In this document: positions 1-64,000 of the stretch, piece after piece
Layout: each line of letters begins with the position of its first letter
Numbering within the stretch: the first letter of the stretch is position 1
Source: Myxococcales bacterium 68-20
Lineage (GTDB): Bacteria > Myxococcota_A > Polyangia > Polyangiales > Polyangiaceae
NCBI GenBank assembly: GCA_001899635.1
Contig: MKVQ01000041.1
Span: forward strand, 1-64,000
Direction of reading: 5' to 3'
DNA: 64,000 nucleotides
Translations under genes and position numbers: made by a program
The notes under the pieces: model-generated
Told to the model about the DNA's origin: nothing
What the model saw: only the letters and a program-made list of their open reading frames with translations
The model's database searches: none

Positions 1-6
1 ACGCCA

Positions 7-29
7 TGGAAAGCTCGTCCAGCTTTCCA
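7..29. terminator. hairpin at left edge (possible terminator)
   Basis: A perfect 9-bp inverted repeat, TGGAAAGCT, five-base loop, AGCTTTCCA, lies 44 bp beyond the stop of the DUF779 gene on the minus strand. It could end that operon. There is no clear T tract, so factor-independent termination is only a guess. Confidence 0.35.
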
Positions 30-72
30 CAGCGGTATCGATCACTTGCCCGCTAATGGAGCGGCATTGCGG

Positions 73-435
73 CTAGACCGGCTCGCCCAGCTCGCGGAGC
101 TCATCGGTCGTGAGGACCCGCGAGCGGACGAGGAAGCGGACGCCGCGCGGCACCTCCAGAGAAAATCCGCTCCCGCGCCCGGGGACCACGTCGACCGTGA
201 GGTGGGTGTGCTTCCAGAGCTCGAACTGCGCACCGCCCATGTAGAACGGCACGCCGGCGACCTCGCCGAGGAGGACGTCCCTCTCGCCAATCCGGAGCTC
301 GCCGCGCGGGAAGCACATCGGAGCGCTCCCATCGCAACAGCCTCCGGATTGGTGGAAGACGAGGTCGCCGTGCTCCGCGCGGAGCTCGTGGATCAGCGCA
401 TCTGCCTGTTCGGTCGAGCTCACCCGCGTGGCCAT
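73..435 (-). CDS. DUF779 family protein linked to aldehyde dehydrogenase
   Basis: A 120-residue cytoplasmic protein of the DUF779 family, which is typically encoded next to acetaldehyde or other aldehyde dehydrogenases; its biochemical role is not established. The protein shows the expected conserved patches: HQSGGCCDGSAPMCF around residues 28-42, FELWKHTHLTVDV around 71-83 and GSGFSLE near 88-94. The Cys and His residues suggest metal binding, which is inference. It starts 10 bp after the aldehyde dehydrogenase stop, with a GAGGAG ribosome site about 8 nt before the ATG, so the two genes form one operon. Length matches the family. Confidence 0.9.
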   Translation of the reverse strand: MATRVSSTEQADALIHELRAEHGDLVFHQSGGCCDGSAPMCFPRGELRIGERDVLLGEVAGVPFYMGGAQFELWKHTHLTVDVVPGRGSGFSLEVPRGVRFLVRSRVLTTDELRELGEPV

Positions 436-445
436 CGCGATCTCC

Positions 446-1966
<1,521 letters not shown>

Positions 1967-2073
1967 GACTCCTCCTGGTGAGTCACCACCTCTGCATGCC
2001 GTGATCCGGGAGGTCTGGCGGCGCGCGTCAACGGAAGCCACCGCCGAACACCGCTTCGACGCGCGAGGGCTGA

Positions 2074-2090
2074 CGCACCTGTGCCACCAG
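2074..2090 (-). promoter_or_regulatory. candidate -24/-12 (sigma-54) promoter for the aldehyde dehydrogenase operon
   Basis: On the minus strand the 233-bp divergent region has a GG (2088-2087) and GC (2076-2075) separated by exactly 10 bases, inside CTGGTGGCACAGGTGCG. This gives TGG at -24 and GTGC at -12, about 107 nt upstream of the ATG. The match to TGGCACG-N4-TTGC is only partial. The divergent sigma-54 activator makes such a promoter expected. Confidence 0.25.
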
Positions 2091-2199
2091 CGGTGTCTCC
2101 GACTGTCGCGTTTCGAGTCGACCCGACGCGACGCGGCGGTCGTTTGCGCCTGGCCTGCGGAGCGATGCTCGCTACGCTGAGTACGAGGATCCAAGGCCC

Positions 2200-4176
2200 A
2201 TGCTGCGGCTGATCGAAGAGACGGACGGCCTCTGGGAGCACTTTCAAGAAGGACGTCGCTCGGTTCGAGCTCCCGTCGTCCCTCGATGGGAGCGCGCCGC
2301 GCGGCTCCGTGTCCGCGCTGACGGTTCCGCGCCGCCGGACGGCGTCGCCGCAGACGACCTCGTCGTGCGTCGCGAGACGTCGTTCGACGCGTTTGCCGAC
2401 GGCACGTCGATCGTCGACGCGCTCTCGGCCGAGGTGTCGAGCCGTGGCCTCCTCGCGCTCGTCGCGGATGCACACGGAGTGATCGTCCACTCCAGCGGCG
2501 GCGAGGCGTTCCCGCACCAGGTCTCGCGGACGCGCCTGATCGAGGGGGCTCGTTGGGACGAGACGGCGCGCGGCACGAACGCGATCGGGACGGCGCTCGT
2601 CGAACGACAGGCCGTTGCGGTGGTCGGGCGCGCGCACTGGGAGCAGGTAAACCACGGCCTCTTCTGCTACGCGGCGCCGATCTCGGATCCGTTCGGTGAC
2701 GTCCTCGCCGTCCTCGACGTGACGGGACCTCTCGAGCTCGACGAGACGTCGTACGGGGTCGCCGTCCGAAGCGCCGCGACCGCGATCGAAGAGGTCCTGC
2801 GTGCACGTGCATACAGCAGCAGCGACGCGGGCTCGCTTCGCCTCCTCTCACGCATGATCGACCGCTGCTCGGTCCCTTCGCTCCTGATCGAAGCGCCGGG
2901 GCACGTCCGAGCGCACAACCTGTCGGCGGCCGCCGAGCTCGAGCTCCCTCGCGGATCGACCAGCGTCGAGCGCGTGTTCGGGATGCCCTGGGAGGAGCTC
3001 GTCCTCGCCGCGCGCTCCGGTCCAGCGTCGTTCGAGACACGGCGCCGGCGATACGTCGTCGAGTTCGAGCCGGTCGTCGCCGGCGGACGTGTGCTGGCGC
3101 TGGCCTGCTTTCTCGCACCGAGCGCGCGACCGCGAACGCCGCTCCCTCCGGCTCAGGGACCGGTCCAGATCCCGATCTCCGCCTTCGACGAGATCGTCGC
3201 GAGCGATCCCGCCGTCATCCACGCGAAGCGCGTCGCGGCCAGCCTCGCGCCGTCCGACGTCCCCGTCCTCCTCCTTGCGGCGACGGGAACCGGCAAGGAG
3301 CTCTTCGCCCAGGCGATCCATCGCGCGAGCACGCGAACGACGCATCCGTTCGTCGCGCTCAACTGCGGCGCGCTCAGCGGTGGCCTACTCGAGACGGAGC
3401 TCTTCGGCTACGGCGCCGGCGCGTTCACCGGCGCGAACCCGCGCGGAAGCGAGGGCAAGCTCACCGCTGCGCACGGCGGGACGCTCTTCCTCGACGAGGT
3501 CGCGGAGATGTCCGCACCGGCGCAAGCGATGCTCCTCCGCTTCCTCGAGGACGGCTCGTATCATCGCGTCGGCGAGTCGACGCCGCGCTACGCCGACGTG
3601 CGCTTGCTCTGCGCGACGTGCCGCGACCTGCCCGAGCTCGTCGCCACTGGAGCGTTCAGGAAGGATCTCTTCTACCGGATCAACGGCGGCAACGTTCGCT
3701 TGCCCACGCTCAGGGAACGAACGGATCGACTGGAGCTCGCCCGAGCGTTGCTCGATCGCCTCGTCACGACGCCGGCGCGACCGCCTGGAGCGACCGCGAG
3801 CTCCCCGCGCCGGAGCGCACCTCGCCGCGCGCATCTCGGGGCGAGCGCCGAGGCCTGGGTCCTCGATCACGGCTGGCCCGGCAACGTCCGTGAGCTGAAG
3901 ACCGCTCTCGCGCACGCGCTGGCGCTTGCAGCTGCGGGCCGCCCGGCGAGCGACGACACGTCTCTCGAGCTGACCCGTGATCACTTCCCGGAGCCCCTCC
4001 TCGCCTTCGACCCGACGCCGGTCGACCACCGACCAACGTCACGAAAGGGAGCGCTCCACACGCTCGCGCAAGAAGCTCTTGCCCGCGCCGGAGGCAACAT
4101 GAGCGAAGCAGCGCGCACGCTCGGCGTCGCGCGGAGCACGCTCTACCGAATGCTCTCGCGCGCGTCGCGCTCCTGA
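2200..4176 (+). CDS. AcoR-like sigma-54-dependent transcriptional activator
   Basis: A 658-residue enhancer-binding protein. An N-terminal GAF-like sensory part covers about residues 60-200, with the typical [16 protein letters not shown] stretch of AcoR proteins near 115-130; a central AAA+ ATPase covers about 330-560 and a C-terminal Fis-type helix-turn-helix about 620-657 ([20 protein letters not shown]). GAFTGA, the sigma-54 contact loop, is at about residue 407. The Walker A reads AATGTGKE near residue 361 rather than GETGTGKE, so the first glycine is missing. Divergent from the aldehyde dehydrogenase operon, it probably activates that operon in response to a small metabolite. No separate receiver domain is seen. 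Confidence 0.93.
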
Positions 4177-4204
4177 CGATCGAGCGGTCTTCGGGGCCGA
4201 GCAG

Positions 4205-4234
4205 TGCGCCGCGAGCGGGCTTGCTCGCGGCGCA
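4205..4234. terminator. hairpin between convergent genes
   Basis: A perfect 12-bp stem (TGCGCCGCGAGC / GCTCGCGGCGCA) with a 6-base loop sits in the 84-bp gap between the sigma-54 activator and the bactofilin gene, whose ends face each other. It probably stops transcription in both directions; there is no T tract. Confidence 0.6.
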
Positions 4235-4260
4235 GGCGGGGAGCTCGGGTGCGAAGGACC

Positions 4261-4698
4261 TCAGCTCTCGGCGGGCGGCGGGACGCTCTTGCCGTTCTCT
4301 TGCTTGTCGGCGGCCTTCTCGCGCGAAGGCTGGTCGCCGACCTCCAGCTCACATTCACCGAAGACGACCTGCATCTTCGAGTTCGTGGCCGTGAGCTTGA
4401 CCTCGAGCGACCTGGCCTTGATGACCGTGTTGTCCTTGACGGACCCGGAGAGCTGGACCTTCTCGACGTCGAACTCACCGGCGATCGCGCCGTCGCTCTT
4501 CAGCTCGCCGGCCTTCACCTTTCCGGAGACCGTGCCGCTCGTCGCGACGGTCAGCGAGGGGGCCTGGATGTCGCCCTCGACGCCACCCTTCACGAAGATG
4601 GGACACGTGGATGAAAGGGATCCCTTGAAGGTGGTCCCTTCCTCGACGAGCGTGCGTTTCTCCGTCGCCGAGCCGATGGGGTTTCTCAGATCGCTCAT
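4261..4698 (-). CDS. bactofilin (polymer-forming cytoskeletal protein)
   Basis: A 145-residue bactofilin (DUF583). The core, about residues 18-120, has the short repeating beta-helix strands with glycine turns typical of the family (GTTFKGSLS, VEGDIQAPSL, SGTVSGKVKAGE, GAIAGEFDVEKVQL). A charged, proline-containing tail follows residue 120. Bactofilins self-assemble into filaments without nucleotide and organise cell shape, envelope enzymes or chromosome segregation proteins. The gene lies 16 bp downstream of the pentapeptide-repeat gene and is probably cotranscribed with it. The first residues do not look like a signal peptide, so a cytoplasmic place is expected. Confidence 0.88.
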   Translation of the reverse strand: MSDLRNPIGSATEKRTLVEEGTTFKGSLSSTCPIFVKGGVEGDIQAPSLTVATSGTVSGKVKAGELKSDGAIAGEFDVEKVQLSGSVKDNTVIKARSLEVKLTATNSKMQVVFGECELEVGDQPSREKAADKQENGKSVPPPAES

Positions 4699-4714
4699 TT
4701 GCCCTCGCTCCTCC

Positions 4715-6019
4715 CTACTTCTTCCCGCCCTTTGCGCCGTTACCGTTGCCCGAACCGTCTTTCGTCGTCGTGATGCGCATCCGTAGCTGACACCCCGGCT
4801 CGAAAGCGAAGCGAGTCAGCTCCTGCGGCTGCTGCACCGCGCCGACCAACGCGCCCGTCGAGGACACCACGAGCTGATGCGCGCCGACGATCGCCGGCGC
4901 GGCGCCCCCCTTCTTCCCGCCCGTGGCCTCGAAGAACTTCCCGTTGATCGTGATGTTCCCCGCGCCCGTGATCTGGCACCCCGAGAGGATGCCGTCGGGC
5001 CCGACGAGCAGCTCCGTGCCGCGGCCGAGGGTGATCGTACATGCCTCGAAGAGGCTCTCGATCTCCACGGTCGCGCCCTCGTCGAACTGGAGCGACGCGT
5101 TGCGGAGCACGTCGCCCCGACCGAAGTAGCGATGGTTCGCGGCGCGCGACGACTCCCGCGCCGACGGGATGGGCAGCTCGCCGGAGAGGACGCCCTGCAC
5201 CTGCGCCGCCGGAACGCGCACGGAGCCGTCCGCGTTCGGGCTGTTGTCCAGCCAGTCGGCCTTGATGCCGCTGAGCTGCGCGCCCTTCGCCGTGAGGCCG
5301 TAGACCTTGGCGCCCGTGAGGTTGGCTCCCTCGAGCTTCGCGCCTTCGAGCGTCGCGTTGCGAAGGTCGGCGTTCGTCAGATCGGCGTTCGTGAGGTTCG
5401 CCTTCCCGAGATCGGCCTTCGAGAGCAGCGCGCCGACCAGCTTGACGCCTCGCGCCTTGATGCCGCGCAGCTGAGCGTCTGCGAGCGTCGCGCCGGTGAA
5501 GTCACCGTCCTCGAGGTTGGAGTCGTTCAGGTTGGCGTTCGTCAGCTCCGCCTTCATCATCTTGACGGCGCCGAGGTAGCACTCGCCGAGATCGGCATGC
5601 GTGAGGACCGCGCCGGCGACGTCTGCGCCGCCGAGGTTCGCGAGATCGAGCTGAGCGTGTGTGAGGCGTGCTCCAGAGAGGTTCGCCCCCTGGAGGTTCG
5701 CGCCTTCGAGGTTCGCGCGTGAGAGGTTCGCGCCGGCGAGGAGAGTGCGCTGCAGGTTCGCGCCCTCGAGGTCGGCGTTGTCGAGGTTCGCGTCGCGAAG
5801 GTCGGCGCCGGAGAGGAACGCCTCGCACAGGTTCGCGCTCTTCAGATTCGCGTTGCGAAGCTTCGCACCTTCGAGGTTCGCGCCGACCATATCGCAACGA
5901 CGGAAGCTCGCGCCCTCGAGCATCGCGTTCGTGAGATTGATCCCCGAGAGGTCCGCGCGGTCGATCTTCTCGCCGCGTTTGACTTTGCTGACGACGGCAT
6001 CCGCTGTGAGCTCGGCCAT
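4715..6019 (-). CDS. pentapeptide-repeat protein with a bactofilin-like C-terminal part
   Basis: A 434-residue protein without signal peptide. Residues about 17-255 are a long run of A(D/N)LXX pentapeptide repeats (for example ADLRDANLDNADLEGANL), predicted to fold as a four-sided right-handed beta helix. Residues about 300-420 are different: short strands with glycine turns (GRGTELLVGPDGIL, GAGNITINGKFFEATGG) that resemble a bactofilin-type beta helix. The tail is Gly/Asn/Lys-rich. The bactofilin gene follows after 16 bp, so the two products may form or decorate one scaffold; this is inference. Pentapeptide proteins often bind partners by shape and no enzymatic site is visible. Confidence 0.85.
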   Translation of the reverse strand: MAELTADAVVSKVKRGEKIDRADLSGINLTNAMLEGASFRRCDMVGANLEGAKLRNANLKSANLCEAFLSGADLRDANLDNADLEGANLQRTLLAGANLSRANLEGANLQGANLSGARLTHAQLDLANLGGADVAGAVLTHADLGECYLGAVKMMKAELTNANLNDSNLEDGDFTGATLADAQLRGIKARGVKLVGALLSKADLGKANLTNADLTNADLRNATLEGAKLEGANLTGAKVYGLTAKGAQLSGIKADWLDNSPNADGSVRVPAAQVQGVLSGELPIPSARESSRAANHRYFGRGDVLRNASLQFDEGATVEIESLFEACTITLGRGTELLVGPDGILSGCQITGAGNITINGKFFEATGGKKGGAAPAIVGAHQLVVSSTGALVGAVQQPQELTRFAFEPGCQLRMRITTTKDGSGNGNGAKGGKK

Positions 6020-6326
6020 GTGTCGACGCCCTTCGAGTGTGTGACCAAGTCACGCGCGCCGCTCGTGAGCTCGCGCGTGAGCGATGAAGAACTAAATCCC
6101 GTTTCTCACGACTTGTCGACAGCGAAGTCGAATCCGACCGCTCGTCGCTTCGTGCGAACGACATCCATGTTCGGCATCACTGTCGATGTGACCGCGCATG
6201 CTGCTCGTCACGTTCGTCGTCGCGTTCAGCCTCACGCTCGCAGCGCGCTTCTTCTCGCATCGCGAGTCACGTGTCTGGTCACTTACCTGGCCACGTCGCC
6301 GGTCACGTCGCGTGTCACGTCTCTGG
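6020..6326. other. intergenic region with 12-bp tandem repeats
   Basis: A 307-bp gap between the pentapeptide-repeat gene start and the stop of the next minus-strand gene. It should hold the promoter of the pentapeptide/bactofilin operon, but no clear -10/-35 is visible. The part nearest 6327 is a 12-bp tandem repeat, listed separately. A plus-strand frame from 6198 begins with hydrophobic residues but then turns Arg-rich and overlaps the neighbouring gene, so it was not called. Confidence 0.5.
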
Positions 6327-6330
6327 TCAC
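6259..6330. repeat. 12-bp tandem repeat, six units
   Basis: Copies of a unit close to GTCTCTGGTCAC end at 6270, 6282, 6294, 6306, 6318 and 6330, an exact 12-bp period. The conserved part is (G/T)G(T/C)CAC followed by GT. The last unit covers the stop codon of the minus-strand gene that ends at 6327. Confidence 0.8.
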
Positions 6331-7934
6331 GTTTCCGCGCTCCGGTACTTGTCCCTCGCCTCTTCGAGGTAGTCCGAGAGCTGCGCGATCCGCTGTGCGA
6401 AGGGTACTTTCTCGATCCCCTGAAGACGATCGACCTCGCCGAATCGAGCGAGCAGCACGCTGATCTCGAGCCACGTCTCTTCACGCGCGCGGAAGTGGTC
6501 GCGCTTCTTCGCCTTGGTCTCCGGCCCCCACGCGTTGGCCGCCTCTTCGTAGGCGGCGTGGTGCCGTTTCAGCTGTCCGTTCAACCCCGCGAGCTTCTCC
6601 CGCTCGGCAGCGCGCGCGTCCTGCGGTGACGAGGACTGGAGCTCGGCACGGTAGGCCTGCACGCGCTCGACGATGCGGGTCGCAAGCAGATGCGGGATCC
6701 CGGCGACGTGCGCGATGTCGTGCGCGTTCGCCTCGAAGAGCACGGTCAGGCCCGTGAGACCGGCGGCGTGCAGCTTGTCGATCGTGACCTTGCGGACGTC
6801 TGGCACCTGGAGCAAGAGCGCCTGCACGATGACGGCCTCGCGCTGCGTCTGGTCGCGATCGAGCCCGAACGCCTGCGGGAGGATCGCCACGAGCTCGCCG
6901 TACGTGTCGAGCAGTCGCTCCTTCTCGTTCGCGTCGAGCATCTGCCCGCCCACGGCGTTCGCGGCATCGAGCTCGTCGCCCAGCTTCTCGAGGGCCGCTC
7001 CGAGCTCGACGAGGTCGAGACGCTCGGCCGCCTTGCGGAGCGTGCGCACGGGCGGGACGCAGATGTGGATCCAGTCGCGAGTCACCTCTCCCCACTTCAC
7101 GTCGATCATGAAGTCGCGCACGTGGCGCATGTGATTCGCGGCGAGCTCCGCGAAGAGCTCCCGCACGGGCGCGAGATCGAAATCGTGCGTCCCGGGGAGG
7201 CCGGCACGGTCCTCGGACACGAGCGCATCGAACGCAAAGGCGATCGAGCCCTCGTCGAGCCCTTCGAGCGAGAACGCGGGCGCACCCGACGGCACCTTCG
7301 GCGGATGCGACGAGCTGTTGCGACTGCCATCCGGCGGCGCCCCCGACGCGGGACGGGCAGCGACCGTCGCAACCTCTGCGGTAGCGGTCGGCGCCGGGTC
7401 CAGAGCGGCGTGGCCCGCGTCTGCCGGCTGCTCCGCGAGCATCATCTCTCCGAGCATCGCCAGCTCTTCGCTGAAGTCGCTCGACTTCGCGGGGGGCCGC
7501 ACGTCCGGCAATCGCCCGCTCGTCGGGCCCGTCGCGCTCGGGGTCCGCTGGCTCGGCGGTGGGACGGGCGCGGCATTCCTCGAGGCCGGAGCAGCAGGGG
7601 TCATCCGCGGGCTGGTCGTCCGCGACGGAAGGCCGATCGGCGGCTTCTTCTTGCCGTCGGTTGCGTCCTTCGGCGCGTCGATCGCCGCTCGCGACGCGGC
7701 GATCGACGCACTGCTCGGAGGAGGCGGTTTCATCGGCGCGGAGCCGGGGACGCTTCGTGGCGCCGCGAGCTCCGGCCGGACGGCGGGCATGCGTGTCGTC
7801 GAATCGATTCGCGTCGGAGGCAGGTCGTCGGCGTCGTCGGCAAGCGAATACCGCCCGGGCGACCCCGCCTGCTTCTTCTCGGGTTCGTCCGTCGGCTCGA
7901 CTTTTCCGTCCGGGGATCGCGACGTCGAGCTCAT
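6327..7934 (-). CDS. hypothetical protein with disordered N-terminus and helix-hairpin-helix-like segment
   Basis: A 535-residue protein that I do not recognise. Residues 1-230 are Pro/Ser/Ala-rich and low in complexity, without signal peptide or membrane segment. Residues about 235-535 look folded and mostly helical. Within that part, around residues 405-445, the segment LHAAGLTGLTVLFEANAHDI followed by AGIPHLLATRIVERV resembles helix-hairpin-helix repeats that bind DNA or proteins. An RBS-like GGAGGG abuts the ATG. Roles in DNA binding or signalling scaffolds are possible, but nothing in the neighbourhood fixes one. Confidence 0.75.
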   Translation of the reverse strand: MSSTSRSPDGKVEPTDEPEKKQAGSPGRYSLADDADDLPPTRIDSTTRMPAVRPELAAPRSVPGSAPMKPPPPSSASIAASRAAIDAPKDATDGKKKPPIGLPSRTTSPRMTPAAPASRNAAPVPPPSQRTPSATGPTSGRLPDVRPPAKSSDFSEELAMLGEMMLAEQPADAGHAALDPAPTATAEVATVAARPASGAPPDGSRNSSSHPPKVPSGAPAFSLEGLDEGSIAFAFDALVSEDRAGLPGTHDFDLAPVRELFAELAANHMRHVRDFMIDVKWGEVTRDWIHICVPPVRTLRKAAERLDLVELGAALEKLGDELDAANAVGGQMLDANEKERLLDTYGELVAILPQAFGLDRDQTQREAVIVQALLLQVPDVRKVTIDKLHAAGLTGLTVLFEANAHDIAHVAGIPHLLATRIVERVQAYRAELQSSSPQDARAAEREKLAGLNGQLKRHHAAYEEAANAWGPETKAKKRDHFRAREETWLEISVLLARFGEVDRLQGIEKVPFAQRIAQLSDYLEEARDKYRSAET

Positions 7935-8159
7935 CCCTCCGGACCTTTCAGCGCGCGCAAATCAAGGCTCCGCGAGGGAGCATAACAGGGTCCGCGGCTT
8001 TTTCCGTCTTACTCAGCCGCAGGCCTCGTGACGCACGACGTGCTCCGCGGAGTGGGAGACGGGGCGACACGGCTCGCACATCGGCGGCTCCGCTGGCGCG
8101 CATCGCCTGTGAGTGACGCGAAGCCCGAGACGAGCCGGTCGCCCGCTCGTTCGGCCGGC

Positions 8160-11801
<3,642 letters not shown>

Positions 11802-12212
11802 GAGCGAACAACCAGGGCTGCCTGGGTTACCGCGGTTCGCCGCGTGATGAAAGAGGGGGCTCTCACGAGCGCGGGCGGCGCCTCGTGAACCGCCGGCCGC
11901 GCGGCGTCGCTCGCGCCGCGGCCCTGGCCCCCGCGCTGTCCTCCAGGCCCGCCGTCGCGAGGGCGCGCGCCGCTACGTCGAGGTGCGTCATCGCCGGATC
12001 CGTCGACAGAAACGCGATTGTCTCGATCGAGTCGAGATCCGACTAAGGGGTCGAACGCGCTTGGGCTTTTCTGCAATCATGGCTGGGCTGATGGCTTGCG
12101 TGAGCTCGAGCTTACTGCGTAGCATTCCCCGGCCGCCTTCGTCGGCGACGGGGAGGTGATGCGTGGAACGGCAAGGGTCCAGCGCATCTTTGAGGTGGAG
12201 AGGAGCATTCCC
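11802..12212. other. divergent intergenic region, no gene seen
   Basis: A 411-bp gap between dnaE (minus) and a lipoprotein gene (plus), which must hold both promoters. A minus-strand open frame from 12076 is Arg/Gly-rich with no family resemblance and overlaps the dnaE start, so it was not called. No repeat or RNA gene was seen. Confidence 0.5.
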
Positions 12213-13301
12213 ATGAGGCTTGGAGCAGCGCTAACCGTGATTGGCCTAGGCGCGAGCATCGCGACCTTGGCAGTCACGCAAGGATGTGGCGGCGACTCGT
12301 CGGACGACGCCGGCGGCAAGGACCAGACGGGCAAGGTCGTCCCTGCGAAGGAAGGAAGCCCGACGGCGTCGACCGAGGAGCGCGTGTTCGCGCTCAACTC
12401 GCTCTCGCTCGGCGAGGCAGACCGCGCGGGTAACAAGAACAAGGACGCGTGGAAGAAGTACGGCTACAACCTCGACGGCCTGGTCACCGAGGTCAGCGGC
12501 GCGGAATCGCCGGACCTCGCGCGCGTCTGCAAGCGCGTCCAGGGCGCTCCCGTGGGGCTCCACCAGGACGGCGACCAAGGAATCGACAACGCGTTCGGTA
12601 AGGAGATCCTCAAGCTCCTCGAGCCCTTCACCCCGACGCCGTCGAAGTCGATCACGGACGCGATCACGAAGGGCGACTTCACGATCATGCTCAAGGTCGT
12701 CGGCCTCACGGACGAGCCCGAGCAGACCAACACCGACCTCTCGGGAACGCTCCTCGTCGGCGGCGCGTTCAGCGAGGACGACTCGAAGGCCCCGACCTTC
12801 ACCACGGCCGACGACTGGCCGTACGTGAAAGATCCGCAGGTCGCGATCACGGGCGCCTACATCAACAAGGGCGTCTTCGTGAACGGTACGGGCGGCGCGC
12901 AGGTGAAGCTGGCCATCTCGATCAGCGGCCAGGCCCTGAACCTCACGATCAACAAGGCGATCATCTCCTTCAAGCACAACCCGGCCGGGAAGTCGCTCGA
13001 GGAGGGCACCATCGCCGGTGTCATCACCACCGCGGAGTTCGTCGAAGGCATCAGCGCAGTCGCCGGACGCTTCAGCACCGACCTCTGCTCGGGCTCCACG
13101 GTCGAGGGCATCAAGGGCTCGATCCGTCAGGCGAGCGACATCCTCGCGGACGGCAGCCAGGATCCGGGCAAGACCTGCGACGGCATCTCGGTCGCGATCG
13201 GCTTCACCGCCAAGCAGGTCGGCAAGCCGACGAAGGTCGTCGAGCCGGGCGAGCCGCCGCCGGACCCGTGCTCCGCGCCGCAAGGCGACGGCGGTACGTG
13301 A
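12213..13301 (+). CDS. putative lipoprotein of unknown function
   Basis: A 362-residue exported protein. It starts MRLGAALTVIGLGASIATLA followed by a Cys near residue 25 (VTQGC), a plausible though not ideal lipobox, and then a Ser/Asp/Gly-rich linker. The ATG at 12213 is chosen over the in-frame one at 12156 because it gives a clean signal peptide and follows GGAGAGGAG. The mature part contains likely beta-strand segments (VKLAISISGQALNLTINKAI, GTIAGVITTAEFVEGI) and a pair of Cys residues in DLCSG and KTCDG that may form a disulfide. No enzyme motif was recognised. A strong terminator follows at 13341. Confidence 0.8.
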   Translation: MRLGAALTVIGLGASIATLAVTQGCGGDSSDDAGGKDQTGKVVPAKEGSPTASTEERVFALNSLSLGEADRAGNKNKDAWKKYGYNLDGLVTEVSGAESPDLARVCKRVQGAPVGLHQDGDQGIDNAFGKEILKLLEPFTPTPSKSITDAITKGDFTIMLKVVGLTDEPEQTNTDLSGTLLVGGAFSEDDSKAPTFTTADDWPYVKDPQVAITGAYINKGVFVNGTGGAQVKLAISISGQALNLTINKAIISFKHNPAGKSLEEGTIAGVITTAEFVEGISAVAGRFSTDLCSGSTVEGIKGSIRQASDILADGSQDPGKTCDGISVAIGFTAKQVGKPTKVVEPGEPPPDPCSAPQGDGGT

Positions 13302-13340
13302 TCGACGAGACGCGCGGCTGACAGAGCCTCGCGACGAAGG

Positions 13341-13371
13341 CGCCGGTCTCTCCTCGAGAGGCCGGCGTTTT
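13341..13371 (+). terminator. Rho-independent terminator
   Basis: The stem CGCCGG-t-CTCTC / GAGAG-g-CCGGCG with a CTC loop is followed directly by TTTT, 40 bp after the lipoprotein stop. It has the classic form of an intrinsic terminator. Confidence 0.8.
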
Positions 13372-13462
13372 CCATTTCGGCGCTCAGGGCTCGGCACCGC
13401 GAAGCGTGCCCCGAAACGCGCTCCCCTGCCCCACTGTCGAGCGATGGGTCTAGGATGGCCAC

Positions 13463-14086
13463 GTGCACCTCTTCGGACTCACGGGCGGGATTGCTTCGGG
13501 GAAGAGCGCGGTCGCTGCGCGGCTGCGCGAGCGCGGCGTCCCCGTCATCGACGCGGATCAACTCGCGCGCGAAGCCGTCGCCAAGGGCAGCGACGGGCTC
13601 GCCGCGGTGACGAGGCTCTTCGGGCCGGAGGTCCTCCTCCCGGACGGGACGCTCGATCGAAAGAAGGTCGCCGCGGCGGTCTTCGCCGACGAGGAGAAGC
13701 GCAAGGCGCTGAACGCCATCGTCCATCCGATCGTGACCATGCTGACGTTCAAGGCGGCCTCGCGCCTCCGGGACGAAGGCGAGGCCCTCGCGTGCTACGA
13801 GGCGGCGCTCATCGTGGAGAACGGCGTCGCGGATGCGTTCCGGCCGCTCATCGTGGTCTCCGCGCCGGAGGACGTGCAGGTCGCGCGCGCGACGGCGCGG
13901 GACGGCTCGACCCCGGACGAGGCCCGTGCGCGGATCCGCGCGCAGATGCCCCTCGCAGAGAAGACCGCCGTCGCGGACTACGTCATCGAGAACACTGGGA
14001 CGCTCGAGGAGCTGAATCGCACGACCGACGAGGTCCTGGCGGCCATCTGCGCACGCCTCGACGTCGACCCTGACCGGTACGAATGA
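13463..14086 (+). CDS. coaE: dephospho-CoA kinase
   Basis: A 207-residue cytoplasmic kinase that phosphorylates the 3'-hydroxyl of dephospho-CoA with ATP, the last step of coenzyme A synthesis. The P-loop GLTGGIASGKS is at residues 5-15. The CoaE motif VIDADQLAREAV follows near 28-39, and the LID-like region contains VHPIV near 92-96. Length is normal. The start is a GTG. The gene is transcribed alone, between a terminator upstream and the FHA activator gene downstream. Confidence 0.95.
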   Translation: MHLFGLTGGIASGKSAVAARLRERGVPVIDADQLAREAVAKGSDGLAAVTRLFGPEVLLPDGTLDRKKVAAAVFADEEKRKALNAIVHPIVTMLTFKAASRLRDEGEALACYEAALIVENGVADAFRPLIVVSAPEDVQVARATARDGSTPDEARARIRAQMPLAEKTAVADYVIENTGTLEELNRTTDEVLAAICARLDVDPDRYE

Positions 14087-14156
14087 TCCGTCGGGCGGCC
14101 TGGCGTTACACGCAGGCTCTCGGCGTTCGCGGAGCGATGCTAACCTAGGGTCCTCG

Positions 14157-14176
14157 AGCCCGATCTATCTCGGGCT
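14157..14176. terminator. small hairpin after coaE
   Basis: A perfect 7-bp stem (AGCCCGA / TCGGGCT) with a 6-base loop lies 70 bp beyond the coaE stop and upstream of the FHA activator gene. It may end the coaE message. There is no T tract. Confidence 0.35.
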
Positions 14177-14332
14177 TCCGGCACGGGAGAGAGAAGCGTG
14201 TGCATGGTGAGTCAGAGCTCGACGCCGCGGCTGGAGCATGCGGCGCTCACCCAGGCGGGGGCCGCGTGATTCAGCTGCGGGCCTCGGGCAGCGCACGCAC
14301 CTTGGGCTGCGCACGCTAGGAGCGAACGAAGG

Positions 14333-15793
14333 ATGAGCAGGTACCGCACCGGCGTCTCGTCCAGCTACGGGGACGACGCGCGCGACTCGATGCCCGCACC
14401 GAAGGAGCGCTCGGGGCTCGTGCTGCTCCATGCCCCGAACTTCGAGCAGCTCTCACCAGCGTACGTGTTCGTATCACCCGAGCTCACGATCGGGCGCGAC
14501 GCCTCGAACCTAATCTGCGTCCCCGAACAAGCCGTCAGCCGGCAACACGCGCGCATCTATTCGCGCATCGACCCCACGACGAGCCGCGAGGGCTGGGTCC
14601 TCCAGGATCTCGGCAGCCGCAACGGGACGATGGTCGACGGCGCCTACGTCGGCGAAATCGAGCTCGAGCCGAACCACGAGATCCGAGTCGGTGACGCGAT
14701 CTTCAAGTTCGTCGAGGCCGGGGTCGAGAAATGCGAGGCCTATCGGCTCGACGGGCGCGTCGCTGGAGAGCGCAAGGCGAAGCTCTTCACCGATCTCGTC
14801 GGCGGCGCGCAGATCGACCACATCGCCGCCGACATCGAGCGGATCGCGCCGAAGGAGCTCTCGGCCGTCATCCTCGGCGAGACCGGAACCGGCAAGGAGG
14901 TCATCGCCCGCGGCATCCACCGGCTCTCGGGGCGAAAGGGCTCGCTCCAGGCGATCAACTGCGCCGCGATCCCGCACAACCTGCTCGAGAGCGAGCTGTT
15001 CGGCTACCGCCGCGGCGCGTTCTCCGGCGCCGATCGCGACAAGCCGGGTCTCATCAAGCTCGCGGACCAGGGCACGCTCTTCCTCGACGAGATCGGCGAC
15101 ATGCCTCTCGATGCGCAGGCGAAGCTGCTGCGCGTACTGCAGTCACGCGAGGTCTTCCCGCTCGGCGCGACGACGCCGGAGCGCGTGGACATCCGCGTCG
15201 TCTGCGCGACCCATCGCGATCTCTATCAATACGTGAAGGAGGGGAAGTTCCGCGGCGACCTCCTCGCACGCCTCAACGAGCACGTCGTCCGGCTGCCGCC
15301 GCTCCGCGAGCGCAAGGAGGACATCCTGCTCCTCGCGCGGAGCTTCGGAGCGCGCTACGGCCGCCCGGACCTCTCGCTGTCGTTCTCCTTCATCGTGGCC
15401 CTTTTGCACTACGACTGGCCGTTCAACGTCCGCGAGCTCGAGAGCTGCATCAAGCGTGGCGTCGCCCTCACGGACGGCGCGCAGCTCGACACGGTCCACC
15501 TGCCGGACGCGATCAGCGAGCACATGAAGGGGTACGGCGAGCGACCACGCGTCGTGGTGCCGTCGAAGGTGCCTGCGGCGTCGATCAGCGCGTCGCCGGG
15601 CAGCGCGTTCGCGCCGGGCGCCGGCTCACCGGCGAACGCGCGTCGAGGCGCGCCGACGGAGGAGGAGCTCCGCGCGCTCTTGCAGCGGCATCGCGGCAAC
15701 GTCGCCGCCGTCGGCCGTGAGCTCGGCAAGGAGCGCATGCAGGTGCACCGCTGGCTCAAGCGCTACAGCATCGATCTCGACGACTATCGGTGA
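14333..15793 (+). CDS. FHA-domain sigma-54-dependent transcriptional regulator
   Basis: A 486-residue enhancer-binding protein of the type common in myxobacteria. An N-terminal FHA domain covers about residues 30-115 (TIGRDASNLICV, VSRQHARI, DLGSRNGTMVDG) and would bind a phosphothreonine on a Ser/Thr kinase or partner. The AAA+ domain covers about 145-390, with Walker A GETGTGKE near 183 and FLDEIGDMP as Walker B. The sigma-54 loop reads GAFSGA near 228 instead of GAFTGA. A Fis-type helix-turn-helix is at the end (GNVAAVGRELGKERMQVHRWL). It probably links Ser/Thr kinase signalling to sigma-54 promoters; targets are unknown. Confidence 0.95.
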   Translation: MSRYRTGVSSSYGDDARDSMPAPKERSGLVLLHAPNFEQLSPAYVFVSPELTIGRDASNLICVPEQAVSRQHARIYSRIDPTTSREGWVLQDLGSRNGTMVDGAYVGEIELEPNHEIRVGDAIFKFVEAGVEKCEAYRLDGRVAGERKAKLFTDLVGGAQIDHIAADIERIAPKELSAVILGETGTGKEVIARGIHRLSGRKGSLQAINCAAIPHNLLESELFGYRRGAFSGADRDKPGLIKLADQGTLFLDEIGDMPLDAQAKLLRVLQSREVFPLGATTPERVDIRVVCATHRDLYQYVKEGKFRGDLLARLNEHVVRLPPLRERKEDILLLARSFGARYGRPDLSLSFSFIVALLHYDWPFNVRELESCIKRGVALTDGAQLDTVHLPDAISEHMKGYGERPRVVVPSKVPAASISASPGSAFAPGAGSPANARRGAPTEEELRALLQRHRGNVAAVGRELGKERMQVHRWLKRYSIDLDDYR

Positions 15794-15813
15794 CCGCGGC
15801 CTCGCCGCGGTCA
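15791..15813. terminator. bidirectional hairpin made of two stop codons
   Basis: A perfect 9-bp stem, TGACCGCGG / CCGCGGTCA, with a 5-base loop. Its left arm begins with the TGA of the plus-strand FHA regulator and its right arm ends with the reversed TGA of the minus-strand lipoprotein gene, so it serves both convergent transcripts. Confidence 0.6.
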
Positions 15814-16494
15814 GTTTCCGTTCTCGTCCGCCTGCCCCGCGATCTTCAGCCGTCCGTCCTCGCGTCGAAGCAAGAGGACGAGCACCTCTCCGAAGAGCTG
15901 ATCCGATCCCACGCGCGGCGTCGCGATCGGAACGCGGATGTAGAGATCGCCGGGGCGCATCTCGGCGGGGCGAGGGAGAGCACCCGGCGTCCCGAGTGTT
16001 TCGTAGGTGTGACGCTCCAGCTGCGAGATGCGTGCGATCTCGAGCCCGGCGAGGCGCTGGTACTCGAAGCTCTTCATCTTCGTCCGCCACGTCTCGATGA
16101 GCTGCTGGCGGTTCGTCCCGGCCCGGCCGAGGCTCGCTGCGTCCTGCGCGAGCAACTGGATCAGCGCTTGATCATCCTCGCGCTCGAAGGCGCGAATGTA
16201 CGCGCGCACGATGTCCTCGACGTCCTTGTCCGCCAGTGGCTCGCGTAGCGCGACCACGCCGCGCGCCTCCGCACGGTCCGACGCCGAGGGCATGGCCGCG
16301 GGAGGCTCGAGCGCTACGCCGTCGGGGCGCCGCGGCGCCTTCGGCATCTCGGTAGCGGTCTCCCATCCGCCGCCACCGCAGGCGACCAGCGCGAGCGAAG
16401 CCGAGCCGACGACCTGGTGGAGCCAGGATCGACGAACGCGCTCAGAGCGCTTCGATGTGCGGTTCGTGCCCACGCTCGACGGTGACGATCGCAC
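15811..16494 (-). CDS. putative lipoprotein of unknown function
   Basis: An exported protein of up to 227 residues. The signal region VGSASLALVAC gives a good lipobox (LVAC) about 39 residues from the first possible start. An in-frame GTG at 16473 gives a more usual signal peptide length. Both starts lie inside the end of the upstream amidotransferase-like gene, so the genes overlap by 32-53 bp and are probably cotranscribed. The mature part has a Pro/Ala-rich linker, then a helical and beta region (IVRAYIRAFEREDDQALIQL) that resembles SnoaL/NTF2-like domains weakly. The function is unknown. Confidence 0.75.
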   Translation of the reverse strand: MRSSPSSVGTNRTSKRSERVRRSWLHQVVGSASLALVACGGGGWETATEMPKAPRRPDGVALEPPAAMPSASDRAEARGVVALREPLADKDVEDIVRAYIRAFEREDDQALIQLLAQDAASLGRAGTNRQQLIETWRTKMKSFEYQRLAGLEIARISQLERHTYETLGTPGALPRPAEMRPGDLYIRVPIATPRVGSDQLFGEVLVLLLRREDGRLKIAGQADENGN

Positions 16495-17317
16495 GTTCCG
16501 GAATCACCTTCCAGCGCGACCTCGTCGCCGGCGACGACGCGGCGATCGACGATTCGTCGTCGAAGTCGCTCGCCAGGAGCGTGACGTGCATCTGCGCGAG
16601 CTCGGGGGTCTTGCGCCGCAGGCCGAGGTCGTCCCCGATCAACGCGTCGGCATCGTCCTTCCCCGCGAAGAGGCGGTACCCCATCTGCGCGCCGCGATGC
16701 AGCGCAAACACGTTCTCGCCGTCGGAGAGCATGACGTTCACCTGCGACGGCGCGCCTCCGACCTCAGCGGCCATGCCGTCGACGACGGCGACGCTCGAGC
16801 GGAGCGCCTCACGCACGTGCGACGGCGCAGTGACTACGTCGTTGAGGCGGCCTGCGTCGTGGAGGAACGACAGGAACACGTAGAAGAGGATCTCGGCGTC
16901 CGTCTCGCCGCGGATCGACGAGCGCAGGAATTCCGGCACGCTCGAGAAGAGGCGCTCACGGATGGAGTCGAACGACGACAGCGTGCCCGTCATCGCGAAC
17001 AGCCACTGCCGGTAGCGGAACGGATGCGTGTTCTCCGTGCGGAGCGACCCCACGGTCGCGTTCCGCACGTGACCGAGGAGCAGATCCGTGCGCACGTCGC
17101 TTGCGACCTTCGCCACGTCGATCGCGGCGTGATCGTCGATGGGGCGGCGGCGCATGAGCACCTCGCCCCCCTGGTAGAAGCCGATACCCCACCCGAGCTG
17201 CCGCGCCGAACTGGAAGAGGAAGGCGACGCCTGCACGGTGAGCGCATCCCTCTCCGAGGCGAGCACCCGACCCGCAAGGTCAGCGCGATTCCCGATCAAT
17301 CCGAACAGACGTGCCAT
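16442..17317 (-). CDS. class II glutamine amidotransferase-like protein lacking the catalytic Cys
   Basis: A 291-residue protein with the fold signature of YafJ-type Ntn glutamine amidotransferases: LGWGIGFYQGG near residue 41, LLGHVRNATVG near 80 and TENTHPFRYRQW near 94. In active members residue 2 is the nucleophile Cys (MCxLxG), but here the start is MARLFG, with codon GCA. The oxyanion-hole segment HNG is also changed, to FAMTGTLSS near 107-115. The ATG is secure because GAGGAG lies 9 nt upstream. It therefore looks like a catalytically dead relative that may bind ligand or partner. The gene overlaps the following lipoprotein gene. Confidence 0.85.
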   Translation of the reverse strand: MARLFGLIGNRADLAGRVLASERDALTVQASPSSSSSARQLGWGIGFYQGGEVLMRRRPIDDHAAIDVAKVASDVRTDLLLGHVRNATVGSLRTENTHPFRYRQWLFAMTGTLSSFDSIRERLFSSVPEFLRSSIRGETDAEILFYVFLSFLHDAGRLNDVVTAPSHVREALRSSVAVVDGMAAEVGGAPSQVNVMLSDGENVFALHRGAQMGYRLFAGKDDADALIGDDLGLRRKTPELAQMHVTLLASDFDDESSIAASSPATRSRWKVIPERAIVTVERGHEPHIEAL

Positions 17318-17420
17318 TCTTCGATCTCCTCGGCGCGGAGCGCTTCAGCGTAGAGAAAAGTCAATCGGCGTAGGCCGCCGGTGAAAGAGCGTGCTCGACG
17401 AGCGTAACAACGACTCGACG

Positions 17421-17450
17421 TCGGGGCTCGCGCCCCAATCACCCGCAGAG
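17421..17450 (-). repeat. dispersed intergenic repeat, family 1
   Basis: Read on the minus strand it contains CTCTGCGGGTGATTGGGGCG followed by CGAGCCCCGA. It has the same core as the copies at 20472, 20524, 36487 and 43915. The GGGGCGCGAGCCCC core is a near-perfect palindrome able to form a hairpin. Confidence 0.75.
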
Positions 17451-17481
17451 GTGTGCATCGAGTGCATCAACCGGTCGAACA

Positions 17482-17640
17482 CTAGGTTTGGGGTCGCACG
17501 CGCCCCGCTTCAAGTATGCGTTTGCTCCGGTCGCGCGCCCGTCGCTCGAAGGCCGAAGCCAGCCCTCGCGCGACGAGAGGCGCGACCGCGGCAAGCACGA
17601 GCGCGACGACCCAGAGCGGAAGAGACATCGCGTCGCGCAT
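17482..17640 (-). CDS. possible small single-span membrane protein
   Basis: A 52-codon frame starting MRDAMSLPLWVVALVLAAVA, with a hydrophobic segment at about residues 6-23 followed by a strongly basic tail (FERRARDRSKR). This is the layout of a small inner-membrane protein with its tail in the cytoplasm. It begins 84 bp after the stop of the SPOR-domain gene on the same strand, so it could be the last gene of that transcript. No strong ribosome site is visible before the ATG at 17640 or the alternative at 17628. The call rests on composition only and no family was recognised. Confidence 0.45.
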   Translation of the reverse strand: MRDAMSLPLWVVALVLAAVAPLVARGLASAFERRARDRSKRILEAGRVRPQT

Positions 17641-17724
17641 GCTCAGTGTCTAACTTGGCACATGCTTCACGTCGACGCACGTCCCGCACGCCCGACTGTG
17701 CGAGCAACGCGCGCGAAGGTCACA

Positions 17725-18537
17725 TCATTTCGGCTGCACGATGAACGGGACCACGTGCTCGCGTCCTTCGAACCCGACCCGGTAGCTCGCCGCCGCGTGC
17801 TGGCTGGGGAACGGCCCGATGCGCACGCGGTACCAGGTGCCACGGTTGGGCACACGCGCCTCGAGGACGTAGGCCTTGTGCCCACGCGCGCGAAGCTGAG
17901 CCGCAAACTGGTCGGCTTCGGATTGCGAGCGGAACGAGCTCACCTGCAGCTGGTACCCGCCCTCCTTGCCGGCCGGCGCAGCAGGCTGAGCCGCAGCTCG
18001 GATTTGCGCCGCGTCGTTGGCGGCGCGCGTCAGCGAATCGCGCGGTCGCGTCACGACAGGCGACGCTTCGAGCACGTTCTGCGCGGGCAGCGGCACGACG
18101 GGCAGCCGATCGGTGGGCGGAGGCGGCGACGCCTCACCATTCGTGCCTCCGGAGCCGGGCGCCGCAAGCACGATCGCAGCGGCTGGCTCGGCCGGCGCCT
18201 GCGCGCTCGCCTTCGAGCCGCCCTTCACCGCCGCAAGCGCGGTCGTGGGCGCAACGTCGTCGCTGAGGATCCCAGGGAAGGTCACGTCGCGCGACGAGAG
18301 ATCCGTCGCCTTCGCACCGACCTGACCGGCCTTCGCCTGCTGGGTGACGAGCTCGCCGAGCGGATCGATCTTCTGCGTCGCCCCTGCGCCGCGCTTCCCT
18401 CCGAGCGCGAGCCCGGCAAACACGATGCAGCCAGCGCCGAGCGCGACGAGCAGGATCGTCACGCCGCGCGGGGTACCACCCGCGGCATCGCTCTCCTGGA
18501 TCTGCTCGAGGTTCCTCACGCTCCCTTGCTCCATCAT
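17725..18537 (-). CDS. SPOR-domain membrane protein
   Basis: A 270-residue single-span protein. One membrane helix lies near residues 24-47 (GVTILLVALGAGCIVFAGLA). It is followed by an Ala/Gly/Pro-rich linker of about 140 residues and a C-terminal SPOR domain at about 195-270 (YQLQVSSFRSQSEADQFAAQ, WYRVRIGPFPS). SPOR domains bind denuded glycan strands of septal peptidoglycan, so the product should act in the periplasm at division sites. ATG 18537, preceded by GAGG, is chosen over a TTG at 18564. It lies 38 bp behind argS and is likely in its operon. Confidence 0.88.
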   Translation of the reverse strand: MMEQGSVRNLEQIQESDAAGGTPRGVTILLVALGAGCIVFAGLALGGKRGAGATQKIDPLGELVTQQAKAGQVGAKATDLSSRDVTFPGILSDDVAPTTALAAVKGGSKASAQAPAEPAAAIVLAAPGSGGTNGEASPPPPTDRLPVVPLPAQNVLEASPVVTRPRDSLTRAANDAAQIRAAAQPAAPAGKEGGYQLQVSSFRSQSEADQFAAQLRARGHKAYVLEARVPNRGTWYRVRIGPFPSQHAAASYRVGFEGREHVVPFIVQPK

Positions 18538-18575
18538 GGTCGTCCTCGTGGTGGCGACGGGCAAACGCCCGGCTG

Positions 18576-20408
18576 CTACGCGATCGCTTCTTCCTCGGCG
18601 GCTTGCGGCAGGTCCATGCGCTCGGGCGCCGAGATCCCGATCGCGGCGAGCGCCGACGCGTACACGGCGCGGATCGCGCGGATCCAGCCGAGCCGTGCAG
18701 TGGTCTTCTCGTGGTCCCAGCTCTTCGTCCAGCCGGCGTCCTCGCGCGTCGAGTCGCGCGGCAGAACGGGGTCGGTCTTCATGCGCGTGAAGTAGCTCTG
18801 GAAATCGCGCGCCAGATCCTGCGCGTAGAAGACGATCCGGTGCGGCTCACGGAGCGCGGCGGCCTCGGCGAGCACGTCGGGCCAGCGCGAGAGCTGGAGC
18901 GCGAGCGCGAGCTCGTCCGGATGATCGAGCTTCGCGAAGCCGGAGACGTCCGCCGGCGCCGGCTGGAACGCGCCGATGGCGTCGGCCTTGCGGAGGATCG
19001 ACGCGAGGCGCGCGTGGCCGTACTGGACGTAGAAGACGGGGTTGTCGAGCGACTTCTTCTTCGCGATCTCGAGATCGAAGTCGACCGTCGTGTTCGCGCT
19101 GCGCGAGAGGAAGAAGAACCGGAGCGCGTCGCGACCCGCGCCTGCACGCCCGGCGGCCTCGTCGATCTCGTCCATGACCTCGTCCGCCGTGACGACGTTG
19201 CCGGCGCGCTTGCTCGATTTCACGACCTCGCCGCCGCGGAGGATGTTGACGAGCTGGTAGATCAGGACCTCGAACTTCGACGACGGCAGGCCGAGCGCGT
19301 CGAGGACGTTCTTCATTCGCGGGATGTAGCCGTGGTGATCGGCGCCCCACACGTCGATGAGTCGGTCGTAGCCGCGCGAGAGCTTGTCGGAGTGATAGGC
19401 GACGTCGCTCGCGAAGTAGGTCCATGCGCCGTCGCTCTTCTTCACGACGCGGTCCTTGTCGGCTTCGCCCTTCTTGTCGCTCTCGTCCTTCGCCTTCTCC
19501 GCGCCGCCGGCGACGAAGAAGGTCGCGCCGTCCTTCTCGAGGAGGAAGCCGCCCTGGCGGAGCCGCTCGATCGCCACATCGACGTTACCCCAGCGATGCA
19601 GCGACTCCTCGCTGAACCACACGTCGAAGTGGATCCCCAGATCGGAGAGCGTCTTCCTGATGCCCGGGAGCGTCTTCGACCCGGGGACGCCGTGGAGCAT
19701 CGCGGTGATGCACGTACGCGCGAGCTCGACATCGTCGACCGCGAACGGATCGGGCGTACGCATCTCGAGCCAGCGCGCGATCTCGTCCACGTAGGCGCCC
19801 TGATAGTGCCCCTCGCCGCGCGGCTTGCCCTCGTGGGAGAGGCGGACGCTCTCGGCGAAGGCCTTTATCTGGTTACCGAAGTCGTTGATGTAATACTCGC
19901 GCGTGACGCGGTGACCGGTGAGGTCGAGGAGCGACGCGATCGCGTCGCCGTAGATCCCGTTCCGTGCCGCGGCGACGGTGATCGGTCCCGTGGGGTTCGC
20001 GCTCACGAACTCGACGTTGACCCGCTCCCCGCTCGCGGCGGCGCTCCGCCCGTAGGTCGTGCCGGCTGCGAGAATCACGGCGAGCTCCTCGTGGATCGCC
20101 CGTGCATGGATCCGGACGTTGACGAAGCCCGGGCCGGCAATGTCGGCGCTCTTCACCACCGCGTCGTTCGCAAGGGCGAGGACGAGCTTCTCGGCCAGCG
20201 CGCGCGGCGGGATCCCGACCTTCTTGGTCAGCACCATCGCCACGTTCGTCGCGTAGTCGCCATGCTCGGCGCGCTTCGGGCGCTCGACGGTCCACGCCCG
20301 ACCGGCTTCCGAAAGCGCCCGCACGCCGGTCTCGCCCAGCGCGCCTTCCGTCGCCAGGCGACGAAGGGCGTCATCGATCGACGTCCGGACACGGTCCACG
20401 AGGCTCAT
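18576..20408 (-). CDS. argS: arginyl-tRNA synthetase
   Basis: A 610-residue class I synthetase that charges tRNA-Arg with arginine. An N-terminal Add-1 domain comes first, then the Rossmann core with SANPTGPITVAAARNGIYGD near residues 127-146, the ADHHGYIPRM segment near 355, the KMSKS-like KSSKRAGN near 395, and the helical anticodon domain at the end. The HIGH signature is degenerate (ITVAAARN where HVGHGR is usual), with both histidines absent. A Lys/Asp/Glu-rich insertion lies at about 300-322. The SPOR gene follows. The overall length and the rest of the family features are normal, so it is probably functional. Confidence 0.94.
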   Translation of the reverse strand: MSLVDRVRTSIDDALRRLATEGALGETGVRALSEAGRAWTVERPKRAEHGDYATNVAMVLTKKVGIPPRALAEKLVLALANDAVVKSADIAGPGFVNVRIHARAIHEELAVILAAGTTYGRSAAASGERVNVEFVSANPTGPITVAAARNGIYGDAIASLLDLTGHRVTREYYINDFGNQIKAFAESVRLSHEGKPRGEGHYQGAYVDEIARWLEMRTPDPFAVDDVELARTCITAMLHGVPGSKTLPGIRKTLSDLGIHFDVWFSEESLHRWGNVDVAIERLRQGGFLLEKDGATFFVAGGAEKAKDESDKKGEADKDRVVKKSDGAWTYFASDVAYHSDKLSRGYDRLIDVWGADHHGYIPRMKNVLDALGLPSSKFEVLIYQLVNILRGGEVVKSSKRAGNVVTADEVMDEIDEAAGRAGAGRDALRFFFLSRSANTTVDFDLEIAKKKSLDNPVFYVQYGHARLASILRKADAIGAFQPAPADVSGFAKLDHPDELALALQLSRWPDVLAEAAALREPHRIVFYAQDLARDFQSYFTRMKTDPVLPRDSTREDAGWTKSWDHEKTTARLGWIRAIRAVYASALAAIGISAPERMDLPQAAEEEAIA

Positions 20409-20471
20409 TCGGCTCTTCTCCGGCTATCTCGCGCGTACGCCAGAGGCCAAGTTTGCGGCCGAATTCAATGC

Positions 20472-20520
20472 GCGCCGAAGGCGCACCCCTGCGGGCTGTT
20501 GGGGCGCGAGCCCCAAGTTC
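20472..20520 (+). repeat. dispersed intergenic repeat, family 1 (full copy)
   Basis: The fullest copy. It starts with GCGCCGAAGGCGC, a small palindrome, then CCCTGCGGGCTGTT and the palindromic core GGGGCGCGAGCCCC, ending AAGTTC. A second copy follows after 3 bp. Confidence 0.8.
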
Positions 20521-20523
20521 GAC

Positions 20524-20562
20524 GCGCCGCCCTGCGGGTGGTTGGGGCGCGCGCCCAACTCC
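20524..20562 (+). repeat. dispersed intergenic repeat, family 1 (tandem copy)
   Basis: It reads GCGCCGCCCTGCGGGTGGTT, then GGGGCGCGCGCCCAACTCC. It is in direct orientation to the copy just upstream. Both lie in the divergent gap between argS and the lipoprotein gene. Confidence 0.8.
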
Positions 20563-20628
20563 GAGCGAGCCCGGCCCCGGCGTGAATCGTGCCTCGCCGC
20601 TCCGGCGGGCGTGCTAACGACATCTGCG

Positions 20629-21912
20629 ATGCGCCTCCACCGGATGAGCTCATGCGGCCTCGTGATGCTGCTCGCTCTCTCGTGCAGCGGCACGCCGGAG
20701 GGCACCATCAGCATCGTCACGGGCGAGGAGACGGACGTCTTCACGCGCGCGCCGGCCGCGGTGACGCTCGTCACCGAGAAGATCGCGACCGACGGGACGC
20801 GCACCGAGATCGCCCGCGCCGAGCTGCCGGTCGACACCGTGAAGCTCGGCGACCAGCAGCGCACCGACGTGGGCGCCCTCGCGATCGCGGGGCTCGACGC
20901 GACGGGTGCCACGGTCGTACGCGGCGAGACGCTCTTCGTGCAGTGGGGCGCCCTCCAGGACGCGACGCTCGAGGTCTTCGTGCAACGCACGGGCGAGCTC
21001 GCTCGGATGCCCCGCGGTCCGGCCGCGTTCGACCCCACCGCCGCGACGATGATCGCGGGCCGCTACGTCCTCGCCGCGAACGGCACCGCGACGATGATCT
21101 ACGACCTCCTCGCGCTGAAGCCGCTCGCGAGCTCACCCGTCCTGCCGCGCCCGGCGAAGTCGCTCGCGAGCGTCGGCACCGCCGTCCTCGTCATCGACGA
21201 CGAGGGCGCGACGACGTTCGATCTCTCGGACGGATCGAGCTACACGCTCGAGCCCCCGACCGGCGGCACGTTCCGCGAGATCGCCGGCGGCTCGCGCGTC
21301 GAAGCACCGGACGGGACGCAGTACATCGTCGGCGCCACACGCCTCACGGGCGGCCCCACCGCGCGCGTGTTCGTGATCGATCCGGAAGGCAAGGGCTCGT
21401 TCGCGGGCCTCACCGCCCCGCGCGAGGGCGCATGCGCGACCTTCGTCGAAGGCCGCGGCCTCGTCGTCATCGGCGGTGACCAGGCTGCGGCCGGCGCCGA
21501 GGTGCTCGCCCCTGGCGCCTCGCTCGCGACGCCGCTCCCCTTCCCCGCCGACCCCGTCAAGGGCTGCGGCGCCACCACGCTCGACCCCGGCCACGTCGCG
21601 GTCGCAGGAGGCAGCGCCGAGAGCGCCCCGGTGCGCGTGCTCGATCTCGCATGCACGACCGGATGTGCGCCCGCCGCCTGGCCTGACACCGTCCCGCTCG
21701 TACGCGCCGAGGCGCTCACGATCGCCGCCGACGCCGCCTTCATCCTCGGCGACGACGCGTCCGGCGCGACGCACGCCTACCGCGCATCGGCGACCGGTAC
21801 CCGCGAGATCCCGCTCCGCGTCCCCCGCCGCGGCGCGCGCCTCCTCCCGACCGCGACCGGCGCCTTCACCGTCATCGGCGGTGCCGCCGGCATCGAGCAG
21901 TACCTCGACTGA
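20629..21912 (+). CDS. putative lipoprotein with repeated beta-propeller-like segments
   Basis: A 427-residue exported protein. The ATG at 20629 gives a signal peptide ending in a lipobox (MLLALSC, Cys near residue 19). The mature chain is rich in short beta segments with repeating VVIGG / VAVAGGS / TVIGGAAG endings near 280, 325 and 415, similar to Kelch-type repeats that list measured values, but no complete six- or seven-blade set could be counted. An additional Cys pair (ACTTGC) lies near 345-350. It is probably a surface or periplasmic binding protein whose ligand is unknown. It is divergent from argS. Confidence 0.75.
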   Translation: MRLHRMSSCGLVMLLALSCSGTPEGTISIVTGEETDVFTRAPAAVTLVTEKIATDGTRTEIARAELPVDTVKLGDQQRTDVGALAIAGLDATGATVVRGETLFVQWGALQDATLEVFVQRTGELARMPRGPAAFDPTAATMIAGRYVLAANGTATMIYDLLALKPLASSPVLPRPAKSLASVGTAVLVIDDEGATTFDLSDGSSYTLEPPTGGTFREIAGGSRVEAPDGTQYIVGATRLTGGPTARVFVIDPEGKGSFAGLTAPREGACATFVEGRGLVVIGGDQAAAGAEVLAPGASLATPLPFPADPVKGCGATTLDPGHVAVAGGSAESAPVRVLDLACTTGCAPAAWPDTVPLVRAEALTIAADAAFILGDDASGATHAYRASATGTREIPLRVPRRGARLLPTATGAFTVIGGAAGIEQYLD

Positions 21913-21949
21913 AGCACCGGCGGCGCGGCGATCGCGAGCGTGGTGCCGG

Positions 21950-22420
21950 TCACATGTCGCGAACCAGCGGGAGGAGGTCCATCGCGGAGATGATGCCGGC
22001 CATCTTCCCTTCGCGCGTCACCAGAACGCGATGGATGCGGCCCGTGGCCATCGTCTCGGCGACCTCCTGGACGGTCGCATCCGCTTCGACCGCGAAGATC
22101 ACCGGGGTCATGATGTCTCGGACCACCGTCGGCGAGCCGGAGGCGGCATGGAAGCGTCCGACCTCCTCGCCCGCGACATGACGCGCGAGGTTCTCCTCGT
22201 AGTACGCCTTCGCTTGTCCACCGGCGGCCCCTTCCACCGTCACCCCATTCCGAGCGATGTCGGTGAGCGAGACGACGCCGATGGGCTCGCCCTCGGCGTT
22301 GACGACCGGCGCACCGGAGATCGCTCTGTCGGTCAGGAAGGTCATCAGGCGATCGAGCGGCCAATCGGGATCGACCGTCGCGACATCCTTCGTCATCACA
22401 TCCGCCGCGGTCTTGTTCAC
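21950..22420 (-). CDS. tandem CBS-domain protein
   Basis: A 156-residue soluble protein made of two CBS motifs, about residues 7-60 (VMTKDVATVDPDWPLDRLM, ISGAPVVNAEGEPIGVVSL) and 99-152 (IMTPVIFAVEADATVQEVAE, RIHRVLVTREGKMAGIIS). Paired CBS motifs bind adenosine nucleotides such as AMP or ATP and act as energy sensors. Stand-alone proteins of this kind have no fixed partner. The start is the GTG at 22420, preceded by GAGAGGAG; the open frame continues upstream without family resemblance. The OmpA-like gene upstream is separated by a copy of the double-hairpin repeat. Confidence 0.9.
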   Translation of the reverse strand: MNKTAADVMTKDVATVDPDWPLDRLMTFLTDRAISGAPVVNAEGEPIGVVSLTDIARNGVTVEGAAGGQAKAYYEENLARHVAGEEVGRFHAASGSPTVVRDIMTPVIFAVEADATVQEVAETMATGRIHRVLVTREGKMAGIISAMDLLPLVRDM

Positions 22421-22491
22421 GGTAGTCTCCTCTCTTCTCTGCTCTTCTCTCTCTTCTCGATTTCGCGCTTCGTGCGCTTCGTGCCGTCCCC

Positions 22492-22554
22492 TTTCGAGGG
22501 GTTTGACCCCTCGAGCTCCCCGAATCGTCCAACGCTTGGACGGCTCTTCAGCGC
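22492..22554 (+). repeat. double-hairpin intergenic repeat, family 2
   Basis: It contains TCGAGGGG-tttga-CCCCTCGA, then GCTCCCCGAATCGTCCAA-cgc-TTGGACGG and CTTCAGCGC. Both hairpins are perfect. A 62-bp copy with the same spacer and ends is at 50168-50229. Its right end overlaps the stop of the OmpA-like gene, so it may serve as that gene's terminator. Confidence 0.85.
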
Positions 22555-23441
22555 GGCACGGCCACCATCTCGTCGATGTTCGGGACCAGGCTGATCTCGG
22601 TGCGTCGGTTCTTCCGCTTCCCGTCGTTCGTGTCGTTCGAGGCAACGGGATCGAACTCACCGTAGCCCGCAGCGGAGAGCACCTCCGGCCGCACGCCCTG
22701 CGCGACGAGGACGTGGACGACCGCGAGCGCTCGCGCCGTCGAGAGCTCCCAGTTCGACGGGAAACGCGCGGTCGCGATCGGGACGGTGTCGGTGTGCCCT
22801 GCGACCTGGAAATCGCGTCCGCCGATCGTCTTCATCACCGCGGCGACCTGCTCGAGCGCGGCCTTTCCGGCCGGCTTGATCTCCGTGCGTCCGGTGTCGA
22901 ACAGCACGTCGTTGGGGAGCAAGAGGACCATGCGCCCGTCACGGAGCGTGATGGTCAGATCGCCCGCGTCGAGCATCTTCTTCAGCTTCAGCGCCAGCTC
23001 CTGGTAGAGCTTCGCGCGCGCCTCCGCGGCGCTCTGGGCGCGCCGGAGCTCATCGAGCCGCGCGCGTGCTTCGGTGAGCGACGAGGCGAGTGCTCCCTTC
23101 TCCTTGAGCAGTCGGTCGGCGTCCTTCCCGAGCCGGGCAAGCTCGGCACGCAGCTGCTCGTTCATCGTCGTCGCCTCGTCGAGGCTCTTCTGTAGATCGT
23201 CGCCCCGCTTGCCGGCCGAGACGAGGGCCGCATCGCGCTCGGCCGCGCGCTCGGTGAGCACGTGCAGCTCGTCCGAGAGTCGCGCGACCCGAGCATCGAG
23301 CTCCTTGCGCTCCGTGGCGACGCGATCTCGATCGGCACGAGCGGACGTCGCGTCGCGCACGGCTTCGTCGTACTTGCCGCTCGACACGCAGCCGGACAGC
23401 GCCACGACCGCGGAGACGATGAGGATCGACCTGACCTGCAT
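22548..23441 (-). CDS. OmpA-family lipoprotein (peptidoglycan-binding)
   Basis: A 297-residue outer-membrane or periplasmic lipoprotein. It begins with a signal peptide and lipobox (VVALSGC, Cys near residue 18). Residues about 25-150 form a long coiled coil rich in Arg/Ala/Glu/Leu. The OmpA/MotB domain covers about 165-290, with LFDTGRTEIKPAGKAAL, VAGHTDTVPI and NRRTEISL, the residues that clamp diaminopimelate in peptidoglycan. Such proteins tether the outer membrane to the wall. The ATG at 23441 is preferred to a TTG 18 nt upstream. No operon partner is obvious. Confidence 0.9.
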   Translation of the reverse strand: MQVRSILIVSAVVALSGCVSSGKYDEAVRDATSARADRDRVATERKELDARVARLSDELHVLTERAAERDAALVSAGKRGDDLQKSLDEATTMNEQLRAELARLGKDADRLLKEKGALASSLTEARARLDELRRAQSAAEARAKLYQELALKLKKMLDAGDLTITLRDGRMVLLLPNDVLFDTGRTEIKPAGKAALEQVAAVMKTIGGRDFQVAGHTDTVPIATARFPSNWELSTARALAVVHVLVAQGVRPEVLSAAGYGEFDPVASNDTNDGKRKNRRTEISLVPNIDEMVAVPR

Positions 23442-23586
23442 GAACGCGTGCTCATGCAAGGAGGCGGCCTACGCGATCGCACGTGCACGGCGCACGATCC
23501 ACGCCCCGAGCCCGCAATCGTCGCGTCACGTGCGCACGCTTTGCGCTTCACGGACGAAGCCGAGCGGCAGAGCGTGCGGACGCGCC

Positions 23587-24453
23587 TCAGCCGTGGACGC
23601 GGACGATCCCGTGCGGCGTCACGATCGCGTCCTCGACGCGATCGCGGACGTGCGCGCCCGGCCACACGATGCAGCGAAGCGCGGCCGCGTCGATGCGCGC
23701 GCCGGCGCCGACGATCGAGCCGTCGATGTCCGCGCCGACGATCGCGTCGGGCGCGGCCCAGGACGAGGCTCCGCGCGCGGCGAGCCAGGCGCGGTTTGCG
23801 GCGACGTACGCTTCGACACTGCCCACGTCGACGAACGACGTCGTGACGACATGGGATGCGAGATACGCGCCCTCGCGGAGCGCCGGGATGTAGACGTCAC
23901 CGACGAGGCAGCCGCGCTCGGGCAGCTTCGTCCTCAGGCCGGCGCCGAGGACGTGCACTCCGATGAAGTCGGCGCCCGCGCGCTCCTCTCCGAACGACTC
24001 TCTCCGCAAGCGGACGATGCGCCCGTCCACGCCGAGGCCCACGTTGCCCTCCCCCGCCGCGCGCGGGACGAGCGCGAGCGTCGCGGCTGCGCCCGACGCC
24101 TCGTGCGCGCTCGCGAGCGCGCGAGGATCGAGGTCGCTCAGGATGTCGCCGTTCCACACCAGGACGTCCCCCTCGCCGAGGAGAGACCGGGCCCGCGCCA
24201 CGCCGCCGGCGGTCCCGAGCAGCTCGACCTCCTCGGAGATCGCCGCCCCCGCCCCCTCCGCCCATGATCGGAGATCGGCGGGCCGGTGGTGCACGTTGAC
24301 GACGAGGCGCCCCCACCCCGATGCGCCGAGGCGCGCGGCGATGTGCCCGACCGCCGGGAGAGCGCCGATGGGGACCATCGGCTTCGCGAGCCAGTCGGTC
24401 AGCGGGCGGAGCCGAGTCCCGAGGCCCGCACAGAGGATCATCGCCGCGCGCAT
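23587..24453 (-). CDS. sugar-nucleotide (NDP-hexose) nucleotidyltransferase
   Basis: A 288-residue cytoplasmic enzyme of the family that makes NDP-sugars from a sugar 1-phosphate and NTP; mannose-1-phosphate guanylyltransferase-like and MurNAc-1-P uridylyltransferase-like members are closest in form. The N-terminal signature GLGTRLRPLTDWLAKPMVP is at residues 10-28, the metal-binding Asp is in VLVWNGDIL near 100, and a short left-handed-helix tail lies near 235-280 (AIVGADIDGSIVGAGARIDA). The exact sugar and nucleotide cannot be told from the sequence. It lies 15 bp beyond the stop of the VIT-VWA gene on the same strand, so it is likely in that operon. Confidence 0.88.
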   Translation of the reverse strand: MRAAMILCAGLGTRLRPLTDWLAKPMVPIGALPAVGHIAARLGASGWGRLVVNVHHRPADLRSWAEGAGAAISEEVELLGTAGGVARARSLLGEGDVLVWNGDILSDLDPRALASAHEASGAAATLALVPRAAGEGNVGLGVDGRIVRLRRESFGEERAGADFIGVHVLGAGLRTKLPERGCLVGDVYIPALREGAYLASHVVTTSFVDVGSVEAYVAANRAWLAARGASSWAAPDAIVGADIDGSIVGAGARIDAAALRCIVWPGAHVRDRVEDAIVTPHGIVRVHG

Positions 24454-24468
24454 GGAGCGATCTGTCTA

Positions 24469-26988
24469 TCAGACCGGCGGCGAGAGGCGATCCACCCGTG
24501 CTCGGACCGCTGGCTCGCTCCCGAGCGTTGCCGCGAGCGTAGCGAGATCCGCGCCGCCACCCCGCGCGGCGTCCTCGATCGCGTGGCGGGTCCGGCGCCC
24601 GCTCGCGATCAGCCACGCGACACCGAGCGCGAGCTCACGGACACGCAGCGGGACGGTGCTCGTCGCGAGATGCGTGAGCAGCGCGTCCACGGCCTTCTTG
24701 AGCTGAGCGCCATGGATCGGATGAGCAGCGGTGAGACCGAGGCGCAAGAGCGCGAGCAGCGCGTCGGTCGTTGCCTCCGCGATGTCGCGTCCCGACTCCT
24801 CCCAGAGACCGGCAGCCGTCTGGCGCGCGAGGATCCCGAGGACGGAATCGACCGCGCCGCCCTTCGGCTTCGTCGTGCGTCGTTCACGTTCGGGAGAAGG
24901 AGCTCCGCCGTCGACGGCGGCCTCGTACAGCGGAGCGTGCTCGGCCTCGGCGAGGAAGGCGCCGCCTTCGTCGGCCGACTCCGCGCGCGCAAGGGCTCGC
25001 GCGGGCGGCGGCGCGCCCATCGTGACGCCGCCTCCACCGAAGCCACCGGGAGCGGGAAGCGGAGGCGCCGCGGGGGCGGCCATCGCCGCGCGGAGCGGCA
25101 TCGGTGCCGGACGCGACGCCGGCATCGGCGGCGGCGCGGCCATCGCGTACATGCGACGCTGAACGGGCGCAGGCTGCACCATCGACCAGCCCGCAGGGGC
25201 GTTCACTGCCACGACGCGCGTCTCCGGCTGGCCTGTAGCGCGCCGATCGCCCGTGCGCTTCTCCACGACCAGAAACGACGTGTACCTCGACGACACGCCA
25301 TGCGTCGTGGCGAGCTTCACGATCCGGTCCTTCATCGTGTCCGCGCGGCGGCCGGTGACGATCGCTCGCTCGAGATCGCGGATGCGGGCTTGCGCCCAGA
25401 GCTTCGCGACCACGGGCCGGTCGCTCTCTTCCTCGAGCTCGACCGGGACCTCGAGGAAGAACGCCTCGCCGTCGAGCTTGCCCCGGATCTCGATCACGCC
25501 GCGCCCCGGCTCCTCGTAGGTGGCGAACAGGCAGAACGGCTCCGCATCGACGAGCGACTTCGGCTCCGCCGGGGCGATCTCACCGAGCTCGATCCCACGC
25601 GCCTTGATCGTGAGGTCGGTGACGCGCGGAGCCGTCGCGCGCGCGAACTGGGCGACGACCTTCTCATCGACGCGCTCGCCCGGATGGATCATCTCGATCG
25701 CGCCGCCGGTCTTGTCGGCGAGCGCAGCGAGGAGCGCGTCGGAGACGTTCGTACCGATGCCGAACGAGTAGACGCGCGCCGTGCGCTGCGCCGCCAAGAA
25801 CGCCGCGAGGATCTCGTCCTCGTTGCCGACCTCGCCGTCGGTGAGCACGACGATCACGCCGTCGGGCGCGAGCTTCGCCGCCTCGAGCATCGGGGCGAGG
25901 AGCTCGGTACCACCGCGCGCGTCGATACCATCGAGCCAGGCATCGGCCTTCTGGAGCGTCGACTGGGTGAACGGGACGAGCTCGGTCGCGAACGTCTCGA
26001 TGCTGTCGTCGAACGCGAGGATGGCGAAGCGATCGCCCTCGCGGAGCTGCCGGAGACACAGCCGGAGCGCGGTCCGCGCCTCGGGCATCGAGGCCCCCCC
26101 CATCGAGCCGGACCGATCGAGGAGGAACACGACGTCGCTCCGCGATGGCCGCTTCGCCGGCCCGGCGCCGAGGTCCGGCACGAGCGTGAGCGCGAGCGCG
26201 CCGGTCCCGTTCGCCACGCGATGCGAGATCGCGCTCGCGATCGGAACGGCGGTCGCCTCGGACGACCGCGCGAACGCAGTGACGACGACGTCGCGATCGA
26301 GCGGGACCTCGCGCTGCGAGAAGGTCACCCGCGCCTTGGTGCCCTGATGCTCGATGACGACGGCGTGCGACGGGCTCTCGACCTCGAGCGCGACGCCGAG
26401 GTCGAACGTCAGTTCGAGCGCGAGACCGTACGAGACCGCGCCGATCGGCGGCGAGATGCGGTCGGCGTCCGGCACGCGATCGGTGGGATCGACCACGCCG
26501 TGCGCGGTGCGGTCTCCGCCCGATACCCCGGGGATGTAGCGAGGCGCCACGAGCGTCGGGATCGACCAGCGCACGGCGCCTTCGTCGGCAAGGAGGGGCT
26601 CGACGTACTGGACCTCGATGATCGTCTCCTCCCCGGGAAGGAGGTTGCCGACGCTCGCAGTGAAGACGTTCGGCCGCTCCTGCTCGAGGAGCGCCCCGCC
26701 ATGGCCGGCGGTGATCGCGTCGTCGTAGCGACGGAACGCGTCCTCCCTCTCGTGGACCTCGCCCTCGATCCGGCGACCGGCTGCCGTCATCGAGAAGCCG
26801 GTGAGCACGGCCTTGCTCGGAAGCGGGAACGTGTACACGGCCTCGATCGGCCTCGCCTCGTCGTTCCTGTAGCGCTGCCGCACCACCGCAGCGGCGTGCC
26901 CCGCGACCACCTCGGCGCGCACGTCCACGCCGAGCAGCGGCACGGCGTTCCCCCCTCGTCCGAACAGCCCCGATCGAATCATGGTCAT
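24469..26988 (-). CDS. VIT and von Willebrand factor A domain protein
   Basis: An 839-residue protein without a clear signal peptide. A VIT domain covers about residues 10-135 (VVRQRYRNDEARPIEAVYTF, GEVHEREDAFRRYDDA). A vWA domain lies at about 280-460 with an intact MIDAS (DRSGSMGG near 290, with TDGEVGNEDE later). A Pro/Ala/Gly-rich stretch at 620-690 leads to a helical C-terminal part with a possible SGRR repair-like end. Such proteins bind partners through a metal ion. The ATG at 26988 overlaps the MerR stop by 4 bp (ATGA), so the two are translated together. The actual partner is unknown. Confidence 0.92.
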   Translation of the reverse strand: MTMIRSGLFGRGGNAVPLLGVDVRAEVVAGHAAAVVRQRYRNDEARPIEAVYTFPLPSKAVLTGFSMTAAGRRIEGEVHEREDAFRRYDDAITAGHGGALLEQERPNVFTASVGNLLPGEETIIEVQYVEPLLADEGAVRWSIPTLVAPRYIPGVSGGDRTAHGVVDPTDRVPDADRISPPIGAVSYGLALELTFDLGVALEVESPSHAVVIEHQGTKARVTFSQREVPLDRDVVVTAFARSSEATAVPIASAISHRVANGTGALALTLVPDLGAGPAKRPSRSDVVFLLDRSGSMGGASMPEARTALRLCLRQLREGDRFAILAFDDSIETFATELVPFTQSTLQKADAWLDGIDARGGTELLAPMLEAAKLAPDGVIVVLTDGEVGNEDEILAAFLAAQRTARVYSFGIGTNVSDALLAALADKTGGAIEMIHPGERVDEKVVAQFARATAPRVTDLTIKARGIELGEIAPAEPKSLVDAEPFCLFATYEEPGRGVIEIRGKLDGEAFFLEVPVELEEESDRPVVAKLWAQARIRDLERAIVTGRRADTMKDRIVKLATTHGVSSRYTSFLVVEKRTGDRRATGQPETRVVAVNAPAGWSMVQPAPVQRRMYAMAAPPPMPASRPAPMPLRAAMAAPAAPPLPAPGGFGGGGVTMGAPPPARALARAESADEGGAFLAEAEHAPLYEAAVDGGAPSPERERRTTKPKGGAVDSVLGILARQTAAGLWEESGRDIAEATTDALLALLRLGLTAAHPIHGAQLKKAVDALLTHLATSTVPLRVRELALGVAWLIASGRRTRHAIEDAARGGGADLATLAATLGSEPAVRARVDRLSPPV

Positions 26989-27503
26989 GCTCCTTGTCCT
27001 TCGCGCTTCGCGTGCAGGCCTTCGAGGATCTTCTCCACCATCTTCCGAGACTCGGGCGGTGCGTCGTCGGCAACGCTGAGCTCCACGCCGGGAGCAAGCT
27101 CGATCCGGCGAAACATCCGTCCGGACGTCGGCGTGACGGTCGTGGCTCGCGAGAGCGTCGACGGGCCCCGCTCGGCCATCGGACGCGGCGACGCGATCGG
27201 CGGCTGGCTCGGCGGCGCCGCCCCGTTGGGCGCGTTGAGCCTCTCGCTTCCGTCGGCGATCCGCTCGATCTGTTCGAGCGATCGCGACTCGAGCTCGACG
27301 GCGATCGCGTCGAGCGGAAAGAACGCGTCCTGCAGGCGCCGGATCGCGCGGAGCCGAACGAGGTGCTCGGGCCCGTAGGCAGTGTCCTTCCCGCGGAAGG
27401 CGGGGGCCGGCAAGAGGCCGCGCTGCACGTAGTAGCGCACCGTGCGCGCCGAGGTCCCGACCGCCCGCGCCAGCTCGTCCAGCTTGTACGCAACGTCGCT
27501 CAC
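26985..27503 (-). CDS. MerR-family transcriptional regulator coupled to the VIT-VWA gene
   Basis: A 172-residue regulator. The N-terminal winged helix-turn-helix is typical of MerR (YKLDELARAVGTSARTVRYY near residues 5-24, ending in a short coiled coil near 75). There are no Cys residues for metal sensing and no effector domain. Instead a Pro/Ala/Ser-rich linker (85-125) leads to a short tail with MFRRIELAPGVELSVADDAP near 127. The start is the GTG at 27503. It overlaps the VIT-VWA start by 4 bp and may control that operon. Inverted repeats in its own promoter region suggest autoregulation. Confidence 0.88.
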   Translation of the reverse strand: MSDVAYKLDELARAVGTSARTVRYYVQRGLLPAPAFRGKDTAYGPEHLVRLRAIRRLQDAFFPLDAIAVELESRSLEQIERIADGSERLNAPNGAAPPSQPPIASPRPMAERGPSTLSRATTVTPTSGRMFRRIELAPGVELSVADDAPPESRKMVEKILEGLHAKREGQGA

Positions 27504-27509
27504 ACCCCA

Positions 27510-27540
27510 AACTTGATTCAAGACACCACAACTGTCAAGT
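27510..27540 (-). promoter_or_regulatory. candidate MerR promoter/operator
   Basis: On the minus strand ACTTGACAGTTGTGGTGTCTT leads into GAATCAAGT. It carries TTGACA as a -35 and the inverted repeats ACTTGA...TCAAGT and CTTGA-a-TCAAG. With a 17-19 bp spacer the -10 would fall at about 27508-27515, only a few bases before the GTG start, so the message may have almost no leader. Confidence 0.4.
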
Positions 27541-27579
27541 CGACACCGACGTCCCCACGCGTACGACCGTTCCCAGGAG

Positions 27580-27603
27580 AAGCCGTGAGCCCTCGGCTTT
27601 TTT
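27580..27603 (+). terminator. terminator-like hairpin in the leader of the 27640 gene
   Basis: AAGCCG, an 8-base loop, CGGCTT, with the last TT running into a total of six T residues at 27598-27603. It lies 37 bp before the start of the lipoprotein gene at 27640 and could act as an attenuator or end a short leader transcript. Confidence 0.5.
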
Positions 27604-27639
27604 GACCCCCGCACGCTGGAGATAGTAGATGCCGAGGAC

Positions 27640-28110
27640 ATGCGTGGCTCTCCCTCCCCCTCGCCGCGCGGAGCCTCGCGGGCGCAGCGCGTCGCGATCC
27701 TCGGCATCCTCGCGCTCGTGCTCGCGGCCGCCTCCGGCGGGGCGGCGTGTGGCACCGAGCCGGTCGGTGTCGAGGCCTGCAAGAAGATCGAGCGGGTGCG
27801 CTGCGAGAGCGCCACGGCGTGCGGGATCGACCTCCACCGTCCGCTCCACTCCGGCGACAAGCCCGAGAACGACGTCGCCGCGTGCATTCGCTACTACGAC
27901 GACCAGTGCCTCCACGGGCTCCTGATCACGAAGGAGCCTGCCCCTCAGGCAGTCGACGCGTGCGTCGACGCGATCATCAAAGGCGACTGCTCGGTGGTGA
28001 AGACGCCGGAGTCGCACGAGGCCTGCGCGTTCCTCATTCCGCCGGAGCCCGTGCAGCCGGCGGCGGATGCGGCGAGCGACGCCGACGCCGCCGACGCAGC
28101 TTCGGAGTAG
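27640..28110 (+). CDS. small Cys-rich lipoprotein
   Basis: A 156-residue exported protein. After a basic start (SPRGASRAQR) a hydrophobic segment ends in GGAAC (Cys near residue 37), a usable lipobox. The mature part has eight further Cys residues with paired spacing (VEACKKIERVRCESATACGI, DVAACIRYYDDQCLHG, DACVDAIIKGDC), which points to a small disulfide-bonded helical domain. An Ala/Asp tail ends it. A related Cys-rich lipoprotein lies at 55506. GAGGAC is 6 nt upstream of the ATG. The function is not known. Confidence 0.72.
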   Translation: MRGSPSPSPRGASRAQRVAILGILALVLAAASGGAACGTEPVGVEACKKIERVRCESATACGIDLHRPLHSGDKPENDVAACIRYYDDQCLHGLLITKEPAPQAVDACVDAIIKGDCSVVKTPESHEACAFLIPPEPVQPAADAASDADAADAASE

Positions 28111-28113
28111 CTC

Positions 28114-28136
28114 GCCGCGGGCCCGAAGGCCGTGGC
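28114..28136. terminator. imperfect hairpin between convergent genes
   Basis: GCCGC-g-GGCC, loop cgaa, GGCCGTGGC: a bulged stem a few bases after the stop of the plus-strand lipoprotein and just before the stop of the minus-strand one. It is weak evidence for a shared terminator. Confidence 0.35.
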
Positions 28137-28147
28137 TCGCTCGCGCG

Positions 28148-29110
28148 TCAGTCGCAGCTGGCGTTGGTGAGCTCGAACCTCACCGTGTCGACGAAGAAGC
28201 CCATCGCGTCGACGCCGCCGGTCCCTGCGGTGAACCCGAGCGCGATCACGCCGTCGTCATCCTCGTCGACGTCGACGTCGACGTCGGCGAACAGCGTCGT
28301 CGGCGGCCCGTTCGCAGAGAAGCGGAACGTCGCCGACGCCTTTCCGTTCGCGACGACGACGTCGATGGTGCGCCAGGCGTCGTAGAGATCAACCTCGTAG
28401 TACGGGCCCTTCTTCACGATGTGCCAGTCGTACGACCCGGGGTTACCGCGCGACGGATCGATCTCGATGAGGCTGAGCGACGGCGCGCCCGGATCGCCGA
28501 TCAACAGGTTTTGCCAGCCATCGAGCGCGACGGCATGGCCCGCGACGCCCGGAGGAAGCCCGAACCCCTGCCCGGTGACGGCGTTCGTGCCGAGCGCCTG
28601 CGGCCCCTTCGACGTCAGCCACGTGAACGTGAGGCCGTCGCCCTTACTCAGGGAGCTCGGCGTCGAGACGTAGTACGTGAACGACGCCTTGAAGGACGTC
28701 GCCTTGACCGTCGGGAGCCAGAAGAGCCCAGCAGCCCGGTTCCTCTTTCCCTGCTCGATGAGCCTCGCGTAGGCGTTGCCCCCGCTGACGCCCTGCTCGA
28801 CCCCGCCGTAGTGCGTCCAGCTGGCAAGGCCTTGCGCGAAGTTCTCCTCGAACAGCGCCGGGCCGCACGGGCCGGAGTCGACCGGCCCGGCGTCGATCAC
28901 CGTCTCCCCGGGAAGCGCAGCATCGAACGTCGGGGCCTCGCCGCCGTCACCGAGCCGCTCCGGCGCCTGCGTCTCGGGCTCGGTGGGCACCGCGGCGTCC
29001 CCGAGGGACGACGCCGGGCCCAGGCCACCGACCACGTCGAGGCCGCACGCCACCAGCGCGGAGGTCGCGAGCGCAGCCGCGCCGAGGATGAAACGAGGGC
29101 CGCTGCGCAT
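28148..29110 (-). CDS. lipoprotein with lectin-like (concanavalin A-like) domain
   Basis: A 320-residue exported protein. The signal peptide ends in a lipobox (ALVAC, Cys near residue 22), followed by a Pro/Asp/Glu-rich linker to about residue 80. The mature domain resembles L-type lectin or glucanase-like jelly rolls: FEENFAQGLASWTHYGG near 88-104, KASFTYYVSTPSSLSKGDGL TFTW near 140-163, a long acidic segment DVDVDVDEDDDG near 275, and GFFVDTVRFEL at the end. It may bind a surface sugar with calcium; the ligand is inference. It stands alone on the minus strand. Confidence 0.72.
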   Translation of the reverse strand: MRSGPRFILGAAALATSALVACGLDVVGGLGPASSLGDAAVPTEPETQAPERLGDGGEAPTFDAALPGETVIDAGPVDSGPCGPALFEENFAQGLASWTHYGGVEQGVSGGNAYARLIEQGKRNRAAGLFWLPTVKATSFKASFTYYVSTPSSLSKGDGLTFTWLTSKGPQALGTNAVTGQGFGLPPGVAGHAVALDGWQNLLIGDPGAPSLSLIEIDPSRGNPGSYDWHIVKKGPYYEVDLYDAWRTIDVVVANGKASATFRFSANGPPTTLFADVDVDVDEDDDGVIALGFTAGTGGVDAMGFFVDTVRFELTNASCD

Positions 29111-29190
29111 GAGGTTTCTCTAGCCGGAGCGCGATTCCGGAACAAGTCGCCGAAGATGTAGGACGAAGTGGGCTCGACGAAAGCCCGCGG

Positions 29191-30429
29191 TCAATCGTCC
29201 ACGTCGATCGAGACCTCGCTCGTGCGCTCGAGTGCCCCTTCCATCAGCGCCTCGAGCGGGCTCTCGGACGGATCGTCGTCCTGCTCCATCGCCTCGACCG
29301 GCGCCCGGACGCGCGAGGCGTGCATCCGCTCGCCGAGCTCGACGCGCCAGAACGACGGGTCATCACCGCTTCGACACCCGAGCGTGAGCGACGGCGATGC
29401 AAGGATCGTGAAGTTGCTTCCCGCCGGCTGCCGCTGCTCGCTCACGTGGCGATGGCCGTGCATCACCGCGGTGATGCCGACCTCCTCGAACACCTCCGCC
29501 GCGGAGCGCGCATCGTCGAGCCGCATGCCGATCTCGCTCGGCGTACGCTTGCCCACGCCGTGCGGGAGAGGCACGACATGATGGTGCAAGAGCGCGATGC
29601 GGTGACGCGCAGCCTTGAACTCGGGCCGCTTGCCGATCTCGCGAAGCCACTCGAGCTGCTCGGTACCCAGGCCACCGTTGTGACGGAAGAAGCGCCTCTG
29701 CGGCCGAGCGCACGAGTCGAGACCGATCAGCACGGCGTCCCCCTCCGGCAGCGCGCGCCACCACGCGCCCGAGGCATGGAGCTCGAGGCCGAGCCGCGAG
29801 GCGAACGCCGTCCACGCCGCGCGTTTGCTCGCGTGCGTAGGCCTCGGGCGCCCGCTCCCACGCATCGGGAACAGGTAGAGGTCGTGATTGCCGGGGACGG
29901 CGAAGAGCATCCCCCGCTCCTTCCACCGGCGGAACGCGGCCTCGACGAGCTCGAAGCCCGCCCCGTCGTCGGTGAGATCGCCGGTGATCACGACCGCGTC
30001 CGCACCGGCCTCTTCGATCGCCGCCGCCGCCCGAAGGAGACGCACGTTCGAGTTGCGCGGCGTCGCGTCGAAGAGATGCCGTAGCGCGCCGGGGCTCGGG
30101 AGGTGCTCGGCGAGCACCGAGGCCCGCCGCGCCTCGAGACGACACGCCTTCGCGGCGGCGCGCTCGACGGGGTCGAGCATGCCGTTCGACTCCTTCACGC
30201 TCGGCACCGGATGGAGGTAGCCCGCCGGATCGATGATGCCGAGCTTCGCGCCGCGCTTCCCCCGCTCGCGGACGACGCGCCATCCGGCTTCCTCCCACGC
30301 AACGTCGTACATGGCGGGATCGACCGCGACCACGTTGACGCTGCGCTTCACGACCCGAAGGCGGTCGTGGAACGTGTCTCCGAAGTCGGAGACGTGGAGA
30401 TCGGAGACGTGCGCGAGGACGAAGCCCAC
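29191..30429 (-). CDS. calcineurin-like metallophosphoesterase
   Basis: A 412-residue cytoplasmic phosphoesterase. The five metal motifs are present: HVSDLHVSDFGD near residue 8, VVITGDLTDDG near 143, VPGNHDLY near 180, LLHHHVVP near 285 and VMHGHRHVSE near 323. A roughly 125-residue insertion separates the first and second motifs and carries IDPAGYLHPVPSVKES. Substrates in the family range from cyclic nucleotides to phosphoproteins and DNA ends, so the reaction cannot be named. A C-terminal acidic tail is present. The start is GTG. Confidence 0.88.
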   Translation of the reverse strand: MGFVLAHVSDLHVSDFGDTFHDRLRVVKRSVNVVAVDPAMYDVAWEEAGWRVVRERGKRGAKLGIIDPAGYLHPVPSVKESNGMLDPVERAAAKACRLEARRASVLAEHLPSPGALRHLFDATPRNSNVRLLRAAAAIEEAGADAVVITGDLTDDGAGFELVEAAFRRWKERGMLFAVPGNHDLYLFPMRGSGRPRPTHASKRAAWTAFASRLGLELHASGAWWRALPEGDAVLIGLDSCARPQRRFFRHNGGLGTEQLEWLREIGKRPEFKAARHRIALLHHHVVPLPHGVGKRTPSEIGMRLDDARSAAEVFEEVGITAVMHGHRHVSEQRQPAGSNFTILASPSLTLGCRSGDDPSFWRVELGERMHASRVRAPVEAMEQDDDPSESPLEALMEGALERTSEVSIDVDD

Positions 30430-30481
30430 CCGGTCAGCCTACCGCGCCCAGGCCATCAGCCCGAGCGACCACGAGCGGTGC

Positions 30482-30961
30482 TCACATGCCAGCAAGGATC
30501 TTGAAGCTCTCGCCCTCGGGCACGAGCTCGAGCCGGTTGTCCGCGACGGTGTGCTTCCACTCTTCACCCTTCAGCCCCGGGATCCGGTAGCTCGCCGAGT
30601 ACGTGTACTCGACGAAGACCCGGTTGTTCTCGTTCACGCTGACCCTTCGGTAGCGGATCTCGTAGCGGATCGTCTGCGTCTTGACGAACGTGGAGGTGAG
30701 GTAGTCCTTGAGGCCGTCGAAGTCGATGTCGTCCTCGGGGTTGGTGTTCCCCCCGTCCTCGAAATAGCGCGGGCTCGCCATGTGGATCAGCTTGCCGACG
30801 TCCTTTTCCTCGACCGCGTGCCGGTAGTCCTCGCAGAACGAGATGACCTTGCGGTTCTCGCTCGTGTTCTCGACGTCGGTGTTCGGGATGTACGACTTCG
30901 AGCACGCTCCCACGAAAACGAGGGAACCAGCGACGAAGAGCGAGGCGAGCTTGGTATTCAC
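30482..30961 (-). CDS. small lipoprotein with NTF2-like fold (putative)
   Basis: A 159-residue exported protein. Starting from the GTG at 30961, MNTKLASLFVAGSLVFVGAC is a textbook lipoprotein signal peptide with Cys 20. The GTG at 30982 gives a less typical start. The mature chain has the pattern of SnoaL/NTF2-like domains (VISFCEDYRHAVEEKDVGKL, DYLTSTFVKTQTIRYEIRYR, VFVEYTYSASYRI), often a small cavity for a ligand but with no known activity here. It lies 95 bp downstream of the last ketosynthase gene and may or may not belong to that operon. Confidence 0.78.
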   Translation of the reverse strand: MNTKLASLFVAGSLVFVGACSKSYIPNTDVENTSENRKVISFCEDYRHAVEEKDVGKLIHMASPRYFEDGGNTNPEDDIDFDGLKDYLTSTFVKTQTIRYEIRYRRVSVNENNRVFVEYTYSASYRIPGLKGEEWKHTVADNRLELVPEGESFKILAGM

Positions 30962-31056
30962 GAGCGTTGACTCCGACTCCACGATAACAGGCCGACCTCA
31001 GCCTAATTCCCGAGCCGCTCGGCCGTCGAGAACAGCCGCACCGGCAGGCGGCAATA

Positions 31057-32985
31057 TTACATCCAGACGAGGCTGGCCGTGGCAAATCCTCCCCATGGGA
31101 CCTCGGCCGTCACCTGCGCCGGCCGACCTGTGACCAGCGGGAGCAGCGCTCGATGCGCCTCGAGCGGGGGAAGCTCGCTCGGGAGATGGCTCACAGCCTC
31201 GAGGCGAACCGTGCAGAATTCGAGGCGCGCCACGTCGGCGCTCGCGCGATCGGCCGAGACGAGGAGAGCGACCGCGCGGCTCGACGGCTCTTCGCCCGTC
31301 CTCCTGGACCGAGGCGCCGCGATCCGGTGGGTCGCATCGCCGGTTTCGTCGACGGCGACCACGACCACGCGATCCGCGACCCCGGCTCGGACGAGGTCCG
31401 CCGCGACGTGGATGGCCTCGATGCCGCCGTGTGGCCCACCGCCGACGGCGAAGGCCGGGCCGGTGAGCCCGAACGCAACCGCGCACTCACCAGCGGCCGC
31501 GTTCGGCGTCGTGTAAGGGAAGCGCCTCGGCTCCGCGCGGGAGGCGCCCGCCGCACGGACGCGGTTCCAGAAGCGGGCGTTGGTCTCGACGGTGGCGAGC
31601 CCATGCCCGACGATGATGCCCGCCCCCCGGAGAGCTCCCGGTCCGCCGGCGCGGTCCTCGAGCACGGCGGTCGCGGCCATCGCGAGACGCACGAGCTCAT
31701 CGGCGCGTGCGATCCGATCGGCGCCGTAGCCGGTGCGCTGGGCCAGGAGCGCGGGGTCGGCGGTCGCGGCGTCGGCCGTGACCGCGCTCGAGACGAAGAC
31801 GTCCGCCCGCAACGCGCGGCGTCCCTCGGGTCGATCGACGCTCACCACGAGCGCCGCGTTCGCGCCGCCGAACGCCGACGATAGCTTCAGCGCCGTGCGC
31901 GCCTGCGAAGGCTCGGCGCGATCGAGGAGACGGAGCCCCGCCTCCGGCACGCCCTCGCCGACGGACGCCGGCGCGACGCCTTCGCGAAGTGCCCTCGCTG
32001 CAGAGAGCACCTCGAGCGCGCCGGCTGCACCGAGCGTATGACCGACCGATCCCTTGAGCGAGTAGACCGGCACCTCGCGCGCCGCCGTCCCGAGCACGGC
32101 GGCTATCGCCGCTGCCTCGGACCTGTCGTTCTGCACGGTCGCCGTCCCGTGCGCGCTCACGAGCTCGATCGCGGGGTCGTGCGCCTCCCGTATCGCTGCG
32201 CGCGCGGCTCGTGCGAGGCCCGCCCCCTCCGCATCCGGCGCCGTCAGATGCGTCGCGTCGCACGTCGCTCCGAAGCCGGCGATCCATCCATGGACGCGCG
32301 GTCGTTCGAGGCGCGCCTCCGGATCCCGAACGAGCGCGAGCACCGCGGCCGCCTCCCCGAGCGCAAGCCCGTCTCGGCCCTCTCGGAAAGGCCGCGGGCC
32401 ACGCGCGCTGCACGTCGCGCGCAGACTCTCGAAGCCCGCCGCGACGAAGACGCCCACGGCATCGAACCCTCCGCAGAGCGCGACGTCGCATCGATCATCG
32501 AGCAGCCATGCGCGCGCGAGACCGATCGCGAGCGTGCTCGACGCGCACGCGCCGAGCACGAGCGAGACCGGCTCGAACGCCGCCGGGCGCGCGGCCTGGA
32601 CGAGCGGTCCCACGTACGTCGCTGCGATCGCCTCCGGGACGGACGCGTCGCCAGCCATGTCGAGCAGCCGCTCGAAGGAGCGCATCCCTCCGCTCGAGGT
32701 GCCGATCGCAGCACCGACGCGCAGCGCGCGCCATCCCGGCAGCGCTTCGTCGAGCTCGCCGGCGCAGCTCGCGAGCGCGTGCTCGAGCAGCGCGGTCGCG
32801 CGATCGACGCCGTCGGGGATCGCGATCCGTGCGCGGGCGGCGAACGGCTTCGAGAGCCCAGCCCTCGCGAGCTCCTCGTCGTGCGCCACGCGAGACTCTT
32901 CATGCTCGCCCGCGCGGAGCTTCCCGAGCGCGGCCTCTCCCTCGCCGAGCGGAGAAGCGACCCCTCGCGCCACGATCCCGATCAC
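31057..32985 (-). CDS. ketosynthase with degenerate second ketosynthase-like half (KS-A)
   Basis: A 642-residue protein. Residues 1-375 form a beta-ketoacyl-ACP synthase, with the active-site Cys in LGACASSTLAIG near 149, AHGTAT near 277 and SLKGSVGHTLGAAG near 310, so the full Cys-His-His set is present. Residues about 380-642 repeat the fold in part (RADVFVSSAVTADA, PAFAVGGGPHGGIEAIH), but the Cys motif is replaced by GGGPHGG and it looks catalytically dead, like a chain-length factor. It should condense acyl units on ACP. The start GTG overlaps the upstream lipoprotein stop (GTGA). It is the last gene of a four-gene operon. Confidence 0.88.
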   Translation of the reverse strand: MIGIVARGVASPLGEGEAALGKLRAGEHEESRVAHDEELARAGLSKPFAARARIAIPDGVDRATALLEHALASCAGELDEALPGWRALRVGAAIGTSSGGMRSFERLLDMAGDASVPEAIAATYVGPLVQAARPAAFEPVSLVLGACASSTLAIGLARAWLLDDRCDVALCGGFDAVGVFVAAGFESLRATCSARGPRPFREGRDGLALGEAAAVLALVRDPEARLERPRVHGWIAGFGATCDATHLTAPDAEGAGLARAARAAIREAHDPAIELVSAHGTATVQNDRSEAAAIAAVLGTAAREVPVYSLKGSVGHTLGAAGALEVLSAARALREGVAPASVGEGVPEAGLRLLDRAEPSQARTALKLSSAFGGANAALVVSVDRPEGRRALRADVFVSSAVTADAATADPALLAQRTGYGADRIARADELVRLAMAATAVLEDRAGGPGALRGAGIIVGHGLATVETNARFWNRVRAAGASRAEPRRFPYTTPNAAAGECAVAFGLTGPAFAVGGGPHGGIEAIHVAADLVRAGVADRVVVVAVDETGDATHRIAAPRSRRTGEEPSSRAVALLVSADRASADVARLEFCTVRLEAVSHLPSELPPLEAHRALLPLVTGRPAQVTAEVPWGGFATASLVWM

Positions 32986-33821
32986 AGGGTCGTCCCTTTC
33001 TCGTCGGGGTCGAGGAAGGCCTCCGGATCCGGCTCGTCGGGAAGGACCTCTTCGACCACGACGTCCACCCGGACGCCCCATTCGCCGTCGATGTAGCGAC
33101 CGCGTGCGCCCGCGCGGGGCGCAAGGCCGCGGCCCGACCACTCGAGCCCTTCGAGGTGACCGTCCTCGCGCCGGATCGCGACGAAGCGCTCTCCATCGGT
33201 TCGCATCGTGATCGTCGCGGGTCCGTCGCGGAGGAGGAAGACCGACTCTTCTTTGCTCGAACGTGCAAGCACGAGCTTGCCGTCGAGGGGCGCGAGGAAC
33301 CACCAGCGGAGCAGTCCGATCGGGAGACCTCGCGTCTCGGAGAGCGAGGCCCCGCCCCGCTTCTCGAAGCCCATCGACGGGATCGACAGGCGGAAGCGAT
33401 CGCGCGTCACCCACACGTCGAGCGCGGTCGTTCCGCCGGGGCCGAGCAGGACGAGGCGCGCCGCGCGGTCGGGGCTCACGGCCACCGCGCCGCGCGCCTG
33501 ATAGACCTTGCCGGTCCGCGGGTCGACGATGCCGATCTGCACGCGCTCGACGTACGGTCTCTGCGGGAGCTCGCTCCGCATGCGTCCGAGGCGCTCACGC
33601 GAGAGCGTCCACTCCGTCTGTCCGACGGCCGGCACCTCCGCATGCCTCCGCGGATCTCCGTGGATGATCGTATACGCCCTCGTGACCGGCGGCGCTGGCC
33701 CGCAGCCGAGCGCCGCGCTCGAGCACACGAGCGCGAGCACGGTCCCAGCAGTGCGGACGATCCCGCGCGATCCGCTCCGGGTCGCGGTCTCGTTCGTCGG
33801 ATGCGAGGCGCGCCGGCTCAC
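32982..33821 (-). CDS. lipoprotein of the ketosynthase operon
   Basis: A 279-residue exported protein. The signal peptide ends VCSSAALGC (lipobox Cys near residue 40). The mature domain is mostly beta: VERVQIGIVDPRTGKVYQ, ARGAVAVSPDRAARLVLLGP and LDVWVTRDRFRLSIP recall LolA/LolB-like lipoproteins and the DUF3261 proteins of aryl-polyene loci; the match is by pattern only. It may carry the lipid product of the operon to the outer membrane. The GTG at 33821 overlaps the KS-B stop (GTGA), and its own stop overlaps the KS-A start, so translation is coupled both ways. Confidence 0.75.
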   Translation of the reverse strand: MSRRASHPTNETATRSGSRGIVRTAGTVLALVCSSAALGCGPAPPVTRAYTIIHGDPRRHAEVPAVGQTEWTLSRERLGRMRSELPQRPYVERVQIGIVDPRTGKVYQARGAVAVSPDRAARLVLLGPGGTTALDVWVTRDRFRLSIPSMGFEKRGGASLSETRGLPIGLLRWWFLAPLDGKLVLARSSKEESVFLLRDGPATITMRTDGERFVAIRREDGHLEGLEWSGRGLAPRAGARGRYIDGEWGVRVDVVVEEVLPDEPDPEAFLDPDEKGTTL

Positions 33822-35983
33822 GGCGCCGGGTCCGGAGGCCACACGGTCCCAGCGTACCCCCAGCCGCGCGAGCTTCCCACGAAGAGCGCAGCCTTGGCGT
33901 CACCGCGCGCCACCTTCGCAGCCGCGACCGCTATCGCGACGCTGCCCGCGGCCTCGTGCTCGCCACACGCACCGGCGCAGACGATCCGCGGGCACGTGCT
34001 CCAGCTCGACGCGAGCACGAGCTCTTCGGCGTGCTCGGTCCCGAGCACGACGATGCCTCCTTCTTCCGGAGGAGGCGGGAGACCTGCCATCACGCCGTCG
34101 CTCGAGCCGTTCGCGAACGAAACGATGTCACCGAGCCGCGCGAGCGCGGGAACCCCGGCGTCGGCGGCAGCGAGCGCAACGACAGCGCCCCCCTCACGTC
34201 GGGACGTGGCTCCGCCGCTGGCGAAGACGACCGAGAGCACCTCCTCCACGATCGCGCTCCGCTCCTCCACCGCGCCGGCGCACATCCGATCGACGTCTCC
34301 GGCAGCGATGAGCTCGCACGCCTGGAGGACGGCGCACTCGCCCGACACGGCGAGATCCGCCACGACGAGCGCAGGACCGTCGAGCCCGAGGTAGATCGAC
34401 ACGTACCCCGCGGGCGAGCTCGGCACGAGGCTCGGGAACTCCGCCGGACGCACCATCCGGGGGCCCTTGTCGCGCAGTCGGCGCATGAACTCGGCGGTCG
34501 CGTCGACCGCGCCGAAGGCGACGCCGAGCACGACCCCCACGCCCGGCGCGACGGGGCCGAGCGCGCGGCCGCAGGCGATCGCGCCGATGCGCGACGTACG
34601 GTCGAGACGACGAGCCTTCTCGGCGTCGAGCGCGCCGTCGGGAATGACGACCGCCGCTCCCTGAGCGAGCGACGCGGGCACGTCCGCCACACTCGTCCCC
34701 TCGACGATGCCGCCCGGCGTGACGACGGACATCCCGGTGACGACGATGCCACGCCTCTTCCTCGACACCGGCGCGACGCGCTCGCGATGACCGAAGACGA
34801 GCGCGGCGTCCATCCCACCGAAGCCGAACGAGCTCGAGATCGCCGCGCCGATGGGCCGGCTCTCGGCGCTCGTCACGTGACGGAGATGGGCACACTCGGG
34901 ATCGACCTCCTCGAGGCCAGCCGTCGGTGGGACGATCCCGCGCTCGATCGCGAGCGCCGTGATCACCGCCTCGATCGCGCCGGCGGCCGCGAGCGTGTGA
35001 CCGATCATGCCCTTCTGACTCGAGACCGGGACGCGCCCGACGTCGTCGCTGAACAGACGAGCGAGCGCGCGTGCCTCCATCGGATCGTTGAGCGGCGTCC
35101 CCGTCCCGTGCGCGTTGACGTAGTCGATGTCGCTCGGGGCGAGCCCGGCGCGCTCGAGAGCAGCGGCCATCGCGGCCAGCGGCGCCGCGCCCGTCGCCTC
35201 CGGGTTCGTGATGTGGTGCGCCTCGGAGCGTGCTCCCCAACCGAGGAGCGTGCACACGACGCTCTCTCGCGCGGCGTCCGCGCTCCGCTCGAGGACGAGC
35301 ATCCCCGCGCCCTCGCCGAGCGTGAGCCCACGGCGGCGCGCGTCGAAGGGGCGGGCGCCGTTCGGGTCGAGCGCGCCGAGCGCGCTGAAGCCGCTCACGA
35401 TCACGCGGCAGAGCGAATCTGCCGCGCCGCAGAGCACCGCGTCGACCACGCCGAGCTCGAGCCACGTCGCCGCGACGGCGAGCGCGTTGGCCCCGCTCGA
35501 GCACGCGCTCGAGAGCGAGCGCGCACGAGCGAACGGTCCGAGCTCCTTCACGAGACGATCGGTCGGCGCGCTCAACGGATGGCTCAACATCCTCGACAGC
35601 GCCGCTTCACGTCGCGGATCGGCAGGCCCTCCGCGACGCGCCTCCGTCGACAGGAGCGTCGCGAGGATCGACTCGGTCTCGAACATCCCCGCTGTCGTCC
35701 CGCCGAGCACGAGGCCGACACGACGCGAGCGAACGTCGAGCTTCGCATCCGCGATGGCCTCGCGCGCAGCGAGTAGCGCGAGCTCGCTCGTCCGCGACAC
35801 CGACGGATCGGACGGCATCGCGAGGTCGACGACCTCGGCGACGACCTTAGACCGCACCTCGCCGGGGTCGAAGAGAGACAGCTCACGAAGGCCACGCTCG
35901 CCCAGGGCGATCCGCTCGAACGTCGTGCGCGCGGTCCCGCCGAGCGCGGTGACCGCGCCGACGCCCGTGACGACGATCGTCAC
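33818..35983 (-). CDS. ketosynthase with degenerate second ketosynthase-like half (KS-B)
   Basis: A 721-residue protein. Residues 1-400 are a complete beta-ketoacyl-ACP synthase II-like domain: Cys in SSACSSGANALAV near 159, VNAHGTGTPLND near 290 and KGMIGHTLAAAG near 325. A second, weaker ketosynthase-like half covers about 410-721 (GIVVTGMSVVTPGG, GPALVVADLAVSGECAVLQA), where the nucleophile motif is not conserved. This resembles KS/chain-length-factor pairs fused into one chain. The ATG overlaps the ACP stop by 4 bp. The KS-A gene of the same operon has the same design with an independent degenerate half. Confidence 0.9.
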   Translation of the reverse strand: MTIVVTGVGAVTALGGTARTTFERIALGERGLRELSLFDPGEVRSKVVAEVVDLAMPSDPSVSRTSELALLAAREAIADAKLDVRSRRVGLVLGGTTAGMFETESILATLLSTEARRGGPADPRREAALSRMLSHPLSAPTDRLVKELGPFARARSLSSACSSGANALAVAATWLELGVVDAVLCGAADSLCRVIVSGFSALGALDPNGARPFDARRRGLTLGEGAGMLVLERSADAARESVVCTLLGWGARSEAHHITNPEATGAAPLAAMAAALERAGLAPSDIDYVNAHGTGTPLNDPMEARALARLFSDDVGRVPVSSQKGMIGHTLAAAGAIEAVITALAIERGIVPPTAGLEEVDPECAHLRHVTSAESRPIGAAISSSFGFGGMDAALVFGHRERVAPVSRKRRGIVVTGMSVVTPGGIVEGTSVADVPASLAQGAAVVIPDGALDAEKARRLDRTSRIGAIACGRALGPVAPGVGVVLGVAFGAVDATAEFMRRLRDKGPRMVRPAEFPSLVPSSPAGYVSIYLGLDGPALVVADLAVSGECAVLQACELIAAGDVDRMCAGAVEERSAIVEEVLSVVFASGGATSRREGGAVVALAAADAGVPALARLGDIVSFANGSSDGVMAGLPPPPEEGGIVVLGTEHAEELVLASSWSTCPRIVCAGACGEHEAAGSVAIAVAAAKVARGDAKAALFVGSSRGWGYAGTVWPPDPAP

Positions 35984-36246
35984 GAGCTCTTCGAGCGTTC
36001 GATGAACTCCGCGAGCGTGCTCACCGAACGGAAGATGGGACGCGCTTCGTCGCCTTCGGGAACACGAACCGCGAAGCGCTCCTCGACGAGCATCGCGATC
36101 TGGAGCGCATCGAGCGAATCGAGCCCGAGGCCACCTTCTCCGAAGAGCGGGGCATCGTCTGCGATCGTCGCCGGATCTCTTCCGGAGAGGTTCAGCTCGG
36201 AGACCAGCAGCGCCTTGATTTCGCTAGTGAGGGCGGGACTTGGCAT
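35980..36246 (-). CDS. acyl carrier protein
   Basis: An 88-residue acidic ACP. The phosphopantetheine site is the Ser in GLGLDSLDALQI near residue 43; flanking helices are normal (ALTSEIKALLVSEL, STLAEFIERS). It carries the growing acyl chain as a thioester. It is the first gene of the operon with two ketosynthases, and its stop overlaps the KS-B start (ATGA). It is not next to fabD/fabF/fabG, so it is not the housekeeping fatty-acid ACP. A specialised acyl or polyene pathway is the likely setting. Confidence 0.9.
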   Translation of the reverse strand: MPSPALTSEIKALLVSELNLSGRDPATIADDAPLFGEGGLGLDSLDALQIAMLVEERFAVRVPEGDEARPIFRSVSTLAEFIERSKSS

Positions 36247-36563
36247 GAAGCGAGTCTGGACGGGCCCAGCTTGGTGACGAGGCCTCGCATGGAGGCGCGA
36301 CGACGGCCGCGCTGAATCGAACGGGAGGCCGAACCGGATGCATCGGAAGACCTGCGCTTCGAGTACCACGAGCGCGCTCTGCCGCCAACTTGGGCTGCCG
36401 AGCGCGACGGCGGCGATCGCTCGAAGCGCTGCCGACGAGCTGTAGTAAGCTGCCGCCGGTTCGCCACGACGGCAAAACTGGAAGAGGGCCGAAGGCCGTC
36501 TCTGCGGGTGGTCGGAGCACCTTCCAGGTGGTTGGGGCGCAGCCCCGAGTTCAGGAGAATACG
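36247..36563. other. divergent intergenic region with repeat copy
   Basis: 317 bp between the ACP operon (minus) and the enoyl-CoA hydratase gene (plus). It should hold the operon promoter, but no consensus is visible. The right part (36487-36552) is a copy of the family 1 repeat, so the hydratase ribosome site AGGAG at 36553 directly follows a repeat. Confidence 0.5.
36487..36552 (+). repeat. dispersed intergenic repeat, family 1 (long copy)
   Basis: It includes GGCCGAAGGCCG, CTGCGGGTGGTCGG, then CAGGTGGTTGGGGCG and CAGCCCCGAGTTC. The GTTGGGGCGCAGCCCC core differs at one base from the palindrome of the other copies. The sequence GGTGGT is repeated within it, as if the element had been partly duplicated. 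Confidence 0.7.
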
Positions 36564-37358
36564 ATGGGCGCGCTCGTCAACTACAGGACCGAGAAGGGTG
36601 TCGCGGTCCTCACCCTCAACGACCCGCCGGTCAACGCGTACAGCTACGAGATGCTCAAGGAGCTCGACGCGTGCATCCTCGAGGCGCGCTTCGACAACGA
36701 CGTCCACGTGATCGTCGTCACCGGCCATGGAGACAAGTTCTTCAGCGCCGGCGCGAACATCAACATGCTCCGAGAGGCAGATACGACCTTCAAATACTAC
36801 TTCTGCCTCCACGCAAACGAGACCGTCACGCGGCTCGAGCAGACGCCGAAGCTCTGCATCGCCGCGATCAACGGCCATTGCGTCGGTGGCGGCCTCGAGA
36901 TCGCGCTCGCGTGCGACATGCGCATCGCGCGCAGCGGCGACTTCCAGTTCGGCCTCCCCGAGGTCGCGCTCGGCGTCCTCCCCGGCACCGGGGGCACCCA
37001 GCGGCTCGGACGCCTCGTCGGCAAGTCGCGCGCGATCGAGCTCATGGTCGAGGGCGCGAAGATGAACGCCCAGCGCGCGGTGGACCTCGGCGTCGTGAAC
37101 AAGGTCTGGCAGGCCGAGTCGACCGACGAGTTCCTCCGCATGGTCATCGACTACGGGCACACGTTCTGCCCGCCGAGCGGCGCCGCCATGGCGGTCGGCC
37201 GGATCAAGCGCGCGGTGCAGAGCGGCCTCGAGATGGGGCTCGAGCAGGGGCTCGCCTTCGAGCGCGAGCTCCAGGCGGAGCTCTTCGCGTCGAACGACGC
37301 GAAGGAAGGCCTCACCGCGTACGGCGCGAAGCGCAAGCCCCAGTTCCGCGGTCGCTGA
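36564..37358 (+). CDS. enoyl-CoA hydratase/isomerase family protein
   Basis: A 264-residue crotonase-fold protein. The oxyanion-hole motifs are present (FFSAGANINMLRE near residues 59-71, INGHCVGGGLEIALACDMRI near 100), with a catalytic-type Glu in GLPEVALGVLPG near 133. Such enzymes hydrate enoyl-CoA or handle related acyl-CoA. Length is usual. AGGAG lies 7 nt before the ATG. It is divergent from the ACP operon; no beta-oxidation partner adjoins it, so the pathway is undefined, although a link to that operon is possible. Confidence 0.9.
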   Translation: MGALVNYRTEKGVAVLTLNDPPVNAYSYEMLKELDACILEARFDNDVHVIVVTGHGDKFFSAGANINMLREADTTFKYYFCLHANETVTRLEQTPKLCIAAINGHCVGGGLEIALACDMRIARSGDFQFGLPEVALGVLPGTGGTQRLGRLVGKSRAIELMVEGAKMNAQRAVDLGVVNKVWQAESTDEFLRMVIDYGHTFCPPSGAAMAVGRIKRAVQSGLEMGLEQGLAFERELQAELFASNDAKEGLTAYGAKRKPQFRGR

Positions 37359-37380
37359 TCCGCTCGGTCGCCGGCGCGGA

Positions 37381-37408
37381 AAGGCGGGAAGCGCGTGCTT
37401 CTCGCCTT
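37381..37408. terminator. bidirectional hairpin between convergent genes
   Basis: A 12-bp stem (AAGGCGGGAAGC / GCTTCTCGCCTT, one G-T pair) with loop GCGT lies 22 bp after the hydratase stop, facing the stop of the Cys-rich gene at 37426. Confidence 0.65.
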
Positions 37409-37425
37409 CTCCCTGCCCGCCGGGA

Positions 37426-38712
37426 TCAGTCGTCCAGGACCTCGTGGATCGCCCGCGCGACCGCGGCCTTCTTGATCCAGAGCTCGAGCGTCGCCGCGTC
37501 GGCCGCGGCGATCCTCGCCTTCGCTGCATCGTCGGCGGCGAGGCCGCGCGCCTCGAGAACCGCGCCGAGCGCCGCGCGACGGCCTTTGAGCTCGCCGGGG
37601 TTGTTGTTCACGGCGGGCTGCTTTGCATTGCCGTCGTTCGGGTCGACGAGGACACCGGCCGCGAAGAGGTAGTCGATGAGCTCGGGCGCGAGCTCGATCC
37701 CTTCATCGCGCTTCAGGCGTTCGAGGTTCTCGTCGAGCGTCTGATCGGCCCTGAACAACCCCACGACCTCGAACAAGTCTTTGTCGAGGGCGAAGGAATC
37801 GTAGGGGTGGTACGAGGTGACGACGACCTTGTCGCCGACGTGCGCCTCCTTCATCCGGGCGTTCCGGACGAGGCTCTTCGGGAGGATCTTGCTCTCGAGC
37901 AAATCGTACTTGCCGATGAGCTCGGCGAGGAGCGGCCCGCCCTCCTTCGAGTGGTCGACGTTCTTCGCGAACTGAGCGGGCGGGAGGTTCACCACCCATT
38001 CGTGGCACTTCTTGTAGAACTCCACCTCGCGACCGACCCACGACTTCCACCACGCCGCGTAGTCGGACTCCTTCGGCGGCAGGTCCTCCATCTCCTCGAG
38101 CGTGAGCCCTTTGTTCGTGAACTTGGGCTCGATCACCTCGGGAGCGATCTCGCGCGCGGCGGTCTGCGCGAGCGAGCGCTGCACGTATAGGAGGTAGGAC
38201 TTGAGCGCGATCCAGTACGCGTGGCCGCGCGAGCCGCCGGTGTACTTGCAGTAGTAGGTCATGCAGATGACCTCGCGGTGCCGCCATATGCTGCAACTCC
38301 CTGCGGGGTTCGACGCGTCGTAGAACGGACAGAGCAGCTTCTTGGCGCGACCGAACGACGCGGAGTACCCGGTCATGAGGAGCGACATCTTCCTGGGCCG
38401 GTCCACGTGCCAGGGCGTGACCCCCACCCGCTTCGCGATGATCTGCTCGAGGCGCCGCCTCCCCTCCGCCATCTCCGGCGACGTGTCCGAGAGGATCGCT
38501 CCGACGAGGTAGTTGGGGAGCGTCGGCCAAAACGTGCAGCACTTCGTGTCGGAGTTGAAGAACTCCATGGCTACCGGCGACGCCTCGCCGTGATCGCACA
38601 TCGAGCAGTTGTCGCAGTTCGCACGCGTCTCGACGACCTTGGGTCGGTCGAAGAACGCGTTGAAGAGGTGCGCGTAGGCGGGCGGAAGACTGCTGCGGAT
38701 CGAGTCGACCAT
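37426..38712 (-). CDS. conserved hypothetical protein with N-terminal Cys clusters
   Basis: A 428-residue soluble protein. The first 170 residues carry a set of cysteines: CDNCSMCDHG near 33-42, KCCTFWP near 57, LCPFYD near 125, SCSIW near 138 and VICMTYYCKY near 147. This would suit zinc or an iron-sulfur cluster. The rest is helical and charged without known motifs. No signal peptide is seen. It lies 57 bp beyond the stop of the DUF1704-type gene on the same strand, so a shared operon is likely. I do not recognise the family. Confidence 0.78.
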   Translation of the reverse strand: MVDSIRSSLPPAYAHLFNAFFDRPKVVETRANCDNCSMCDHGEASPVAMEFFNSDTKCCTFWPTLPNYLVGAILSDTSPEMAEGRRRLEQIIAKRVGVTPWHVDRPRKMSLLMTGYSASFGRAKKLLCPFYDASNPAGSCSIWRHREVICMTYYCKYTGGSRGHAYWIALKSYLLYVQRSLAQTAAREIAPEVIEPKFTNKGLTLEEMEDLPPKESDYAAWWKSWVGREVEFYKKCHEWVVNLPPAQFAKNVDHSKEGGPLLAELIGKYDLLESKILPKSLVRNARMKEAHVGDKVVVTSYHPYDSFALDKDLFEVVGLFRADQTLDENLERLKRDEGIELAPELIDYLFAAGVLVDPNDGNAKQPAVNNNPGELKGRRAALGAVLEARGLAADDAAKARIAAADAATLELWIKKAAVARAIHEVLDD

Positions 38713-38769
38713 CGCCGGATGGTGTAGCAGACGCCGCGGCGGCCGTCGCGCGCGGGACGGGGCCCCGAC

Positions 38770-40371
38770 TCAGCCGGCGCGGGCGAAGAGCTTCGCGTAA
38801 TAGTCGCTGATCGCGTCGCCACCGAGCCGTGTGAAGAACGTCGAATACGCCATCCAGATCGCGAGACCGTTGAGGTCACGGAACATCGGCGGGATGTAGC
38901 GCGGCGGCTTCACGACGCCGTCGTTCACCCGCCTCGCGAGCACGGGGACGTCCTCGTGCGCGACCTTGCCGACGAACAGGTATGGCAGGAGATCCACCCT
39001 GTTGTGCTGGATCGCGCTCCGGATGAATGCGTAGTTGAGAACGATCCCCTTGCAGTAGCAGGCGTCCTTCGTGAACGGCGCACCGCCCTCGATCACGCCG
39101 CCGCGGAAGATCCGGCGCGTGTTGTGGAAGCACTCCTCCTCGTCGTAGCCCTCGGTGCGGAACCACTCGAAGACTTCGAGGAAGTTCGCGCCGTCCTCGG
39201 CCTTGTCGACGGCGAGCACGCGATCGTTGAGCCTCCGCGCGCGCCGCGGGTACGTCCGGAACGTGAAGATCTCGCAGAGCGCCGCGAGCCCCTCCTGCAC
39301 CGTCGTCGTCCGCGGAGGCCCCTTCGAGAGCCAGCGCGCCACCGCCTGCGCCTGGCCGTTGAGCGACGTCGCGACGTGCACCCAGCCCTCGTGGACCTCG
39401 AGGATGTCGATGTCTCGCTGCGAGAACCTCGCGCCCGAGCGGACCTTCACGTAGTCGCTGCCCGCAGCAGCGTCGCTCAGGATGGTGTCGTCGACCTCGA
39501 CCCTCACCGCGGCGTCGCCGAAGTAGCTGGTGAGCCGCTGGTTCAGCTCCGACGCCGCCTCCGCCGCGGGGATGTTGCGCTCGTACTGGATGCCGAGGAG
39601 CGACTCGTCGATGTTCGTGAGGATCTCGTAAAGGAGGTGCCCGAGATCGCGCAGCGTGGCGATGCCGTCGGGGAACTTGTCCTTCGGAGACCCGTAGAGC
39701 TTGCGGGAGTAGGCGTAGAAGACCGGCGTGCTGCGCGCCGCGAGCATGCGAGCGACGTCGCGGTACTCGAGCGCCGTCCGCGCGAGGATCGCTCCGATGG
39801 CGTCGGCCTCGCCGAGCTCGCGATCGACGTCGCGCGCGATCTCCTCGTAGACGGCGACCTTCGCGCTCGGATCGAAGCCGAGCGGGTTCCGGTCGTAGTA
39901 CTCGCCGTCGACCTTCGGGAGCTCACGGTAACGCGACTTCTTGAACTGCTCCTCGACGTCGTTGTCCCAGCGGATGGCCTGGAGCACACGGATCTCGCGC
40001 TGCGCGTCGACGATGCGCTGCGCGAGGCCGGCGACGATCTCTTTGTAGCTCCGCCATGGTCCTGCGGCCGGGAGCGGCGGGATCGACGGGTGACGCGGCT
40101 CGCCCTCCTCGGGCTCGGCGGCGGCAGCTGTCCCCGGTCGCGATGGACGCGGCGGAGGGACACTTCCTCCCCGCCCCTTCTTCGCCGGCTCGGCGTCGAC
40201 GACGGAGCGGCTCGACGAGGACGGCGGCGGCGGCGGCAACGTCCCGCTCGTGCGGCCGTTGCCGTTCTTCTCCTTGCCCTCGGTCTTGGGCTTGGGCGAC
40301 TCGTCCTCGTCCTTGCCCTTCCGGCGTTCGCTCTCCTGTGAGGACGCGCGATCGGCCATATTCGTTCTCAT
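38770..40371 (-). CDS. DUF1704 (QEGLA) family putative metallopeptidase
   Basis: A 533-residue protein. An N-terminal low-complexity region to about residue 110 (charged, then Pro/Ser-rich) precedes the DUF1704 domain. The zinc motif HEGWVH (HExxxH) is near residue 325 and the diagnostic VQEGLAALCEI near 357, the QEGLA of the older name for this family. Eukaryotic relatives (MATCAP/KIAA0895L) are tyrosine carboxypeptidases, so the bacterial protein is probably a metallopeptidase acting on a C-terminal residue; its substrate is unknown. ATG 40371 or 40359 could be used. The Cys-rich gene follows. Confidence 0.85.
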   Translation of the reverse strand: MRTNMADRASSQESERRKGKDEDESPKPKTEGKEKNGNGRTSGTLPPPPPSSSSRSVVDAEPAKKGRGGSVPPPRPSRPGTAAAAEPEEGEPRHPSIPPLPAAGPWRSYKEIVAGLAQRIVDAQREIRVLQAIRWDNDVEEQFKKSRYRELPKVDGEYYDRNPLGFDPSAKVAVYEEIARDVDRELGEADAIGAILARTALEYRDVARMLAARSTPVFYAYSRKLYGSPKDKFPDGIATLRDLGHLLYEILTNIDESLLGIQYERNIPAAEAASELNQRLTSYFGDAAVRVEVDDTILSDAAAGSDYVKVRSGARFSQRDIDILEVHEGWVHVATSLNGQAQAVARWLSKGPPRTTTVQEGLAALCEIFTFRTYPRRARRLNDRVLAVDKAEDGANFLEVFEWFRTEGYDEEECFHNTRRIFRGGVIEGGAPFTKDACYCKGIVLNYAFIRSAIQHNRVDLLPYLFVGKVAHEDVPVLARRVNDGVVKPPRYIPPMFRDLNGLAIWMAYSTFFTRLGGDAISDYYAKLFARAG

Positions 40372-40566
40372 TTTTGCATCCCGAAGGCTGCAAGTTCCAG
40401 CAAAATGCATGCTTCTGCCCAATTCGCCGGTCGCAGTGCTGCGATCTCTCCCTCTCCAGCTCAGCGTGCGGTCGCATCGACGCGACTCCAGAGGCCGCGT
40501 CAGTGGTCACGTAGCGGTCGCGTGATGCGCGCTGGCCTGTCGGGTCGCTTTTGCTAGTTCAAGCGC

Positions 40567-41376
40567 GTGCGCATCGCATCGCTTCACGTCTACCCGGTCA
40601 AAGGCGCCCGCGGCATCACGCTCGAGCATGCCGAAGTGCTCGCTTCCGGAATCCGTCACGACCGTCGCTTCATGGTCGTCGGCGAAGACGGCGTCTTCCT
40701 CACGCAGCGCGAACATCCGCGAATGGCGCTGGTCGACGTCGCGATCGAGGGCGATCGCCTCATCCTCTCGACGGACGGCAAGACCGCATCCGTACCGCTG
40801 ACGCCCGAGGGGCCCCGCCGACGCGTGCGTGTCTGGGACGACGAGCTCGACGCCATCGACGTCGGCGGCGAAGGGGCGGCGCTCTTCTCCGATCACCTCG
40901 GTCGAGCCTGCTCGCTCGTGTTCATGCCCCTCGACGTGGTCCGCCCGGTCGAGGCGCCGTACGGTCAGCCCGGCGATCGCGTCGGCTTCGCGGACGCGTA
41001 TCCCGTCCTCGTCGCGACGCTCTCGTCCCTCGCCGATCTCAACGCACGCCTGGTGAAGAGTGGAGCCGCGCCCGTCCCGATGGATCGCTTCCGCCCGAGC
41101 ATCGTCGTCGACGGTGGCGCGCCGTTCGAGGAGGAGAACGCGAGTCGAGCGCGGCTCGGATCGATCACCGTCCGCATGCCGAAGCGCTGCGCACGCTGCC
41201 AGGTCACGACGGTCGATCAAACGACCGCGGCGACGAGCAAAGAGCCGCTTCGGACGCTCGCGAGCTACCGCTCGGAGGGAAACAAGGTGAACTTCGCGAT
41301 GAACGCGATCCCCGATCTCGCTCCGGGCACCTCGGCGGAGATCCGCGTCGGCGATGTCGTGACCTACGAGCGCTGA
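40567..41376 (+). CDS. MOSC domain-containing protein (YcbX/mARC type)
   Basis: A 269-residue molybdenum-cofactor sulfurase C-terminal type protein. The N-terminal MOSC-N beta barrel (SLHVYPVKGARGITLEHAEV near 4-23) is followed by the MOSC domain (RFRPSIVVDG near 174-183). A candidate molybdenum ligand Cys lies in MPKRCARCQV near 200. Members reduce N-hydroxylated compounds or transfer sulfur with molybdenum cofactor. The C-terminal 2Fe-2S domain of YcbX is absent, so a separate electron donor would be needed. The start is GTG; it is convergent with the MoxR gene. Confidence 0.88.
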   Translation: MRIASLHVYPVKGARGITLEHAEVLASGIRHDRRFMVVGEDGVFLTQREHPRMALVDVAIEGDRLILSTDGKTASVPLTPEGPRRRVRVWDDELDAIDVGGEGAALFSDHLGRACSLVFMPLDVVRPVEAPYGQPGDRVGFADAYPVLVATLSSLADLNARLVKSGAAPVPMDRFRPSIVVDGGAPFEEENASRARLGSITVRMPKRCARCQVTTVDQTTAATSKEPLRTLASYRSEGNKVNFAMNAIPDLAPGTSAEIRVGDVVTYER

Positions 41377-41383
41377 GCGAGAG

Positions 41384-42454
41384 TCAGCCGATGCTCTCGA
41401 CGACCTTGCGCAGGACGTCGGTGTCGCGCACGCCTTCGGCCTCCGCGCGGTAGCTCATCACGAGACGATGCCGGAGGACCGGCACGACGAGCGCACGCAC
41501 GTCCTCGACGTCGGCTGCCGCCTCGCCGCGAAGCGCGGCGCGAGCCTTCGCCGCGAGCACAAGCGCCTGCGAGCCGCGCGGACCGGCGCCGAAGCGCACG
41601 TACTCGGCGACCTCGCGCGGAGCCGATGCCGAGCTGGCGCCATGAGAGTCCTTCGGGCGCGTCGCTCGCCCGAGGGCGACGGCGAGCTGAATCGCCGCGT
41701 CCGTGACCGGGATGCGCGGCACGAGCGCCTGCAGCGCACGCACGTCGTCGGACGAGAGCACGCGCGGGATGGTGCCGACGTCCGCGCTGGTCGTTCGGCG
41801 CGCGATCTCGCGCTCCTCGGCTTCGGACGGGTAGTCGACGTGGATCTCGAGGAGGAAGCGATCGAGCTGCGCCTCGGGCAGCGGGTACGTGCCCTCCTGT
41901 TCGATCGGGTTGCGCGTCGCGAACACCTGGAAGGGATCGGGCAGCTGGTGCGTGCGCGTGCCCACGGTGACGCGCCGCTCCTGCATCGCCTGGAGGAGCG
42001 CGGCCTGCGTCTTCGGCGGCGTGCGGTTGATTTCGTCGGCGAGGATCAGGTTGTGGAAGATCGGTCCGGCGAGGAAGCGCACACGCCGGTGGACGACGCC
42101 CTGGTTGTCCTCGTCCTCCTGGAGCACGTCGGTCCCCGTGATGTCCGCGGGGAGGAGGTCCGGCGTGAACTGCACACGACCGAACGAGAGATCGAGCGCC
42201 TCGGCGAGCGAGGCCACCAGCAGCGTCTTCGCGAGCCCGGGCACCCCGACGAGGAGGGCATGGCCGCGCGCGAGCAGCGCGACGAGCATGAGGTCGACGA
42301 CCTCTTCCTGACCGACGACCTTGTGACCGATGGCCTCGTGCAGCGCCTTGCTCGCGCCCGCCGCACGAGCAAGGAGGTCGATGTCGCTTGGTGCGCCGGG
42401 CGGACGCGGCGCTTCGCTCGCGCTTGCCTGGGGAGGGGCGTTGCTCACCTCCAA
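41384..42454 (-). CDS. MoxR-family AAA+ ATPase
   Basis: A 356-residue cytoplasmic AAA+ ATPase. The Walker A is [14 protein letters not shown] near residue 75, Walker B with [17 protein letters not shown] near 145 follows, and sensor segments are normal ([20 protein letters not shown] near 195). MoxR proteins act as chaperones for partner vWA proteins, and here no vWA gene adjoins (the one at 24469 is the only one in the window). The start may be TTG 42454 or GTG 42448. It is divergent from the small membrane protein gene at 42632. Confidence 0.9.
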
Positions 42455-42631
42455 GCTGTTCGCACGACCGCGGGCACGCTGTCAAAGGCGCTTTCGTCGC
42501 CCATCCTTGGAGGAAAGGCTCCTGCGGCCGTCGACCGGCCCATTCCCCCTCCATCGCGCCTCCCCGCCCCGCTCGGCCGCCGTGCCCCGAGGTTGCGAAC
42601 GCCGCCCCGTGCGTGTAGACGGCACCAAGGG

Positions 42632-42904
42632 ATGCGACAACCCAGCCTTTCACCGGAGACGGAGCCCGCGCCGTCGGCACCGGCGCCCTCTCCCGCCCCG
42701 ACCGCCACGGAGATCGTGACGCGGCCGGAGCCGGGGCTGGCGCGGGGCAAGTGGGAGGCGCCGGCATGGTCCTTCTGGGTCATGCTCGCCGTCGTCATCC
42801 TCGGCGCGCTCGCCTACCTCCTCCGGCGCCTCGGAGTGCTCCGGATTGGCCAGGGGAAGAAGGCCGAGTCGACACCTCCCTCCTCCAGAATGCGACGTCA
42901 TTGA
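42632..42904 (+). CDS. small single-span membrane protein
   Basis: A 90-residue protein. Residues 1-44 are Pro/Ala/Glu-rich and unstructured; residues about 47-65 form one membrane helix (SFWVMLAVVILGALAYLL), followed by a short basic tail. The stop TGA at 42902-42904 overlaps a TTG that is the likely start of the next gene (TTGA), so the two are translationally coupled. No family was recognised. It may be a partner of the flippase-like protein, but that is inference from the coupling. Confidence 0.65.
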   Translation: MRQPSLSPETEPAPSAPAPSPAPTATEIVTRPEPGLARGKWEAPAWSFWVMLAVVILGALAYLLRRLGVLRIGQGKKAESTPPSSRMRRH

Positions 42905-43914
42905 AAACGAACCTTCGGCGCATCCTGGTCGCGATGCTCCTCGGCGTCTGCGTCTACGGCGGCTTCGTCGTCTACCGAGGCGTGGGTGAGATCGGACGTT
43001 CGCTCGAGCACTTCAAGCCGAGCGCCTTCGTGATCGCGTGCGCGCTCGCCTTCGGCAACTACGTCCTCCGCTACTTCAAGTGGGAGTTCTATCTCTCGCG
43101 CCTCCAGATCCGCGGCGTGAAGAAGATGGACAGCTTCCTGACCTACCTCTCCGGGTTCGTCCTCACGGTCACACCGGGCAAGGTCGGCGAGGTGTTCAAG
43201 TCGCTCATCTTGTTCGAGACGTACGGCGTCCCGATCACGAAGACCGCGCCGATCGTCGTCGCCGAACGCGCGACCGACGTGGTCGGCATCGTGCTCTTGA
43301 TCATCGCCAGCGCTTCGCTCGGGTTCGCCGGAGGCCTCGTCTGGGCAGGCGTCGGCGCCGGGCTCGTGCTCGCCCTTCTCCTCGTGGTCGGGCACCGCGG
43401 GCTATCGCTCTGGCTCATCGGCCTCGTCGGGCGCCTTCCGGGACGGCTCGGGAAGATCGCGCCCAAGCTCGAGGCCGCTTACGAGAGCCTCGCGACGATG
43501 CTCAAGCCGCGGAACCTGTTCGTCCCGAGCGTCCTCAGCGCCGCGGCCTGGATGCTCGAGTGCCTCTCGCTCTGGGTCATCCTCGGCGGCTTCGGCGAGT
43601 CGACCAGCGTCTCGCTCTCGACGTTCTTCTACTCGACCAGCACCCTCGTCGGTGCGATCGTCCCCGTCCCCGGCGGCCTCGGCGTGACCGAGAGCGCGCT
43701 GATGGGACAGATGACGACGATGGGCCACGTCGAGGGGAGCACGGCCACGGCCGCGATGATCCTCGTCCGCTTTGCAACGCTGTGGTTCGCCGTCATCGTC
43801 GGCTTCGTCGCCCTCTCGTTGATGAAGCGCCGCTTTCCGGGTCTCCTCGCGAAGGACGCGAAGGACACGACGGACACGAACGACGAAGCGAGCGCGAAGG
43901 GCGAGGCGGCCTGA
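42901..43914 (+). CDS. flippase-like membrane protein (lysylphosphatidylglycerol synthase TM region family)
   Basis: A 337-residue protein with about eight membrane segments (RILVAMLLGVCVYGGFVVY, TDVVGIVLLIIASASLGFAG, AGLVLALLLVV, AVIVGFVALSL and others). It belongs to the UPF0104/AglD2-like family that shares the membrane part of MprF and includes candidates for lipid flipping. Conserved pieces include the TVTPGKVGEVFKS segment near 87 and PVPGGLGVTESALMG near 255. The TTG start at 42901 gives the coupling described for the previous gene; ATG 42934 is an alternative. It acts in the inner membrane. Confidence 0.88.
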   Translation: MKTNLRRILVAMLLGVCVYGGFVVYRGVGEIGRSLEHFKPSAFVIACALAFGNYVLRYFKWEFYLSRLQIRGVKKMDSFLTYLSGFVLTVTPGKVGEVFKSLILFETYGVPITKTAPIVVAERATDVVGIVLLIIASASLGFAGGLVWAGVGAGLVLALLLVVGHRGLSLWLIGLVGRLPGRLGKIAPKLEAAYESLATMLKPRNLFVPSVLSAAAWMLECLSLWVILGGFGESTSVSLSTFFYSTSTLVGAIVPVPGGLGVTESALMGQMTTMGHVEGSTATAAMILVRFATLWFAVIVGFVALSLMKRRFPGLLAKDAKDTTDTNDEASAKGEAA

Positions 43915-43960
43915 GCTCGGGCTCGCGCCCCGACCACCCGCCGAGCTGCGCCTTCGGCGC
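43915..43960 (-). repeat. dispersed intergenic repeat, family 1
   Basis: On the minus strand it reads GCGCCGAAGGCGC, then AGCTCGGCGGGTGGTC and GGGGCGCGAGCCCCGAG. It fills the gap between the convergent flippase-like and RluD-type genes and may serve as their shared terminator. Confidence 0.75.
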
Positions 43961-43977
43961 TCGTTGACTGCCGCCCG

Positions 43978-45087
43978 TCAGGGCATCGCGCGCAGCGTCG
44001 CCAGCGCGAGCTGGAAGTCCGCCGGCGGATCGACCTCGAAGCGCACGGCCTTCCCCGTCATCGGGTGGATGAACCCGAGGACGCGCGCATGGAGCGCCTG
44101 GCGCTCGAGGGCGATCGCCGCCTCGCGGAGGACGGCGTGCTTCGGGAGCTTGCCGTAGACCGGATCGCCGAGGATGGGCGTCCGGTTGTCGGCGAGGTGC
44201 ACGCGGATCTGATGCGTTCGCCCTGTCTCCAGCCGGCACGCCACGTAGGTGGCATGCGGGCCGAATTGCTCGAGCGGCCGCACGTGGGTGACCGCTCGTT
44301 TGCCGGTCTTCACCTTCGAGGAGAAGCGGATGCGGTCCGTCGGGTGCCGCCCGTGAAGCGTGTCGAAGGTGACCGCGGCGACTTGCCCGACGCAGAGCGC
44401 GACGTACTCGCGCTCGATCGAATGCGTCGCGAACTGCGCCTTCAGGTGCTCTCGCGCGCGCGGATGCCGCGCGACCACCATCAAGCCGCTCGTGTCCTTG
44501 TCGAGGCGATGCACGATCCCCGGTCGGCTGCGATCGAGGTCGAAGTCGAATGGGCCGCCCGGGAGGCCCGGCACGATCGCGTCGGCGAGGGTGTCGCTCG
44601 CCTCCTTCTTCCCGGCTCGCGTACCCCTCGCCCCCTTCGTCGGCGTCGCGAGAGCGGGGACCGATACGCTCGGTCGCTCGTCGACCTCCTCGTCACCGTC
44701 GGGCGGGTCGAACACGCCGCGAGCGAGGAGGCCGTTCACGAGCGTGCCGGTGTGATGGCCACGCGCCGGATGCACGACGAGGCCGGCGGGCTTGTCGAGC
44801 ACGATGACGGCGTCGTCCATGTAGACGACCTCGAACTCGACGCCGGCGTCGGCGAGCGCCTCGGTCTTCGGGGGCGGCTCGGGCTCGACGTCGATGCGCG
44901 CGCCCTCCCGGAGCTTCTCGGACGCCTTCTTCGCGACGCCGTCGACCTTGACGCCGCCATGCTCGATCCAGCGCTGGAGCTCGGTCCGTGAGGGGCCGCC
45001 TTCCATCGCAGAGAGCGTCGAGGCCAGGAAGCGGTCGAGCCGCGTCCCCTCGGCTTCCCGGGGCACGACGAGGAGGATGGGTCGCAT
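43978..45087 (-). CDS. RluD/RluC-type pseudouridine synthase
   Basis: A 369-residue enzyme that converts uridine to pseudouridine in rRNA. An N-terminal S4 RNA-binding domain covers residues 10-70 (GTRLDRFLASTLSAM, SRTELQRWIEHGGVKVDG). The catalytic Asp is in RPGIVHRLDKDTSG near 190-203, with the later motifs RFSSKVKTGKRA and LETGRTHQIRVHL. A charged insertion of about 55 residues lies between the second S4 part and the catalytic motif (about 122-176). The small 87-residue gene is 39 bp upstream on the same strand. It is probably RluD-like but the target site cannot be told. Confidence 0.92.
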   Translation of the reverse strand: MRPILLVVPREAEGTRLDRFLASTLSAMEGGPSRTELQRWIEHGGVKVDGVAKKASEKLREGARIDVEPEPPPKTEALADAGVEFEVVYMDDAVIVLDKPAGLVVHPARGHHTGTLVNGLLARGVFDPPDGDEEVDERPSVSVPALATPTKGARGTRAGKKEASDTLADAIVPGLPGGPFDFDLDRSRPGIVHRLDKDTSGLMVVARHPRAREHLKAQFATHSIEREYVALCVGQVAAVTFDTLHGRHPTDRIRFSSKVKTGKRAVTHVRPLEQFGPHATYVACRLETGRTHQIRVHLADNRTPILGDPVYGKLPKHAVLREAAIALERQALHARVLGFIHPMTGKAVRFEVDPPADFQLALATLRAMP

Positions 45088-45126
45088 CCGCTCACCTTCC
45101 TCCGATCGCCCGGCCGGAGGCCCGGG

Positions 45127-45390
45127 CTACCAGATCCTCGACTTGATGTGGCCCTTGGCCTTGATCAGGATGTCGACCAGCGCGCGGTCGTAGAAGTTCT
45201 TCGGGTAGAGCTCGGGGGCAACGCGGCGCTTGTAGAGCGCGCGGCCCTCCTCGATCTCCTCCGCGAGCGTCTCGAAGAGGTTGTCGTTCGTGATGCCGTT
45301 GACGATCTTCTCTTCGTTGTAGAGCGAAAGGTCGCTCGCGATGGCTCGGGCCAGGCGGCGGGCGGCTTCCTCGGTCTCGATGAGCGGCAT
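45127..45390 (-). CDS. small conserved helical protein
   Basis: An 87-residue cytoplasmic protein, all helical in pattern (MPLIETEEAARRLARAIASD, LFETLAEEIEEGRALYKRRV) with no Cys. GAGGAG lies 9 nt before the ATG. It is 39 bp ahead of the pseudouridine synthase gene and likely in its operon. I do not recognise a family with a known role, though proteins of this appearance are often listed as unknown in deltaproteobacteria-type genomes. Confidence 0.75.
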   Translation of the reverse strand: MPLIETEEAARRLARAIASDLSLYNEEKIVNGITNDNLFETLAEEIEEGRALYKRRVAPELYPKNFYDRALVDILIKAKGHIKSRIW

Positions 45391-45769
45391 CGGTAACTCT
45401 CCTCGGGGCCCACATCGTTGCTGGATGAGCCGAGCAAAACGGCTCGGGCACGTGCGAGATGCGGACCATCAGTATCGCGAACGCGACGCACCGATGTCAA
45501 AGGGACCGCACCGCCCTCTTTGGCAGCGCTCGGGGGCAGCGCTCGGGACGGCTCACCTCGACCGCTGGCCTCGGATGCCCTGGGGGGCTCGCCAGCCGCG
45601 CCGAGTTGGGGGTGGGATGGATGGGTGGAGGTGGATGGTGGATGGGTGGAGCGGCATTCTGACCGGTCCGGCCGGCGGCAGCTCCACGCATCCCCCCTCC
45701 CATGAAGCGAGAACCGAGGATACGAACCCCCGAGGCGCGGTGGGATTCTGGTAGAAATGACTGTTGACC
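45391..45769. other. divergent intergenic region with G-rich repeats
   Basis: 379 bp between the small helical protein (minus) and the acyl-AMP ligase (plus). It must hold two promoters, of which no consensus was seen. The most striking part is a G-rich stretch of GGTGGATG-like units at 45608-45652, listed separately. Open frames through it are low-complexity and were not called. Confidence 0.5.
45608..45652 (+). repeat. G-rich short repeats (GGATGGGTGGAG type)
   Basis: TGGGGGTGGGATGGATGGGT is followed by GGAGGTGGATGGTGGATGGG and TGGAG. The strand has many closely spaced G runs of two to five, so it could form a G-quadruplex. It lies about 120-160 bp upstream of the acyl-AMP ligase start. 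Confidence 0.7.
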
Positions 45770-47623
45770 ATGGCCTCGACCTTTCCGACGCTCGCCGCCG
45801 CGCTCGAAGACGCCGCCAAGGCCGACCCGACGCTTGGCTTCCGATTCGTCTCCGAGGACGGTGTTCCCGGCTTCGGGAGCAACACCACGAGCGAGGCATC
45901 GTTCTCCTACACGGCCCTCGAGCGGGCGAGCGCCCGCTACGGCGGCGCCCTCCAGGCGCTCGGTCTCAAGAAGGGCGATCGCGTCGCGCTCATCTGCCCG
46001 GCGAACGAGGACTTCGTCCTCTGCTTCTTCGGCGCGATCCGCGCCGGGATCATCCCGGTCCCCATCTACCCGCCACTCGGCCTCGGCCAGCTCCAGGGCT
46101 ATCTCGACAACACACGCCACATCGTCGCGAAGAGCGGGGCGCGCGCGCTCGTGACCACCGCCCAGATCAAGCGCCTCCTCGGCACCGTTCAGGCGTCGGC
46201 GCCGTCGCTCGAGCAGGTCGTCGCCGTCGAGGCGATCCGCGAGTCGCTCGAGACGCTCAAGCCCACGAAGATCGCGCCCGACGACATCGCGTTCCTCCAG
46301 TACACGAGCGGCTCGACGTCACGGCCCAAGGGCGTGACGCTCACCCACGAGAACCTGATGGCCAACGTGCGCTGCATCATGCACGACGGCCTGCAGGTCA
46401 CGCCCGAAGACCGCGGCATCTCGTGGCTGCCGCTCTACCACGACATGGGGCTCATCGGCTTCGTCCTCGCCCCGGTCGCGTATCGCATCCCCGTCGTCTT
46501 CCTGCCGCCACTGCTGTTCCTCAAACGGCCGGTCTCGTGGCTCCAGGCCTTCACCCGCCACAAGGGCACGATCGCCTATGCGCCCAACTTCGCCTTCGCG
46601 CTCTGCGTGAAGCGCATCCGCGACCGCGAGCTCGAGAACATCGACCTCTCCACCTGGCGCGTCGCCGGCTGCGGCGCCGAGCCGATCCGGCCCGAGACGC
46701 TCGAGGCCTTCGCAGAGAAGTTCGGCAAGGTCGGCTTCCAGTCGAAGGCGCTGCTGCCGTCCTACGGCATGGCCGAGTCGTCGCTGGCGATTTCGTTCTC
46801 CGCGGTCGGCGAAGGGATGAAGACCATCTCCGTCGACGGCGAGACCCTCTGGGCGGAGAACAAGGCGAAGCTCGTTGCCGAAGACGATCCGCGCGCCGTT
46901 CGGCTCGTGTCCTGCGGACCGAACTTCCCGCTCCACGAGATCGCGGCGTTCGCGCCGGACGGCACGACCGCGAGCGCGCCGCTTCCCGAAGACAGCGTCG
47001 GCGAGCTCCGGATCAAGGGCCCGAGCGTGATGAAGGGCTACTGGGAGGACGTCGAGCGGACGAAGGAGTCGTTCGTCGGCGAATGGCTGAAGACCGGCGA
47101 CCTCGGCTTCGTCCACGACGGCGACGTGTACATCTGCGGCCGCTCGAAAGAGGTCATCATCGTCAACGGCCGCAACTACTACCCCCAGGACATCGAGTGG
47201 GAGGCGAGCCGCGTCGAGGGCGTCCGCAAGGGCAACGTCATCGCGTTCGGCGCGCGCGACAACGTCGAGCGCGATCGCGAGCGCGTGGTCGTCGCGTTCG
47301 AATGCCAGGACGTGCCGAAGTCCACCGAAGCGCGGGACCTCGCGACGGAGAAGCACGCCCTCGTGCAGACCGTCCGCAAGCTCGTCCAAGAAGGCATGGG
47401 CCTCACGCTCGACGACGTCGTCCCCCTCGCGCCCGGCGTCCTGCCGAAGACGTCGAGCGGAAAGCTCCAGCGCGCCAAGACGCGCGAGCTCTACGAGACC
47501 GGTGAGCTCACGCAGCGCAAGGCGCCGCGCGCGGAAGACAAGCTCGGCGTGCTGAAGGAAGCGGCCAAGAGCCAGCTCTCGTACTTCAAGCTCGCCGTCC
47601 TCAGCAGTCGCAAGAAGAGCTGA
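45770..47623 (+). CDS. fatty acyl-AMP ligase (FAAL-like)
   Basis: A 617-residue AMP-forming enzyme that activates a fatty acid to acyl-AMP. The ATP loop is YTSGSTSRPKGVTLTHEN near residue 183. The large domain shows the typical DRGISWLPLYHDMGLIGFV near 217 and YGMAESSLAIS near 333, and the C-terminal hinge reads GRSKEVIIVNGRNYYPQDIE near 460. These last motifs are those of FAAL proteins, which load ACP or polyketide synthases rather than CoA. No PKS adjoins, but the ACP/ketosynthase operon is about 10 kb away. The ATG at 45770 is used. Confidence 0.9.
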   Translation: MASTFPTLAAALEDAAKADPTLGFRFVSEDGVPGFGSNTTSEASFSYTALERASARYGGALQALGLKKGDRVALICPANEDFVLCFFGAIRAGIIPVPIYPPLGLGQLQGYLDNTRHIVAKSGARALVTTAQIKRLLGTVQASAPSLEQVVAVEAIRESLETLKPTKIAPDDIAFLQYTSGSTSRPKGVTLTHENLMANVRCIMHDGLQVTPEDRGISWLPLYHDMGLIGFVLAPVAYRIPVVFLPPLLFLKRPVSWLQAFTRHKGTIAYAPNFAFALCVKRIRDRELENIDLSTWRVAGCGAEPIRPETLEAFAEKFGKVGFQSKALLPSYGMAESSLAISFSAVGEGMKTISVDGETLWAENKAKLVAEDDPRAVRLVSCGPNFPLHEIAAFAPDGTTASAPLPEDSVGELRIKGPSVMKGYWEDVERTKESFVGEWLKTGDLGFVHDGDVYICGRSKEVIIVNGRNYYPQDIEWEASRVEGVRKGNVIAFGARDNVERDRERVVVAFECQDVPKSTEARDLATEKHALVQTVRKLVQEGMGLTLDDVVPLAPGVLPKTSSGKLQRAKTRELYETGELTQRKAPRAEDKLGVLKEAAKSQLSYFKLAVLSSRKKS

Positions 47624-47634
47624 GGCGCTCCGCA

Positions 47635-47656
47635 GCGGCTCGCGACGACGAGCCGC
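47635..47656. terminator. hairpin after the acyl-AMP ligase
   Basis: A perfect 8-bp stem (GCGGCTCG / CGAGCCGC) with a 6-base loop lies 11 bp beyond the stop. There is no T tract. Confidence 0.45.
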
Positions 47657-47689
47657 ACCGGACGGCCTCGCACCCGCCGTCGGTTTGCA

Positions 47690-47712
47690 GTTTAGAATCA
47701 TTCTCATTAGAG
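47690..47712 (+). promoter_or_regulatory. PerR/Fur-type operator upstream of the regulator gene
   Basis: GTTTAGAATCATTCTCATTA lies about 15-34 bp before the ATG at 47724. Its core AGAAT-C-ATTCT is a perfect inverted repeat, close to the TTAGAATNATTCTAA form of PerR boxes. It would allow the regulator to control its own gene. Confidence 0.65.
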
Positions 47713-47723
47713 TTTGGTTCCAG

Positions 47724-48155
47724 ATGATGACGCATGCGCTCAAGGCCGACGGCGTGCTGGCCGATCTCAAGCGCGCTGGGCTCAAGCTCACCCCGCAGCG
47801 GATGGCGATCGTTCGCGAGCTCGCCGACGACTGCACGCACCCGACCGCGCAGGAGCTCTTCGAGCGTCTCCGCCCGGCGTTCCCGACGATGAGCTTCGCG
47901 ACGGTCTACAACACGCTCGACGCGCTCGCGAAGCTCGGTCTCCTCGGCTCGCTCCGCCTCGGCACTGCGGTGCGCTTCGATCCGAACACGGCGCCGCATC
48001 ACCACGCGGTGTGCGATGCGTGTGGCGCCGTCGTCGACCTCCCGGCCGGACCCCCGCTGCGACCGTCCGTGAAGAAGAGCATCGAAGAGACGTCCGGCTT
48101 CGAGATCCACACCGAGGAGCGCACCTACCGAGGTCGCTGCCGGAGCTGCATCTGA
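47724..48155 (+). CDS. Fur-family regulator, PerR type
   Basis: A 143-residue metal-dependent repressor. The winged helix covers about residues 10-85 (GLKLTPQRMAIVRELAD, FATVYNTLDALAKLGLLG). The dimer domain has HHHAVCDACG near 96 and CRSC near 139, the two CxxC pairs of a structural zinc site. The His residues in HHH and later suit a regulatory metal. The neighbouring rubrerythrin, Fe-S protein and DUF3501 genes point to peroxide sensing (PerR) rather than iron uptake (Fur). The ATG at 47724 follows a PerR-like box. Confidence 0.88.
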   Translation: MMTHALKADGVLADLKRAGLKLTPQRMAIVRELADDCTHPTAQELFERLRPAFPTMSFATVYNTLDALAKLGLLGSLRLGTAVRFDPNTAPHHHAVCDACGAVVDLPAGPPLRPSVKKSIEETSGFEIHTEERTYRGRCRSCI

Positions 48156-48274
48156 ACGACCTCCGAGGCCAGGGCAAGCCTCGTCCCTAAGAACGAATCG
48201 GCACCGAATCGGCACGAAGAGCGGCGAGCTCACGCAGCAAGCGAAGGAGCGAACCGCAAAGGAGAGAGAGAGAC

Positions 48275-48697
48275 ATGTCCAAGTCGCTGAACGGTTCGAA
48301 GACCCACCAGAACCTCAAGGACGCCTTCGCGGGCGAGTCGCAGGCCAACCGCCGCTACCTCTACTTCGCTCAGGTCGCGGACATCGAAGGCCTCCCCGAG
48401 ATCGCAGGCAACTTCAAGGAGACCGCCGACGGCGAGACCGGCCACGCGCACGGTCACCTCAAGTACCTCGCGCAGGTGGGCGACCCGGCGACGGGCCTGC
48501 CGATCGGCAACACCGAGAAGAACCTCAAGGCCTCGATCGCGGGCGAGACCCACGAGTACGAGACGATGTACCCGAGCATGGCGAAGGCCGCGCGCGAAGA
48601 GGGCTTCGACGACATCGCCGAGTGGTTCGAGACGCTCGCGAAGGCCGAGAAGAGCCACGCGGGTCGCTTCCAGAAGATGCTCGACTCGCTGAAGTAG
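48275..48697 (+). CDS. rubrerythrin-type ferritin-like protein
   Basis: A 140-residue di-iron protein that reduces hydrogen peroxide. The four-helix bundle shows the iron ligands: [14 protein letters not shown] near residue 18, [18 protein letters not shown] near 48, [13 protein letters not shown] near 90 and [12 protein letters not shown] near 122. The C-terminal rubredoxin domain is absent, so it is a short sulerythrin-like form. It needs an outside electron donor, possibly the Fe-S protein encoded downstream. GGAGAGAG precedes the ATG. A long hairpin follows the stop. Confidence 0.93.
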
Positions 48698-48715
48698 TCA
48701 GCCGGCCACGTACGT

Positions 48716-48767
48716 CGCGGTCGGGCCTCGCCTCTTCGTTCCACGGAGCGACGAGGCCCGTACCGCG
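48716..48767 (+). terminator. long hairpin after rubrerythrin
   Basis: Arms CGCGG-t-CGGGCCTCG and CGAGGCCCG-t-ACCGCG, with a loop that can fold further, lie 18 bp after the stop. They are followed by GAGGCGTTTT. It may stop most transcripts before the Fe-S gene or shield the rubrerythrin message. Confidence 0.55.
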
Positions 48768-48826
48768 AGGCGTTTTCACGGGGAAACACGAGAGCACGAG
48801 CAAGCAGCCAGCACCCGAGAGCCGTC

Positions 48827-50152
48827 ATGTCGAAGATCAACCCGAAGCCCGAAGGGACGCCCGCGTTCAGCCCCAACGATCCCCGGTACTGGGACGAGCG
48901 CGATCTCGAGACCGAGCTGAAGCGCGTCTTCGAGATCTGCCACTCCTGCCGGATGTGCGTGAACTTCTGCGGGAGCTTCCCCGACCTCTTCGCGCGCGTC
49001 GATCGCGACATCGAGAAGCACGGCGCCGAGGGAGCGGAGCGCCTCGATGCCACGGACTTCGCGTCCGTCGTCGACCTCTGCTGGCAGTGCAAGCTCTGTT
49101 ACATCGAGTGCCCTTACACGCCGGACCAGGGACACCACTGGCTCGTCGACTTCCCTCGCCTCGCGATGCGCGAGAAGGCGCAGCGCGCTCGACGCAACGG
49201 CGTCACGCTCCAGGACAAGGCGCTCGGCGAGCCGGGAAAGCTCGGCGCGCTCATGTCCGGCCCGTTCGCTCCCCTCTCCAACCTGGTGAACGAGCATCAG
49301 CTCCTCCGCAAGGTCAACGAGAAGGTCCTCGGCATCTCGAGCGAGTTCCCGCTGCCGAAGTTCGCGCCGCAACCATTCGAGGCGTGGATGAAGAAGCACG
49401 AGCCGCTCCGGGAGGCGGGCTCCGCCGGCAGCGTCGCCATCTTCGCGACGTGCATCGGCGACTACAACTTCCCGCGGATCGCCGCCGCCACGGTGCGGGT
49501 GCTCGAGAAGAACGGCTTCTCGGTCGTGCGCCCACCGCAGGAGTGCTGCGGGATGCCGAACCTCGACGGCGGCGACATCGAGGCCGCCCGCGCGAAGGCC
49601 AGGTACAACGTCGCTCAGCTCCTGCCGCTCGTCGAGCAGGGGATGCTCGTCGTCGCCCCGGGCCCGACGTGCTCGTACACGATGAAGAAGGAGTGGCCCG
49701 AGCTGCTCGGCACTCCCGAGGCGAAGAAGGTCGCGGCCGCCACGCACGACGTCATGGAGTTCCTCGAGAAGCTTCGTCGTGAGAAGAAGCTCGTGAAGGA
49801 CTTCGCGCAGCCGCTCGGGAAGATCGCCTACCACGCGGCCTGTCACCTCCGTGCCCAGAAGATCGGGACGCCCGGCGCGCGCATCCTCGGTCTCGTCCCC
49901 GACACCGAGGTCGACGTCGTCGAGAAGTGTTCCGCCGTCGACGGCACCTGGGGGATGAAGGCGCAGCACTACGAGATGGGGAAGAAGTACGCGCAGAAGC
50001 TCGCGCGAGGGATCGAGAACGTCGAGCCGGCGCTCGTCGTCACCGACTGCCCCCTCTCTTCGCTCCGTATCCTCAAGGAGAACGCTCGCCAGGCGGTTCA
50101 TCCGGCCGAGGCCCTCGCACGCGCCTACGGCCTCCCCACGGAGCTCTCGTGA
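48827..50152 (+). CDS. two-cluster Fe-S and CCG-domain protein
   Basis: A 441-residue protein of the heterodisulfide reductase/glycolate oxidase Fe-S family. Two 4Fe-4S motifs are at [15 protein letters not shown] near residue 38 and [13 protein letters not shown] near 85. Two CCG-type Cys-rich domains follow, at about 200-300 ([15 protein letters not shown]) and 340-430 ([20 protein letters not shown]). Such proteins carry electrons or reduce thiols. In genomes with this order (rubrerythrin, this protein, DUF3501) it is thought to serve peroxide reduction, which is inference here. The family 2 repeat follows. Confidence 0.9.
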
Positions 50153-50167
50153 ACGCTCACGTTCTTC

Positions 50168-50229
50168 TTTCGAGGAGTTCACCCCTCGAGCTCCCCGAAT
50201 CGTCCATTTTTTGGACGGCACTTCAGCGC
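50168..50229 (+). repeat. double-hairpin intergenic repeat, family 2
   Basis: It has TCGAGGAG-ttca-CCCCTCGA (one mismatch), then GCTCCCCGAATCGTCCATTT, TTTTGGACGG and CTTCAGCGC. The middle and right parts match the copy at 22492 almost base for base, but the loop of the second hairpin is changed to T residues. It sits inside the Fe-S/DUF3501 gene pair. Confidence 0.85.
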
Positions 50230-50240
50230 CCGAAGGAGCA

Positions 50241-50846
50241 ATGAGCATGAAGCCGATCGAACGAGCAGAGGTCCTCGGGCTCGCCGAATACGAGACGATC
50301 CGCGATCGTTTCCGCGCCCGTGTCATCGAGGAGAAGAAGGCGCGGCGCCTGAGGCTCGGCGAGCACGCGTCCTGTGTCTTCGAGAATCGGGACACGGTGC
50401 TGATGCAGATCCAGGAGATGCTCCGGACCGAGCGCATCACGCGCGAGGCGTCCGTCCTCCACGAGGTCGAGACCTACAACGAGCTCATCCCTCGGGCGCA
50501 CGAGCTCTCGGCGACGATCCTCGTCGAGATCGAGGACAAGGACGTGCGCGAGCGCTTCCTCCTGGAAGCGAAAGGCCTCGAGCGCGAGTTCTCCCTCGTC
50601 ATCGACGGCGCGCGCTGTCCCGGAAAGAACGACCCCTCTCGCGAGCATCCCGAGCGGACGACCGCCGTCCACTACGTGAAGTTCGATCTCGCTCCCGAGG
50701 GGGAGGCGGCGCTGAGGAGCGTGCTCGAGAAGAAGCGGAAGCCCGAGGACGTCGTCGTCGAGCTCGTCTCGACGCATCCCCGCTACACGGCCACGACGCG
50801 CCTCTCCCCCGCGCTCGTCACGAACATCGCCGACGACCTCGGCTAG
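50241..50846 (+). CDS. DUF3501 family protein
   Basis: A 201-residue protein of a family found with rubrerythrin and Fe-S reductase genes. The pattern is normal: MSMKPIERAEVLGLAEYE at the start, ENRDTVLMQIQEMLRTERI near 50, LIPRAHELSATILVEIEDK near 81 and TTAVHYVKFDL near 142. Its role is unknown; redox or cluster-related help to the peroxide block is likely. AAGGAG lies 4 nt before the ATG at 50241. It is separated from the Fe-S gene by the family 2 repeat. Confidence 0.88.
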   Translation: MSMKPIERAEVLGLAEYETIRDRFRARVIEEKKARRLRLGEHASCVFENRDTVLMQIQEMLRTERITREASVLHEVETYNELIPRAHELSATILVEIEDKDVRERFLLEAKGLEREFSLVIDGARCPGKNDPSREHPERTTAVHYVKFDLAPEGEAALRSVLEKKRKPEDVVVELVSTHPRYTATTRLSPALVTNIADDLG

Positions 50847-50871
50847 AGCAAGCCCCGAGGAACGAACGAAG

Positions 50872-51285
50872 ATGTCGGTCGTCTATCGACGTGCGGTCCG
50901 CTTCGAAGAGGTCGATGCCGCCGGCATCGCCTTCTTCGCGCGCTTCTTCAACTGGTGCCACGAGGCGATGGAGCGCTTCTTCGACGGAGTGCCTGGCGGC
51001 TACGTCGACCTCATCACCCGCCGGCGCATCGGGTTCCCAGCGGTGCACCTCACGGCCGACTGGAAGACGCCGCTCCGCTACGGGGACGTGGCGAACATCG
51101 AGACCGCCGTGGCCAAGCTCGGGACCACCTCCGCGACGCTCCGCTACGTGCTCACGCGCGAGTCCGACGGCGCTCATGTGGCGACGATCGAGCACGTCAC
51201 CGTCGCCACCAATCTCGACACGATGACGAAGCTTCCCCTCCCCGACGATTGCCGCGCGCTCCTCGAGCTTCATCGCTCGACATGA
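50872..51285 (+). CDS. hotdog-fold acyl-CoA thioesterase
   Basis: A 137-residue thioesterase of the 4-hydroxybenzoyl-CoA/YbgC group. The key Asp is in FEEVDAAGIAFFARFFNWCH near residues 11-30; the rest is a single hotdog fold (GFPAVHLTADWKTPLRYGD near 51-69). It would hydrolyse an acyl-CoA thioester in the cytoplasm. The gene starts 26 bp after the DUF3501 gene and may be cotranscribed, although no link to peroxide stress is known. Confidence 0.88.
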   Translation: MSVVYRRAVRFEEVDAAGIAFFARFFNWCHEAMERFFDGVPGGYVDLITRRRIGFPAVHLTADWKTPLRYGDVANIETAVAKLGTTSATLRYVLTRESDGAHVATIEHVTVATNLDTMTKLPLPDDCRALLELHRST

Positions 51286-51311
51286 CGCGACGCTCTGCGC
51301 GCAACGTCGCG
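51286..51311. terminator. weak hairpin between convergent genes
   Basis: A 7-bp stem (CGCGACG / CGTCGCG) with a 12-base loop lies between the thioesterase stop and the hybrid kinase stop. Confidence 0.35.
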
Positions 51312-51315
51312 GCGC

Positions 51316-53346
51316 TCACCCCCCGCCGGAGCACGACGACGCCTTCACCCGCTCGCTCACGAGCGCGAGCAGGCCGTTTCGGTCGATCGGCTTCTCGAGC
51401 GTCGGGTTCGAGACACGTGCGAGGAAGTCACGCGCGGCCTGGGTGAACGCGCCGCCGGTGAGGAAGACGACACGCGACGCGTGCTCGGGGAACTCACTTT
51501 CGATGCGGGCGTAGAGCTCCATCCCGGTGACCTGCGGCATCATCAGGTCGCAGAAGATCACGTCGAAGGTCGCGCCCGAGCGGAGCTTGTCGAGCGCGTC
51601 CACGGCACGCGTCGTCGTGACCACGTCGTGCTGAGACACGAGGACACGACGGATCGCGGCCGCGAGCATCGGCTCGTCGTCGACGACGAGAATGCGGCCT
51701 CGCCGGAGCGACGTGGGCGCACGCGCGGCCGCATGGGCGGCATGGCCGGAGCTCGGCCCCGTCGGCGCGGCGGCCGGCAGTAGCACCCTGAACGTCGTGC
51801 CCTCGCCGATCACGCTCTCGACGTGGATCTCCCCGCCCATCTGCGTGACGATCCGCTGGCAGATCGGCAGACCGAGACCGGTCCCGATCCCCGGTGGCTT
51901 CGTGGTGTAGAAGGGACTGAACAGGTGCGGGAGCGCCTCCGCCGCGATCCCGCTGCCCGAGTCGGACACCTCGACGACCGCTCTGCCGACCTCGTCGGTC
52001 CGCGTCGCCACTCGAATCGTGTTCGCGTCGATGTTCCCCTCGGCGATCGCCTGCGCGGCGTTCACGAGGAGGTTGAGGAACACCTGCCCGAGCCGAGCCT
52101 CGGAGCCGCTCACGATCGGTGCCGGCTGGTAGTCCTTCACCACGCGGGCGCGATGTCGGATCTCGTTGAACGCCATCCGGAGGCTCGACTCGAGGGCAGA
52201 CCGGACGTCGGCGCTCACGGCAGCCCCGTCCTCGTGCCTCGAGAAGATCCGGAGGTCGCCCACGATCGCGTGGACGCGCGCGACCGCCGAACGTGCGTCC
52301 ACGATCGATGCCCTCAGCTCGGACTCGGCCGCGCGCTCCGGTGACTCGCCGAGGATCTCGTGGGCGATTTCGAGGTTGAGGAGGGCAGCGCCGAGCGGGT
52401 TGTTGATCTCGTGCGCGACGCCCGCAGCGAGCATGCCCACCGACGCCATCCGGTCGGAGATCATGAGCTGCTCCTGGGCGGACCTCTCCTGCGTCGTGTC
52501 GTGGAAGACGCCGACGGCGCCCGTGATGCTCCCGTCCGCGGCACGGAGCGGCCGCGCGCTGACGCTGAGCCACACGCCGCTCACCTTGGCGTTCCGGAGG
52601 AACCTCTCCTCACGATCGACCGCGACCCCGGTGAGCGCCTTGGCGATCGCGAGGTCCTCGCGTGATGCAAGCGTCTTTCGATCGGAGAGATGGATTCCGT
52701 AGTGGCTCGGCCACTCCGAGAGCTCGATCTCCGCCCGCGGCATCCCGATGATCGCGTCCGCTCCCGCGCTCCACACGACGATGTGCCCTTCCGCATCGAC
52801 GACGATCACGCCATCCGGAACGGCTTGGAGAACACTGCGGAGCAGGCGCTCCGACCGCTCCGTCTCCACGCGTTGCATCGCCAGGCGCTGTTCGGCGAGT
52901 CGCTTCTCACGCCGGACGCGAGCGTCGCGGAGCTCACGCTCGATCGCAGGCACGAGCCGAGCGAAGCGCCCCTTGGTCATGAAGTCGTGGACGCCCGCTC
53001 GGAGCGCCTGGACCGCCGCCTCCTCGGCGATGGTCCCCGACACGATGATGAACGGCAGGTCTTCGCCCATCTCGCGGACGATCTCGAACGCCTCCAGACC
53101 GTTGAAGGACGGAAGCGACCAGTCGGAGATGACGATGTCCCAGGGCCCTCGCGACAGCGCTTCCCGGAGCCGCTCCGGCGTCGATACGAGCTCGCAGTGC
53201 GCATCGAAGACGCGCTTCAGCTCCCGGAGAAGGAGGAACGCGTCGTCGTCTTCATCCTCGACGACGATTGCGCGCAGGACCTTTCTACCGCCTACGACCG
53301 GCTCCCCCACGGCGCCATCATACGGATCGACGAGCGGCGCCACCAA
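51316..53346 (-). CDS. hybrid sensor histidine kinase, REC-PAS-HisKA-HATPase-REC
   Basis: A 676-residue cytoplasmic signalling protein. An N-terminal receiver covers about residues 24-145 (Asp in DIVISDWSLPSFNGLE near 76), then a PAS domain at about 165-290 (VIVVDAEGHIVVWSAGADAI), HisKA with AAGVAHEINNPLGAALLNL near 306, and HATPase ending in GLGLPICQRIVTQMGGEI near 490. A C-terminal receiver covers about 555-670 (ILVVDDEP, DVIFCDLMMPQVTGMEL). No membrane helix is seen. It receives a phosphate from another kinase or senses through PAS, and passes it on through its own receiver. The start may be TTG 53346 or a nearby GTG. No response regulator adjoins. Confidence 0.9.
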   Translation of the reverse strand: MVAPLVDPYDGAVGEPVVGGRKVLRAIVVEDEDDDAFLLLRELKRVFDAHCELVSTPERLREALSRGPWDIVISDWSLPSFNGLEAFEIVREMGEDLPFIIVSGTIAEEAAVQALRAGVHDFMTKGRFARLVPAIERELRDARVRREKRLAEQRLAMQRVETERSERLLRSVLQAVPDGVIVVDAEGHIVVWSAGADAIIGMPRAEIELSEWPSHYGIHLSDRKTLASREDLAIAKALTGVAVDREERFLRNAKVSGVWLSVSARPLRAADGSITGAVGVFHDTTQERSAQEQLMISDRMASVGMLAAGVAHEINNPLGAALLNLEIAHEILGESPERAAESELRASIVDARSAVARVHAIVGDLRIFSRHEDGAAVSADVRSALESSLRMAFNEIRHRARVVKDYQPAPIVSGSEARLGQVFLNLLVNAAQAIAEGNIDANTIRVATRTDEVGRAVVEVSDSGSGIAAEALPHLFSPFYTTKPPGIGTGLGLPICQRIVTQMGGEIHVESVIGEGTTFRVLLPAAAPTGPSSGHAAHAAARAPTSLRRGRILVVDDEPMLAAAIRRVLVSQHDVVTTTRAVDALDKLRSGATFDVIFCDLMMPQVTGMELYARIESEFPEHASRVVFLTGGAFTQAARDFLARVSNPTLEKPIDRNGLLALVSERVKASSCSGGG

Positions 53347-53503
53347 GCCTCATCTGCACGCCTGGCAGAGCTTCTGTCGCAGAAGACGCGGCACGTGCCG
53401 CCACGCGACAGAGCTCGGCCGCAGGCGGGAGGCGGATCCGGAGGCAGGAGATCGCAGGCGCGCCCGGTCCCCTTCCCTCCCGGAGCGGACGCCACGCCCG
53501 CGT

Positions 53504-54469
53504 TCAGTCCTCGACGGGTGCCTCGATCGGGACGTCGGGCGGGAGCGTCGCCGCTTCCGCCGGGAGAGAGACCAGGTCCATCGGATCTTCGCCGGACTTC
53601 CTGATCTGCATCACACGCCGGACCATGAAGAGGCCGAACGCAAAGAGCGCGATGCAGGCCCACTGAGCCGGCGTGAACGAGCCGTAGCGAGGATCGGCGC
53701 TCTCGACGTCGCGGATGCGGAGGAAGTCCATCGCGAAGCGCACCGGTGCATAAGCCAACGCCACCGCCGCGATGTACGAACCCGTCGTCAGCTTCCGGCG
53801 CCACGTGAGCGCGAGGAGCGTCGCGAGGACGACGGTGAACATCATCTCGAGGAGACCGAGATCGAAGTGCGGGGCGTCCCCGTAACGGAGCTCGATCGAA
53901 CCGAGATGGATCGTGCGCGTCGGATCGGGGCGTCCGAACGCGACCGCGAGGAAGTGGTCCGCCGGAGCCCTCATTCCCTGGTGATCGTGCACGACCGAGC
54001 AGCCGCTCCGCCCGAAGATCCACGCGACCGGGAAGACGCTCAAGATCAGGTCGCAGAACGGCATGATCGGCATCGTCCGCGCGCGCCGCTTGAACTTCGG
54101 GATCGTGAAGAACGAGTTGCGGTACAGGGGCACCGCCTCGAAGAACTTCCACAGGACGACGCCGATGAGGCCGCCGATGAAGCCGCCGAACGACGAGAGG
54201 CCCTCCCAGAGGAGGAAGAGCGACCACGGCCGCTTCAGCACCTCCGCTGGGTGGTAGAAGATCTGGTCGAGCATGTGGCCGCCGAGGAACCCGGCGACGA
54301 GCATCCACGTGATGAACGAGTTGAGCTTGTCGAGGTCGAGGCCGCGCTGCCGAGCGCGCCTGGTCGCGAGCCAGGTGCCGATGATGACGCCCGTGGCGAC
54401 GAGCAGCCCGAACGGGTGAAGCGTCAGCGGACCGAGCTTCAGGTCGGGCACGTAGATGTAGGGGATCAT
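53504..54469 (-). CDS. lgt: prolipoprotein diacylglyceryl transferase
   Basis: A 321-residue inner-membrane enzyme that adds diacylglycerol to the lipobox Cys, the first step of lipoprotein maturation. It has about seven membrane segments (PFGLLVATGVIIGTWLATR near 16-34 and others), the family signature in WIFGRSGCSVVHDHQGM near 160, and the usual TTGSYIAAVALAYAPVRFAMDFLR segment split by helices near 240. The ATG at 54469 is used. It follows the cell-envelope lipoprotein genes of the rlmN operon by about 30 bp and so is encoded together with its own likely substrates. Confidence 0.95.
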   Translation of the reverse strand: MIPYIYVPDLKLGPLTLHPFGLLVATGVIIGTWLATRRARQRGLDLDKLNSFITWMLVAGFLGGHMLDQIFYHPAEVLKRPWSLFLLWEGLSSFGGFIGGLIGVVLWKFFEAVPLYRNSFFTIPKFKRRARTMPIMPFCDLILSVFPVAWIFGRSGCSVVHDHQGMRAPADHFLAVAFGRPDPTRTIHLGSIELRYGDAPHFDLGLLEMMFTVVLATLLALTWRRKLTTGSYIAAVALAYAPVRFAMDFLRIRDVESADPRYGSFTPAQWACIALFAFGLFMVRRVMQIRKSGEDPMDLVSLPAEAATLPPDVPIEAPVED

Positions 54470-54498
54470 CAAGCCGTCGATCGATCGAGAGAGTTGGA

Positions 54499-55509
54499 CT
54501 ACGGGCTCGGGTCGGGCCGGGAAGCCGAAGGTTCGGTCTTTCTACCACGTGGCGCTCGGATGACGATGGCGTCCTTGTCGCCCGCCCGAGCGCCGGGGAG
54601 GACCACGACCTCCCAGCCGCCACAGGCACGGTGGTAGAGCTCCCGGTCCTTGCGGAGATCGGGACAGGAAGCCGAAGGGAGGCGCCGCTCGAACGCTCCT
54701 TCGAGCCGTCCCATCGCATGGACCTGCGCCTCGGTGCGGTCCTCCGGAGCCGAGGCGTCGAGCCGGACGATCTGGTCGGCTTCGGCCCAACGCACGAGCA
54801 TGTCGCTCCCTTCCACGGTCCCGCCGGTCACGACGCCGTCCGTCTCCGCGATCGAGATCTCGACCGTGAGGAGACGTGACTCGCGATCGGGACGCGTGGG
54901 CAGGACGAAGAAGTAGTCGTCCTCGTGTCGGCTCGGAACGCCGCCACCCCACGTCAGCACCGAGGCGTTCCTTCCGAGCATGAGCGCGCGGAGCTTCGGA
55001 GGCGCCTCGGCCCGTGGCGCGCCGTAGACGTCGTCGTCGAGCAGCACGCCGACACTCGCGAGGATCCCCTCACCGACGGCGCGCCGCTGCACCGCTGCAG
55101 CCTCGAGCTTGGCATCGCCCTCGCGGACGCGCCTCGCGATGTCGCGGAGCTCGGCCTCCTGCATGCTCGAACCGAATGCAACGAGGAGCGCGAGCGCCGC
55201 GTCGGCATGCGGACCCTCGGGCAGATCGACGAGGTAGCGGCGAATGCCCTCTCGCGACGCCTGGGCCCGCTCGAAATAGCGCGGCTCCTCCTCGTCGAAT
55301 GCGGCCTGGACCTCCCGCGCCCATGTGCCCTTCGGATGACGCTCGAGGTAGCGCTTCGCCCGGGCGAGTCGCGTCCCCTCCGCAGCCGCGACACGGAATG
55401 CGCGGTAGTCCTCGAGGTCGTTCGGAGGCGCGAGCATCGGTCGGAGCCCGGCGCAGCCGCTGGCGAGCGCGAGCACGACGAGCCCGAGGACGGTGTCACG
55501 CAGCCTCAA
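54499..55509 (-). CDS. putative lipoprotein of unknown function
   Basis: A 336-residue exported protein. A TTG start gives MRLRDTVLGLVVLALASGC, a clean lipoprotein signal (Cys 19). Residues about 40-120 are helical and resemble TPR-like or YfgM-type spacing (RAKRYLERHPKGTWAREVQA, REGIRRYLVDLPEGPHADAA). The later part is beta-rich and ends in a charged Ser/Pro tail. The TTG overlaps the stop of the Cys-rich protein gene (TTGA). It belongs to the mazG-rlmN-lgt run of genes. No enzyme motif was seen. Confidence 0.78.
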   Translation of the reverse strand: MRLRDTVLGLVVLALASGCAGLRPMLAPPNDLEDYRAFRVAAAEGTRLARAKRYLERHPKGTWAREVQAAFDEEEPRYFERAQASREGIRRYLVDLPEGPHADAALALLVAFGSSMQEAELRDIARRVREGDAKLEAAAVQRRAVGEGILASVGVLLDDDVYGAPRAEAPPKLRALMLGRNASVLTWGGGVPSRHEDDYFFVLPTRPDRESRLLTVEISIAETDGVVTGGTVEGSDMLVRWAEADQIVRLDASAPEDRTEAQVHAMGRLEGAFERRLPSASCPDLRKDRELYHRACGGWEVVVLPGARAGDKDAIVIRAPRGRKTEPSASRPDPSP

Positions 55510-55940
55510 GGCGGGCCGTCCTTTGCCGCGGCGTCGCCCCCGAGCTTCGCGCTCGCGCCCTCGGGAGCGAGCTTGCAGAATTCACACTCGCTCGGCGTCG
55601 AGGGAGAGAGGTCGTCGACGTACGCCGCGTACGCGTCGCACGAGGCAGCGTTCAATCGGCGAATGCACACCTCGCCGTCGTGCAGGAGCGGCTGGCACGT
55701 GGCGGGGATGATCGTCTCGACGTCCTTCGCCGGATCGCACGCCCGCTGGCACCGCGCCGTTCGGATGCCACACTCGGTGCAGCGCTCGCAGTCCATGTCC
55801 TTCCGCGCGAGCGCGAATGCGAGCGGATCGAGCGCCTTCACTTCGGTCCCGCAGCCGCCGACGTCGCCCGCGGTCGGCGCCATGCAGAGGAGCCCGAGGA
55901 CGAGGGCGACGAGCGTGCTCGGGACGGCGGCACGCTTCAC
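55506..55940 (-). CDS. small Cys-rich exported protein
   Basis: A 144-residue exported protein. The signal region MKRAAVPSTLVALVLGLLC is followed by GGCG. Either the C at 19 or the one near 30 could be the lipidation site; neither lipobox is strong. The mature chain has Cys pairs typical of a small disulfide domain: MDCERCTECGIRTARCQRAC near 49-68, ATCQPLL, EVCIRRLNAASCDAY and SECEFCKL. A related design is seen at 27640. GTG 55940 overlaps the stop of the upstream gene (GTGA). The function is unknown. Confidence 0.75.
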   Translation of the reverse strand: MKRAAVPSTLVALVLGLLCMAPTAGDVGGCGTEVKALDPLAFALARKDMDCERCTECGIRTARCQRACDPAKDVETIIPATCQPLLHDGEVCIRRLNAASCDAYAAYVDDLSPSTPSECEFCKLAPEGASAKLGGDAAAKDGPP

Positions 55941-56593
55941 GGGAGCACCTCATAGGTGCCGAGCAGCCCGAGCTGCCCGCTGAGCACCGGATACGTCGCC
56001 GTCGCGACCTCGCGCGTCCCCGTTCCGTAGAACACGTCGCCGACGACCTCGGCGACGACACCGATGCCGCCGAGGAAGAAGAAGACGCCGCCGAGCGCGC
56101 CCTCGAGCCCGACGGTCGGGTCCGGAGTGAGGACGAGCGGGACGCCCGCCCGCCCGAAGGCCGCGAGCGCGCCTCTGCGCCACCATCCGAAGTACGACGG
56201 CGTCATCACCACTTGGCCGACGCCCTCGACGCCCACGGTCGTACGAAGGGCCGCGCCGTGCTGGAACCCAAGCGGGTTGCCGAGCGTCATTGCGAGACCG
56301 ATGTCGACGTAGGCGTTCGTTCGTGAGACCGACTCCGCGTCACCGCCGAGCGGCGTCGAGAGCCGATACGGGTTGTTGAAGCGAAGCCCCGTGCCGCCCA
56401 TCATCGTCGCGATGACCTGCGCGTAACCTGGCTTCGTCGCGAACGGCTCGTCCTTCTTCGGCGACGCAGGCGCGTCCGGCTCTTGCGACTCCGCTCCGTC
56501 GTTCTCGTCCGCGCGCGCGAGCGAGGTGTAGCTCGACGCAGCGACGACAGCCGCGAACAGGAGAGCGGCTTGCCGCTTTCGAACCGCGCTCAC
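55937..56593 (-). CDS. exported protein, possibly outer-membrane beta strands
   Basis: A 218-residue exported protein. MSAVRKRQAALLFAAVVAAS ending in a likely cleavage after LARA (near residue 27) is a normal Sec signal. An acidic linker follows, then alternating polar and aromatic segments ending in strands with Gly/Tyr (YFGWWRRGALAAFGRAGVPL, LGGIGVVAEVVGDVFYG, GQLGLLGTYEVLP). This is the appearance of a small beta barrel or porin-like protein in the outer membrane. It starts with GTG 7 bp after rlmN, and its stop overlaps the next gene. Confidence 0.75.
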   Translation of the reverse strand: MSAVRKRQAALLFAAVVAASSYTSLARADENDGAESQEPDAPASPKKDEPFATKPGYAQVIATMMGGTGLRFNNPYRLSTPLGGDAESVSRTNAYVDIGLAMTLGNPLGFQHGAALRTTVGVEGVGQVVMTPSYFGWWRRGALAAFGRAGVPLVLTPDPTVGLEGALGGVFFFLGGIGVVAEVVGDVFYGTGTREVATATYPVLSGQLGLLGTYEVLP

Positions 56594-56600
56594 CCCCGGC

Positions 56601-57845
56601 TCACTCCGTTCCGCCGCCCGGCGGCGTGCCTCCGCCCTGCACCGGCAGCGAGCGCGGTCGCAATCCGCCGCCTCGATCCACCCGGACCTTCGGCTTCGCA
56701 CCGAGGAGCGCGAGCTGACCGCACGCCGCGCTCACGTCGTCGCCACGCCGCCTGCGAATGAAGCAGGAGTAGCCGGCGTCGCAAAGGATCCGCTGGAACG
56801 CGAGAACGCCACTCAGGTCGGGGGGCCCCAGCGTCGAAGCCTCGATCGGGTTCATCGGGATCAGGTTGACCTTCACCGGCAGGCCGGTAAGGAGCTTCGC
56901 GAGCTTCTTCGCCTCCTCCGCGGTGTCGTTCTTCCCGGCGACGAGGGTGTACTCGATCGTGATCCGCCGGCGTCGCGGGAGCGGATACGCGCGCAGCGCC
57001 TTCATCAGCTCGGGCAGCGGGTACTTCTTGTTGATCGGCATGAGCCGCGAGCGCGTCTCGTCGTCGGCCGCGTGGAGCGAGATCGCGAGGCCGATCTGCC
57101 CGTTGAAGTCCTTGCCGAGCCTGGCGATCTCCGGCACGAGACCGCTCGTCGAGACGGTGACCTTGCGCGTCGAGAGGGCGATCCCGTCCGGATGGGTCAA
57201 GAGGCGGAGCGCGCGCAGCGTGGATTCGTAATTGTGGAGCGGCTCGCCCATCCCCATGAGGACGACGTTGCGGATCTGCTCCCGCTCGTCGAGGCGCGAG
57301 CGCCCGACGAGGACCTGCGCGACGATCTCGTCGGCGCGCATGTGCCGCTTCAGCCCAGCGACGCCGCTCGCGCAGAACACGCAGCCCATCGCGCAGCCGA
57401 CCTGGGTCGAGATGCACTGGGTGACCGGGATCGGCCCGTCGTCGGCCAGCGGGTCGTCCTCGTCCTCGACGGCGGCGGCGGCATCCGCGTCCTCTTCGAT
57501 CGGCGAAGGCAGGTCCGACTTGCCACCCGACACGCGCGGGATGAGCACCGTCTCGACGTTCGCTCCATCACCGAGCGCGACGAGGAGCTTGCGCGTGTCA
57601 TCCGTCGCACGGCGCTCGCTGACGATGTCCATCACGCTGCCGAGCCCGCTCTCGACGAGCTTCGTGCGGAGCGCGGCGGGGAGATCGCTCATCTGCGCCG
57701 GATCGGTGACGCCGCGCGCCTGGATCCAGCGGAAGACCTGCTTGCCGTGGAATGCACGGCCGCCAAGACGGATGAGCTCTTCAGCCCACTCCTCCGGGGT
57801 CCGGGCGAGCGGCTTCGGTGCAGCGGAAGCGTTCGGCGTAGCCAC
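56601..57845 (-). CDS. rlmN: 23S rRNA (adenine2503-C2)-methyltransferase
   Basis: A 414-residue radical-SAM enzyme that methylates A2503 of 23S rRNA and some tRNAs. The radical-SAM Cys motif is STQVGCAMGCVFCASG near 145-160, and the first part carries the usual EWAEELIRLGGRAFHGKQVF RWIQ. The C-terminal methyl-carrying Cys would be in the CDAGYSCFIRRRRGDDV segment near 364. An acidic insertion (EEDADAAAAVEDEDDPLADD) at about 113-132 precedes the Cys motif. The start is GTG. mazG is 9 bp upstream and the exported protein gene 7 bp downstream. Confidence 0.94.
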   Translation of the reverse strand: MATPNASAAPKPLARTPEEWAEELIRLGGRAFHGKQVFRWIQARGVTDPAQMSDLPAALRTKLVESGLGSVMDIVSERRATDDTRKLLVALGDGANVETVLIPRVSGGKSDLPSPIEEDADAAAAVEDEDDPLADDGPIPVTQCISTQVGCAMGCVFCASGVAGLKRHMRADEIVAQVLVGRSRLDEREQIRNVVLMGMGEPLHNYESTLRALRLLTHPDGIALSTRKVTVSTSGLVPEIARLGKDFNGQIGLAISLHAADDETRSRLMPINKKYPLPELMKALRAYPLPRRRRITIEYTLVAGKNDTAEEAKKLAKLLTGLPVKVNLIPMNPIEASTLGPPDLSGVLAFQRILCDAGYSCFIRRRRGDDVSAACGQLALLGAKPKVRVDRGGGLRPRSLPVQGGGTPPGGGTE

Positions 57846-57854
57846 GGGGGGATC

Positions 57855-58754
57855 CTACCTCGCCTTCCCCGCAGTTTGGCGCTCGCCGTCGGCAAGCTTC
57901 GCCTTCGCCTCTTCCCAGTAACCGTCGAGCACCTCGAGCGGGAGGTTCGGCTGATTCCCATCGGGGCCTCCCCAGCCGCCATGCTCCTCCTTCACGCGGG
58001 CCTCGACATGCGCGAAGCGGGCCGTGAACTTGTCGATCGTCCGCCGAAGCGCCCCCTCGGCGTCGACTTTCACGTGCCGCGAGAGGTTCACGAGCGCGAA
58101 GAGGACGTCACCGAGCTCCTCCTCGACCGCCGCCGCGTCGCCGGCCTCGATCGCACGGTCGAGCTCACCGATCTCCTCGGCCACCTTCTCCCGCGAGCCG
58201 CCGACGTCGGCCCAATCGAAGCCGACGCGCCGGACCTTCTCGCCGATCGCTTGTGCTCGCACGAGCGCGGGAAGGCTCCGCGGTACCCCCGAGAGGATGC
58301 CTCGCCCTTTCTTCTCCCGCGCCTTGATCTGCTCCCAGTTCCGGAGGACCTCGTCGGCGGTCTCGGCGTCCAGATCGCCGAAGACGTGAGGGTGGCGGGT
58401 CACGAGCTTGTCGACGATCCCGGCGACGGCATCGTCGATCGCGAAGGCCTTCTCGTTCCGCGCGAGCTCCGACAGGAACACGACCTGGAGGACGAGATCC
58501 CCGAGCTCCTCGCGGAGCGCGTTGCGGTCGCCGGAGTCGATCGCATCGATGACCTCGCACGCCTCTTCGAGCACGAACTTGCGAGTCGTCTCGAAGGTCT
58601 GCTCGCGGTCCCACGGACAGCCGCCGGGTCCGAGGAGCCGGCGCACCACGCCCACGAGGCGCGTCAGCGTTGCACCGTCCTGGAGCTCGAGCGGTGGCAC
58701 CGGCCGGGGCGCATCCTCGTCGAACCGGGGGACCTCGTGCGGCGTCTCGGACAT
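57855..58754 (-). CDS. mazG: nucleoside triphosphate pyrophosphohydrolase
   Basis: A 299-residue MazG protein that hydrolyses NTPs and dNTPs to NMPs, a house-cleaning role. Two MazG-type halves are present: GCPWDREQTFETTRKFVLEE near 45 with EELGDLVLQVVFLSE near 77, and EKVAEEIGELDRAI near 190 with VEEELGDVLFALVNLSRHV near 210. The metal-binding Glu residues EExxE and ExxD are intact. It heads the run mazG-rlmN-envelope genes-lgt. Length is somewhat above the E. coli form due to a C-terminal extension. Confidence 0.93.
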   Translation of the reverse strand: MSETPHEVPRFDEDAPRPVPPLELQDGATLTRLVGVVRRLLGPGGCPWDREQTFETTRKFVLEEACEVIDAIDSGDRNALREELGDLVLQVVFLSELARNEKAFAIDDAVAGIVDKLVTRHPHVFGDLDAETADEVLRNWEQIKAREKKGRGILSGVPRSLPALVRAQAIGEKVRRVGFDWADVGGSREKVAEEIGELDRAIEAGDAAAVEEELGDVLFALVNLSRHVKVDAEGALRRTIDKFTARFAHVEARVKEEHGGWGGPDGNQPNLPLEVLDGYWEEAKAKLADGERQTAGKAR

Positions 58755-58922
58755 GCGCGGGGCTTACCACGGAGTCCGCAGCCAGTCTCGCCCCGCTCTC
58801 TCCCCGCTCTCACCCGGCTTGCCCCAGCTCCGCCTGGTCATCCGCCGGGGGCGGCGGCACTGCCCGCAGCCGACCATCGGCCGCACCCGCCTCTTCACCC
58901 TTGGAAAGACTCCGCCGAGCGG

Positions 58923-58948
58923 CCCTCGCGGGGTGGTTGGGCTCGCGT
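58923..58948 (+). repeat. partial copy of dispersed repeat, family 1
   Basis: CCTCGCGGGGTGGTTGGGCTCGCG matches the left part of the family 1 element (CTGCGGGTGGTTGGGGCGCG) but lacks the right palindrome arm. It lies 36 bp before the permease gene. Confidence 0.45.
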
Positions 58949-58983
58949 CTACTTGATAGAGTTTCGAATCGTGAGAGGCTCCC

Positions 58984-60219
58984 GTGGCTGACGGCGAGAC
59001 GGACGGCTCCGTGCGGACGAGGGAGCCTGGGACGAGCTTCCGTCGGAAGATGATCTTCCTCGCGGTCGTGTTGGTGCTCGCGCTCGCCTACGTGCTGCGC
59101 GGCGTGCTCGTGCCGCTCTTCCTCGCGTTCCTCCTCGCCTACGCGCTCGATCCGTTCGTCGATCGCCTCGAGGCCATGCGCGTGCCGCGTCCGCTCGGCG
59201 CCATCCTCGTGATGCTCGGGATCGCGGGGCTCTTCACCGTCGTCCTCATCTACGCGATCCCGCTCTTCGTCGACGAGATGACCGAGGCGAGCGCCACGCT
59301 CCCCGAGAAGCTCAGAGGGCTGCAGCTCCGCGCGGAGCCCTGGTTCGCGAACACCCTCCACATCAAGCTGCCGCACTCGGTCAACGACGTCTCGAAGGTC
59401 TTCACCGATCGGCTCCAAGCGAGCGGCACGATGGAGACGGCACGAACCGCGCTCTTCGGCACGCTCGGCTACGTCGGCGTCGCGCTCTCCGCGCTCATCG
59501 TGCCGGTCTTCGCGCTCTACCTCCTCATCGACTTCGATCGCATCGTGGATCGAGTCGAGCAGCTCATCCCGCGCCGCTGGACGCCCGGCATCTCGGCGGT
59601 CGCACGCGACATCCACAAGACCCTCTCGGGCTACGTCCGCGGCCAGCTCACCGCGAACGTCGTCCTCGCCGCGCTCTACGCGACCGGCCTCCGCTTCGTC
59701 GACATCCGCCTCGCCGTTCCGATCGGCGTGATGACGGGGATGCTCGCCTTCGTCCCTTACGTCGGCTTCACCCTCGGTCTCCTCCTCGCGCTCTTCATGG
59801 CCGTCCTCGACTGGCAGGGCGCCGGAACCATCGTCGGGGTCGTCGTCGTGATGGGCGGCGTCCAGATCATCGACGCCATGGTCATCACCCCGCGCATCGT
59901 CGGTCGCTCGGTCGGCCTCGCCCCGCTCGAGGTCATCCTCACGATGATGGCCGCCGGCTCGCTCTTCGGGTTCCTCGGCGTCCTCCTCGCGGTCCCACTC
60001 GGGGCCGTCGCCAAGATCCTCATCCAGCGCGCCGTGCGGGCGTACCTCGCCTCGGCGTTCTACAACCGCCCTCCAAACGCGATGGCCGTGACCACGTCGC
60101 TTGCGAGGGTATCCGCCTCCGGCGTCGACACGGCGATCAGCATCACCGCTCCCCCTCCGTCCAAGCCAGGCGGCGCCGGCGGACCTCCGAGGGCGGCCGT
60201 CGCGAAGGCCAAGACCTGA
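58984..60219 (+). CDS. AI-2E family transporter (PerM-like)
   Basis: A 411-residue inner-membrane protein with about eight membrane segments in two sets (residues 20-100 and 190-350), separated by a large helical soluble part (about 90-170). The family segments FLLAYALDPFVDRLEAMRVP near 46 and SGYVRGQLTANVVLAALYATG near 215 are clear. Members are permeases whose substrate is often unknown; only TqsA in E. coli is linked to AI-2 export. The C-terminal 50 residues are disordered. GTG start with GAGAGG before it. Convergent with the cysteine synthase gene. Confidence 0.9.
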   Translation: MADGETDGSVRTREPGTSFRRKMIFLAVVLVLALAYVLRGVLVPLFLAFLLAYALDPFVDRLEAMRVPRPLGAILVMLGIAGLFTVVLIYAIPLFVDEMTEASATLPEKLRGLQLRAEPWFANTLHIKLPHSVNDVSKVFTDRLQASGTMETARTALFGTLGYVGVALSALIVPVFALYLLIDFDRIVDRVEQLIPRRWTPGISAVARDIHKTLSGYVRGQLTANVVLAALYATGLRFVDIRLAVPIGVMTGMLAFVPYVGFTLGLLLALFMAVLDWQGAGTIVGVVVVMGGVQIIDAMVITPRIVGRSVGLAPLEVILTMMAAGSLFGFLGVLLAVPLGAVAKILIQRAVRAYLASAFYNRPPNAMAVTTSLARVSASGVDTAISITAPPPSKPGGAGGPPRAAVAKAKT

Positions 60220-60234
60220 CCTCTCCCGAACGGC

Positions 60235-61134
60235 TCAGCCGAGCAGGTAGCGCTCGCCGCCGTCGCAGAGGATCGTCACCACCGGCCCCTTCACCGCGGC
60301 AGCGATCGCGCACGCGACGTGGACGTTCGCGCCCGACGACGGTCCGACGAGCAGCCCCTCTTCGCGAGCGAGGCGGCGGGCCATCTTGTCGGCCGCAACA
60401 TCGGTGACCGTGACGACCTCGTCGATGACGGAGCGGTCGAGCACCTTCGGGACGAAGCCGGCACCGAGGCCCTGGATGGCGTGGAGGCCCGGCTCGCCGC
60501 CGGAGAGCACCGAGCTCCGCGCCGGCTCGACCGCGACGATCCGCGCCTCGGGCCGCGCCGCACGAAGCGCGCGACCGACGCCGCTGAGCGTTCCACCCGT
60601 GCCGACACCGGCCACGAACACGGCGAGGTCGGGCACCGCCGCGAGGATCTCGCGCGCCGTCGTGCGCTCGTGGACGTCGGGGTTCGCGGGGTTGTCGAAC
60701 TGCCGGGGCATGAACACGCGCTCCGTCCGAGCGGCGATGCGCTCCGCCTCGGCGACCGCGCCCGCCATTCCGTCGTCCGCCGCAGTGATCACGATCTCCG
60801 CGCCGTACGCGCGGAGGATGCGCCGCCGTTCGACGCTCATGTCCTCGGGCATGACGAGCACACATCGATAGCCACGCACCGCCGCGATCATCGCGAGCGC
60901 GATGCCGGTGTTGCCGCTCGTCGCCTCGACGATGACGCTCCCCTCCCCGACCTCCCCTTGGGCCTCGGCCGCTTCGATCATCGCGAGCGCGGCGCGATCC
61001 TTCACGCTGCCGCTCGGGTTCTTCGCCTCGAGCTTCGCGAGCACCCTGGCACCGGGCGCAGGGATGCGCTGGAGCTCCACCAGCGGCGTATCGCCAACGA
61101 GATCGAGCACGGACCGCCGAGGGGAACGAACCAT
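60235..61134 (-). CDS. cysteine synthase (O-acetylserine sulfhydrylase)
   Basis: A 299-residue PLP enzyme that makes cysteine from O-acetylserine and sulfide. The Lys for the cofactor is in KNPSGSVKDRAA near 38-49. The Asn loop is VEATSGNTGIAL near 68, and GVGTGGTLSGVGRALR near 174 binds phosphate. The final SSGANVHVACAIAA holds the cofactor pyridine side. Length is close to CysM or CysK proteins; the exact type cannot be told. It is separated from the asparaginase gene by 168 bp with two hairpins. Confidence 0.93.
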   Translation of the reverse strand: MVRSPRRSVLDLVGDTPLVELQRIPAPGARVLAKLEAKNPSGSVKDRAALAMIEAAEAQGEVGEGSVIVEATSGNTGIALAMIAAVRGYRCVLVMPEDMSVERRRILRAYGAEIVITAADDGMAGAVAEAERIAARTERVFMPRQFDNPANPDVHERTTAREILAAVPDLAVFVAGVGTGGTLSGVGRALRAARPEARIVAVEPARSSVLSGGEPGLHAIQGLGAGFVPKVLDRSVIDEVVTVTDVAADKMARRLAREEGLLVGPSSGANVHVACAIAAAVKGPVVTILCDGGERYLLG

Positions 61135-61177
61135 CGTCCCGTGATGGTACTACTGCCGCTCGCCCAGAGTCCGGCCG

Positions 61178-61221
61178 GATTCTCTCATCGCCCCCACGAG
61201 GGTGAGGGCGATGAGAGAATC
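61178..61221. repeat. long perfect inverted repeat
   Basis: A 16-bp perfect stem (GATTCTCTCATCGCCC / GGGCGATGAGAGAATC) with a 12-base loop that can extend by CAC/GTG after one mismatch. It lies 43 bp upstream of the cysteine synthase start. No T tract follows on either strand. It could be a regulator site, a transcript-stabilising hairpin or a small mobile remnant. Confidence 0.8.
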
Positions 61222-61275
61222 TCGCCTTTCCGGACGTCTGGCTCGCGGCATGAGCTCTTCATTTCCCGTGCCTTC

Positions 61276-61294
61276 GCCCGAAGAGACTTCGGGC
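61276..61294 (-). terminator. hairpin after asparaginase
   Basis: A perfect 8-bp stem (GCCCGAAG / CTTCGGGC) with a 3-base loop lies 8 bp beyond the asparaginase stop on the minus strand. CCTT/AAGG can extend it after a mismatch. It is a likely end for the export-asparaginase transcript. Confidence 0.55.
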
Positions 61295-61302
61295 AAAGGA
61301 CA

Positions 61303-62298
61303 CTACGCGTCGCGCTCGCCGACCGCGCTCGATCCGAAGTACTCGCGGAGAGCGTCACCCGTCCCGTACCGGGCCAGACCGATCATGAGCTTCGCGACCG
61401 CGGCCTCGACCGTCATGTCCTTCGCCGAGATCGCGCCCGCATCGTCGGCGATGACCCCGGCTTCGTAGCGGCGGAGATCGACGAAGCCACGGAGGCACTG
61501 CGAGACGACGACGACCGGCACGTTCCGGGCCCTCGCCTCCTCGAGCGCCGGCAGGATCGACTCCGGGACGTTGCCGGTCCCGTACCCCTCGAGCACGAGG
61601 CCCTTCACCCCAGCGCGGATCGCTCCACGGATGAGGAGCGGATCGAGGCCCGGGAAGACGCGCACCGCGAGGACGCGCGGCTCCAGACGATCGTCGAACG
61701 GAGCGAGCTCCGCCGGAGCGCGGACGTGAGGCGCGACCTCGACGTCGAGCCCGAGCTCCACGAGCGGCGCGAGCTGCGGCGAGTCGAACGCGTCGAAGCC
61801 CCAGGCGTCCTTCTTCGTGGCGCGTGCGCCTCGCAGCGCTCGCGAGTGGAACACGATCGACACCTCCGGCACGGCGAGCGTGGCCACGAGAGCAGCGTCG
61901 ACCAAGTTCTGGCGCGCGTCGGTGCGGATGTCGACGAGCGGCTTCTGCGAGCCGGTGAGCACGACCGGCTTCGGCAGCGGGCCGAGAAGGAGCGCGAGCG
62001 CGCTCGCGGTGTACGCCATCGTGTCGGTGCCGTGCACGACGACGATGCCGTCGTAGCGCGGCAGCTCACGATGGACCTCGCGTGCGAGCTTGAGCCAGTC
62101 GGACGGCTGCATGTTGGCCGAGTCCATCTGGAAGAGCAGGCGCGTATCGAGCTCCGCGACGCGAGCGAGCGGCGGGACTTCCGTCACCAGGTCGCGGCTC
62201 GTCCGCTCTTCTTCGCTCACGCGAAGCGCGCCGGCGCGCTCTTCGCCGGACGTCATGAGGAGCGTCCCACCAGTCAGGAGGAGGAGGAGGCGCGGCAC
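61303..62298 (-). CDS. asparaginase family protein
   Basis: A 331-residue type I/II bacterial asparaginase fold. The first catalytic Thr is in LLTGGTLLM near residues 8-16; the second set is VVHGTDTMAYTASALALLLG near 74-93, then VLTGSQKP near 101. The GTG at 62298 places LLLLLTGGT right at the N-terminus, as in cytoplasmic enzymes; no signal peptide is seen. It would hydrolyse asparagine (or glutamine) to the acid and ammonia. It starts 2 bp behind the polysaccharide export gene stop, so the two are cotranscribed although unrelated in function. Confidence 0.9.
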   Translation of the reverse strand: MPRLLLLLTGGTLLMTSGEERAGALRVSEEERTSRDLVTEVPPLARVAELDTRLLFQMDSANMQPSDWLKLAREVHRELPRYDGIVVVHGTDTMAYTASALALLLGPLPKPVVLTGSQKPLVDIRTDARQNLVDAALVATLAVPEVSIVFHSRALRGARATKKDAWGFDAFDSPQLAPLVELGLDVEVAPHVRAPAELAPFDDRLEPRVLAVRVFPGLDPLLIRGAIRAGVKGLVLEGYGTGNVPESILPALEEARARNVPVVVVSQCLRGFVDLRRYEAGVIADDAGAISAKDMTVEAAVAKLMIGLARYGTGDALREYFGSSAVGERDA

Positions 62299-62300
62299 GG

Positions 62301-62915
62301 TCAGAAGAGGCGCTGGTCGACCTTGATCGTGTCGCCCTGCTGAAGCTTGATGTCCGCGCGCGCGTTGTCGGTGATCGCGTCGACGCTCACGATCGCGTTC
62401 ACGGCGCCGCCGTTTGCTGTCTGCCGGATCACCTGAACGTGGTTGGTGTCGGCCAGCGGAGTGAACCACCCCGCCGCGGAGATCGCCTGCACGAGCGTCA
62501 TGCCATCCTGATAGGGCAACGGGCCCTGCTTGGCCACCTGACCGATGACCTGGATCTTCTTCGAGTTGTACGCCTTGACCTTGACCTGGACCTGCGGGCT
62601 CACGAGGAACTTCGCCTCGACGAGACTCTCGCGGAGCGACATCGCGATCTGACGCGGCTCGAGCCCTGAGACCTTGATCGGATCGACGTACGGAAACGCG
62701 AGCGTGCCGTCGGGACCGATCTCGTACTCGCGCGGGAGCTTCTCCTCACCCACGACGAAGACCTCGAGCACGTCCCCGGGGCCGACCTGTTGGTTCACGA
62801 TCGGGTCCGGGAGCTTCGCCGGCGGCGGATAGTTGCGTCCGCAGCCCGGTGTGATCAGGCCGAGCAACACGACGATCACGATCGAGAGGAGCGACAGGAC
62901 GCGGGACAGCAGCAT
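62301..62915 (-). CDS. polysaccharide export lipoprotein (Wza-like)
   Basis: A 204-residue outer-membrane export protein. The signal MLLSRVLSLLSIVIVVLLGL ends in the lipobox ITPGC (Cys near residue 25). The polysaccharide-export domain comes first (QVGPGDVLEVFVVGEEKLPR near 42-61, DGTLAFPYVDPIKVSGL near 68-84), followed by SLBB-like repeats (NSKKIQVIGQVAKQGPLPY near 115-133). ATG 62915 is used; a TTG at 62942 is possible. Such proteins form the channel for capsular or exopolysaccharide export. The beta-barrel gene at 63002 probably belongs to the same locus. Confidence 0.92.
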   Translation of the reverse strand: MLLSRVLSLLSIVIVVLLGLITPGCGRNYPPPAKLPDPIVNQQVGPGDVLEVFVVGEEKLPREYEIGPDGTLAFPYVDPIKVSGLEPRQIAMSLRESLVEAKFLVSPQVQVKVKAYNSKKIQVIGQVAKQGPLPYQDGMTLVQAISAAGWFTPLADTNHVQVIRQTANGGAVNAIVSVDAITDNARADIKLQQGDTIKVDQRLF

Positions 62916-63001
62916 GGCCGGAGCTTGGGTGGCCGCAGGCAACGCCCGCGTTCAGCTGGCGGGAGCGTTATCCCTCGCCGCGCGAAGGTCAAGACCGACG
63001 C

Positions 63002-64000
63002 TCAGAAGAAGTAGCGGACACCGGCGAAGGCCTGGAACCGCCGGTAATTCAGATCGAACACGAGCGGAGCGCCGCCGACGCCCGTTCCTGCCGGGATCTG
63101 CGTGTCGCTCATCTGCTGGACGTAGTCGATCGTCGTGTTGATACCGAACGACGACGTGAAGCGGTACTCGGCGAAGAGCCCACCGCCGACGCGGAAGTTC
63201 GAGAACTCCCCCGTCACTTGCGTGGGGACACCAGCGGTGTTGAGAAACACGGCCGGGTAGTTGAGCTGCTCGCCGTAGGCATCGAGCCGGACCAACGTCT
63301 TGCCGCCGAACCAGTACTCGAGGCGGCCGTAGACCCGGTTCGTATTGTAGAAGTTGCCGAGCAGGCTGTTCTGGAAGTCTCGGAGGAAGCCGAGGCTCAC
63401 CGTCGAGAGGAGCAACGTCGCCTGCCCGGGCTCGTCGGCCCCGGAAGCGCCCTTGCTGAGGTAGAACGTGCCTTCCGCCTGCCCGTTGATGCTGTCGTAC
63501 TGGGTCGACGATGCTGCGGCGGGGTTCTGGAAGAACGTCGCGCCGTAGCCGGCCGCGAGGAGCGCTCCGAACCGCTCGGTGATGAGACCGGTCACGCCGA
63601 GCCTCGTGCGAACGGGCGTCGAGTCGTTCAGGTAGTTCACCGCCCGATCCGCGTTCGGGTAGCTGATGAAGCGGAGCGACGTGTCGTGGAAGAGGGCCGT
63701 TCGTGGGCGGAAGCGCCAGCGGTTCCTGACGGACACCTCGTGCGTGAGGTTCGTGTACGGAACGCCGTTGGACTCCTCGAACAGCGCGCCGTGGAACTGA
63801 TACCCGCCGCGGACGTCGAACGTGCCGCCGCCCGGCATGCCGATGACCTCGGCGCCGGCCCGGAGGTCGCTCCGGTTGAACGAGAGGTTCGGATCGGCGA
63901 GGACCTGCGGCTGGATCAGGCGGTTGTAGCCGGCAAAGATGCCGAACCCGATCGGGCGCCCCTGGTTGATGTCGAGCCGGGCGTCGGAGCTCAGACCGAT
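63002..64000 (-). CDS. outer-membrane beta-barrel protein, 3' part (runs off the right edge)
   Basis: The frame is open without a stop to base 64000, so this is the C-terminal 332 residues of a longer protein. It is made of alternating beta strands with aromatic ends, ending in a terminal Phe (FQAFAGVRYFF), the mark of an outer-membrane barrel. Segments such as GYQFHGALFEESNGVPY and RFGALLAAGYGATFFQNP are typical strands and loops. The ATG at 63838 is only an internal Met. It lies 86 bp upstream of the Wza-like gene on the same strand and is likely a porin-like partner in polysaccharide export. A signal peptide should lie beyond the edge. Confidence 0.8.
   Translation of the reverse strand: MGLSSDARLDINQGRPIGFGIFAGYNRLIQPQVLADPNLSFNRSDLRAGAEVIGMPGGGTFDVRGGYQFHGALFEESNGVPYTNLTHEVSVRNRWRFRPRTALFHDTSLRFISYPNADRAVNYLNDSTPVRTRLGVTGLITERFGALLAAGYGATFFQNPAAASSTQYDSINGQAEGTFYLSKGASGADEPGQATLLLSTVSLGFLRDFQNSLLGNFYNTNRVYGRLEYWFGGKTLVRLDAYGEQLNYPAVFLNTAGVPTQVTGEFSNFRVGGGLFAEYRFTSSFGINTTIDYVQQMSDTQIPAGTGVGGAPLVFDLNYRRFQAFAGVRYFF

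Follow-up and report, generated by a model that had tools for sequence, protein, structure and literature searches.

A compact gene cassette with two predicted KS-CLF fusions, an ACP and a LolA/LolB-fold lipoprotein in Myxococcales bacterium 68-20 and its relatives

The window analysed here is a 64,000-nucleotide stretch of contig MKVQ01000041.1 of Myxococcales bacterium 68-20. The initial annotation placed four minus-strand open reading frames in it, for an ACP, two ketosynthases and a lipoprotein, and all four are confirmed with exact coordinates. The ketosynthase genes are called KS-A (KSA) and KS-B (KSB), the lipoprotein gene LIPO, the neighbouring SnoaL-like gene SNOA and the enoyl-CoA hydratase gene ECH. 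The features of the locus are:

35980..36246, minus strand: ACP, 88 aa
33818..35983, minus strand: KS-A, 721 aa, predicted KS-CLF fusion
34778..35983, minus strand: KS-A catalytic KS half, residues about 1-402, with C161, H292, K324 and H329
33818..34756, minus strand: KS-A CLF-like half, residues about 410-721, catalytic column without Cys
32982..33821, minus strand: LIPO, 279 aa, lipobox ALG-C40, LolA/LolB fold
31057..32985, minus strand: KS-B, 642 aa, second KS-CLF fusion by homology
31828..32985, minus strand: KS-B catalytic KS half, residues about 1-386, with C147, H279, K311 and H316
31057..31827, minus strand: KS-B CLF-like half, catalytic column without Cys
36247..36563, no strand: gap of 317 bp from ACP to the divergent ECH, putative promoter region
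30482..30982, minus strand: SNOA, SnoaL/NTF2-like lipoprotein, boundary marker, not part of the cassette
36564..37358, plus strand: ECH, enoyl-CoA hydratase, boundary marker, probably not part of the cassette
45770-47623: AMP-ligase in the same window, about 9.5 kb from the cassette
50872-51285: 4HBT thioesterase in the same window, about 14.6 kb from the cassette

The four genes form an operon in which all three junctions are 4-bp overlaps. Such overlaps had been described at every junction, correctly, but the first had been given as ATGA; it reads GTGA, like the other two. Among 46 named relatives, the LIPO-KSB overlap is exactly 4 bp in 26 of the 27 loci where both genes are called, and KSA and KSB themselves overlap by 4 bp in seven of eight loci that lack LIPO. 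The ACP-KSA overlap is 4 bp in 7/44 (both genes called), and the KSA-LIPO spacing is -4 in 13/30, an unreliable count because many LIPO starts are mis-called. The coupling of the cassette genes exceeds chance. The 317-bp gap upstream of ACP is likely the promoter region; a scan for promoters and terminators returned 0 sites, and no sigma-70-like site in this gap.

Gene order in other genomes had been proposed as a check, and the order is conserved: ACP-KSA-(LIPO)-KSB is found in 33 of the 36 relatives whose loci no contig end interrupts (Sorangium and Polyangium among them), and in the other three KSB does not adjoin KSA. LIPO is absent from 7 of the 36, and there KSA and KSB abut. Across 173 genomes of the order, KSA and KSB occur together in 64, neither occurs in 97, and 12 have one only, some of these being incomplete and some more than 95% complete. 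LIPO is confined to genomes with KSA or KSB (52/52), and 24 of the 76 that carry either lack it; given these absences from genomes and loci, delivery by LIPO cannot be obligatory. The presence/absence lists were compiled by hand from genomes at least 80% complete. Cut-offs were E <= 1e-26 for KSA-C (plus one contig-edge fragment, G032, at 2.1e-24), 1.4e-23 for KSB-C, 1e-5 for LIPO, 0.001 for DUF3261 and ApeP, and 1e-13 for ApeC; KS matches below cut-off were taken as generic KS/CLF, and the weaker ApeC matches in cassette genomes lie mostly within KSA or KSB frames.

The lipoprotein had been likened to LolA/LolB or to the DUF3261 proteins of aryl-polyene (APE) loci, and only the first likeness is supported. 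LIPO matches LolB of P. gingivalis (9tpm; Z 15.0, rmsd 3.4, 192 aligned) and LolA 2w7q (E 1.2e-7, structure match), sharing their fold and a lipobox, whose Cys is conserved in at least 90%. It differs from them in having no match to any Pfam family, a conserved motif of its own around LLGPGGTTALDxWV, and its confinement to genomes with KSA or KSB. As a DUF3261 protein it was rejected (0/20 members match; hhalign probability 2.0%), as was ApeL (no match by sequence), and hhalign detected no sequence likeness to ApeN or ApeL, the comparisons from single sequences being too weak for use.

Each ketosynthase turns out to be more than the single KS first described: an intact KS (Cys-His-His) is fused to a half-size, ApeC-like CLF, a degenerate half-KS without the catalytic Cys, and in KS-B the fusion is assigned by homology. 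The four listed catalytic residues are invariant in alignments of 39 sequences for KS-A and 34 for KS-B. In the C-terminal halves of both, residue sets (39 sequences for KS-A) have no Cys at the catalytic column, which was placed by eye against FabF. The KSA tail often carries another Cys five residues beyond that column. By hhalign, the CLF half matches the ApeC profile at 97.1% (E 4.8e-11) in KS-A and 95.4% (E 1.7e-8) in KS-B, and the two halves match each other at 99.2% (E 8.6e-20); an unrelated control gave 0.04%. In Pfam, the CLF half of KS-B matches Ketoacyl-synt_2 (PF13723) at 1.1e-4 and 22.3 bits, below the cut-off of 25 bits, and KS-A has no PF13723 match.

In the AF2 model of KS-A (pLDDT 91.6, pTM 0.94) the Cys-less CLF is predicted to pack on the KS. 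The top Foldseek match is the PfaC KS-CLF didomain (6riw; E 4.1e-44, TMq 0.81), which covers both halves and likewise has KS and CLF in one chain, arranged in the same way; similar packing in KS-B is suggested by homology. VIA-align of the model spans residues 1-402 only and is therefore silent on the CLF half. PfaC is described in excerpts of PMC12895367 and PMC8436480 as a multidomain subunit of PUFA synthase, whereas the cassette didomain is free-standing, its CLF is shorter and its ACP is separate.

The ACP has a PP-binding match (3.2e-8) and the motif GLDSLDAL. Judged by profile, it is nearest to the ApeE family (PRK09184): the window's protein scores 65.8 bits, under the curated cut-off of 70, and all 21 of 21 orthologues match, with 7 of 10 scanned singly above cut-off. 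Together with the ApeC relatives of the CLF halves, these ApeE relatives are in keeping with the proposed kinship with aryl-polyene systems.

The phylogeny places KS-A and KS-B as two clades beside ApeO and apart from FabF in two trees. The first tree sampled 18 of the 46 named loci (19 KSA and 17 KSB rows, including the window) and the second 11 KSA and 10 KSB rows; both recover a supported clade of the two KSs with ApeO (98/92 and 99/94). Within it, in the second tree, KSA and KSB lie outside an ApeO clade of 17 rows (100/98) that takes in ApeO from E. coli and from the Polyangiales sampled, and nesting within Polyangiales ApeO was rejected; the fork uniting KSB with ApeO is unsupported (83/63). 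Against PRK09185, with a cut-off of 407 bits, KSA scores 312 and KSB 200.5, while ApeO scores 556.1.

The cassette and the APE genes rarely share a genome. DUF3261 and ApeP each occur in 1 of the 76 cassette genomes and strong ApeC in none, compared with 33, 30 and 34 of the other 97; in the window's family the corresponding counts are 1/71 versus 8/32, 1/71 versus 5/32 and 0/71 versus 10/32, both sets uncorrected for kinship. Profile searches found 0 ApeP and 0 DUF3261 in the window's genome, so the idea of a dedicated reductase or dehydratase elsewhere comes out negative for ApeP. Given this near-exclusivity, the cassette looks like a sister system to APE rather than a reduced APE cluster. 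The likenesses are a half-size CLF homologous to ApeC, an ACP whose nearest family is ApeE, KSs that join ApeO in a supported clade, and a Lol-fold protein. The differences are that KS and CLF are fused, that there are two such synthases with KSs outside the ApeO clade, that KR, DH, ligase and transporter are lacking, and that LIPO has no DUF3261 match. In excerpts of PMC8253772 and PMC8358021, ApeO-ApeC elongates the chain and Lol-like proteins are proposed to serve outer-membrane localisation. No title or abstract opening in the literature searched names the cassette, and a search of PMC10132072 brought up no passage on myxobacteria, Sorangium, Polyangiales, fusions or didomains.

The reading we prefer, to which we give an even chance, takes these genes together as a discrete accessory cassette, type II PKS/FAS-like, in which KS-CLF pairs and an ApeE-type ACP, with reduction in trans, make an outer-membrane lipid with the aid of LIPO. 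The acyl chain would be carried on the dedicated ACP, and in KSA as in KSB the KS and CLF would work as a pair within one molecule: the KS half at the N-terminus would catalyse decarboxylative condensation with malonyl-ACP, and the half-size CLF fused to it would cap the pocket and set chain length. The presence of two synthases suggests a division of labour, perhaps initiation or short chains against completion, by analogy with ApeR and ApeO-ApeC in APE. The cassette itself has no KR, DH, AT, ligase or thioesterase, and dedicated KR/DH enzymes (ApeQ, ApeI, ApeP) are absent from it and from the nearest neighbours scanned. Because the cassette has none of its own, the beta-keto groups would probably be handled in trans by housekeeping FabG/FabZ. 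The earlier statement that no KR or DH lies nearby stands for dedicated PKS enzymes, although the enoyl-CoA hydratase lies divergently next door. The AMP-ligase and the thioesterase were not seen to recur near the cassette in a Pfam scan of 10 recurring neighbour families. Finally, the chain would be transferred on release to an envelope lipid, and LIPO, LolB-like as it is, may aid its seating in the outer membrane. The product is probably an outer-membrane lipid, and the cassette is kin to the aryl-polyene pigment pathway yet distinct from it.

The same lack of KR and DH would also suit a non-reducing minimal type II PKS making a short poly-beta-keto or cyclised acyl-ACP, like AmcF-AmcG (KS-CYF) in cispentacin biosynthesis. 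There too a KS works with a short partner, AmcG, which an excerpt of PMC10698177 describes as lacking functional motifs, and the KSB C-half matches AmcG (E 1.3e-6, 28.2 bits). We consider this unlikely, however. The KSB scores (28.2 and 29.5 bits) are far below the curated cut-off of 80, and the KSA C-half has no AmcG match. AmcF and AmcG are separate proteins, unlike the fusions here, and according to the same excerpt they belong to a seven-gene set, amcB-H, with a loader, an aminotransferase and a product-releasing hydrolase, whereas no AmcH-like loader adjoins the cassette. LolB-like LIPO would also be odd if the product were soluble.

The initial annotation had raised the possibility of a reduced APE pathway. 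Such a stripped-down pathway would still yield an aryl polyene, its starter, KR and DH coming from elsewhere, and could draw on all the likenesses to APE given above. Some Polyangiales ape gene sets likewise have ApeO and ApeC fused, and an excerpt of PMC8436480 lists two 'arylpolyene' clusters by antiSMASH in cassette-bearing Minicystis rosea, one of which may be the cassette locus. The idea nevertheless fits poorly with KSs outside the ApeO clade and with the near absence of DUF3261, ApeP and strong ApeC from cassette genomes, and we regard it as quite improbable.

It is very unlikely, in our view, that the cassette belongs to a larger unit with SNOA as cyclase and ECH as dehydratase. SNOA lies downstream of KSB in 32 of 46 loci, and ECH, whose family (Pfam ECH_1) occurs in the stretches of 28 of the 46 relatives, is directly upstream and divergent in 25, as read off the locus map. 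SNOA, however, is present in 160 of the 173 genomes, of which 89 have neither KSA nor KSB, and has a lipobox; as a cyclase partner it was rejected on that distribution. The cassette is discrete, because SNOA and ECH adjoin, 177-243 bp apart, in two cassette-free relatives; recruitment of ECH is still conceivable. HMG-type beta-branching, which the nearby hydratase brought to mind, was considered and set aside. Last, that the KSs are extra housekeeping FabF copies without a dedicated product is hardly credible: TIGR03150 (FabF) is the top NCBIfam match by score for both, but at 324.7 (KS-A) and 203.4 bits (KS-B) it falls far below the cut-off of 493.75, the trees show no grouping with FabF, the window's genome has two FabF-like KSs elsewhere, and the cassette is patchily distributed.

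Returning to the accessory-cassette reading, we can tentatively extend it, as a possibility that we would not press, to a separate class of envelope-lipid synthase in Polyangiales. Two free KS-CLF fusions sharing one ACP, and borrowing the reductive enzymes of FAS, would build a long, specialised acyl chain and pass it to the cognate LIPO; the distribution would then be nearly exclusive with aryl polyenes because the same niche is filled, with a different lipid.

This compact cassette is widely kept in soil myxobacteria (Sorangium, Polyangium and Minicystis among them) and adds two clades of stand-alone KS-CLF fusions next to ApeO. For structural work and engineering it provides a natural KS-CLF of the type II kind in a single chain, as predicted here, and its near-exclusivity with aryl-polyene genes makes the replacement of one outer-membrane lipid by another directly testable.

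The four minus-strand genes placed by the initial annotation at 31057-36246 of the window are all present, with exact coordinates:

36246-35980, minus strand, ACP
35983-33818, minus strand, ketosynthase (KS) A, KSA
33821-32982, minus strand, lipoprotein, LIPO
32985-31057, minus strand, ketosynthase B, KSB

The three 4-bp overlaps that join them are confirmed as well, with GTGA at every join, including the first, where ATGA had been read. Among 46 named relatives, a 4-bp overlap is seen in 26 of the 27 LIPO-KSB pairs called, and between KSA and KSB in 7 of the 8 loci without LIPO.

KSA and KSB are each a fusion of a KS with a chain-length factor (CLF). The N-terminal 386-402 residues of both form an intact KS, in which C161, H292, H329 and K324 are invariant across 39 KSA sequences, and C147, H279, H316 and K311 across 34 KSB sequences. 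The tails are shortened KSs whose catalytic column, positioned by eye against FabF, has no Cys. Profile comparison matches them to ApeC, the CLF of the aryl polyene (APE) pathway (KSA tail 97.1%, pairwise E 4.8e-11; KSB tail 95.4%, E 1.7e-8), and to each other (99.2%, E 8.6e-20), versus 0.04% for an unrelated control; the KSA tail scores just 2.6% against the single E. coli ApeC sequence. ApeC is half-size, with a single thiolase domain, according to an excerpt of PMC8358021. AF2 models KSA with high confidence (pLDDT 91.6, pTM 0.94), and Foldseek ranks the PfaC KS-CLF didomain first for this model (E 4.1e-44, TMq 0.81), versus TMq of ~0.5 for single KS chains. PfaC is a precedent for KS-CLF in one chain, and the APE pathway for a half-size CLF; among the matches listed from open PMC text, no title or abstract opening names a set of two free-standing fusions, one ACP and a Lol-fold lipoprotein.

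LIPO has the lipobox ALG-C40. It had been described as patterned like LolA/LolB or DUF3261 proteins; its model does have the LolA/LolB fold (Z 15.0 over 192 residues against LolB 9tpm), but kinship with DUF3261 is not seen by sequence. In Pfam, 20 members gave no match other than a weak one to a cNMP-binding entry, in 2 of them (best E 0.042). The family nearest to the ACP is PRK09184, whose cut-off is 70; the window protein reaches 65.8, and 7 of 10 orthologues pass; E. coli ApeE is also a member (89.5 bits; ApeF 32.7, AcpP 16.8).

The named loci belong to Labilithrix, Sorangium cellulosum, Polyangium, Minicystis rosea and uncultured relatives, and a contig end cuts the block in 10 of the 46, leaving 36 for order counts. 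The gene-order check proposed earlier finds ACP-KSA-(LIPO)-KSB in order at 33 of these (7 without LIPO); KSB is missing nearby at 3. Co-occurrence was counted in 173 genomes of the window's order, taken as Polyangiales because the named relatives belong there. KSA is found in 69 and KSB in 71, together in 64, with neither in 97; KSA is alone in 5 and KSB in 7, and some of these single-KS genomes are incomplete, others >95% complete. LIPO occurs in 52, with KSA or KSB present every time. Co-occurrence is kept when the genes are apart, as in one genome (G049) with ACP-KSA and LIPO-KSB on separate contigs. Across the phylum, 24 of 283 sampled genomes match the KSA tail at E<=1e-25, and 17 of these fall in two families of the window's order, its own being one. 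The 7 matches in other groups (E 1e-26 to 1e-34) sit in frames of 373-546 aa in six cases and of 830 aa in one (G370), which may be a fused relative outside the order.

Downstream lies SNOA (30482-30982), a mostly single-copy SnoaL/NTF2-like lipoprotein with the motif IPNTDVE; it was rejected as a cassette part, being found in 160 of the 173 genomes, including 89 that lack both KSA and KSB. In two cassette-free genomes, the aligned parts of SNOA and ECH, the divergent upstream enoyl-CoA hydratase, are 243 bp (G129) and 177 bp (G155) apart, and in seven more SNOA is adjoined by MATCAP or MoxR genes that flank the cassette elsewhere. The four genes therefore make up a discrete cassette that, at least in these cases, was gained or lost at one site. 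The window's MATCAP family protein (microtubule-associated tyrosine carboxypeptidase; 38770-40359, E 1.4e-128) is unusual for a bacterium, and its synteny is conserved; the protein encoded at 28148-29110 is probably secreted and gives a weak, below-cut-off match to an L-type lectin domain (6.4e-5).

Two trees give KSA and KSB a clade each (100/100) and unite both with the APE KS, ApeO, in a supported clade (98/92 and 99/94), apart from FabB, ApeR and an unfused type of KS-CLF from this order. Both trees also separate them from housekeeping FabF, a grouping that the initial annotation had wanted checked. Sampled Polyangiales ApeOs join E. coli ApeO (17 rows, 100/98), with KSA and KSB outside; support for the order of KSA and KSB relative to ApeO (83/63) is too low to settle it. 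Some Polyangiales ape gene sets also have a fused ApeO-ApeC (G017, G107, G126, G138, G053), and therefore the fusion is not peculiar to the cassette. This fusion stands beside other ape genes at five loci (L160, L161, L162, L163, L170), and without ape neighbours in the stretch read at L174 and L074 (7908-9920).

A second type II PKS-like set lies in the window's own genome (L064, C2:98000-117900, at 6487-13088). It has an unfused KS of 411 aa and a full-length, CLF-like KS of 389 aa, together with an orphan of 234 aa, an aminotransferase of class I/II and an AMP-ligase; the same KS type is present in five more genomes of the order. Another row of genes (L071, G009:C81, 4732-9543), which may represent a further kind of cassette, encodes an AMP-ligase, a GcvT-like protein, an ACP and a KS of 684 aa whose C-terminal half is unassigned.

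APE genes are almost never found in the 76 genomes with KSA or KSB. Ignoring kinship, DUF3261 occurs in 1/76 versus 33/97 others, ApeP in 1/76 versus 30/97 and strong ApeC in 0/76 versus 34/97; the trend is the same inside the window's family (1/71 versus 8/32, 1/71 versus 5/32 and 0/71 versus 10/32). Pipelines may already label the cassette locus arylpolyene, since a published antiSMASH run for Minicystis rosea lists two such clusters (PMC8436480, in excerpt).

Because the catalytic residues are conserved and the architecture is that of a CLF, the two KS-CLF synthases are proposed to elongate an acyl chain on the cassette's own ACP. Counting against the mechanism, LIPO is absent from 24 of the 76 genomes, and the cassette has no known release enzyme or ligase. 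The reaction may instead be non-reducing, like that of AmcF-AmcG (PMC10698177, in excerpt). For the proposed reductive pathway, we infer the reductive and release steps, the lipid nature of the product and its delivery from the APE model, as outlined in part of PMC8253772: FabG and FabZ would be borrowed for reductive processing, and placing the product in the outer membrane would fall to the LolB-like LIPO.
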